Part shown: one piece after another, positions 1 to 51,095 of the stretch
Position numbering within the stretch: position 1 is the first letter of the stretch
Layout: every line of letters begins with the position of its first letter
From: Hymenochaete sp. R1
Lineage: Eukaryota; Basidiomycota; Agaricomycetes; Hymenochaetales; Hymenochaetaceae
Length of the DNA: 51,095 bases
Reading direction: 5' to 3'
NCBI GenBank assembly: GCA_019400425.1
Contig: JAFREE010000172.1
Location: 1 to 51,095 of the forward strand
Translations under genes and position numbers: made by a program
Notes under the pieces: model-generated
What the model was told of the DNA's origin: nothing
Database searches by the model: none
What the model saw: the letters and a program-made list of their open reading frames with translations, nothing else

Positions 1-626
1 AACATGCGGGTAGCAGGGGTTAGGAGGGCGGTCCCTAACTCCACCTCCACTTGCGGGGATTGCGTAGGAGGGCAGTCTGAGACTCCTGTACTACGTGATC
101 CTCTTGCACGGAGCGTAGAACTAATCACGATGCTTGGTCTGGCCTCAAACTCGAGACCGGGGTCGACCTTATTGGGGTCGACGCGAGATGGGTGGGTGGG
201 ACCATCTCGGATTCACTGTACACGTATCAGTATGTCGTTTATAGAATTATATCTTGAATGCAGAAAAAATAGTGTGCTTCCATGACCTTTGAGATCAGAT
301 GAAGGTTGTGCCAGTGGACGTTGAAGAGATTAAAAACGCTGGTAAAGCGATGAATCACTTACAATGAGCTCCTCGTTTCCAGTTGCATGCATGTTTCCCA
401 AACGTGACGTGCCGGCTGCTAGCTCTGCCAACTCTGCCTTGCTGAGTATTAATTAATAATTACTTCAGTGCTCCTGCGATAGCCGTGCCCCGGTCCCATC
501 ATGTTTGTGAGGACGGAAGCGGGAGTCTTAAATTTGAAACGTTATCAGTAAAAGAAAAGACGATTACGTGTGCTTACGACAAGAATATCGGAGGGTCTGA
601 TCCAAAACGCACGGTCTAGGAATGAT
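1..626. other. Left edge, no gene recognised
   Basis: Mixed-composition sequence. The longest open frame (4-285, +) has no recognisable domain, no splice-linked continuation and no coding-like periodicity. The TTTT run on the minus strand at 604-607 fits the Pol III terminator of the tRNA gene that follows. Confidence 0.5.
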
Positions 627-711
627 TGCCCCCAGGCCGACTTGAACGACCGACCTCATCATTGCAAACGAAGATTACTAGTGATGCGCTCTACCACTGA
701 GCTATAGGGGC
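627..711 (-). tRNA. tRNA-Thr (anticodon AGT), with 13-nt intron
   Basis: Read on the minus strand, the gene folds as a complete nuclear tRNA. The 7-bp acceptor stem pairs GCCCCTA with TGGGGGC (one T-G pair). The D arm is GCTC/GAGC. The anticodon stem CATCA/TGATG encloses a loop with AGT at positions 34-36, which reads threonine ACN codons after A34-to-inosine editing. A 5-nt variable loop precedes a T arm whose loop is TTCAAGT. A 13-nt insert lies right after the anticodon at the canonical 37/38 position, so splicing by the tRNA endonuclease is expected. Length is 72 nt plus intron, with discriminator A at 627. Four T residues about 20 nt downstream (604-607) can terminate Pol III. Confidence 0.9.
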
Positions 712-1038
712 GCTTAATATCGCTCAGCTTAAGTAAGGTGTCACCACAAAAACCGCTACAGTGCCCATTGGGAAAAGTTCGAAGCAGGATTTCTATACTA
801 ACGCGTGGTACGATTGAATTTTTCGGACCCAAGAATCAGTAATACACTGTGGAAAGAGAGTGAAAGTAAAGAGTAATTATCGACGCGGAGCCGGTCACGG
901 TGGTCGCGTCGTGTCACACCTTGCTACGCGTATAACGTAAGCGTAGTCACTCAGCACACTCGGCTAATCGTGCGTTACGGTGGTCTCGAAATCATTCGCG
1001 AACCGCGCAGCTTCTCTTAAGACTCCATCCTCTCAACC
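712..1038. other. Intergenic, upstream of the Sld7-like gene
   Basis: No gene is visible. It should contain the promoter of the gene starting at 1039. I see no clear TATA box. Confidence 0.4.
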
Positions 1039-2338
1039 ATGCCTTCAATGGTACAACCAACTCAAAGCCATGAAGATCCTCTCAAAGAATCTCATTCCCG
1101 CGGAACAGCCCGTCTTCTCTACAGAGGCGCGCTATCTTTGCCCGATTCGCACCTCATCCTCGACGGGTTGACGTTCACCATAAACTTTCCATCCATGGAT
1201 TCTACTGCTGCTCACGCACTTCTCGAAACGCCTCTCCCGCTTGCACTTGAGAGTTTACGCGGTCGGTCCAGCATCCGATTCATTGATATCGTCAACGTTA
1301 AGGACCACCATTGTGATTTTAATGAGAAGGTTTACCTGTACGACTCTTGCTTGTTCAACTTACCCAGGAGCTCATATTTCTCCGTAGACATGTGCACCCG
1401 CGTTGCATTTTGACAAGACAGATGTTTGAAAATACAATATGCAGTGGTCCAATTTCAGCAGACGGTGTCTCGGAGTGTGGAGTTCGCATCAGCCTTGGGG
1501 ACGAAAGTACGTCGGAGAACAGTGATATCATTGTTTTCGGTCGACCCCATGCTTTCTCGTCTGTCATGCAGCTCTGCGTAGCTCGAATCCTCCCAACACC
1601 GAAGCCATGTGCTGCGTCTGAAACTACAACTGTTCTGAGCAAACCACGGATACCTCGCCCTGATGACCCAACACCAAGAAAACCGCCTCCAACGTTTGGG
1701 GGCATGACTCGGATTGGTCTGGGGATGAAGCGTACTTTGAGTCGAAACTTGACCATGCATGCTGAGGAAGGCGTCAAGATGGAGAAAAAACGCCGAAAAA
1801 AAGATGAAATCATCGAATTGGAAGTCAAACAAAGCGCAGGAAAGGATTCAATACCACTTATAAAGGAACCATCATTCAAGGTTCCACCTCTCCCCGCCGC
1901 TCGGTCCCGGGCTACGCCCAACGACAGAGGTGATGATGCTTCAGTGGCAGTCTCGTGCTCACCGTTGGAAACAGGAAATAAAACGGTGAGTCCGGAACCA
2001 TCCTCTTGCGATGATGGGGTCAGTGACAACGCGTCTAGTTTATCAAGAAAGCTGTAGTGCGTCTCATTAACGCTGCTGGAATCAAGAAGGAGAGTACGGG
2101 TTATAAGGATTTTTACAATCACGTCTATCAAGGAACGTCTTTTGCTTTGGTACGCGGTTTCTAAGATATCGGCTTTGTTATCCTTTCTAAATCTGATTAG
2201 CGATCCAAACTGAATTCAACGGACTTCGAGAAGAATGCGCAACTGAAGGAGTACGTTGACCGGATAGCTCAAGCTCACGTAACTTTGTATCAGGGGGGCA
2301 GTGGTTTCGGTGTTTTGCTGCTGCAACAGCAGTCGTGA
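1039..2338 (+). CDS. SLD7: Sld7-like DNA replication initiation factor
   Basis: Model of four exons: 1039-1329, 1368-1985, 2039-2149 and 2201-2338, giving 385 residues with all phases consistent. The call rests on the last about 85 residues: a basic start (FIKKAVVRLINAAGIKK), a Y-K-D-F...V-Y-Q-G-T-S-F-A-L-R core and an A-H-V-T-L-Y segment. This matches my recollection of the Sld7 C-terminal domain, which binds Sld3 and helps load Cdc45 at origins in the nucleus. The middle is a disordered Pro/Lys-rich linker (KPPPTFGGMTRIGLG, then KKRRKKDE). Intron 1 is only 38 nt; a donor 33 nt further upstream would also keep frame and give 71 nt, so that exon edge is uncertain. The C-terminal domain is well supported by pattern; the N-terminal half is not independently recognisable. 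The long antisense frame across 1355-2131 is a shadow. Confidence 0.6.
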
Positions 2339-2608
2339 TCCTGGGTGAATACAATGGAACTAAGACTTGGTGTGAATTCATGTCCATTTGCATGATTCGT
2401 TACGGCCTTTGACAGACCACTTTTTTTCTTGCGAATATCCGAGCTATTGAAGGCATCTGTCCTGAGGCAACGTACAGTCTGATGAAGAAGTTCAGGCATT
2501 GTTCTGTAAGATTTCAAATGCTTTATTTAGATACATACAAGCATTCAAGCAAGATGATACATTATGATAACAACTATTTTACCAGCACTTGCTCGTAAAT
2601 GACTATCT

Positions 2609-3388
2609 TTAGACGGCCTGACTCCTCCCCGGCGGAGTGCGCGTCATGCTCACTTCACCGCACGACGACCAACCTGAGCTGCCACCGTCTTCCGACGCGC
2701 GCTTGTATGCCTCGACTTTCTTGTGCACCATGCGCTTCACCCCGACATCGACCTCTGCAACCAAAAGGTGGTTATTTCTCTGGTCGATTGCAAACAAGGC
2801 GCCTTCAACAGACGACTCCTCCGAAGAATCGCTTGCGTCAGTCCCCGATCCCGCGAAAACACCTGCCCACCCAGAGTTCCTCCAAGACTTCCTCATCTTT
2901 CTAGGGTCTACATTTGATGCTGATTGAGATGCGGCGACTTTGTCGGCATCATCAAACACATCGCGTTCGATTACGACGCCGGACTTATCGGTGAGGTTAT
3001 GCTCGGAGGGGCTCTTCCCAATACGCTTGAAAATAGGCATCTTGTTGCGCGCTTTGGCGACGGGCTGAATGACGGTACAAGTGACAGTAAAATCTGCTTC
3101 CTCGCGAACAATGAATGTCTTGGGCTTGGAAACCCACCGCCTGGACTTGACTATCATCGGAGACTGTGTAGTGGCCTCAACAAGTCTTGCCTTGTCTGAT
3201 AGTATCCTAGAGGCATGTCGTGGGACGCTGGGCTCAGAGTGGCGGCGAGGGCGGATGTAGCGTTGGAGCGAAAAAGTAGAGCAGCAAGACATCCTTGGAG
3301 CGAGCGATGCCGGTGAGGCAGGACGTGGAAATTGATGGAGGCCGGGAGTGGTGGTGGTGGTGTTTGTGACGGAGGTGGGAAGGGGCAT
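2609..3388 (-). CDS. Hypothetical Ser-rich basic protein
   Basis: One uninterrupted 259-residue frame with an ATG start. It opens with a Thr/Pro-rich stretch, then a basic region (RRHSEPSVPRHASRI) of the kind phosphorylated by basophilic kinases. A second half contains an acidic Ser cluster (DASDSSEESS) followed by a more ordered segment with F-A-I-D-Q-R-N-N and VEVDVGVKRMVHKKVEAYKR. No known domain is recognised, and no signal peptide or membrane segment is seen. Lack of introns is unusual here, but unspliced Ser-rich orphans are common in these fungi. It converges with the Sld7-like gene (270 bp apart). The call rests on length and codon-like composition only. Confidence 0.45.
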   Translation of the reverse strand: MPLPTSVTNTTTTTPGLHQFPRPASPASLAPRMSCCSTFSLQRYIRPRRHSEPSVPRHASRILSDKARLVEATTQSPMIVKSRRWVSKPKTFIVREEADFTVTCTVIQPVAKARNKMPIFKRIGKSPSEHNLTDKSGVVIERDVFDDADKVAASQSASNVDPRKMRKSWRNSGWAGVFAGSGTDASDSSEESSVEGALFAIDQRNNHLLVAEVDVGVKRMVHKKVEAYKRASEDGGSSGWSSCGEVSMTRTPPGRSQAV

Positions 3389-3814
3389 CTTCGTTTACAA
3401 GTAAAAGAGAGTCTTATGAAGTAGCGGAAGGAGCACTAGAAAGTGATAGTGAGACGACCTGAGATGACCGTACCCACCGCTTGCATGATGGTATTTATGA
3501 ACAAGGGGATGCAAGCCACAATGTGTATGTCGGTACGAAGCCACGCACACTTAGGCAGCGTGTGGTCGAAGTACTCCTTATGAGAGAACAAGAGACATCA
3601 GCATAGATGTGGAAAACATTGCCTAGACGTTCCATGTTCAAATTCTCTTCGAAAATGCAACAAGGTGACAGTGGCTGAGTGCAGGTGTGGATTCGGATTC
3701 GAAGCATGGAGCAACAACCGAGTTGCGACGTTGAAGCATCCCGAGAGTTGCTTGATTCAGCCTCAAGATCGACGTGAAGCCTTGGTCTCGAACTTTGTTT
3801 GTGCACAAACGACC
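3389..3814. promoter_or_regulatory. Divergent intergenic region
   Basis: About 430 bp between the starts of the Ser-rich orphan (minus) and the LYR-motif gene (plus), so it should hold promoters for both. No distinct motif was recognised. Confidence 0.3.
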
Positions 3815-4465
3815 ATGGGCCTTCCAGCAGAGTTCTCTTCTCTCTATAGACTTTTCCTGCGAGCAAGCTCAGCGACGACACTACATAACGCCACCTCAAA
3901 GCGATGTCTGAGGCGCTTGTATAGACCTTCCTTTGAAGCAGCTGCTACTATTATCCACAGGTTGCAGTGTCTGAATGAGACGTCAGGAGAAGCTGAGACT
4001 CTTCGACGAAAGTTGGCCATTTTTGACGAGAGAGGTGAGTACTCGAGCAAGTGCTTTCTCATGTGTGTTATTGAGGTCGTTTCTTATTCAGCGAACAACG
4101 CGCTCACTTTCATGCTATCATCATCACGCTCCCGTGGTCTCCCGCACGACGTGATGAAGCAACTGACACACTTGGAACTAACCAATTATTATTGGGTTAC
4201 GCAGCATGCAAGTCATCCAAAGCGTATTTGGGACCCTCAACTACCACATAATTCTGAGGAGTACACTTTGTACCCACCAACACGCTACTCGCGCACCGCG
4301 GTTAAGAGTTTCAGAAAGCGCGAGGAGGACTTCGAGTTCCGAAACAAAATGTGGGGTCCCCTTGGTGAAGCCATTCAAATGTCGCAAGGACGAGATAACC
4401 TCATCTGTGGGAAGGCACAGTTCAATAGGCGAAAGTTCGGGCAGAAGCATGAGGGCAGGAGATGA
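3815..4465 (+). CDS. LYR-motif mitochondrial protein
   Basis: Two exons, 3815-4034 and 4092-4465 (GTGAGT...TTCAG intron of 57 nt), encode 197 residues. The frame is open further upstream, but ATG 3815 is chosen because the Leu-Tyr-Arg motif then falls at residues 10-12 (SSLYRLFLRAS), the usual place in LYR/LYRM proteins. These small matrix proteins use the motif for acyl-ACP binding and act in respiratory-complex assembly, Fe-S transfer or mitoribosome biology. The rest is basic and helical, as expected (RCLRRLYRPSFEAAA), with a later SRGLPHDVMKQL segment and a Trp-Asp-Pro turn. Exact subfamily is not resolved; I think it belongs to a conserved basidiomycete group, but that is recollection. 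Confidence 0.6.
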   Translation: MGLPAEFSSLYRLFLRASSATTLHNATSKRCLRRLYRPSFEAAATIIHRLQCLNETSGEAETLRRKLAIFDERGEYSSKCFLMCVIEVVSYSANNALTFMLSSSRSRGLPHDVMKQLTHLELTNYYWVTQHASHPKRIWDPQLPHNSEEYTLYPPTRYSRTAVKSFRKREEDFEFRNKMWGPLGEAIQMSQGRDNLICGKAQFNRRKFGQKHEGRR

Positions 4466-4935
4466 TTGGAATCTGGGCCAGTATCGTGTATTACTTGTTC
4501 TTGACCTTAGGCTTTCTACATTCACATCGGATCATCAGTTACAATTATTCCTTGTTAATGCAACAACTTATTTAATCGGATGGGGTGGGGTCTATGAAGT
4601 GTACAGGGTACGAACAGTACGAACGCGAACGCAAAGGGCTTGTTGCCTCACTTGGGGGGGCATGTTAATTCCTTTTTAGGCTCCCCTTGTTCTTAGCCGT
4701 GAGATTCGCCTAAACGCAACACTTTGTTAGGGTTCGTGTTGTCTGCGCTATAATGTCGCTCGTGGCTTCATCCAAAAGTACAAGCATGCGAGGACAATGA
4801 ATGTCACCACGGCCATGGTTATAAGATGGCCCTTCCTCTGGATGGATGGACTGTGTCTTCCTTCCTCTATTCCTTTTCGACCGCTACCCTCATCGAGCTT
4901 CCTCCTTTCTCAACTCACTTTCTTCCGCTTTCCGG
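4466..4935. other. Intergenic
   Basis: No gene recognised. It holds the 3' flank of the LYR gene and the promoter of the next gene. The pyrimidine-rich stretch at about 4850-4930, just before ATG 4936, is typical of fungal core promoters. Confidence 0.35.
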
Positions 4936-5976
4936 ATGGAAACAACCTGCAGGCGTACTGGGTCAACTTCGAGGCGGTCACAGCGCATAGTCCACGTTGT
5001 ACAGACCGCCAACGAGACAAATCGAGTCTCCGTTGTGGTGAGTTACTTTAGAAAATAGTATCGATATTTCTCTCTGATCTTTTGCTAAAGGTAACGGATG
5101 ATGACGGAGTCCGAGGCTATTCCGAAGAGTCTGTGGATCTTACGTGTCTGGGAGATGAGGAGAATGCAGCTAGAGATGAAGCTGGAGTCGAGGCAGCTGA
5201 GCAACCCGAGGATCAAAATTCCGCAGTGTTCTTCGAAGTCAACACAAATGATGGATCTATCTACGAGCTTTACCGTGATGATGCCAATACCCTCAATTGC
5301 GAGGAAGAAGAGAATCACGACTTATTCTCGGATGATGAATTCGCATCCATTTGCATCAAAGTCCCTAAGCGGCCACCCACGCCTCTCGTGTTCATTAATG
5401 ACCAGAATTCAATCATCGAAAAAGCATCATCCCCATCTCCCAGTGATTCGGTTACGTTGTACACCGAACAAGCGAGTTCTGAAGGCCATTCCGACTGCGA
5501 TGAGTCTCCAGAAGACGATGACGAGTCGATCTCATGTCATACGTTGTATTCACTCTCTTCGACAGGGTCATCCATTACCTTCGTCAATCCGCAGCGTACG
5601 ATGGCAAACCCATATAGCAAGTCAATGCACAGTCTTGACAAGGCTCAGTCATCGATGTCAATTGGGAAGCCTGAGACGGTCGTTCCTCGCAGCTCGGACA
5701 GTTTGCGCATGCAGGGATACAATTTCGATATGACTCGCTTTGCGCCTCGCACAATTTGTGGTCGTAGTTTTATCCCGGAAGACTCTGCTGATTTGGATGT
5801 ATACTTTTCAAGGGTAGGTTGACTTTTTTTTTCTTATTCTGGTGTGAATTGTACTGATGAGCGTGAGTCAGGGGCCTAATGTCTTCCCGACCCCAGGGCC
5901 CTATCGTCCGAAGCTCCGCAACAAGAAGAGCAACATCGAGAAGAGACTTCTCAACGTCTTCAAGCGGGGTAATTAG
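4936..5976 (+). CDS. Hypothetical acidic Ser-rich protein
   Basis: Three exons (4936-5037, 5091-5813, 5872-5976; introns of 53 and 58 nt, both GT-AG, phase 0) give 309 residues. ATG 4936 opens a basic N-terminus (RRTGSTSRRSQR), and the frame joins cleanly across the GTGAGT intron. The bulk is very acidic and probably disordered (EEEENHDLFSDDEF; CDESPEDDDESIS). The C-terminus turns basic and compact (PYRPKLRNKKSNIEKR, LLNVFKRG). No domain, signal peptide or membrane helix is recognised. The acidic body with a conserved-looking basic tail suggests a binding adaptor, but this is inference from composition only. Confidence 0.55.
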
Positions 5977-6350
5977 GCCTCAGTAGACCAGTGGGTCTAA
6001 CCACGGGATTTCGATTTTTTTGTCTCTCGGACTTTGACTTCGGATTATTCTCAGTCGCATCACCATCTGTATCGTTAGCATCCGTCATCACGACCGGTTC
6101 ACGCTCGTTCATGTCTCCTTCTGCACTTACATCCAACGTCTGTTGCATCCTTTCCACTTTCCTTTACATCGTGTCAGCTTTCCAGAGTCTCGCATCATCT
6201 TCAGTCAGACTTTTGTTTCTTACAACGCTCTCCGCCGGGACTCTCTAATAGTACCAGTAATTTCCCGTAGTAACATTGTTCCTTTCACTCCAATTCGAAT
6301 ACAAGTAATTGAAATTCAGAATCACTTTGCAACTGAAGTCTAAGACCACC
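5977..6350. other. Convergent intergenic region
   Basis: 3' flanks of the acidic orphan (plus) and the BTB gene (minus). No gene recognised. Confidence 0.35.
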
Positions 6351-7160
6351 TCACCACATGATTTTGATATCTACATGATTCCAAGGTACTCCCTTTGCCA
6401 ACATCTCCCTTACCCTGGCAATTTCTACGACCGCCTCCATGCCCAAAACCTCGCCTTCTTTTAATGAGAGATGGTCTTCTCGCAAACAAAAGGCTCTGAG
6501 ACCTGCTGATACACACTCAGAAGCTTTGTAAAGCCGGCCGTAGTCGAGGAGCTCGGAGGGAGTACAATGATCAAGTGTTTTTTTCGTCATAACGTCGTGC
6601 AATGTAGGAATGTCGAGAATGCTCGACATTCTAATAAGTCGGAACCATTCTTCTCTCGAGAATTCGAAGTCGAACGCTCGATAACTAGAAAGATTGAATG
6701 ACTGGTGAAATACGACGAACTTGGTCGTTCGAGTCAACATACCTTGGATAGAGGATGCTTAATAGAAGTTCGAAGTCATTTACGGATACTTCCTCGAGCC
6801 CAACAGGGTGGGCTTCCGACCCAAAGGAAGAACTGTTTGAACACCCTCGTTTTGTCGTTGGGATTTTGCCTTGAAGCGACCGCGATATCTCAACGACAAC
6901 GGATTTGTGCACCCTATACAGTACGACATCAACCTACAACAATGTCGATGATAAGCGGTGCATAGGAAAAGGAACAAATGACGTACTTGGAAGAAGGCAT
7001 TCCCGTCGTTGAACCAGAAGTTTGGGCTTTTAATGGGTGGTACGCGAGTAGCTGAGTCCATTCTCAAGCTCGATTCTTGCGTGAAGGTTTGAGACGAACA
7101 GAAAGAACTTGGGGGCGAGGAGCAAGAGCTGTCGGTCGAGGCGGCTATGTCGGAGGGCAT
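6351..7160 (-). CDS. BTB/POZ domain protein
   Basis: Minus-strand exons 7160-6987, 6933-6743 and 6684-6351 encode 232 residues; introns of 53 (GTACGT) and 58 nt (GTATGT) keep frame. The BTB fold is read from FWFNDGNAFFQ (residues about 48-58), then VDVVLYRVHKSVVV, VSVNDFELLLSILYP, and after the last intron the helical EEWFRLIRMSSILDIPTLHDVM, which is the usual post-BTB helix order. This short BTB architecture is common in Agaricomycetes. BTB domains mediate dimerisation or Cullin-3 binding; no Kelch, MATH or zinc-finger partner is present here, so the function is unknown. The segment between the VHKSVVV strand and SVNDFE looks somewhat diverged from family consensus. Confidence 0.75.
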
Positions 7161-7876
7161 ACTTTCTTCGTACGGCGGAGATGTGATGCAATTGTAGGTT
7201 TAAATAATGAATTGAGACGACCATGGTCCTTATTGAGAGAGGCGCTAGTATGTATTGACAGTACTCTATCACAAGAATCCGCGGGGCTGTGGATAGGGGG
7301 TAAGAGTATGACTATTTGTATTTTTTCTTTCGGGCAAGCGAGTCGGCGCTCCCTAGTGAGACTCGAGAAAGATAACTTAAGCGCCCGGAGGAAAGCCAAA
7401 CCATTACGACAGTGAGTGGGAGTTGAAGTCAAACTGGGATCTTTCTATAGCTGTACACCGCCTTGCTCGGTATCAAGTAGAACAAATGCCTCTTGAGGTC
7501 GTCTATCAAGGCAAGGTGTCTCTCCTGGCTCATAAATCAAGCGCTGCTGCTATGAGTTAGAGTACGTTGGCGAAAGCCTGAGTCCAAGTTGTAGCTGGTG
7601 CGATGGCCACGCGCGCGACGCTGCGACAGCTCGAATCGTGAAGAAAACAGTCCGCGAGTCCGATCCACTGGGACTTCCTTATATGGAAGTCTGTGGCTCA
7701 TGAAATATTGATGTGGCTTGGCTTGCTACCAGTACTTATTCACATTCGTATTGACCATGCATGTCTCCTTCAGACACTCACTTACTTCGCTTTGTTCCTG
7801 CTGTTCGTCTATCAGATACCATCCGAATTGTGTCCACCAAGTCTCTCTCTTCCAGTGACTTCCGAGCCAAAGAAAC
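7161..7876. other. Divergent intergenic region
   Basis: Lies between the BTB start (minus) and the next plus-strand gene. Short open frames on both strands do not link into a convincing gene. Upstream exons of the 7877 gene could lie here, since a splice acceptor is possible near 7855. Confidence 0.3.
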
Positions 7877-8654
7877 ATGATAGGATTAAAAAAGGTAGGC
7901 GCGCTCAGCACCGTTTCGCCAACGTGATACATCTGACGGATTTCGACAGAGCTGGGATTTTGACAGTAGTCCAAATGCAGATGTATCGAAAGACTTCTAT
8001 ACGGAAAGCTATGTCCCATCTCTGAGCCCACGATCACTTGGAACGTTCTCCGAGCGCCAGGCCGAGCTAGAACGATTTAGCATTTCTGCATCCGGAGATT
8101 TAGTCTCGAATACGTTCAATGAATGGCCGAGAGTTTCTGCAGCTTCACAGCATTATGCGTTCAAGGCACGCATAAAGGGCCAGAAAAAGAAGCATCGGTC
8201 GTCATCTGTTGGAAATGTCTTTCTTTCCTCTGCATGTGGAAATTGTTTGCCGGATAAGTACGGACACGCTGAGTTGAGCCGAAGGAATGATTGCGGGAGT
8301 TTGAAAAAGCATAGGAGGGTAGGTCTGAATGGGACGTTACTACATATCTACTTTTACGTTCACTAACGTGCAGCGAACAAGACAATTAGCACGCCTTACG
8401 TGCCAGGCGCGAACACGAATTCGGATGATTCAGAAAAGATCAACATCAAGATTGCTGACGACCTCATAACTTTCCAAAGAAAACTTGGGAGGTGGTGCGA
8501 TAATCCCATTCCGAAAGATATCGAGGAGGTTACACCACCATCGCCGACAAGTACAATTGGCGGCTCGATCTCGAACACCGCCATGGAGACGCTCGTCGAT
8601 ACGTTCTCCGAAGCACAAACACTTCAGGAGGATACCGGAAAGTATCAGGCTTGA
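7877..8654 (+). CDS. Hypothetical protein, 5' end uncertain
   Basis: Best model: exons 7877-7894, 7950-8322 and 8374-8654, about 223 residues. The central exon is fully open, starts directly after TTTCGACAG and reads as Ser/Arg-rich coding sequence (SPRSLGTFSERQAELERF; KARIKGQKKKHRSSSVGN). The last exon has an amphipathic core (IADDLITFQRKLGRWC) and an acidic end. Phase requires donor GTCTGA at 8323 instead of the better-looking GTAGGT four bases upstream. The short first exon (ATG 7877) is the only start I can join in frame, and upstream exons are possible. No domain is recognised. Confidence 0.4.
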
Positions 8655-9643
8655 TATCGGTGATTCTCTCTATTTTTAGTTAGCGGCGCCACTGAGAACT
8701 AAATCAAGGCGCCTTTCCCTCAGACTTCGATATCAAGGATTCCAGCGCCGGACATTCCTTTTTATGTACTCTCGACCACTTTCGTCAGACTAATCAGCTA
8801 CTTTTCGCCGAACAACGGCATTTTGGCTTGATCGAACACTCAATCAGAGTGTCTCTGTCTCCTTGTCAAGTCAGAGCAGGAATTTTCTTTATGAATGATC
8901 ATTAACGCGTTCGAAGACGTTCTTCTTGAGTGTTCCCATTTTATGGCTTCAAAAAACTTAAAAAGAAAATGCCGATCGCGTCTTTGCATGCCTTGTATGT
9001 GTTGCACATGACAACACAGAACAAGTTCCAGTCATATCTGCACGTACATACCATGGCGCCCCTCTAAGCGATCATGGCAATTTTCTGGCGCTATAGCGAC
9101 AGGCTTTTGCCAAACTTAACTCACCAACTTAAATGGTCCAACGTGTTTGAGATTCAGATGGGGAGATGTGCAGCATTAGCGAAAATTCTGGTTAAAAGCA
9201 TTGTGTCAAAGTCCCGTCCAAGATACGAGTACAATGACAAGGTCGACTTGCCCTCCTAAATCCTCTTCGAACTGCCTCTTCTTTGAGAGATTCGGTTCCC
9301 GTAATCTACTCCGTGGGGAATGTGATAAATCGGGTAGTAAGTGCGTTCGACTTTCTGAAAAAGCAGATGTCAGGAGTACTAAAGCATGTCGAAGACTTAC
9401 TTGAGAAAAAAATCAGGTATTGTCAGGCGGCTAAACATAGAGATCACAGTGAACGTTCACTCCGTATGTGTTGAAAAATGCTCTCGTCTCCTGTCGTACC
9501 AACAAGATAACCAAATCAATCAGACATTTGCCGGCCTGCGTTCCCAAGGAGTGTAATTACCGACTATTTAAAGGTTGAGACTCTGAAAATTAGAGGTCAG
9601 CAAAAGTGATTAATCAGGGAGGAAAAATTGAACTCTACATTGA
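8655..9643. other. Intergenic, no gene recognised
   Basis: About 1 kb with several short frames (9074-9259, 9283-9474, +) that show no domain or convincing splicing. One or more 5' exons of the following membrane-protein gene must lie in its right half. Confidence 0.3.
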
Positions 9644-10435
9644 TCACCAGATTACTGCGCAAAGCCAGCTCCAATACAAAGCCATACAAGCGACGAAACC
9701 TATTTTGTCTTTTCCCTTAACTCATATATTCCCTACGTGGTATGTCACTTTTCCTCCACAAGTACTAAGGCTGGACGTTATTTCCAGACAACGATATTCG
9801 CAGGAGCATCCGGGACAAGTCTCCTCTCGTGGGAACAATCAGACTGTACCTGTGATTGGCCTGCTTTTATCCCAGTCTCATTGCTTTGGACGGCAATACT
9901 AAGCGTGACAGGATTAGCATTATCCGTTTTAGCTATGGAAGAGGCTCGAGCAGCAATGGCAATCAATGCCAAAACGGTTTCTGATGAGGGATCAAGTTGT
10001 CCTTGCAGGTTACAAGATTTTCGAAATGAGACCACAGGACAAACCGCCTGTGACGATCGGGGATCAAAGAGACCAGTCGAAAGAACGAGTTTCAAATTGA
10101 GATGTCCACTGGAGGGATGGCCAAAATATAGAAGATTGCTTGTGAGAATTAAAATTTGCCCATTATACTTCATCATAGACTCACTTCAACTTCAGTTCAA
10201 CTGTGTGCTCTATGTGCCCACAATTCTTACAGGTTTATCGTCAATGACTTTCTTGGCTTGCATGATTGCGATCGTGGCCGCTTCAGAATCAAAAACAACG
10301 ACTCTGATCGCAGGCTTGACATGCATCCCGATCATGATTGTGTTCGGAATTTGCGCGGGATGGCTTTTACATAGGCAGAAGAAAAGAGGAATTGTCTTGG
10401 CAGAATTCAATGAGGATACTCAGCTGCGTGTTTGA
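9644..10435 (+). CDS. Hypothetical multi-pass membrane protein, 5' end unresolved
   Basis: Exons read as about 9651-9739, 9788-10141 and 10196-10435; introns 9740-9787 (GTATGT...TTTCCAG) and 10142-10195 (GTGAGA...CTTCAG) keep one frame. The first listed exon has no in-frame ATG after the stop at 9641-9643, so an upstream exon is missing from the model. Hydrophobic segments: one in exon 2 (PVSLLWTAILSVTGLALSVL) and two in the last exon (VPTILTGLSSMTFLACMIAI; LTCIPIMIVFGICAGWLL), followed by a basic cytosolic tail. The arrangement recalls large Agaricomycete orphan membrane families such as DUF6535-like proteins, but no diagnostic motif is seen. Within exon 2 a second frame (9933-10112) is also open, so further splicing is possible. 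Confidence 0.4.
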   Translation, partial: SPDYCAKPAPIQSHTSDETYFVFSLNSYIPYVVCHFSSTSTKAGRYFQTTIFAGASGTSLLSWEQSDCTCDWPAFIPVSLLWTAILSVTGLALSVLAMEEARAAMAINAKTVSDEGSSCPCRLQDFRNETTGQTACDDRGSKRPVERTSFKLRCPLEGWPKYRRLLVRIKICPLYFIIDSLQLQFNCVLYVPTILTGLSSMTFLACMIAIVAASESKTTTLIAGLTCIPIMIVFGICAGWLLHRQKKRGIVLAEFNEDTQLRV

Positions 10436-10603
10436 GCACGATCCTACAGGAACCTGCCATTTGGTGTCAATTCATGTACAGGGAGGCGAAATTAATTGGG
10501 TTCTACTTGATGTGGAGACAAACGAGAGTGTCGAGATCTCCACACCTTCTGCAGAGTATGTTGAAACACAAACAAGTGTATAACACATGTCACTGCATGC
10601 TGC

Positions 10604-11746
10604 TCAGCCTTCAAATTCATTGCCATCCATCCGCACTCCAAACGACTGCTTTATGTCCATGCCCATAGCTTTCATCTTTCCGACCTGTAAAGTTCTGTCA
10701 GAAACAGCAAGCACAATTTGAGCTAAAGGAAGTTGAAAAAACCTGGTGTCGCTCCTGTTGGACCTTCCTCAGATCTTCGAGATGCTCTCTACTCAAGAAC
10801 GTGTCGGCATCAGCAACTGCTCTCTTGTGTGAGCTGGCATGAGCGCGCAAGTCGGCATTGATGTCATAATTGTCGTCTGCCAGGGGTAAGGTGTCGCCAT
10901 TTCGCAGGGCGCTCATGCGTCGCTCAAAGACATCCATGTTGTAATACTTCTCATGCGGAAGAGTGGCTAAAGGCATATCGTCAAGACAGTGTGTATCTGA
11001 GTAAAGAGAATTAACGAACCTGTGTTGTAGTCCTCTGTAAATTTTGCGAACTCTTTCTTAGTTTGATCCTTTGAAAGTGTTTCGGGGTTGATTATCCGTT
11101 CCTCCACCAGCCAAGTTCGGAATTCAGGTGCTTTCTCGTACATACTGCGACGTCAAAGCCAGAAAAGCGCAAAAAAGGTGATCACTCACTCGGAATCAGT
11201 TATAATACCGTACTTCCCCCACTGCGCATCGAGTCCATGTCCCTTTTTCTGTAAGACAGATGCAACCGGTCGGTGGGTAGACAGAAATAACTTGACGAGA
11301 GCGAAGCTCACCTTTTTATCTTTCTTGTGCTTCTTCTTCTCCTTCTTCTCTCGACTGCGGCTGCGACTGCGTCTTCTCTTGCCCTTCTCTTTCTTCTTCC
11401 TCTTGCGTCGCTCCTCCTCATCCAAAGACGATGAGGATGCTGAAACGGAGCGGTCTCGTCTGCGCCGCCTTCGCGGAGAAGGGGAGCGAGACGCTGGATG
11501 ATATTTCCGGTCTTTACCGAATTCCTGCCCTTTGTCCCTACCAGGCGATCCCGACTGAGAATCGGACGGAGAACGGCGTCGACGATGTCTACCTTTGTCA
11601 GAGCGGGGTGAACGAGAACGCCGTCGGTACGGGGCGTCGCGATCGATATTGTTGTCCCTAGCTTTTCGTACATCTTCGCCTCTTCTCGGACTTCTGCTTC
11701 GGCGCCTTGTCTCATCTCGCTCCCTGTATCGATCACGTTCCGGCAT
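10604..11746 (-). CDS. RS-rich nuclear protein, SCI1/NKAPD1-like
   Basis: Five minus-strand exons (11746-11312, 11248-11190, 11144-11020, 10966-10743, 10684-10604) give a 307-residue protein with consistent phases. The N-terminal half is an Arg/Ser- and Lys-rich domain with many RS and SP dipeptides and a KKHKKDKK run. The C-terminal half is the conserved part: QWGKYGIITDSDMY, APEFRTWLVEER, FTEDYNTATLPHEKYYNM, then ERRMSAL, LSREHLEDLRKVQQER and the closing GVRMDG. This matches what I know of the plant style-cell-cycle-inhibitor 1 / animal NKAPD1 group, nuclear-speckle proteins thought to touch splicing or cell-cycle control. It is divergent from PMR1 with 267 bp between starts. Family assignment is from remembered pattern. 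Confidence 0.75.
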
Positions 11747-12013
11747 GATGAACGAAGTGTAGGATACGAGAATCTAAATGGAACGGAGGAATGGCGAGTG
11801 CGACCGACAGACGAAATCTCGCGTTGAGCAGGTTGTTCTCACGATGTCGTGTTCATTACGAGCGCCTCGATGCTTGAGCGCGATGTCCGTCTTTCTTACT
11901 GAGTCCACTACGTCTTCACCATTCTCTCGTTCGCTTTCATCATACCTGTATTTATGACAAATTAAGGAAGGCTACTCAAACTAGACGAAAAACCACTCTC
12001 TAATTTGACCACG
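11747..12013. promoter_or_regulatory. Bidirectional promoter (RS-rich gene / PMR1)
   Basis: 267 bp separates the two start codons, so both promoters must fit here. No clear TATA box; several CG-rich and TCTC stretches. Shared control is possible but not shown by sequence. Confidence 0.45.
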
Positions 12014-15844
<3,831 letters not shown>

Positions 15845-16513
15845 AGGGGAGCTTGGGTCTGGAATCAAGTATGACGATCCTGAGCCGTCGGCGCAGTTTG
15901 GTATTGAAATGGTTTTTGGGGATTGGTGAGGGGTGCTTGGTGCACATGAAGGAAGGTGGATGAGGAAGTCATGATTTGATTAAGTTATTCATTCAATACA
16001 AGTTTTCTTTACAGTTAAGCGTGATGGTGGATGTATGAGCGCTAATCGGATAGTGGAGAATCAGGTAAAGAAGGCTAAGGATGTAATGTAATGCTGCATT
16101 CAGTCAGTGGTCGAGAACGCACCCTTGACGAAGATTCGAGGAGCGCAGAGTGGAGTGTTTCCGACGGAGAGGCCAGTCTAGCGACGACCCCCTCGAGACC
16201 GAATCTACCGGCTACTGTCGCCAATCAGAAATTGAATGCGTCGAGGGTGAAAAGAGACGTCAATTGATGCTGATTACAATGATAAGTGGACATATAGAGA
16301 AAATAGAGAAGATGATGTGGGCGACTGTATGCGCTAAACGGCGGGTAGAATTATGATATAAAATAGGCATTATCTGAGAGTAGACGAGTGGACTCCAGAC
16401 AGACTCGGACTCAGGTCGTCGTCGTCGTCAGGCTTAGCCAACTCCAACTCCTATCTCAACCTCTTCATCTTTCTCCCGCTACAGCCATAATTTCTTTTCT
16501 TCCAAAAACAACC
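15845..16513. other. Intergenic
   Basis: Tandem junction between PMR1 and the FAD oxidoreductase. The left part is the PMR1 3' flank. From about 16,400 it becomes CT/TC-rich with a GTC repeat (about 16,415-16,430), in keeping with a pyrimidine-rich fungal promoter just before ATG 16,514. Confidence 0.4.
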
Positions 16514-19500
16514 ATGAGCGTCCTCACAGACATCCTCGTCGATGAGCTCAAATCGTCCGTGAGCGGGCCTGTTTACCTCAGGACAGATTCAGAGTGAGTT
16601 CGAGACGGGATTCTAACCTTAGCCTCTCCCCGGCCTCCTTTTTTACCACCCTACATACTCTATATGTGTTCTCCGATCGTTAGAGCCCCTCACTCACCCT
16701 CCGCCGTCTTCCGTTTGTCTTGCACTCTCCATCGATCGATCGAGTGCCACGTTCTGCTCGCGCTCAAAAGCAGCCCTTCATTAATATTTCCTTCTCTTAG
16801 ACGTTTTGGCTTTTAGCTTTCAATGTGTCTTGTTGTGTGTGTGTGGTGTCTGACTGACTTTTTTTTAATTTCGGTGGTGTAACTACGAAGATTCAAGACT
16901 TTCACGACTATTTTCAACGGCAACGTAGTCTCCCCATCGCAAGCTGTCGTCCTCCCGCTCAACACGCGCGACGTGAGCCAGTGAGTTGCGATACGTCGGA
17001 ATGTTGTGTGGACCTGATGCTGAAGTATTGCGTGTCTCGAAAGGGTGCTCAAGTTCTGCACGAAACACGGGCTCTACCCCTCCATCAAATGTACGTCAAT
17101 ACCCCCTGCTCCATCTTTAATTCTTTATCTCCCTTCCGACTATATTCCATGCTAATGTGCGCCCGAATTCCGACCAGCGGGAGGATATGGCACCGCGGGT
17201 TGGTCCGTTAACGGTGACGTTGTTCTCGACCTTGCCAGGCTTAACGACCTCCACATCGAGCCACCTTCTGTGAACACACCTGAGGATTTCACGCCTCTCA
17301 AGGACACTCCTCGAGCATTCTCCGACCTGAAGGGCAAGGCAAAATCCTCCGATGGATCTTCCCTGAGCGGCATTTCCGAATCCGAATCCCGACTGAATTC
17401 GCTTCCAAAGCCCGCCTTTGGGAACGTGTCCGCTCCAACCATTGGTGCTTCTGCCACCGCCCCACTCGGCACCAAATCCTCGAACCCGGGAAAACGGCGC
17501 AGAAGTCCTGAAGCTGGCCTCGAGCTGCGTCCGGCCCCCGATAACGATGGTATTGGGGGCGGGGGTGGACGTGGCGACGTTGAGCACGGACTCCCGCGAA
17601 ACGAACTCGTCGCCAGCTTCCTGCGCGTTCCAGACCTTCCTGCACCCGCCGTACGTCGTCGACTCGAGGCGCCAAAGGGAACGATAGAGGCCGAACGACT
17701 GACGCGTAACACGTCCAACGAGAGTAATGAGTCGGCGTCGCTCTCACCCTCTGTGTCCGGTTCTGGGCCAGGGATCGGGGAAATGTCGACTTCGGTCTCA
17801 GGCGACTCTTCTACGAGCGGTACGTCATCGAAGGACTTGAAAGGCCGCAGGACAGAGTCGAGCTCGATAGTGACGACGCCTGAGCACGAAAAAGACGAAG
17901 GCGCGGCGTTGGCTTCTCCGAGTTTGCTCGCACAGGCGGAAAGGATCCAGTCGGCCTCGGGAGGCATCCAGCTTCCGCCTAGCAGCGATCTCCAGAGAAC
18001 TGTCCAGCAGCAAACACATTCGCTACCCCCGGAGATGGCTGCTTCGTTCAGCGTGCGTTCGAGTGACCCGTTCGGATACATGTCCGCTGGTCCAACCCCC
18101 GTACAACCCAGTGGAAGCCGACCTACGAGAGGGTTTGAGCAGGAAGCGTATACGTCCAGTTTTGCGCCGAGTACACGCTCTCCACCGACCTTTCACGCGC
18201 TTTCAAGCGTAATGGCGAGTATCGGAGCTTCTAGTAGTTCTACACCGCGCCCTGCGCTCCTTTCATCCGTACGTATCTATACAATACAATTTTGACAAAT
18301 TGAAGTATTCTTACGCTCTCATATCGGCAGGCCGCAACTCCGATATTCTCTAAAGCATACGTTTCCTTCGGCGCAGGCGTCCGTCAAAAGGATATCGACC
18401 TTTTCACTGCTGCGAAATCTCTTCCAGCGGCATCTGCAAGTGGGACGCCTTCGACAATCCCCTATCATGTCCCTCTGTGAGTCTACATTGACAATCACTT
18501 CTCCCAGTCGTTGACTAAGTCTATGTTCAGCGCCGCGCATCCCGCCGGTTCCAGCGTCATGATTCTGGGCGGGTTCGGTTTCCTGTCCCGTCTACATGGT
18601 CTCTCAATTGACGCGCTTGTGGAGGTCGAGATGGTGCTCGCGGATGGGACGGTCGTCTTTATCAACGAGAAGGAGCACCCGGATTTGTGGTGGGCTTTGC
18701 GGGGCGCTGGCTCCGCTTTTGGCGTTGTAACACGTTATAAGGCGAGGGCGTATCCTGTTCCCGTCGTTTTTGCCGGTAACTTGATCTAGTGCGTTATCAC
18801 TTACACTTTCAGTTTGTATACATAATTTGACTTGAACTGACACTTTTCTTATTTAACAGCAACTTTCACCCGGCGACCGCCGCCTCCCTTATCAAACACT
18901 TCCGCGACTGCATCAAAAGCGCTCCGCGCGAACTCTATGCTAACGTTCTCCTCACCGCAGGTCCTGCAGGCAAGGGCTCGCTCGTTGTGGTGCAGCTGTG
19001 TTATGTTGGCGCTCAGTCTGAGGGACGTGCGTTCCTGCAGGCAATCGCGAGCTGGGACGGCGAAACGTGTTTGCTGAATGAAGTGAGCGAGAAGAGCTTC
19101 CTCGCGCAGCAAGATAGCGTTGCGCAAATCTTGCGAGGGAAAGGTACGACTTCGTATCTTCAATACGCTGGAGATCGTATGAGCTAACGAATGCTACTTG
19201 CTTCAGCTGGAAGACAATGGTTCATCCGATCCGCCCTTATCTCGTCCCTCCCGGACGACATCATCCACAAGACTGTCAATGAGTTCGCGAATACACCAGT
19301 TGGGTGCAGTAAGTCGAGCTCTTCGTTCAATCTATTATGTTGATTCTCATGTGTTCAATGATTAGCTTGGCTCTTCGAACTCGCTGGAGGTGCAGTTGGC
19401 GATGCCGTGGATACCTGCCTCCCTAAGTCACAACGTGAAGCCTCGTTCACGATCGCGGCTTTTCACCAATGGGAACTTGGCGACGATGACCCGCTGTGTG

Positions 19501-19893
19501 TTACCACCGCAGAACACGTACGTCTCTGCGTCTCACTATGCTATCAAGGTCATCTGATTGGAATTGTATTACAGTGGATATACGAAACTTTGAAACCCGT
19601 CTCCGTTGGCGGCGCATACCCAGCTGTACGTCCTTCAAACACGCCCCTTCAGCGATCCAAACTAAATGCATACGTCAAATCAGTTCCTCGGCCGCCACGA
19701 AAACGCAGAGCGCGTCATCGCGTGCTACGGCGAGAACTGGGAGCGTCTACGCGAAGTGAAGAAGAAGTACGACCCCTCGGGCCTCTTCCGACACTCCCTG
19801 TGGCCTCTGGACGTTGACGGCGCTGTGCGGGAGCCTCGTGCGTTCGAGCCGGTGTCGCCGCCGCTTGATACCGTTGAACTCGCTGAAGTTTGA
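16514..19893 (+). CDS. FAD-linked oxidoreductase (PCMH/BBE type) with long insertion
   Basis: Eleven exons: 16514-16593, 16891-16980, 17044-17090, 17178-18268, 18331-18476, 18531-18788, 18860-19143, 19207-19308, 19366-19517, 19575-19625, 19684-19893; 836 residues, phases consistent. FAD-binding PCMH fold is read from FNGNVVSPSQAVVLPLNT, the SGGYGTAGWS turn, then GGFGFLSRLHGLSIDAL, DLWWALRGAGSAFGVVT. The berberine-bridge-like end is YDPSGLFRHSLWPLD. The family oxidises sugars or specialised metabolites with FAD and O2. No signal peptide is seen, so it is probably cytosolic or peroxisomal. Unusual: about 330 low-complexity Ser/Pro/Gly residues interrupt the FAD domain between the SGGYG strand and AYVSFGAGVRQ; the usual length is near 480-520. 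The first intron is 297 nt, far longer than the others. Confidence 0.85.
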
Positions 19894-20483
19894 AAGCGAG
19901 CGTTTGCTGCGAAGCATTGTTCTGGAAGAACAAAAAAATGCGGACTAATAGTGCATAGAATCCAAAATTTTCTGATCTTTCGGGGGTTTCTTTCTTTACA
20001 TACTGGGAATACTGGTTTATTGCTGTTCTGATTTGCTATGTCCTCAGGTTTTCTCCACTTAAATGTAAAAACCATGTTTTGATTATTAACCATGTTCATG
20101 GAATTTAGAAAAGAAAACAGATGCGGATTTGAACAAGATACAGGCGTCAAAATGACAATGCTTAGAGTATCATACAGTGTGTGTGTGTGTGTGACTCAAA
20201 AGAATTCCAAGAAACGAATCAGAAAGCTGTTGGAAAGTGGGGAAGAATTGTTCGTTCATGAGAAGGTGATGGTGCTAGTAAGGCATAGAGAAGCAAGACC
20301 GCATGCATACATGGGCAAAACAACAAGACTAACAGGAAAGCAAAATTAAAACACGCGGGAGACGAAGGGAGAAAAACGAAGACAAGAAAAACAAGAAAAG
20401 AAAAGATCTAAATCGAAGAAAGCAAGAAAGAGAGGGGGCAGAGAGAGAAAATTCGACATGTAGGCATGTAAAGTCAGGGCAGG
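19894..20483. other. Convergent intergenic region with GT microsatellite and purine tract
   Basis: No gene. A short (GT)n run lies at about 20,176-20,193. From about 20,344 to 20,452 the plus strand is almost all purine (GAAGG, AAGAAAAAC, GAAAGAGAGGGGG), so on the minus strand it is a pyrimidine tract in the 3' flank of the Rho GEF gene. Confidence 0.6.
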
Positions 20484-23400
20484 TCACGAAAGCGGAAACA
20501 AAAAGGTCGCCAACGCAAGCCCCACCTCGCCCTCCTCACCTCTCACCACAAGCAAACAATCCTCCTCCCCCTCGTCAACGCCCATACACAGATCTTCCGA
20601 CTCAAACCGCGACGGATGCCCCAGCTCCACGAGGACGCCGTATATCTGGCCCACTCTTAAGTGGAGGAAAGGCAGACCACGGAAGGAAGCGCCCGGTGGA
20701 GGTGTACACGGATGGGACACAGAGACGATGTAGAGGGTGGGCGAGTTCGGAGGAGAGGAAGGGTCCAGAACGAGGCCCCGTGTGTCATAATCGTACGTAT
20801 CTTGTACGTGTGTTGTCCGCGGAACAGGTGGCGTGTCACTACTACCATCGTTCCCACTCCCACTCCAACCGCTACTACCACCACCCCCGCTCGAATTAAG
20901 GTTTAGCTTCAACGATGAGGCTTTGCTGGACGAAGGCGGTGGGATGCTCCTTTGCGAGCTGATCGATTTCTGTGAGGGTGAGCGATGCAGAGGCTGTCGC
21001 AACGTCTCGCTGAGGCGTCGACTGAGACTTGAACTCCGTGATTTCCGTCCGCGGACTTCGTCTCTGCTGTGATTGATGTTATTGGCACTGCTGCTACTAG
21101 TATACGTGTATGAATCAATCGAGTCGGCATATTCCCTGGCCGCGGAAGAACCGTAAGGACCGCCGAAGGAAGTCGGATATGAACTTGAACTGGAGCCAGC
21201 AAAGGTAGAGGCATAGGAAGAGTTGAAATTCTGAGAAGCGGACGCCACAACATCTTGAATAGCGTTGGTCCGGCTCCTGGAACGTGGTCGAGGTTTATAG
21301 GGTTGTGGGGCGGAGATGGACAGTCCCACGTCGACAGAAGATGACTGACGCAGATTGGGAGGGGCAGCGCCGGAATCTAGAGAACCCCGGCTTCGATGCC
21401 TTGAGGACGACGATGAAAAGAAAGAAAATGGAGTGCTTGGATTAGAAGATAAATGAGATCCGGAGGAGCTGGGTCCATAGCTTTCGCTGCGCCCCGTTGA
21501 TGAAGGTCCGGATTTCGAGTGAGATTGACTAAGGGAAGGCCGCTCCCGCTTCAATATTCTCAGAGCGCTAACGGCTTCCTCGACTTCACTGTATCTTGCC
21601 CACCATAACTTTAGGGTTTCTTCACACCCTGCATTCGTCTCGCCTTCCATTCGGAGGCAATCCCAAAGAGCCCCCCATTGATCTCGAACGGTGCTCCAGA
21701 AGTCCGTTTGATATTGCGCGAATCGTCGGATGCACGCGGCGATTCCACGGTCGAGGAGGGCAAGGTATTTGGGAAGCTCTGAAGCGAGCTGGCCTCGCAG
21801 AGCAAGGTAGTTCTGAGACGCGTCTAGCACTGACTGAGGTGGGCGATGCTTGTAATTTGAGTTCAAAAGGGACTGATGTAATGGTTCAAGTGAGTGCATT
21901 GCCGACAGTAGCCGGAGGGGAGACTTTGCAGTATCGACAAGTCGCGCCAGTTCCGGGAGAAGTTGCTTCGCCACAGCGTCATCCAGCTCCTGGCATAGCG
22001 GCAATAGTCTCTTATCGATAACCTCGAGGAAAGCATTGAATGCTTCAGACGGTAGGTCACCATTTATCCCTATCGTCTTCCCGAAATCGTCGGCCCAGGT
22101 CCGGAGGTGCATCTGGGTCGCCCGAACGTTCTGCGCCCAGGTGACAATATCTTTCGCAAAGTCACGCACAAAGCTCTGACATAATTTCAGCTGACGTTCT
22201 TGTTCTAGCACGATGGCGACTTCGGAGTTGTCCTCCTTTTGTCGTACCCCTCGAAGGCCTAAATTCATACTCTTCATCCTCCCAACACCCACTTGCGCCG
22301 ACTTGCTTATGCTCAATTTCTTTTGCAATTGCGCGGGCTTCCCGAGATCGGACTTCCCTGTCAAGATTTCCTTGACGACCTCCATTCGCCTTCTCCCTTC
22401 GTTCACGGACCGTGCCACAGCTTCCATTCGATCCCGGGCTTTCTTCAAATTCTCTTTGTCCCCATGGCTGTCCGACGTCTGCTCGATGATACTACTCAGG
22501 AGCAAGGCGTATTTCAGTAGCCGCTGGACTGGCTTGATAAGCAACGATGGTAAGTCCCATGCGTGAGTCACCGAAGAAGCAAGCGCCTGAGTTTGTGACA
22601 AGTAATGAGCAAGGGCGGGGCTTTGAGGTAATGAACCCAAATGCTTAAGTGCAGTTGGATGCTTCGTGATGTAATGCATGTATGGTGGCTCCAACTGGGG
22701 TATCTAAATCCGAAGAAAAAACGCGTTTTTAATACGAGAGCACGAACGTTTGCACGAAACAAACTACTTACTACTTCGAGAAATAATGCGCCCACCCAGT
22801 CTTCGCCCTTGCCATCTTCGAGCACGTCACCAAGTGCTTCCTGAAGACGATCCGAGAAAGCCTCCGAAAATAGCGCCAACTCCGTGATATTGCCGAAAAT
22901 TATTCGCACATCTTCTTTGGTCATGGGTGCTCCGTATTGACTAGAAGTCGAAGAGCCCGAAGATGTAGAAAGTGTTCGAGAGGATGATCCAGACGAACTC
23001 GGAGGAGTCAAAGGTCTAGGAAGATGAAACGGGGCTTGCTTGCCTTTCAAATTGCGCGAACTTAGTACCGAAACAAATTAAGAGTACTAAAAAGAACGCA
23101 CCAAGCGCCATTGGAATATGTACGTTTCGGATGAAAGCTAAATCCGAGGCATAGGCGCGCTCCGAAGAAAGTAACTCTTTCAATGCATGTTCGCGCTTCG
23201 TGACAGCAGGAACGACTGCAGCAAGCGTTGAATCATGCGAGGACATGGATGTGGAGGGTCCTAATCCAAGGGTTGCAGTCGGAGAACTCATTATTGAAGC
23301 TGTGTCTGGTGTCGTTGGCAGCGGCTTGTCTCCCGCAAATAGGAAGCTGCCACTAGCTAGAGTCTCCGTCTCCGGACTTGCGGGTTGCGTAGAATTCGCT

Positions 23401-23804
23401 AGATGCAATTGATCCAATAAAGCCGAGAACGATGAAACACTCTTCTTCCTCTCGGAAATAGAGTCCAGTGCTTCCATCTCTGTTGTCGTAACTGACATGG
23501 TATCCCGGTTCGAGTAGAGGTTTACGAGCGTTGCAAATGATGATACGCTCTTCGTAGATGGTCGAAGAGGAGAACGAGGCGGTGGAGGCGGAGGCGACGG
23601 AAAGTTCGTGTTGATAGTCGACATCGTAGACGACTGTTCGTTTGTTGGGCTCGCAGGAGGAGTGTCGAGTGTTAACGCTTCTAAGCGAAGTGAAGGAAAG
23701 GACGGCGGATGGAGTATTCCACCCATGCGGCGAGAGCGAGGGCTAGTCGAAAGATCGGCCGTAAGTGTGACGGGGTTGGACATGGGGTCAGACATGCTCT
23801 TCAC
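20484..23804 (-). CDS. Rho guanine-nucleotide exchange factor, DH-BAR with SH3-like C-terminus
   Basis: Three minus-strand exons (23804-23102, 23043-22772, 22703-20484) encode 1064 residues (a second ATG lies three codons in). About 195 residues of Ser/Pro-rich leader (PPPPPP run) come first. The DH domain follows: KREHALKELLSSERAYASDL, then DVRIIFGNITELALFSEAF and the signature LPSLLIKPVQRLLKYALLLS. A long helical region with QMHLRTWADDFGKTIG and LLPLCQELDDAV fits a BAR domain, as in the Tuba/DNMBP-type GEFs for Cdc42. A disordered Ser-rich linker ends in a compact SH3-like module (LYIVSVSHPC; LPFLHLRVGQIYGVL; GLALATFLFPL). Such proteins activate Cdc42/Rho at curved membranes during polarity, septation or endocytosis. 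No PH domain is seen, which is usual when BAR is present. Confidence 0.85.
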
Positions 23805-26295
23805 GGCACGCTGTTGAGTGTGCGCCAGTGGTCAGTGGTTCTTTTGAGTGCAAAGTCGAGATTACGAATGTGGGTGAGCACGCGTCTGGTTCGTGTCGGA
23901 AAGGAGTTTTAGATGCAGAAACAAAACAACACTACTGGAATATCTTCAGCCTTTACCCAAAATGAATAGTTGACAAGAATGTGCTCACAAAGTTACCAAC
24001 GCCAACTGCAGCAACCTGGGTTAAAATGAATGAATGTTGGCGATTAGACCGGCGAAGTGGGAGATTGAAAATGTGCTCGAGATTTTGGGGGTGCAGGAGT
24101 AGATATCGATGGAAGATGAGTCCGCGATGTTTGCCCGTGCAGATTCTAGTTTCTTCAATGGTGTAGTGGATAAGTTCAGCGAGAATCGGAGTTACAAACT
24201 CTGTGGCTGGAAGGCGTTACACACAGCTCAGCTGAAGGGGGGGGGGGGGGCACGAAATACGCATGTAAGCCACATGTCCAAAGTTAGTGAAACAACGATG
24301 AAGCACACCTGCATAACCTTCCAACGCGGAGTGTCCGTGGTGGTCTTGATATGAGTCCAACTTCCGCTCGATGTGCTTGCAACTGCTTGAGCTGGCGTTC
24401 ACGAAAACGGAGGCCTGCTCGGCTCCGGTCCGCGGGGCGTCACAAGATTTCCCGAGCGACACACTCTCACTCTCACTCTCCTCTCAGTCGTGCGTTCAAT
24501 CAAGGCTCAGCCAGACGGAATATCGCGCACGGCGGTCAATGAAAGAGAGAGAAAAGATGTGGCGAACGGAGAAGACGATGAACGAAAGTTTCGGAAAGTG
24601 GGCAAGGACAGCAAGGATGAGGACAAGGATGGAGGATGCGGGGACCTTGGGACGGACCCGTGACGCCGACGCGAAAGAACAACCACATCCAAATAAAGTC
24701 TATCGTTGTATGCCGTCGTACCACATTGAACTCACATTTCTTTCTTTAAGCCCACATATGACGCTCTCAGTGTGCTCAATTCTCGGTGCACCTTGCGGAC
24801 ATCTCTCGACTTGATGCAAAGTCTGAAGGCTGTTTTGAATCCCCAGGCAAACATGCGGCCCGAACAAAAGATGTGCATGTCAGGTGCAAGCTTTTCCAAA
24901 AGATACCATCCTTTGATACAAATCTCGACGAGCGGACCGACAAATGCTACTTAGACCAATCAAGACTACAGCTTATCTATCACAGATGGAGTGACTACTT
25001 GTTATCGCGCCGCTCTATTTATGTTACCTACGGATGCTCGGTACGAAACACAAAAGTCCTCCCAAATCGTGTCGATGAGCGTCTTGGGCGTCAGACGGCT
25101 TTCAGGTGCTTAGTCTTCAAAACTCCAGGTACTTGGTACATTCATTCCGGGGCAAGTTGTATCTGACCACAGCATTTTCTGATCGCTATTAGTTATGTTG
25201 TAAACTCTCGTATTGTAAAGGGTAACGGTTGGTGGCGCACAACTAGCGAGGCGCTGGCTGAGCTTTCGATTAGCCAGGTGACGCTCGACTAAAATTTCTC
25301 GGGTTTCCGTATGCTGAATGTGGTTTCATTCCCCCGTGCAGCGCATCTTCGAATCCGTCGGTGTCAGCTTGCCCGATCTGCTCGATGGCGAAAGCTGATG
25401 TTTTTGATTGGTCTTAGTAGAAATACACTGCTCCTTTCTTCTGGATTCAGCACTTATCCTAAAATTCCCTCAAACCTGGCTTCACCTTGCACTTCGTGAG
25501 ATTAAAAAGGGAGGTACCTGAGACCCTAGCTGTGAACGGTGAGATGAGGAACGCTTCGCATCCGTCGGCGCCACAGCCCGAATTTTGAAGTGTACGTGAA
25601 TTCGATTTTGAAATGAAAAACAAACAAACACTGTCTTCATGTGCTGGTTTCTAGAGCTTACAAGAACTCCGCAATAGAAAGCATCGGGTACTTCAATCGA
25701 TTGACATGGGCGTTCTCTTACTTCATCGAAAATCAATATCGAATGTGTTTAGAACCGGCTGGTTGTCCGGCCGCCCTCCCAGAATACCTTACGATCAAAT
25801 ATATGCTTATAATGGAAGATCCGTTAACGCTGTATAGAAACTCGGTGTGGACCTCACCCTCACTAATCTTCCGTCCGTTTGCCGGATCACTCGAATAGTA
25901 TACCGTCCAACTCCAGGTCGCTCCTTTCCACGCTTCCCCTTCTGTTCGCAGGCTACACATTTCATACTCAAATATATTGGTCTTCAAAGAGCGATCTGCA
26001 GAAACTGAATCGGCGATATCATTAATTTACACCTGTCGAAGGGTTTATGAAGTGTCCTTGACGCGAAAGTAAATTCACATGCCGCTGGCCGTTTTGTCGA
26101 TGTATTCTTCAACATGTTAATCTCCGAGTACCAGATTTCGGATTTTTTAAAAATCTCGGCATAGCTTGTGAGCGGTTTCCCCCATTTTTCATTGCTTTTG
26201 GCTTACCTATGTACGCGAAATGATGGCATCTGATAGAAAAAAGGTAGAGCTTGGATTCGGATTGCCCGAGCCGACTCTGAGGTGATTTCGATAAG
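23805..26295. other. Gene-poor region
   Basis: No complete gene recognised. A G13-14 run lies at about 24,237-24,250, and CT-rich CACTCT repeats at about 24,466-24,484. A short plus-strand pair of coding-like pieces joins across a plausible intron (about 25,223-25,278 and 25,344-25,399; the second reads RIFESVGVSLPDLLDGES then stop), possibly the tail of a decayed gene. The 24,770-25,170 frames show no domain. Confidence 0.35.
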
Positions 26296-26436
26296 TCAGC
26301 AAACAATCGGATGGTCGGAAGCTCGCACCGTCTCTGCTCTTGAATCCCAGAAAGTCTCGCTTTTCTCCTCCAGAGAGCGCTCGAAAGCGACTTTCGACCC
26401 AATGTAACCGTTTCTTCCGGTGACGAAGACATACGG
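26296..26436 (-). pseudogene. Relic of an NAD(P)-binding dehydrogenase/epimerase N-terminus
   Basis: The minus strand reads YVFVTGRNGYIGSKVAFE followed by about 28 more codons to a TGA. The first part is a close match to the beta1-glycine-loop-alpha1 start of the extended SDR/epimerase family (VTGxxGYIGxxVA), which binds NAD(P)H. There is no ATG in frame, no visible upstream exon, and no following Rossmann strands or YxxxK motif. It is therefore either a fragment of a dead gene or a chance match; its placement in a gene-poor stretch favours decay. Confidence 0.35.
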
Positions 26437-27918
26437 AGGGCCCGACTAACTTACTACTCAGCTACTTCTAGCACTGTCAGCGGACTCAAGAGACGATACT
26501 GTGATCCTTTCGCTGTCAAAGACGCAGCCGTGAGCGACCGATCGAGCTCAATTTTGAGCACCTGCAGATGTTAAGTGCCTGATGTTAACACTCTGGCGGT
26601 ACCCGTGTCGAGGTTCAAATCCAACTTGTTCTCCCTGTCACGCTTGGGAAAGTTAATCACATAGGCAATACAATGTGTTGGTGATGGGGTGACCAGTTCG
26701 TACTCGATGGACGCTGTGGGTAAGGTAAAGGTCCATCGGTTTTGGCGCCACTCGTAAATTATATTGACAAGGACGAATGTTGCATGCGCTTAGAACTAAT
26801 CCCGATAGATCGGGACTTTTTGTCGAAGGTGGAGACCTGTAGCCCCCTTTGCTTCGCGTTCTGGCCGCTGTAGCGTTGCCACCCCGCCATCTCCAAATCA
26901 GACTGTTGTGTCAATCAGCGATTCCGGCAGGCAGATCACAGACGGTGAGTTTATTCTGAATGGAAGGATACCAAGCTCTCTTACGTTCTTCTGCTTGAAG
27001 CGCGCGTGTGATGTTGTTTAACTTGCACACTGATACAATTGCTACAGCCTCAGATGCATATCCGCCATGGCGGTTGAATCTGTAACGGCTTGGCTAGCAT
27101 TGTTGTGCAGCCATATGGTCCAGCCTGGACCCTTATGGTTCCCTGTGGGCACACGTATAACATGTAGATCGGCCCGGCTCCTTTCGGACGATGTGCTGTG
27201 GGAGAGTGAATGAGGACAACTCTGGATGTGGCTAGTCTCTTTTCTGTTTTGAATACGGAAAGCAGGGACAGAAAAGGTCTCATAGTCACGGGGGCAGACA
27301 AGATGCCCGCGTTTCCATTCATTCATTCATTCCTTGACTCGGCCAGGTCGACTACTTATCGGTGACGGTATTAGTTTCAAGTTAGCGTGGTCCTCACTCG
27401 GTCTTTCTCTGAGAATCTCTCTCCCTTTCTCCCTCTCCTTTATTTTCTTAAGCATCCACCCTCTTTTTCGTTTACCTTACCTCTCAATTCTCTTACCGCC
27501 TCGACAATGAACACTTTACAAATCATACTTTTCACTTTGATCCCTCATTATCTCATCTTGATCGGGATTTTCCAGATCGAGTCGACAAGCCTTTCACTGG
27601 AATTTTCACAGCATCGTCGTCGTCGTCATATCCTTCTGACGTTTACGTTGTGATCACTCCGCTATAGCTCGTGTTACTTTCCATTAGCGCCTGAGGTTCT
27701 GGCTCGGCCGTACAATCTCGGGTCAGAGTGCCGCAGCAGAGTTAAACCATGTCTTGTTCTTGCATAGCCAGCTGTTAGACGTCCACTGATGTTTTTGCCA
27801 GTGTGTTTCTTCCGTATTTCTTGCAGGCTCTATTTGTGGGCTAGCGGTCCTCGGAATCTGGACCGGATTACTTATCTTTTAGAAGCACGGTCGCCCGTAG
27901 TCGACAGACGCTTGAAAA
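26437..27918. other. Gene-poor region, possible promoter at right end
   Basis: No gene recognised. A CATT repeat lies at about 27,313-27,332. From about 27,400 to 27,505 the plus strand is strongly CT-rich, like a fungal core promoter. Downstream 27,510-27,660 has an open Ser-rich frame (ending SSSSSYPSDVYVVITPL) without an ATG, and 27,821-27,875 has a hydrophobic stretch after a TTGCAG acceptor. These could be 5' exons of the gene starting at 27,919, but I could not join them in frame. Confidence 0.3.
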
Positions 27919-29474
27919 ATGAATATGCGCACATCCACAGTCGGACATTGCTCAGCCCATACTCCCGACTCATATGCCTCTTTGGACTTCTTCCTTATAG
28001 GTATCAATACTCCTAAAGACAGTTATCCATACTTTCCTTTGATTATGAACAGCCTCGCCATGGCACATAAAGTCTCGGGTCGGTACGTTCATTGCTTTCA
28101 TACCAGTCTCCCCCTTGCTTATTTTCTTACTCCTCGTTCAACTCGGCTGTATTCTCACTATCTTTCATATCAGAATCTATTCTCGTGCAATTGGGCATGG
28201 AGAGGACACTACGAACTGGGCGCAATGGAAGGGTATGCCTTTGTGCTGCATTCCGAATGAGTCTCCTGCTCACTTTCACACCTTTACCCTCAGCTCATCG
28301 AGACACGAAAAAAGAGGCGGAGGCCTGATGACTGTGTGCCAGAAGAAAGTAAAAGGAACTTATGGGTCGAAGACAACGAACGCAATAAGCGTATCAGGAC
28401 CCGAGCTCTTCCAACTCGCGGCGCTCGCTCACCGTCCAATGTTGTCCCCAACGTCGAAGCTCCCGGATGTCCAACTGAGCAGTTTCGTACCAGTGGCGGT
28501 AGCACCGCCATTCCTATAACCTCTCGCACGAGCGGGAACCCGATGCACCCTGATATCTCGTGAGTGGCTTACAGCATCGACATCCCCAACCACCGGACTG
28601 ATGCATGCTTCGTAGTGTGCAACAGTCATCAATGGGGGATAGCAACCACAGGGCTCAAGCCTCAACTAACTTCACTTTCGAGTCGTTGGATACCGCCACG
28701 AGTGATACGAATAAAAATGTCGATTTCCTGTCTGCCTTCTTTTCGGAGTCTCGGGTTCATCAGCGTGTAGATCTTCAACAAGTTCAAAGTGCACCCTATC
28801 TCACGGGCCCTTTTAATACAACGTCCATCTCTGGGCCAAGGGACTCACAACCGCAACGCTTTGGTTCTGTTTGTTTCAACAACAACAAAGTGATTATGCA
28901 AATCATCTACTACTGCTACCAATGCGAACGGTTTGAACGCACCGTTCCGCAGAATATGCCAAATCCGAATACGAACAGTCTCGTTGGAAGTCTCACCCAT
29001 GGTGTTCGAACCTCAGAAGAAATTATGGGACAAGTACCTCCCATTGATCTTGCTGATTTGAGATCAGACGTATTAGCCACGCTTCCGAGGGCTGGGCGTG
29101 ATCATAATGATGCTCTGCGCCAGCTTACGAGGTTTGTCTCTTGCCTCACGCAGTTTATGCGCATGCTAACATAGCAGCTAATTCAGAGATTGCGATGATG
29201 CTCAGCGAAGCCTCGGTCCACAGACACCCGGGAGACTTCAATTAGTCATCCCGACCTTCCCTCACGCCCTGTCTTCTTTTGCACCCGTGAATGCTATCAT
29301 TACTTGATTTGCTCACAAACTCACGCTCACATTTGCTCACTACAGACGCAGAACTCAGTAATCACTGATAGCGCTAACTCCTACCTCACACCTTCCAGCC
29401 TCGCCACCCCTTTCGGCCTTAACGACGAATGGACTTCCAGCCACTCGTACTCAGCAATGCCTTCCTTTCCGTAG
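27919..29474 (+). CDS. Hypothetical nuclear-like protein, seven exons
   Basis: Exons 27919-28000, 28053-28082, 28174-28232, 28294-28559, 28616-29131, 29187-29286 and 29346-29474 give 393 residues; six GT-AG introns of 52-91 nt all keep phase, which is the main evidence. It starts in a hydrophilic stretch, then a basic, possibly nuclear-targeting patch (ETRKKRRRPDD; ERNKRIRTRALPTRG). The middle is Ser/Asn/Thr-rich, and the C-terminus is Ser/Thr-rich (SANSYLTPSSLATPFG). No zinc cluster, homeodomain or other domain is recognised. Exon 2 is only 30 nt. A transcription-regulator-like role would be pure guesswork. The start is uncertain because coding-like pieces exist upstream. Confidence 0.5.
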
Positions 29475-29929
29475 TGGCCTCCTTCATTTGGATTTATGTT
29501 TTGTCCTGTCAACATTTTTTCAGACTTTCTTCGCCTTCCCGTTCTTGAACGATCTCGAATGCCTACACGCTCGTTTTTGGAATGTCAGCTGACTAGATAC
29601 AGTGTACACGGAATAACGTTCGTGATCAATATCCAAATCTGAGGAAATATTGGGACAATTTTTTTTTCTTTTGATGTATTATCGGTGTATAGTCCACACA
29701 TTCAATTCAGACGTTACAAATATATCCATATACGAACGCTCCGAACGTCATAGCTTTTGCTCCTCATACGCGCCTACGAAACTATGCTCCGTAGAGAACG
29801 GCATGAAATAGCCATGTTATAGAAGGCGAAGAACACAGCAGCGCTGACATCCTTCGCAACTATAATGAGTAAGTCCCTATATGGGCTCGTTGCTAAATGG
29901 CCTCGGGACGTAGATGATAGAGAGAAAAT
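29475..29929. other. Convergent intergenic region
   Basis: 3' flanks of the plus-strand orphan and minus-strand EFG1. It contains a T-rich run at about 29,660. No gene recognised. Confidence 0.4.
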
Positions 29930-30922
29930 TCAACCTGTGTCATCCGACTCTGACTCCGAACTCATCGCAAGATCGAAAAAGTCGTCTTCTTGCATCTTCC
30001 CCTGCTCTGCTGAAAGCTTCGACATGCTTGCCCCACTCCTCTCAGATGCATTCGTCTCTCGTACTGGGAAGTCCGTAGTTGAAAATTTCAGATCTGACTT
30101 CGAGTTCCTTGACGCTAGTGGGGCGTTGTGAATTGATGGAGTCCCCGCGTCCATTTCTGGCTCGCTGCTCAGCGCGCCCGAACGCATTTTATCCTTCACC
30201 TCTCCTAAGATCTCCGATCGGCGTATATGCGTCTTGTCTCCCACTTGTCTGTCAGAAGAGGACACTTGTTCGTCATCGTTCGATACGGGGAAGAGCGAAA
30301 TGTATTTCTCCATCTTAGGATAATGCTTTGAAGGGCTATGAGCCCGAAAGCAAATACACTGAAAGCTTTGGCACGCACAAGGATATAATTTAAATTCACC
30401 CGAAGGTCAAAGAGGCAGTCCTCCGCTTTGGTCGTTGTCTTTGGTGAATCTTGCCCTTGCACATTAATCTCCTTCTTTGTCTGTTTAATTCTCCGCATAA
30501 TCTTCCTCTTCTCTATGTTCGTTTTCAACCGCCAATATAGCGGAGCAGAATGGAAACGGGCGTACCAAAGAATTTGATCTTATGGTAACGGGCGGCAAGT
30601 TGTTTCTCCTTTCTCGTCCTCTCCGCAACTTCCAAATCATTTTCCAAGGACCTCAAACGCCTTTCTGTTTCAATGCGTGAGTCTGGAGGCAGTGAATCCT
30701 TGAGTTGTTACTAATAATGTCAGATTGAGGCCGGTGTATCGGGATCGGGTGAAGAAAACGAACTTTGGCTAAGAGTCGTCGTGTCTGGCGCAACGCCGCC
30801 TTGACTTTCTGCACTCCAGGCACGTCGTGATCCTGCTCTCCTCTTTTAACAGATTTCCGCGTTGATACATGGCGACTAATGGTGTTCTTTGATGACGAAG
30901 GATCTCTGGATTGTGAATGCAT
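29930..30922 (-). CDS. EFG1: rRNA-processing protein EFG1
   Basis: Four minus-strand exons (30922-30764, 30698-30566, 30512-30379, 30325-29930) encode 273 residues with phases 0, 1, 0. The Efg1 domain is clear: VQKVKAALRQTRRLLAK, then ERRLRSLENDLEVAERTRKE, LAARYHKIKFFEKRKIMRRI, the DLRVNLNYIL strand and HYPKMEKYISLFP. Efg1 is a nucleolar 90S/SSU-processome factor needed for 18S rRNA maturation. The N-terminus is basic. The C-terminus is an acidic Ser/Asp tail (AMSSESESDD), more extended than the compact core needs. The last acceptor is placed at 30,326 because only that restores the HYPK motif. Confidence 0.88.
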
Positions 30923-31843
30923 GCTTCGAATACGGAGGAATAGAGAATCCAGTAGATAGTTAGAACTAACTACTAAAACTGGGGCAGCTGTTCCGGGCGT
31001 CGATCAACGTGCTATTATATAGCTGACATAATCGATGCGTACGTGGCCAGGCCGGTGATTCCCATGTTGAGGCTGCAAGTTACAGCCATACGTAGCCGAC
31101 TTTTATATTAGTGCCGGCTCATATATACATATTAGAACTGAAGATGCTTTTAGAAATCTCGCATCCAGTGAAACCCAGGTACAGACTGCCAATACAAGAT
31201 TGGATTAAATTGAGCGAACATTACCAAACAAGCCGAAGTGTTCGAAGGTTACACTGCCAAGGACATGAAAGTTCAAGAAAGGAAGACAACGTAACTTGGT
31301 GGCACAATAGGACTGACATGAGCGAGCTTATGTGTATTCCATCGGGAAGAAGTCCGTGGTGTTCGGTTAGTGTTTGATTTTTATGAACGACTAAAAAACA
31401 TCAGTATTAGACAAAAAAGAGGATGAACACGAGGATCCAACTCGACGTCGGCCTATTACTACACGGAGCTTCACAATCACACAGAAAAGACTTGTACCTG
31501 TTGAGACATTTAAACAAAAGCAAATGGCGTTGGACTTGAGCGGACATTTCATATTGGCGTGTTAATAACTAGCTTAGGGAGCTTAAAAAATACGAAGCTA
31601 CTGGAACCTCTCTTTGCTCTTAAATCCGCTTCCTACAAGAAGAGAAAGGAATTGAGACTTGTATATTGACGAGAAAGCGGATAATACGGATGTATGAGAA
31701 TAGATATATTTTACAGAACAATGTCAATGTCGCTCGACCCCTTCCTCTAAGAAAAATCGAAGAGCATCCTCCTTTATTCTTGGCTTTCTTTATTGCCCTT
31801 CCGACCCCATCGACTCTAAGTCACCCACTTCAAGCCTTAGTCG
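30923..31843. other. AT-rich intergenic region
   Basis: About 0.9 kb between the EFG1 start and the 3' end of the small zinc-cluster gene. Only short frames without domains or splice partners are present. Confidence 0.4.
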
Positions 31844-32536
31844 TCACGGAATGCGTCCTGGTGTCTGCGGGCTAAATAAATCCTCTGTCGTCATGGAGGA
31901 GGAGCGCTGCATCATTCTCGCTTGAAACTCGTCCTGTTTCATAAAGTCAGAGGTAATAAAACTCAAATGAAAATAAATGTCCTTACTTGTGGACCCTCAT
32001 ACTCTGTCGCTTCAATCGGAAGGGACTGGCTATCGCATTTTGTTCTGTATATATGTTTGTGGTCGAATTTATCAACACGGCAGTGGAACAGTAGAAAGTT
32101 GTTGTCCTCGGTCCGCAGACGATAGATGACTTCTCCAAAGTTGCGGACTTCGTTAGCATCGGTTACGACGGAGGGGGTGGCGTGAATCTGTTGGGTTATC
32201 AGGAGGGATTTGCGTTAGCTCTGAAAACAGCCATGACATACATTGTCGGGAAAGCCACTGGAATTAGTAGAGCTTGTTGCGCCGCTCTCAAAGAGACTAC
32301 ATTGTTTCCCGGACGTCTTGCACCGAAGGCATGGAGTACCTTGGGAGGTATCACACTATGCAAAAGTCAAAGCCTGGTCAAATATTTATCACGCTGAGTA
32401 CTCGCAAGGTGGGATCTACCTTCTGGCGCCCTTTCTTGCACTGCGTACAATTGTTATAGTTCCGTTCCTTCGCAGCTTCAGAACGGCGGGTCCAATAAGG
32501 ACAGTATTTAGAATCAGCGGGCTGGGTGGTATCCAT
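31844..32536 (-). CDS. Small Zn2Cys6 zinc-cluster protein
   Basis: Four minus-strand exons: 32536-32420, 32355-32242, 32187-31987, 31933-31844; 173 residues, every intron (64, 54 and 53 nt) phase 0 with GTAGAT, GTATGT and GTAAGG donors. The zinc cluster is C30-X2-C33-X6-C40-X7-C48-X2-C51-X6-C58 (NNCTQCKKGRQK joined to CDTSQGTPCLRCKTSGKQC). This fold binds two Zn ions through six cysteines and contacts CGG half-sites in fungal Gal4-type regulators. Only about 115 residues follow, with no room for the fungal middle-homology domain and no clear coiled-coil. A TATAAATA box lies 45 bp upstream of the ATG. It may be a minimal regulator, a competitor of larger paralogues, or a shortened gene; the intact splicing argues against decay. 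Confidence 0.7.
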
Positions 32537-32580
32537 GGCGTCGTAGAGGAGTTGGACGCAAGAAGGGGATTAGAGGCGGT

Positions 32581-32588
32581 TATTTATA
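32581..32588 (-). promoter_or_regulatory. TATA box of the small zinc-cluster gene
   Basis: Minus strand reads TATAAATA, 45 bp before ATG 32536, which is close but workable for a short 5' leader. Confidence 0.5.
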
Positions 32589-34370
32589 CTGGGGGTGAAG
32601 GGGGATGCCTCACCTCGCCGAGAGGAGTGCCGCATGGTACCGGTAAACAATGCCCTGTCTGCCCAAATGACCATTCCTATTAACAGGCCGCGAAAGTATG
32701 CCGAACATATCAGATTTAACTTTTCTGAGGGCCAGAACTTCGGCGAAGTCAAACCCTAAGCCTTGTTACAGCAACTTGCGGATTGCATGGAGCGGAGATA
32801 GAAATAGCAATTCATTGCGGTTACTTTTCAATCCTTCGATGAAGTCAGTATATTTTGATACAGGAGGCAGGGTAGTACTTACCACCAATGATGACATGGA
32901 AAGCAAACGATTCCGCCACCTTACGATAATAGGAGATTAATAGCAGAAGGGATCCCGGAACTGGCGAAGCAACGTAGCGGTGATCTAATAATAATATCCA
33001 CAAGATGAAGAAGGCACATGTTCATACGGCTCGAAGGCTGTGGATAAAGATTGAATAGAGCCACCAAGCCAAACAAATGACGAGTCTGTGGTCAATAGTA
33101 CAGTGCGTCGTGTTCAGGCATAATGGCCAGAAGGAGCAGTAAAGATTGAAACCGATGGTCTCGGCGTCAATAAAGTTCGGGCTTGGAGAAGCAGATTCTA
33201 CTATGAAAAATGCGTATGAAGGGTCAGGTCAAGTGAGGTTTTGCAGAAGCAGCCAACTCACAGGCAGGCAGAGATAGCTGAATTGAAATGTCATCGTGCC
33301 TTCAGACACAGAAGACACGAAGAAGTCGGACTACTTCCAAAGTGAACAAGGAAAATGCCGGTTGTTCAATCGATCGTGAGTGCGCCCGTCCCTTTTAAGT
33401 GGAAGACCGACCAATCTCCAGTACCATGCTGTAGCCAAACGTGTCCAATCAAGATCTTATTCGACAAGCGGATACCGGCGCGACACGTGCTTGGAACCGT
33501 GTCTCCAGTGACATACATACATGTTCCAAGTGCCGTACAGAAGATGAAACGGGGCATATGGTTCTGGAGAATGCCATTATAGAGCTTCGAGGTCTTGCCT
33601 CGCCAAATGCTTGCCCTTATCATACCATGCATATTGAATCCGCATACTCGTGTTCACTGCGGCGAATAGACATGATTGAAGGGTCGGCGCCAATAAAAGG
33701 ATGTTATACTTCCTCAAGAGTAAGTTTGATCATGAGAAAGTGAGTCCTAGAACGTCGGAGTAGTTCGGACCTTGAAACGACTTCAACGCGCCGTGCTCGT
33801 GAAGTAGTCTTGCACTAGGGGGTTTAAAGTTCTTGTGTGAGACCAACGTGAAGGGCGAGGAATACTGATCCCTTTGAATGCATAGATGAATAATGAACTT
33901 TCCATACCGATACTCGATCGAAGTACAGGGTCAGTTCTGAGGCGTGCCCACTTTGTCGCGGAGTTTATCTGAGACCGAATTTGAGACCCATCTCAGTCGG
34001 GCTTTAATAAGTTAGCAGGAAGTGCGCGGTGCAACCAAGTGCTCCGAAGCTTCTCATTAACGTATGAAACACTAACGCCACCTTTTCTTCTCCGCAAAGT
34101 GAGGCGAAACGGAGACTTTGGGGCCGTTGCTACTTGCTTCTTCATATATGTCTCATACTTGTCCCTCGTGAATGTCACATCCTCGCAATCCGCCATCAGC
34201 GATATCTTGAAGTGAAATTTGCAGGAAGACGGTTGGCAAAGATCTTCGCTTCTCGTGAGTTCTTGCTTCGAAATTTAGTCTAGAAATAACTTAGTAAGCA
34301 TACAGAGAAACCAGAGCAGCTCTTCTGCTCCGCTTGCCTCGAAATCGGATTCAAATCCAGCCTGTTATCG
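32589..34370. other. No confident gene
   Basis: About 1.8 kb. A plus-strand open frame at about 33,441-33,743 has a Cys-rich core (HTCSKCRTEDETGHMVL) loosely like the zinc knuckle at the end of non-LTR retrotransposon reverse transcriptases, but there is no ATG and no second half. A 67-codon minus-strand frame (34,196-33,993) starts with ATG and is Lys-rich. Neither can be tied to a family. Confidence 0.3.
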
Positions 34371-35030
34371 GTGGCTTTATCACTTAGGAGGAATAGAGAC
34401 ATCGAATTAAGGCTGCAAAAGAGCGTCGAACGTTTGGCGATTAAAAAATGGCTGGTTCCGAGTGCCAATAAATGGAACGTTAGTGAGAGATGCAGAAACG
34501 TACTAGCTTTCAGAGCGCCGACGCACCTGACGGGGGGTCTGGGTAGGGCTGGTTCCTCATTTCACGATGTCTGGCGGCCTCGGACTGCTTGGAGTCCGAT
34601 GATGCGCCCTTGTTCTGAATGGACCATGCACTGGACCTTGCCAAAGATGGGTAGATCAATGGATCATGCTATTCGGCTTCCAGTTATTATTAACGACACC
34701 AGGGTCTCTCGCGCAGGAGTTTTGCAAAAACATCATCGAATGTCTGATAATAGGATCAACACTGCAAAGAGGAATATCAAAGCGCTGTACATTCTAAACT
34801 TGTTCGATGGTGCTGTAGTCACCTATAATGCTTTGAAAGAGGCAGAGCCACTTACTGGGTGTGTCAATGACGTGTCATCAGGTCCAAGCGAATCACGACT
34901 TTGGATATTTCTCAGTCCTTCATTTGAAGACATTGAGTTCTTGACAAAGAGGCTGTGGGAGGGATATGCTCCTGATAACATAGTTATCGTACAGCCTCTT
35001 GACCTGACCTTTGGCCAGACTCGAAACTGA
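34371..35030 (+). CDS. Open frame of unknown status
   Basis: A 219-codon frame without an ATG at its left edge (opens on GTG). The right half has coding-like composition (ALYILNLFDGAVVTYNALKE; RLWIFLSPSFEDIEFLTKRL) and ends in a TGA. The left half is less convincing. It could be the last exon of a gene whose upstream exons I cannot place, or a relic. No domain recognised. Confidence 0.25.
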   Translation: MALSLRRNRDIELRLQKSVERLAIKKWLVPSANKWNVSERCRNVLAFRAPTHLTGGLGRAGSSFHDVWRPRTAWSPMMRPCSEWTMHWTLPKMGRSMDHAIRLPVIINDTRVSRAGVLQKHHRMSDNRINTAKRNIKALYILNLFDGAVVTYNALKEAEPLTGCVNDVSSGPSESRLWIFLSPSFEDIEFLTKRLWEGYAPDNIVIVQPLDLTFGQTRN

Positions 35031-36059
35031 GAGTACTCCGATCTGCGGGGAAAGGCGTTGATCAGGATTATCTCGGCTTTGAGGTTTCCCCGCTAGAAAG
35101 TGCCTGTCTGCACGACGGTTCCTGAAGAAACGTTGTCGGTTTCATGCGTGACAGCGTATACCGCTTGGACGGCGGTCTACGATGGTACCGGCGACGCCTT
35201 CAAGCTGGCGATGTAGTAAAGCATGACCCTGGCCAAGAAGAAAAGAACGAGAAAATTTTTTACAGGTTTCCAGTTGAATCCGTAGAAGACTCCGGATGGA
35301 CTGGGGGCTGCCGTTTGGGACTTGGGCACTTCTAGTTGAATCTAACCGGAAGGCAGGACCGAACGTATGTGACTTGTTTCGAGGAGGGGCGTGTATGAGA
35401 ATAGAATAGAGCACTGAATGCCATGAAGACGAAGTTGTTAGGGTTCTTGCCACCGATGATAGACTAAGGGTGTTGAAAGTGAAACGCCATCGCCATGTGT
35501 TCACGGGGTCAAATGCAAATCCGAGTCGATGACTATTAGGGCAAAGCGCACTGCTTTTCGAGTTTCACGACCTCCGTCGAGCCAGTGTACGTATGTAAAA
35601 GGCATTTGCCTCTTTCCAGACAAGCAGGCGCTAAGGGATCCTGAGCCTGAGCCTGAGCCTGCTCTCAGGGAATGGCAGGAAGGAAAGCTTGGAAGACGCA
35701 GGACGCGAGTCGAGGCGGGCGAGGCTGTTGTTGTTTATTGGATTTTCTTTCTTTCTTTTTAGTCAAATTCTTCGGGCCTGAAACCGCGGCTCTCGTTCTC
35801 GTCCACTGCTTTGTTTCCTACCTTCATCATCCTTCTTCGCCGTTCAAATGATCCGAACCTACGTAACCCACCAGGGCGCCTGCCTTCTCCTCGAGTCTAT
35901 TCAAAATCTTTGCAGGGAAGTGGAAAATCTACTCGCCTGCGGATTCAATGCTTGCCAGGTGTATAAGACCATGCCTTCGTTCTGTACCTGCTCCCACATC
36001 GGGCCCCTTCCCTCACGTTCTATATCTTCTTCGAGGTTTCCTTTCTTTTATCCACCCTA
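35031..36059. other. Intergenic, promoter of the 36,060 zinc-cluster gene
   Basis: No gene. A short CTGAGC tandem repeat (about 35,640-35,660). CT-rich runs from about 35,790 to 36,058 precede ATG 36,060, as usual for fungal promoters. Confidence 0.4.
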
Positions 36060-37491
36060 ATGGCTGCTCAGAACTTGTCCTCTCCGTCCGTTTCTTCTCG
36101 TCAATCTACCAGCGCAGCTGACTCCGTACGGGCAAAGAAGGCCAGAACGAAGCATGCTTGTGATGAGTGTCGTCGCTCTCAGAAAAAGGTACAACAGTGT
36201 TATAAATATAGACGGAAACGTGAGAGGTTCATGAATTTATCATTTTCTTCACAGTGCGACGGGGAGCAAGTTTGTTATCGCTGCCGATCGAACGGCACTC
36301 AATGCGTTTATACTCCCCACAAGAGCAGGAATAGCTGCGCTTGCGTAGACCAGAACGAAAGCCACCTGAATTCTTTCGTCCCAGACGTTCATATTTCTGC
36401 GGACTGTATGTTATGGAATTTTGACTGTGGCCGAATACTCGTCTAATTGTTTCTTTATAGCTTCATCGAGTTCATTTCACACATGGTCCGCGACTGGCTC
36501 TCCAGGGCAATCACCACATTCGACTGGATCAAACTCGACCGCACCTTCGCCTTCTTCTTTGCAGCCCCCTGAGCCTTATTCATTCGGCGATAATTATTGT
36601 CGAACGATAGCTGGTGAGGGCTCAACACATTGGCCAATCGATGTCACTCATCCGATCCATCACGTCCATGCACGGCGCTCACACTCGCTTCCAAACTTTA
36701 TTGATCCTACGTCCCCGGACGCTGAATTCCACGGACCCGCCGCGATCCAACATTCTCTATCTTCTTCGTATCCAGACTATCCTCCCAGTCAGATGTTCGC
36801 CATACAAGAGAATTGCCAATTGTCTGTGCATAATGTACTTGAACAGCGATCGGGTAACTTCTCTCTTCCCCAGAGCTCTCAGCAGAGCCATCAGCTCAAC
36901 AGATCGTCATTAGTGCCGCGATTTGGTCAAGCCCAGGAAGTTAGGGGCACTTACCGCACTCACCCAGACGTTGGATCAAATTCTTCTTCGCCTCACTCTC
37001 CTACCCAGGTTTCCGTCACTTCACATAGTCAACCGCAGAGAAACATCGGTCAACAATTCGTTGGTGCCTATAGCGTAGGACCTGGATCACCGACGTCGAT
37101 ACTGCCTTATCCCGATGGCTCGTTCGATATGTCCCTCGCCCAGGGGCTGGCTGCGTCACCCATGACCCTCGAAGAATCGCCGCAACACTCCTCGGCTTTC
37201 ACCTCGGAGCGAACTATGGGCATCATCGAGCCTGGTATTGCGGCGCAGCAGCAACAGCAGATATTCTCTACTAGTAGCTGCGCCTTCTCGTATCCCGGAT
37301 CGTATGCCCAGGGATCAGCTTCAAGCTCATCGGCATCTCAGCAATCCGATACGCAACCTTTGGGTCACTCACAAACGCATTGGGGCAACAATTGCTCGCC
37401 GTCGCCGTATACGACTCGTAGCTGCCCCAGCTCTACATATCCTAGCCCATCCGCTTACGGAAACGCCGACTATTATGACTGGTCGCATTGA
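36060..37491 (+). CDS. Zn2Cys6 zinc-cluster transcription factor
   Basis: Three exons (36060-36188, 36255-36405, 36461-37491; introns of 66 and 55 nt) give 436 residues. The zinc cluster is C34-X2-C37-X6-C44-X5-C50-X2-C53-X6-C60, with KARTKHACDECRRSQKK before the intron and CDGEQVCYRC after it, and a basic approach that fits nuclear import and DNA binding. The long remainder is low-complexity: Ser/Pro/Gln-rich with a QQQQQ run and many aromatic Tyr, like an activation domain. No fungal-specific MHR domain is seen. The intron falls between residues 43 and 44, right before the third cysteine. Confidence 0.82.
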
Positions 37492-38088
37492 GCGCTTTCT
37501 CAGAGCAACTTGAGGGGTATATACACGTCCATATCGGCAAAGTCAAACCACATCGAATTTCTCATTCTGCTTCCTTACTTATACATCCTTCTACGATAAT
37601 TGTACTTGCTAGTATCATTCGGCCAGCTTTTTTGTAATCTATGCTAAATCGTCTTCCGCAGCCATCATTCTCTACCGTACTTATCCTTCACAAAAATTCC
37701 GGCCTTCTACACCGACGATATCAGATACTGTACCATAAATGTGTTGGATCCATTCGAATGATTGCCACTAATGCTACTACTTATATTATGTAATACTATG
37801 TTGTTTTCAGTTGTTTTTTTCGCCACCTGCCGAGTGCCACGTCTCAGAAAAATCAAAGTCCAAAACTAAATCTGCCCGAATGCAATGACGATGGTGACTC
37901 GGACAATGTACAGTGTAGCTCAGATATCTCAGAGTGTCTTTGGAGATAGTTTAGGATGGGCGACTTGCCATATTAATTTTTTATGAAAATCTGTATATAA
38001 AAGGTCGTCTTCGACCCTATCCCGTTTGCCTCGTCGTACGCGCCATTCCAAGGAAAAGCAGCCGAACGGAAGTGCCTCGGACGCATCT
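37492..38088. promoter_or_regulatory. Intergenic with TATA box
   Basis: Tandem junction. A consensus TATATAAAA lies at about 37,994-38,002, some 87-95 bp before ATG 38,089, a typical fungal distance. AT-rich 3' flank of the zinc-cluster gene to the left. Confidence 0.5.
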
Positions 38089-38821
38089 ATGCAGTGCACT
38101 GTAGTCGATTTGGAGGCCGGTGAGTTTTAGTGCGTGGGTCAAGCGCCCTTACTAATTTACTAGGAGGTAAATGCCCTACCAACCGAGATCCAGGCCACCA
38201 GCCACCGACTGGAACGCACAAGGGCGACGAACGTCCAAACTCACCCTCGTGTTCTAATCGAGACTCGGACTCTCAGATCCGGGACTCTCGCGAGCTCAAG
38301 TATTCAGACGTTATAACTTGTCTGGTTGTGAATACGTTTACTTAATTTGAATTTTGCAGCAAAAGTTAACCTCTGATCTTCTACTTTCAGCCTGCAGCTG
38401 TCTCGTCGATTGCAGGACAGTTGTTATCCTCCGCCACTCAGGACCCACCGACTCTAAAGCCGGTGATAACACGCTTAATTTCTATATTTCTATTCATCGC
38501 ATTCGATTTTTCAATGCTGGCGTTACATTATACGTTCAAAGCCAGCTCCGAGTCGAAGGAGCCATCCGAATCACTGAAAAGCAGACGTTGGGAATGGCTA
38601 CGAACAATCTTTGTAAGTCGTCAAACGGACGATCGTATCATTCAAAATTTTAATAATTTTCATAGAGCCAGGGAAATTGGAAACTGATCCTTTTCGGGTT
38701 TATATCAGAAGGGTCATTAATGATTTCTCTGATACTCTCCCTGTTCCGGACACAAGGATTAGCTGTTGGACTCCTCGCCATAACCATCTTCTTAACTGGT
38801 TTGGCCCTGTACTTTATTTAG
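38089..38821 (+). CDS. Hypothetical small membrane protein (three helices)
   Basis: Four exons (38089-38119, 38164-38309, 38391-38612, 38666-38821) encode 184 residues with introns of 44, 81 and 53 nt, all in phase. The first 60 residues are polar and rich in Asp/Arg/Ser. Three hydrophobic helices follow: PVITRLISIFLFIAFDFSML, then LILFGFISEGSLMISLILSL, and GLAVGLLAITIFLTGLALYF at the very C-terminus. No signal peptide or known motif. A TATA box upstream and tidy splicing support a real gene. The family is not recognised. Confidence 0.55.
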
Positions 38822-39520
38822 CAGAATGTCGGCACTGCTTAGACCTTCCTGTTTTTACCTAGACACCCACCTTGATGAATCCCCTTATCAAGGGCATCCC
38901 AAATTTGGTTTGCGCTCTCTTCAGCGGCTCGGAAATGAAATGAAATAAATAAAATCCACAGCCCCCAATATCGGACAAGTCTCGTTCGGCGAGAGTTTTC
39001 GGCGGGTTTGGCCTTGGATAATTCAAGGCTTTTACTCTCGGAGATCAAATTCCGGAAACCTTGAAATACTTCCAAACCGATGCGCAGAACATTGATTTCT
39101 ACAGCTTTCTTTGGCCTTAGCCTCAAATGCATGTCCTTGTACCCCCCCGGTATTGCGATGGATGAGTGGTAAGTGCACTTCAAGAAGCTATGCAGAAACT
39201 GTCGTATATAACAGGATGTTCTTTTTTTCATACACGATCTAAATTGTCTCAGAGAATACGAGACAGTTAGCAATGAGTTCTAGAGAGGATTGAGAACAAG
39301 TACCTGTGGTAGAGACGACTGAAACGTGGATTCGTGCGTGCAGCATTCGCCGAGTTGAGCGTTGCATTCGCCATTCTGCATCCCAACCCAATTCCGAGCA
39401 CATCCTTTTAGGTGTAACGTACCGATAATGAAGATATATCAATCCCTAAGTTCCAGTCAAATCCGTCATATTCCCCACCCTCCCCCCTTCAACAACACTT
39501 GGCTTCCCCCCCTTCTTAAG
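38822..39520. other. Intergenic
   Basis: A 144-codon minus-strand frame (39,273-38,839) fills much of this space. It has no domain and overlaps the 3' flank of the membrane-protein gene, so I do not call it. The C-rich stretch at about 39,475-39,515 is the likely promoter edge of the gene at 39,521. Confidence 0.35.
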
Positions 39521-42001
39521 ATGCCAAAGGATACTCCGGCGAATCGCGCAGGACAGAGGAAGCCTGTATGCAGCAATTGTCGAAAAAGGAGCGTAAAAGC
39601 AAGCTTCCTAACACTCTATCAAAATAACAGTTTGCTGAAGTCCATTTCCTAGTGTGTTATGCCATCGGATACTCCCCCTTGTGCGGAGTGCAAGAGAAGG
39701 AACAGGGAGTGTCATGGACGGGAGCCCACCCGCGCAAAGAAAGACAGACTTCTGCGGATGAAGCGCAGAAGCCAAAGTGACCGAGAGAAAACCAGTCTCT
39801 CGCGGTCGAGCCAGGTATAACTAACGCCAAACATCGCAACCAGCTACTTCGTCTGACGATATCTGTAGGATAGAAGCGAGTCAGTTTCGTCAGCGCCTGA
39901 TGTAGATATGACAGACACCGTGACGGCTTTGGAGCGAATTTCCTTGTTGCGTGAAACAAGTAATGCAAATACGAATTACACCCAAGGATTGTATCTGCCG
40001 ACGTCTGCACTGGCAATTGATTCTTCCGGGCGAAATAGCACAGTACTTGGAGCTCACCAACGGCATTCAACCAGCCACTCAAGAGTTGAGCCCTCCAGTC
40101 CAAGCCCTTCGACTTCTGAAGCACCTTTTCCGACAGGTGGAGGAAGCGGGGCATGGCAACTTGGGCTCGAGTCCATGCTTTCGCGGCAATCTGGTGACAC
40201 TATGGTCCGTTTATAGACGTCTATACTCAGTTCTTTATGTAGAGTACTTACCGTGCGGATCACCATCCGGTAAATTTCTACAAAGCCCCACCAAAACCAG
40301 GGCCAAGTAAGAACGAGGATTGAGATCTCGTCAGCTTTCCCGGATACAGGACCATTAAGCGTCGATTCTTGTTTTTCTCATTCTTACTACCAAGCTTTGC
40401 GGTAGGCCAAATGATTCGTTCGTCTATAAATCATAAAGCTTGAAGAAATTTAAGAGCCAACTCGCTGCTGGCAGCAGGGTCCCCAGGACAGAGCGAGTCG
40501 CGGTGGTCACCGTAGTAAGTGGCAATTTCACAAACTTGGCTTGCTTTGATGATCCTGACGATCGCTTATGTAACGCGAATGTATTCAAGTACTGGACCCG
40601 CAATTACTTCCGAGTTTCGACCAGCAGTATCAACACCAACAACGTCCGGGTTCTCCAGCAACGCGCACAGTCAAACACATAATTTGAGCGCACCAGCAGA
40701 TGGCAGGACGGTGTCAGGGTCTTCAGCATACAGAATTTTACCGGCTATTGTTCAGCAGCAGCCTATAGCGCAGGCCATTTCGTTGAGTTTGTTTCCAAGC
40801 GACGTTCAGGCAGCGCACCGGTCCTTTCAGACGTGAGTTATTCTAACCAAGCTGCCACGTTTCTAACTTTGGACAAGTCCCGACTCTGATGCAGAAGCGC
40901 AAATTGATTATTCTCAATGGATACAAGCTTTCGCCATGTCGATGAACCAGCAACCATACTCACACTCGGTAAGTCTATTACATATCACCGTATAAATGTG
41001 ATGCCTGATAGGATTTTCTCAGCGAAATGATCCGGCACATTCAACAGCAGGTTTTAATGCAGAGCTGGACACTCATACTGGAATCAGAAATCCTATTGAT
41101 GCTGAGGCGAGTCGCGCGCACCTTTCCGTTTCAGAGGAAGGTTTCTTTCTGTCTGGCGATGCACCTACAGCACCTACAACGTGAGCCCTCGGGTACTTTG
41201 TCGTCAAAAAAGGTTACTCAAATAAAAATACTTGTTAGAGTGTCGAGGCGTGAGACCCAGGACCGACAAGTACAATCATTGAAGTAGGTCATTAACTTAG
41301 ACCATGCCATACAGACGTAAGGCTTATTTACTCACGTGGCCTGCAGTTCTTACATTGATTCTTATCGAATCTCTGGCAATATTTTCGGTTCGCTGGTAGA
41401 AGGTCAGACGATTGACGATGGTGCCCTCCAAGCCCTTCCACGAGATGGAATCGGGGAATCGGGACTGTCGCCATTTGGAGAAACGTGGCTGGAGAATAAT
41501 TGGCTGTGAGTGAATATACGTGCTCTGAGCAATCGGTACTCATGCTCATTGAAATAATCTCCAGTTCTACATTGACGGACAACTTCGCCGATCCAGAGTC
41601 AGTCAATGCAACTAGGCATTTCATGTCCGATTTTAGTGAACCATACCCAGTAAGCTGCAGCTGCCCTATTTATTCTTCTTCCCGGTCTATAACTGTGCAT
41701 AACTCTTGAATAATCTTAGCGCAGTGCGGGGCACTCAAGAACAAGGGACTCGAGAGAGCCTCTCATTGGACACCAAAATGTCCAAGTTCTGACATCTAAT
41801 TTGGTAGTGCCAGACCTAGCCGAAGAATCCGCATCTCGATCTCCTCAAGAACACCTTCGTAACGCTGTCGCAGGGCCATCGCAGCGCAACGCGTCGGCCA
41901 TAATCAACGAAAGGCGAGTTTTCTACATAAAGGGCCTCGATTTTTTGTCGAAGACAATCTCATCGATCGATTTAGAGGTGTCGAGGCCACTCCGCAGTTA
42001 G
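39521..42001 (+). CDS. Zn2Cys6 zinc-cluster transcription factor, 12 exons, GC-AG first intron
   Basis: Exons: 39521-39598, 39653-39814, 39869-40204, 40243-40306, 40478-40514, 40590-40832, 40878-40968, 41023-41180, 41239-41283, 41347-41505, 41565-41649, 41720-42001; 579 residues, all phases add up. The cluster is C17-X2-C20-X6-C27-X8-C36-X2-C39-X6-C46. The third cysteine opens exon 2, and the correct CRKRSVKC spacing is only obtained if intron 1 uses a GC donor (GCAAGC, 39599) and AG acceptor (39652); the alternative GT donor six bases earlier would give X4. A basic linker (TRAKKDRLLRMKRRSQ) and long Ser/Pro-rich regions follow. Intron 3 is only 38 nt; intron 4 (171 nt) might hide another exon. 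No MHR domain seen. Confidence 0.7.
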
Positions 42002-42841
42002 AGTCCCACGGAACATACGCTTGGGAACTCGAGTATGATTTGTTTTGAACGGAGAAATTATACTTAGACGCTTTCCCAATACTTCATCGGCTACTTATAG
42101 TCGTCGAATAGTAGAAGCCAATTCCAATCTTGCTTTTGACCTTCAATCACTAATTTTCGTCATCTACGATGCTAATCGCTTCCCCGGTGTCGCATCTTCT
42201 TTGTTCTGAAATTCTATGTATATACAGACATCCTTTTTCTCGCCATCGAGTATCTTGTTTTTCTCCGAGGTTTAACGTCTCGATTCCAAACACACACATG
42301 GCCATTAGTAACATATACTATATAATATATTTGTATGTTTGCCATCGTAGTGTAAAATAGACGAATCGTGCCCCACGACTATGCATAATTCCAACCATTT
42401 TCTTGATAATTTCGATCAAGTCACGCTGACGCAAATGTCGTGCAGTCGTATGGTAGGACGCGTCCGGTCGCTTAGCTTCCCCCTTTTGAGTCTCAATGAG
42501 TGATAGATTTATGATCATTCATATTACAATCTACAAGTTCCTCCAAACATAACAACAGCAACGACAAGAACAAGAAGCCGAAGAAAGCATGAAAATAGAC
42601 TTCCATGTAAAATGGTTGAGAAACATGAGCATACGGTGGAAGTTTCTAACTCTATCTGCTCAGCAGAAGCGAGTATAAGAAAGGTATAATGGCGGTGAGA
42701 TACATGGGTTATTACGTGACATTAAGATCGACTGGAAAGGATTATTGGCTAAGAAATACGTTTTCTTTAACGTACGCGCTATGAGGAACTGTTGGACTAA
42801 TTGGACTAAACGACTCCAACGGCAGACTGATCGAGAATGAA
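42002..42841. other. Convergent intergenic region
   Basis: 3' flanks of the 12-exon zinc-cluster gene (plus) and the micro-exon gene (minus). AT-rich with no domain-bearing frame. Confidence 0.4.
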
Positions 42842-43858
42842 TTAGTGATTCAATGAATGATTCGTACGCGCGTGGACCCACTTTGGAGCGCAATATTTCT
42901 CTACCAACTCCGGATTTTCGTTAATAAGCTTGATATTGTCCATGTCCTCGGGCGATATCATGTGGGATCCGTAGATATCATCGTATACGTGTTCCTCGAT
43001 ATTTGAGCCGTTGTTTAAAATGAACGACTCCGAATATTGGGTCTCACTGATCGGTGTTGATGAGTTCGACTCAGATGTCCAAGAACCTTGATCGTAGTAT
43101 AAGTCTGGAGTCAATCCGAGGTCACATGGACTCTCGAAACTCGAATCAACTTGGATCATCTCGTGCAAGTCCTCGCTGTATCTACCAACGTCGTGATGGA
43201 GAGTATCGAATGAAAATTCGAAAACCCCAGGTTGGCCGGCAAGAGCATGGAAGACGTGTGGTTGGTTGCTGTCCAAAGCCTCGGAATCCACTGAAAATTG
43301 CGTAGGAGGGGCACCCACATATTCATTGAACATCGTCGATGGGTATAGTTCCGCCGTCATTCCCAGATTAACGCCTGGATCAATGTTCTGCTCTGCATGC
43401 ATCTCCGCTGGGGCACTTGATTCTACATAGTTTGGAGCGATGTGTGGTTGATAAGTTGCGATTGCAGTCGGAGACGCGAAAGTAGAATTTTCTTTCTGCG
43501 ATGCAGAGTCAGCATTCCAGATCAAAATAGATTAAGTACGAGGCGATACGAACACTTTCAGTATTGAAATCCAGCACACCCAAGCTTTCATTTGGCACTC
43601 CTTTGACCCGTGCACGGTGCTTGTCATCCCGCTTCTTCTCATCATTCCGCTTTACGCGAATAGGATCAATGAATGGGCGATACTTTAAGAAAACATTGAA
43701 CAACACCATTGCAGAACCACATTTCGACCAACTCACCTCCTCTCCAGTCTCCACGATGAACATAGAGTCGGCAAGGACTTCGGGCGAGCGCTAAAGATGC
43801 CAGATAATTAGCTAAATGGTATGGGCGAAAAACGAAGCTTGCTCACTTTAGAGCCCAT
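42842..43858 (-). CDS. Hypothetical acidic protein with 12-nt first exon
   Basis: Four minus-strand exons: 43858-43847, 43790-43737, 43682-43554, 43495-42842; 282 residues, all introns phase 0 and 54-58 nt. The first coding exon is just ATG plus three codons before GTGAGC. A basic block (IRVKRNDEKKRDDKHRARVKG) near residue 35 resembles a DNA- or RNA-binding or nuclear-targeting segment. The long last exon is acidic, aromatic and Ser-rich (WTSESNSSTPISETQ; EEHVYDDIYG), as in activation domains. No domain is recognised and no zinc cluster is present. It sits among zinc-cluster genes, so a regulatory role is a reasonable but unsupported guess. An internal ATG in exon 2 could be used instead. Confidence 0.5.
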
Positions 43859-44478
43859 TGCTTGATTGCGATAACACAACTACGGGATAGACTGGACTAG
43901 TTGCAGTAGATTTCGCCTCTTGCTAGAGCGAGGATGGCAAACGAAATCACCTAAGGAACTTTCTGTCCTTAGTATTTTAAGGCGAGTATACGAAGAGGAG
44001 ACTTCTAAAGTCGGGTACAAGACATAGCAAGAGCCAACCTCGAACGTCTCTTAACCCAAGTAAGGCTTGTGGGCAAAAAGGTGCTCGGTCGACGATGGCG
44101 AATTCATTTTGAATGGATGCACACAAGCTCGGCGAAAGTGTTGATGTATTGATATTGGATTCAACATCGGCGAAGGTCATTGGTAACACGGGTTTTATGT
44201 CGGCGAGATTTGGGTTGATGCTGAACAAGACGAAAGCCAAACGTGGTATTGAACCAGAGGAGACATACTCCCCAACTTGAAGTTGCTATCCAAATCATAT
44301 TGAAATGATCGCTGATAGGGCGAGGGAAAACATGCGCACTGCCATACAACAGAGGACTGTAGGCACGTCGAGTAAGAACTCTGCGAGTAGAAGTCGGTGT
44401 TTACTGTCGGAAGTTCCAGGCGAGTTCCAAAGACGGTCTTCGGATGAAACAGTCGCCGTCTTACACTGTTAGAAACAC

Positions 44479-44820
44479 CTCTACCCATGATTGGCCGGTA
44501 TAGATCGAAGCTTGTGCATACCATCCGACCGGGAGGAGCTCGACAGTATCCGTGTGTCTTCCGATTGGCCGATTTGAAGGTCGATTTCCGGGTCTCCGTA
44601 CATGGACGTTCGTGATAAGATTCCAAACAAGAGAAAAGACCCAGTCAGTCAAAGTGATGAGTTGGGAAGTATTCAAGTTGTACGTAACGGTGATGGCTAG
44701 CCGCGACGGGGAGGGTAACGATAAACACGTTGTTTGCTTACCCACCTCACTCGAAACGCACTCCTTGAGCACACACTTCGACCGACCTAGGCCATTAGGA
44801 TTGGCCTTCGTCACAGCATT
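44479..44820 (-). CDS. Internal exons of an unresolved gene
   Basis: Two coding-like pieces, 44820-44742 and 44696-44479, join in phase across a GTAAGC...GGCTAG intron. They read VTKANPNGLGRSKCVLKECV, then TVTYNLNTSQLITLTDWVF and HTDTVELLPVGWYAQASIY. The left piece begins after a TTTGCTCAG acceptor and has no start; an ATG with about 20 upstream codons (near 44,883) is nearby but out of frame without further splicing. Downstream frames to about 43,977 also look partly coding (FNMIWIATSSWGVCLLWF; NPNLADIKPVLPMTFADVE) but I cannot choose among them. Family unknown; either an orphan gene or one in decay. Confidence 0.3.
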
Positions 44821-45486
44821 CTGAGCAAATCAAAGATGAACTCCTGGTCGATCGCTGAATGCAGTGGCCGAATCAACAACATTGGGTAGATGGTAGTACA
44901 TTCGGACGCTCGTCTGTATCAATTCGTGGACATTTACGACACCGTGACGCAACACTCTTGCTGCCAGTATCAAACTGGAACCTGTGCAAGCATAGGCTTA
45001 AATACACCTCTACTGGGGATCTCAGAAGGCGAATGCATCCGGTCTTCCTGGCTCTCGGACCTCATCGTGACGTTTAAACAAGACGCCCTCCTCGGACTCA
45101 CGTCGGTAGATGGTGATCGACTTACGGCCTGTAGCTTCTCGAAGCAAGTTTCGAGAGTTGGATACTGAACAGACTACTGCGGCTAAAGTCATTCGCGACG
45201 ACCATGTTGGTGCGACGGCCATCTGTAGCGAAACTTCTTTGGCTAGACCTTTGGTAGCTATTGAAGGACGCTATACATACGACCGTGGTCTTTAAGCTTC
45301 AGCTAGCCAACGTGAATCTGGATCAAGATCTCTTCTCTGTGCCAATGACAAGCAAATGAAAAGCTGTCATCACATCAAGTGAGTCCAGCAATATTAACAA
45401 CGCTTTACCGTTATTTAATACTTCATTTTGATCCGCACAATTGAAATTTTTGCAATAAAGACACCCAGAATCGCCATAAACCTTAT
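44821..45486. other. Intergenic or unresolved gene ends
   Basis: Short overlapping frames on the plus strand (44,890-45,168; 45,110-45,295) are not linkable into a gene I can defend. Confidence 0.3.
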
Positions 45487-45870
45487 ATGGATCTCGGCTC
45501 GCTGGCTTGCGCGATGAAAAATGAATCTAGTGAAATCATTTTCTCACTCGAAGAGAACTCTTTGAAAACCGTCTATGAGCGAGCGTCCAATCAATGCCCG
45601 TGTAAGTGTGTCTTATGTCTTTTAGCGCGGAACATTCACTGATTACGCTCTGATAGGTCGTATCTGGTTCGGGATACTGATATCCATGGCTACAGCAAAC
45701 ATTCTCGTTTGCCACCTGGTTACTTCCTCTTCAACATGGTGACTGGGAATATTGCCGGAAAGGGCAAGCACCTTGAGGGATCATATACAGCCTTCTTAAT
45801 ACAATCACTGGAATCTGCCAGCGTGCCTGACTGTACTCGATGCCCTTTCAGCATCGGGGGCAGCTCGTAG
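45487..45870 (+). CDS. Small orphan protein with overlapping splice donors
   Basis: Model: exons 45487-45599 and 45657-45870, 108 residues. Exon 1 starts at ATG and reads MDLGSLACAMKNESSEII and onwards to Asn-Gln-Cys-Pro. The donor region is GTGTAAGT: splicing at the first GT (45600) leads to a long hydrophilic second exon (YLVRDTDIHGYSKHSRLPPG, then KGKHLEGSYTAFLIQSL), while the second GT (45602, the stronger GTAAGT) shifts frame to a short hydrophobic end (WFGILISMATANILVCHLV). Both are open. No signal peptide or domain is recognised. Confidence 0.35.
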
Positions 45871-46391
45871 AGGTCAATAAGAAGACAATACTTCACGAGG
45901 TGAGCCTTCAGATCGGATCCTCTGAAAGCTCTTGGCCATCGACTCTGGACGGGAAGCATCTCAACACTCTACCAAAAACCTGATTTTTTTTTGCCATGGG
46001 CTTGCAAAACAAAGACAGCACTCGGCTAGACATAGTTATCGTCCCCTTCTCTCCTCCAGATAAACCAAAAAGGTGGTGTATATTATTTTCTCCTGTAGCT
46101 ACCGCTAAGCTCACATTGGACATCTCCTACAGCCTGAGCTCTCGCCGAAAATGTTGTTGGAACGTCCTCTCCCCGTTTGCGTCTGGTGTTGGCTTTCAGC
46201 CCTTTCACTTGCAAGGGCATATCCTCTCACATCGGATGAAGATGTTGTGCTTGAGTCTCGCATATAAATACGACGAACCTTTCGATTCTCAGTCCAGACA
46301 TTCTAACTCACAAGTGAAAAGGTGAGACCTGCTTACTTTATCCTTGCTTTCGGCATCCTCATGAACGATTGTCCGATACTGGATATTCAAG
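45871..46391. other. Intergenic
   Basis: No gene recognised. One 109-codon plus-strand frame (45,996-46,325) lacks domain features. Confidence 0.35.
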
Positions 46392-46628
46392 ATGAGTTCA
46401 CAAATCTACGCCATATACACCCCGGAGATAGTGAAAGCCCAAGGCGGAGTAATCAAACGGAAGACCGTATGTAAGCCTTGCCAAAATGCGCGCCAAGCTG
46501 TAAGTATTCCGACCCGAACTACATTTTTAATCGACTCTAACTAACGCCCATTTGTAATTTTAAAGTGCAATGGCAGGAGCGAGAATACCCCTTGCGAGCG
46601 GTGTTCAAAGAGAAAGATACAATGTGTC
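46392..46628 (+). CDS. Zn2Cys6 zinc cluster, downstream part unresolved
   Basis: Two exons, 46392-46499 and 46566-46628, encode 57 residues that form a perfect cluster: C27-X2-C30-X6-C37-X8-C46-X2-C49-X6-C56 (TVCKPCQNARQA, then CNGRSENTPCERCSKRKIQC). The intron (GTAAGT...TTTAAAG, 66 nt) is phase 0 and ends exactly before C37. A donor GTAAGC follows residue 57. The next possible acceptors either stop within six codons (after 46,686) or enter a Cys-rich frame (from about 46,793 to 47,004) with no regulator-like features. It is either a very small zinc-cluster protein or a regulator whose body was lost. Confidence 0.6.
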
Positions 46629-47829
46629 GTAAGCATCTACTCTTTCTGATACAAACTTGAGCTGATTTTTATATGTTTCGGTAAGAACTTTGTCCACCGA
46701 AACTAATGGCCGATATTATATCATCGGTGAAATGGATCATGTACGGGAACGTGTCGGTAACGGGAATGGGCCTGCGATATGTTTCCAGAAGGAGGTTTTA
46801 TCCTCTGTTCCGGTCGTATACATTTCGTGCTCGAGTGTTTGTAATGGAATTCTTATTTGCGTTTCACGATTGTTCGAGACTTTTTGGGAGCAGCCTCATG
46901 CCCCTTCTCCCCCCACAATATGTGCGCACCGATCTGTCTCGGTGTCCTATCAAGTCAAACGTCCGCGTCATTTCATGAGCACGATGCATGCATCTGTTTT
47001 CTGAACCAGCATACCTGTCTCATGTATGTGCCCCTGTTGTGAGGGTAATAGAAGGGTAAATGATGACATGTGTCAACGGATTCTTTCTTCGTTCTCGAGT
47101 GAGCGAGTGAGGACCTACCGAGCTCCCATAAGAATGAACCACTCGAATACTTTTACGCCAACAGAACTATTTCGACAATTCTCGATTTCACATATTTACT
47201 TCTTGTGGCACGGACTCTCACCGTGTCTGCGCATCGCCGCTTCTCCAAACTGCTCTATATCTATTACCTTCGTGAACACTCCTATTAGAAAGGACTTTGG
47301 CATGGATCTAGCACTCCTTTTGAACTTGACAGTCCGCATTTGAGGGTCGGCGCGTGCATCTGTCGGATATATTGTACAGCGTATGATTACAGGAACACCA
47401 AGACAAACGGTCATCGAAAGGCCATAATTTGTTTCTCAACGGCACACGACCCTAGTCAACCTCGGTGTCAAGAATGCAGGTGTTATTGACCCGGATATCA
47501 TTGCACCTTAGATCAATTTTGACGTTCAATACCAGTAGACGCCTGATAAATGGGTCACTCTTTCTGATGATACACACCTATGATTGGCCACGGTATGTGA
47601 ACACCCTTCTCCACTCTCTTTGCCTGCAAGCGCGGGTTGACAGGTTCGCCCCTCCATTTCTCCAATACGAGGATTAATTGTCAGTAGCGTGCTCTTTCGT
47701 GTCAAGCGTGTCACTGTCGCAGCTCATGCCGATGTATGTTGGATATGCGTGTGCCCGAGATCAATTGTTCGGGCGCTGAGCGTATTCTTCAATGATTTGT
47801 CCGGCCACAGGGAATAACACTGGAACACG
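46629..47829. other. Gap, possible 3' exon of the zinc-cluster gene
   Basis: 46,793-47,004 could be a terminal exon of the preceding gene. Nothing else recognised until the TATA box at 47,830. Confidence 0.3.
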
Positions 47830-47838
47830 TATAAAAAG
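47830..47838 (+). promoter_or_regulatory. TATA box of the repeat-peptide gene
   Basis: TATAAAAAG, 104-112 bp before ATG 47,942. A strong TATA with this spacing often marks highly inducible fungal genes. Confidence 0.6.
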
Positions 47839-47941
47839 GTCTGGATGGATGAATCGTCTTGTTTTGTTCAGTATCCATTCAAAATTTCTTCTTCGTGTTT
47901 CACTTTACACCGAAGACTTGGACAAACTTTCTCGAAGCACG

Positions 47942-48199
47942 ATGAGACTATCAGCCACCGTTGTTACTATTGTTGTCCTCCAACTGATGACGTTGGTTAT
48001 CTCTACCCCTCTTCGCACGGTCAGCACATACCTTGTTGACTTTCAGTTTACTTGAACTAAAGTCTACATTCAGGACCAAGAAGCGCACGGTTTCGTTGCT
48101 CGAGATGCAGAACCTTTGGCTGCTACCTTCAAGCGAGAAGCAGAACCGTTGGCAGATACCTTCAAGAGAGATGCTGAGCCTCTCGCAGACACCTTCTAA
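47942..48199 (+). CDS. Secreted Kex2-processed repeat-peptide precursor
   Basis: Two exons, 47942-48019 and 48074-48199 (intron GTCAGC...TTCAG, 54 nt, phase 0), encode 67 residues. Residues about 1-22 are a signal peptide (MRLSATVVTIVVLQLMTLVIS, then T-P). After a short spacer ending VAR come three units: DAEPLAATF-KR, EAEPLADTF-KR and DAEPLADTF at the stop. Lys-Arg is the Kex2 kexin site of the late Golgi; each unit begins with Asp-Ala or Glu-Ala, the X-Ala dipeptides that a Ste13-type dipeptidyl aminopeptidase removes in yeast alpha-factor. Predicted products are nonapeptides, or EPLA(A/D)TF heptapeptides after trimming. ATG 47942 is chosen because it opens the signal peptide. It converges with the pseudouridine synthase. 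No Tyr is in the core, so Tyr-ether cyclisation as in ustiloxin/phomopsin is unlikely. The receptor or modifying enzyme is unknown. Confidence 0.75.
48104..48196 (+). repeat. Three 33-nt tandem coding units (last lacks the KR codons)
   Basis: Units start at 48104, 48137 and 48170. Between units 2 and 3, the nine peptide codons differ at several synonymous positions (CCG/CCT, TTG/CTC, GAA/GAG, GCA/GCT, GAT/GAC) but at only one amino acid (Glu/Asp). Confidence 0.85.
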
Positions 48200-48473
48200 C
48201 AACTTTTCGAGTGATTTTCATCCGTGAGTCACTCTGGGTCGTGATGTTGTCATTGTTGATCGTCGTTTGCGTTCCTGAAGGCGAATCTGTGGGTGGGTAA
48301 CAAATACTAAGTTGAATCAGCTCGTGGCATGGATCCATCCATTTCTTCGCCTATGCATTATATAACTTTCACAACATCTATATGGGCCATGCGTGCCCAT
48401 AATCTGTAATATTTAGTACCTAGTTCATATACAAGGTGCTTAGTCTATTAATATAGGCAGAAATCAGAACACA

Positions 48474-51089
48474 TCACTCGCACTTGTGCTCGCCCCAAGT
48501 ATATCCCTTTGCCGCCCATTCCGGCAACGCGGTTTCGAAGGCGCCTAGACTCGCACTCGTGTATCGCAAAGCGTGTAAGAAGATATAGAGCTTCTCAGGC
48601 GATGGGTCGGGATGGAGAGGAAGGTAACATTCGGGACAGTAGAGGTTATCGGACTCCAAAAGGGGTTCATTTTGCGTTCCTGGGGGAATATTGATGGTCT
48701 CTGTTCTTAACATATTTCTTGGGCTCGGAAGCAGCTTTGAATTAGAAACGGAAATGTCCGTTCGCTGATCCATCCGTTCAGGTGTGAGCAGATCTTGAGA
48801 CTCGTCACCTACGTAGCAGGGTTCCTTCAGTTGTGTTTGCTCGATACTTTCGGTTGCGAGCGCTCTTTCCTCATCCTTCCCCTTCCCCTTCCCCTTCCCC
48901 TTCCCCTTCCCCTTCCCTCTCCGCACTCGATTCGCTTTTCGGGGCGTATTGTGCTGCTGAGCATAGGCATCTTGTATGACCTTCGGCGTGAGAGCCCCAC
49001 GAGCCCGAAACACGACGTCTCGCCACCGACTCCAGTCTTCATCCTCATCCTTAGGGAAAGCACAATCATTGATTAGTGAGGTAACTCGACGTAGATATTG
49101 TTATGAAGGCACTTTACTTTCTGATTACGCAAACGTGTTATCACACTGACAGCTTCGGCGGATAGTGATACCGGCGAACCCATACCAATGTCGCGCCCGG
49201 TTTCACGAGGAAGCAAGCTTGGCTTGGTCTCCGCTTCATCATTAGCAATGCCATGCCTCTTCATTAGAGTTGCGGATTCTTCCTTTGTCCTGAAAGCAGG
49301 ATTATTTCTCCTGACAGCCTGTTTCTGCAACTTTATCGCTTGCTTAGACGCAAGATGGACTATATTTAGTTCGTCCGTATGTCCGGTTCCGGTGCTGTAA
49401 TGATCGTTTAAGAAAGCTGATGGGGCCGCGTTAAATGATGTTGGTGCTTCATCCCCACGTCCGTTTCCCTCTGCTGTAGAGTCTTCGAATCCAGGCGGTG
49501 GCTTAGGGGCTTCACGTTCCTCGCCAGGAGTCAGGTCTATCCCGCCTTTTCCCAGTTGAGATCCCTAAGGATTTGCGTCGGCGAGAGGATGGTTTACGAT
49601 CAACGAAGAAAAGACCCCACCCATATTTTTCTTTCGGCATAGACGGAATCGTTTACAATTGGAAATCCTAGGTACTGAAGATGCACTCGAATTTGATGCG
49701 CTTTGTGACTTCAGCTAATTGATAAAACATTGGAAAGACGAAGCTTACACCTTCCAGTAAATGGGCGACCTGGTGAGGAAACGTCAAAATCGTTTCTGAA
49801 AATTTTTTAAGACTGCTGACAATGCACGACACTGGTGTCCGTGTTTGGGTCATAGTGCATAAACTTGAACACGGTTTTCGCTTCCTTAAACTCGATCAGC
49901 CTGAGTTGCGAGGGATAGGAAGCTCGGTCACCTTTCCATCAGGGTGTACAATGTTCAGTCCCATCTGACGGTCGACAGTCAAAAGCGGCTCTTCGCTAAC
50001 GATCTCTTCTCTGGGATATCATTTGGAAAATTTGATGGGCAAAAAACACGTATGAGACTCACGACGGGAATTTACCTTGCACACGTGCAACATATTCCTT
50101 ACGAATTCTTCCCGACGTAAATTCCTCAGTAAGTGTCCGCGCACAGCCAGCAGACAGCGCAATGATCATAAGTCCAGAAGTCAGACGGTCAAGTCGGTTT
50201 ACAGCTGCATAAGTAACGAGAAATTTAGTAGACTGCGTCTTCTGGCAGAACGAGACTCACTATAAACATTTGCAAACCCAAAGTCATCTTTGAGGATCTC
50301 AACAAGGGAGTTCTTGAAGTAACGACCGGCAGCATGCACGGGCTTAGAAGGTATTGTAGCGTCAGTAGACCATCAGAGTCGACCAGAGAAAACAAAACCT
50401 ACAATGCTCCCGGGCTTGTTGATGACAATGAAGTTCTGTTCATCATCTCTATACAGAATCTCGACCGGTGTAGATGTCACTGGTGGCTCGTGTCTATGTA
50501 CAATATTCCTAAATTGATGAGTTGAGGGAGGAACAGACAGTAGAGGAGTGCAAGGCAGTACTCAAGAGTGTCTCCGTTTCGGACTATAGTGCCAGGAAGG
50601 GCGACTTTGCCATTGACAGTCGTCACACCCGATTGAAGAGCATATCTCTTCCTCAAGACAAAAATCTCAATGAAAAAGATAGGCTCGACGAAGAGGATAC
50701 GGGCTCACATAATACTCCATGCTTCGATCCCGGAACTCTGTGGATATAATTTCCAGGATTTCACGATCAAACCACCGAGCTTTTGCGTTCGTCCTGTACG
50801 GATACCAGTAGGGTTTGACCTTCTTGAGGCCGGGCCGACTCTTAGGAATTGTTTGCGAAACAGAAGGTACCAGGGCAATTGAGGCTTCATTTTTAATACT
50901 TTCTACCATCTTGACAAACATAAACTGAAGACAAATTGGGGATGGAGGTGATAGTGGTTGCGGACGAAGCTCACTTGTACAGTAGTTTGGTCAATCGGGG
51001 GGGGGGGGGGAATATTAATTAAGGTAGGGGAAAGTTGGTTTCTACCAACCCGCGTGTGACACATTTCCCTCTTTTCTTGCCGCCGACAT
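48474..51089 (-). CDS. RluA-family RNA pseudouridine synthase (RIB2/PUS9 type)
   Basis: Twelve minus-strand exons: 51089-51063, 50924-50709, 50647-50562, 50508-50403, 50342-50261, 50204-50076, 50005-49932, 49884-49821, 49769-49749, 49700-49621, 49564-49118, 49049-48474; 635 residues, all in phase. An S4-like start ([18 protein letters not shown]), then [16 protein letters not shown], the catalytic [10 protein letters not shown] with Asp178, and [20 protein letters not shown]. It isomerises uridine to pseudouridine; relatives Pus8/Pus9 modify U32 of cytosolic and mitochondrial tRNAs. The fungal C-terminal tail ends [20 protein letters not shown], a possible CxxC zinc site. No deaminase domain as in yeast Rib2 is present. 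A Gly-Lys repeat, (GK)7, is encoded by hexamers near 48,890. The first 27-nt exon is the least certain part. The 21-nt exon 9 is required for the TGRSHQIR motif. Confidence 0.88.
48871..48916. repeat. (CCCCTT)n hexamer microsatellite in coding sequence
   Basis: About seven copies of CCCCTT on the plus strand encode alternating Gly-Lys in the linker of the pseudouridine synthase. Being in-frame hexamers, unit gain or loss keeps the reading frame. Confidence 0.8.
50998..51011 (+). repeat. Poly-G run
   Basis: About 13-14 consecutive G on the plus strand, inside the proposed first intron of the pseudouridine synthase (C-run on its sense strand). Such runs are prone to sequencing error. Confidence 0.8.
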
Positions 51090-51095
51090 GGCACA

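What the first reader, a model, noticed from the sequence alone, without database searches (positions are those of the whole stretch)
47942..48199. Undescribed Kex2-processed repeat peptide resembling alpha-factor organisation
Seen directly: a 67-residue spliced frame with a hydrophobic N-terminus and three tandem nonapeptides, the first two ending in Lys-Arg. Known: alpha-factor and fungal KEP precursors have signal peptide plus KR-separated repeats cleaved by Kex2. Inferred: this gene makes a secreted EPLA(A/D)TF-type peptide that could be a signalling, defence or ribosomally made natural product. I do not recall this core sequence from any described family.
Basis: partly seen in the sequence, partly recalled or inferred. 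Interest (0 to 1): 0.92.

Follow-up and report, generated by a model that had tools for sequence, protein, structure and literature searches.

The report
Fungal Kex2-processed repeat peptide gene
This looks like a real, small fungal gene for a secreted precursor that is probably cut into several copies of a tiny peptide, much as yeast makes its alpha-factor pheromone; it belongs to a known kind of fungal precursor, but its peptide family, found here only in one family of wood-decay fungi, has no known function.

Summary
Window 47942-48199 (+), spliced at 48020-48073, encodes 67 residues: hydrophobic N-terminus, short pro-region, and units DAEPLAATF-KR, EAEPLADTF-KR, DAEPLADTF-stop. 0 of 40 Markov-shuffled windows gave such a layout; 7 of 9 variable columns among the units are third codon positions (P = 0.008). 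Protein searches found four annotated relatives with the same layout and core DAEPL(S/A)DTF, in Pyrrhoderma noxium, Fomitiporia mediterranea, Sanghuangporus weigelae and S. sanghuang, all Hymenochaetaceae. One copy was found in the genome, which also has kexin-like and STE13-like genes. STE13-signature KEPs (Kex2-processed repeat proteins) are already described in Basidiomycota (PMC6339444, PMC7329392, PMC9769878), and one listed example, coded Fomme1|148261, may be the Fomitiporia member; I could not check. So: a new member, with a lineage-restricted core, of a known kind. Splicing, cleavage and function are unproven.

The parts
47830..47839 (+). TATA box, TATAAAAAGG
   Evidence: consensus match only
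47942..48019 (+). Exon 1: 26 codons, with the signal-like hydrophobic N-terminus (cleavage expected near TP, residues 22-23, by comparison with relatives)
   Evidence: highest mean Kyte-Doolittle value over 11 residues 2.79 (relatives P0001 2.87, P0003 2.68, P0004 2.45); SignalP not run
48020..48073 (+). Intron, 54 nt, GTCAGC...ATTCAG (inferred)
   Evidence: weak donor; P0002 reads through the same place to the same stop
48074..48103 (+). Pro-region DQEAHGFVAR, ending in a single Arg, not a dibasic site
48104..48136 (+). Unit 1 DAEPLAATF + KR
48137..48169 (+). Unit 2 EAEPLADTF + KR
48170..48196 (+). Unit 3 DAEPLADTF, ending exactly at the Phe that carboxypeptidase trimming would leave on units 1 and 2
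48197..48199 (+). Stop codon TAA

Best explanation
A gene found in one copy, in a fungus probably of Hymenochaetaceae, encodes a secreted KEX2-processed repeat precursor (KEP) of the STE13-signature type. The precursor enters the secretory pathway, loses its signal peptide, is cut after KR by kexin, loses the C-terminal K and R to a KEX1-type carboxypeptidase, and then loses N-terminal DA/EA, and probably EP, to a membrane-bound STE13-type dipeptidyl aminopeptidase. That would release two or three short linear peptides ending in -TF: LADTF and perhaps LAATF, or EPLADTF and perhaps EPLAATF if EP is kept. Shown: the layout, the conserved repeats in relatives, and kexin-like and STE13-like genes in the same genome. 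Inferred: splicing, secretion, each cleavage, product ends and function. On function I commit to an extracellular peptide signal, sensed by the fungus itself (about 0.4) or by its biotic partners (about 0.35); the confidence given is for the precursor and its processing, not for that role.
For: Layout. 0 of 40 Markov windows. Third-position bias, 7 of 9. Four annotated relatives with signal-like N-terminus, KR/RR-separated units and the same core: PNOK_0013200 (2.9e-15), FOMMEDRAFT_131165 (4.2e-40) and ACEPAI_8240 (3.6e-21), ACEPAF_5352 (7.3e-34); sequences. In the window protein and in P. noxium the last unit ends in Phe at the stop codon, 2 of 5 proteins. Own genome: one DPPIV_N gene (9.8e-67) with an upstream exon coding a membrane-like segment and matches to DPP4 structures; two P_proprotein matches that match furin and kexin chains. 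Precedent: peptides from Pleurotus KEPs with STE13 motifs were detected by mass spectrometry (section 8 of PMC9769878).
Against: Weak donor GTCAGC and other in-frame models. The first unit is preceded by VAR, so unit 1 may not be freed. Only three units; the protein would fail the screen of Le Marquer et al., which asks for at least four fragments. In some degenerate units of relatives, such as DVESLSITF and ELERLSGTF, A2 and P4 are lost while E3, L5 and S6 stay, which speaks for E3 being in the product and against a pure STE13 spacer (the pattern itself fixed L5 and allowed only E or Q at 3). In the window species LA is itself an XA dipeptide, so trimming might go on to DTF. KEX1 was not searched. 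Six C. cinerea KEP knockouts showed no phenotype.
Confidence: 0.8

Rival explanations
1. The KEP is the precursor of a modified, cyclised dikaritin-type natural product (RiPP), made with UstYa-family oxidases.
For: Same signal-plus-KR-repeat layout. The genome does hold UstYa matches, four of them. [quoted passage not shown]
Against: All four UstYa matches lie on C315, more than 125 kb from either end of that contig, so they are not neighbours of this gene on C82. The core has no Tyr. Le Marquer et al. say STE13 is not predicted to process ustiloxin/phomopsin precursors. In 24 of the 50 frames of 75 aa or more listed for 37500-51095 that I scanned, no Pfam domain was found; these were unspliced frames, so domains may be missed.
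Confidence: 0.06
2. The peptide is a sexual pheromone, a true alpha-factor equivalent.
For: Precursor layout and STE13 signature as in ascomycete alpha pheromones.
Against: Basidiomycete mating pheromones are prenylated a-type peptides. No STE2 match in the genome, although the 14 control genomes were silent too, so absence is not shown. STE3 matches are on C293, not C82. The core does not resemble known alpha pheromones (recalled), and no MF_alpha family matched.
Confidence: 0.05
3. Chance reading frame in a 33-bp tandem repeat, or a decayed gene; no product.
For: Weak donor site, short gene, no transcript or annotation at hand for this genome; pre-unit-1 site degenerate.
Against: Relatives in three named genera keep signal-like leader, spacing and core; third-position bias; 0 of 40 Markov windows.
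Confidence: 0.05
4. A secreted repeat protein whose function is in the wall or surface, as for U. maydis Rep1, with KR cuts incidental to the role.
For: Rep1 is a Kex2-processed repeat protein of a basidiomycete whose peptides act at the hyphal surface (passages).
Against: Rep1 peptides are 37 residues and its precursor lacks the STE13 signature; these units are 9 residues with that signature.
Confidence: 0.04

Closest known systems
Basidiomycete KEPs with STE13 signature (Le Marquer et al. 2019; Pleurotus KEP 1091723 in Vogt et al. 2022)
   Same: Signal-like N-terminus, tandem units separated by KR/RR, XA/XP dipeptides after the KR.
   Different: Core: Pleurotus peptides end in -AADW, these in -DTF. 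Only three units here, with a single Arg before the first. Fomme1|148261 may be the F. mediterranea member of this very family; not checked.
Ascomycete alpha-pheromone precursors (MF-alpha)
   Same: KR then EA/DA spacers and several copies per precursor.
   Different: No match to any MF_alpha model; no STE2 found, control silent; basidiomycete mating uses a-type pheromones.
Dikaritin precursors (ustiloxin, phomopsin)
   Same: Signal peptide plus KR-separated repeats.
   Different: No Tyr in the core, no UstYa match on the contig, and a STE13 signature, which is said not to be predicted for them.
Umemura type G-1/P-2, the most widespread KEP type
   Same: Its genera include Sanghuangporus, Pyrrhoderma and Fomitiporia.
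   Different: Described as rich in Tyr; this core has none. Its sequences were not seen.

Membership tests
KEP (Kex2-processed repeat protein) | N-terminal signal peptide | tested here: inconclusive
   Hydrophobic N-terminus, 2.79 mean Kyte-Doolittle over the best 11 residues, similar in three relatives; SignalP not available
KEP (Kex2-processed repeat protein) | At least three similar repeats bounded by Kex2 sites (Umemura: >= 3 repeats of >= 8 residues between dibasic sites) | tested here: inconclusive
   Three 9-residue repeats, two KR sites; the site before unit 1 is VAR and unit 3 ends at the stop (criterion). Relatives have more dibasic sites
KEP (Kex2-processed repeat protein) | At least four fragments after in silico KR/RR cutting (Le Marquer screen) | tested here: not met
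   Two KR sites give three fragments (criterion). This is a screening threshold of one survey rather than a defining trait; P. noxium with four KR sites meets it
STE13-signature KEP | XA or XP dipeptide right after the Kex2 site | tested here: met
   DA or EA, then EP, after KR in the window; A second in 14 and P fourth in 16 of 20 units listed by a loose pattern that restricted positions 1-6
STE13-signature KEP | Actual cleavage by KEX2, KEX1 and STE13 | not testable with these tools
   Kexin-like and STE13-like genes present; KEX1 not searched
Ascomycete alpha pheromone | Match to MF_alpha models | tested here: not met
   Pfam scan of 4 proteins at E <= 10: no MF_alpha family listed
Ascomycete alpha pheromone | Cognate STE2 receptor in the genome | tested here: inconclusive
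   No match, but controls silent
Dikaritin RiPP precursor | UstYa-family (DUF3328) gene nearby | tested here: not met
   Four matches, all on C315. C82 is 51,095 bases, so only 2.9 kb is held 3' of the gene, and matching is exon by exon
Dikaritin RiPP precursor | Tyr in the core (as in ustiloxin and phomopsin) | tested here: not met
   No Tyr in any of the three units; importance of Tyr passages

The most novel reading that the evidence does not exclude
A peptide hormone restricted to Hymenochaetaceae, the pentapeptide L(A/S)DTF or heptapeptide EPL(A/S)DTF, that acts through an as yet unknown receptor in non-mating signalling: an alpha-factor-like secreted peptide system used by basidiomycetes for something other than sex.
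Probability: 0.2. Interest if true: 0.75.

Novelty: new member of a known kind. Interest (0 to 1): 0.42.

Why it matters
Basidiomycete mating pheromones are prenylated lipopeptides, so why these fungi keep alpha-factor-like precursors is an open question raised in PMC6339444 and PMC9769878. A family found in one copy here, with a strongly conserved core in three named genera of one fungal family and only a few candidate products, is a simple test case: a handful of synthetic peptides covers the likely products.

Tried and rejected
RiPP cluster: disfavoured because the UstYa matches are all on C315 and no Pfam domain turned up in 24 of 50 listed neighbouring frames; unspliced frames, so not exhaustive. 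Mating locus: STE3 matches are on C293; linkage beyond contig ends cannot be excluded. Membership in Umemura's type G-1/P-2: unlikely, since it is described as rich in Tyr; sequences not seen. Other copies in the genome: two further pattern matches with two mismatches (C2, C159) were not followed. P0006 (E 5.9) carries PF04542 and PF08281 (sigma-factor domains, recalled) and was dropped as chance. Weak Pfam matches of relatives (L27_1, DUF1661, Lectin_N, Apolipoprotein, Mucin-like, DUF1451) were dropped; those listed are all under the curated cut-off, DUF1451 (E 0.21) was shown without one. Synteny with P. noxium was not tested: all three protein searches went to the family itself. The species of the window was not established; Hymenochaetaceae is inferred from this gene alone. 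KEX1 was not searched. No structure prediction was made.

Paper searches. One search (kex2 + hymenochaetales + peptide) found 0 papers; one search found one grapevine trunk pathogen paper that was not opened.

Full report
Observation. The frame described is there. Spliced at 48020-48073 the plus strand gives 67 residues, MRLSATVVTIVVLQLMTLVISTPLRT-DQEAHGFVAR-DAEPLAATFKR-EAEPLADTFKR-DAEPLADTF. The tandem array is the highest-scoring of 37 TRF rows in the window. A scan for three adjacent similar units with KR/RR between them found this place once in the real window and in 0 of 40 third-order Markov windows. Among the three 27-nt units 9 columns vary, 7 of them third codon positions (P = 0.008 against one third): the DNA has drifted while the peptide was kept. 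A TATA box lies at 47830.

Gene model. The repeat frame needs splicing to reach an ATG; the unspliced frame meets a stop inside the intron. The donor GTCAGC is weak. An enumeration that allowed GT or GC donors, and every ATG from 47780 on, gave 89 models that keep the repeats in frame; 18 score higher on my crude donor count, all with GC donors and AAG acceptors, which I hold less likely than GT...CAG (the best 25 rows were printed). P0002, a jgi-sourced protein from a 4,752-base contig, matches exon 1 and reads on through the intron start to the same stop; compared by eye with the unspliced window frame from the ATG at 47849 (shown) it differs at 6 of 68 residues. It is an unspliced gene call of a close copy, so it neither proves nor disproves splicing, and its own E-value is weak (0.054). 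The relatives start with M(R/Q)(L/F/V) (P0005 carries an extended start), which supports the ATG at 47942.

Family. The first protein search returned 2 proteins at E <= 10 of 12 candidates: P. noxium PNOK_0013200 (2.9e-15) and P0002. A two-sequence profile returned 4 of 905 candidates, adding F. mediterranea FOMMEDRAFT_131165 (4.2e-40) and S. weigelae ACEPAI_8240 (3.6e-21). A four-sequence profile returned 5 of 4541 candidates, adding S. sanghuang ACEPAF_5352 (7.3e-34) and one chance match (P0006, 5.9). The candidates share exact 5-residue words with the query, so remote relatives can be missed; at this sensitivity none came up outside Hymenochaetaceae (lineages). The four are named hypothetical or uncharacterised.

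Units. A loose pattern listed 20 units in five proteins. It restricted positions 1-6 (L fixed at 5, E or Q at 3, A, S or K at 6) and left 7-9 free, so counts at 1-6 are partly by construction; it misses at least two degenerate S. sanghuang units that can be seen. D is first in 17 of 20, A second in 14, P fourth in 16, D seventh in 14, T eighth in 17, F ninth in 17; 11 of 20 are exactly DAEPL(S/A)DTF. The residues just before are KR in 12, RR in 5, and AR, ER and RE once each; AR is the window's first unit. The last unit ends in F at the stop codon in the window protein and in P. noxium, as KEX1 would leave it on the others; in the other three proteins a tail with degenerate units follows.

Processing. 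KR followed by DA/EA and EP fits the STE13 signature as defined by Le Marquer et al. (XA or XP) and Vogt et al.. Against a pure spacer: degenerate units such as DVESLSITF and ELERLSGTF lose A2 or P4 but keep E3, L5 and S6 (with the caveat on the pattern). In relatives LS follows EP, which is neither XA nor XP; in the window species LA might be trimmed further. The genome has one DPPIV_N gene at 9.8e-67, with an upstream exon that codes a membrane-like segment and matches to DPP4 structures, and two P_proprotein matches that hit furin and kexin chains. KEX1 was not searched.

Context. One copy: the protein search finds only this gene's two exons and the degenerate pattern only its three units plus two two-mismatch sites that were not followed. 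UstYa matches are on C315, STE3 on C293, STE2 was not found but controls were silent. Contig C82 ends 2.9 kb past the gene. Of the 50 frames of 75 aa or more listed for 37500-51095 I scanned 24 against Pfam and found no domain; six further frames lie elsewhere in the window, and two of them gave E1-E2 ATPase and RhoGEF.

Literature. PMC9769878: outline with abstract, sections 3, 8, 10, 14 and passages. PMC6339444: sections 9, 15, 24 and passages. PMC7329392: outline with abstract, section 8 and passages. STE13-signature KEPs in Basidiomycota are established there, and Pleurotus ones were shown by MS to yield peptides. EPLSDTF and EPLADTF occur in no held main text; figures and supplements could not be searched, so an earlier listing of the F. 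mediterranea member is possible (Fomme1|148261).

Verdict. A genuine KEP gene, a new member of a known kind with a lineage-restricted, well-conserved core. Layout and family are shown; splicing, cleavage, product ends and function are inferred.

Noticed in passing
P0005 (Sanghuangporus sanghuang ACEPAF_5352): The public gene model carries about 53 residues before a signal-like start that resembles that of S. weigelae P0004; probably a wrong start.
   Followed up: partly
L011-L014 (G000 C315:130398-131773 and 166024-167396): Four UstYa (DUF3328) matches in two divergent pairs about 35 kb apart, a possible dikaritin-like locus elsewhere in this genome.
   Followed up: no
L015-L018 (G000 C293:208856-212266): STE3-type receptor matches side by side, probably two genes, likely the pheromone-receptor locus.
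   Followed up: no
window 48875-48917, within the - strand frame 48474-49100: A (CCTTCC)n run of 7.2 copies that codes a GKGKGK stretch in the neighbouring minus-strand frame, without a Pfam match.
   Followed up: no
P0002: A jgi-sourced 4,752-base contig holds a close copy of exon 1 and the intron start, called as an unspliced protein; small Kex2 repeat genes with introns are easily missed by gene callers.
   Followed up: partly
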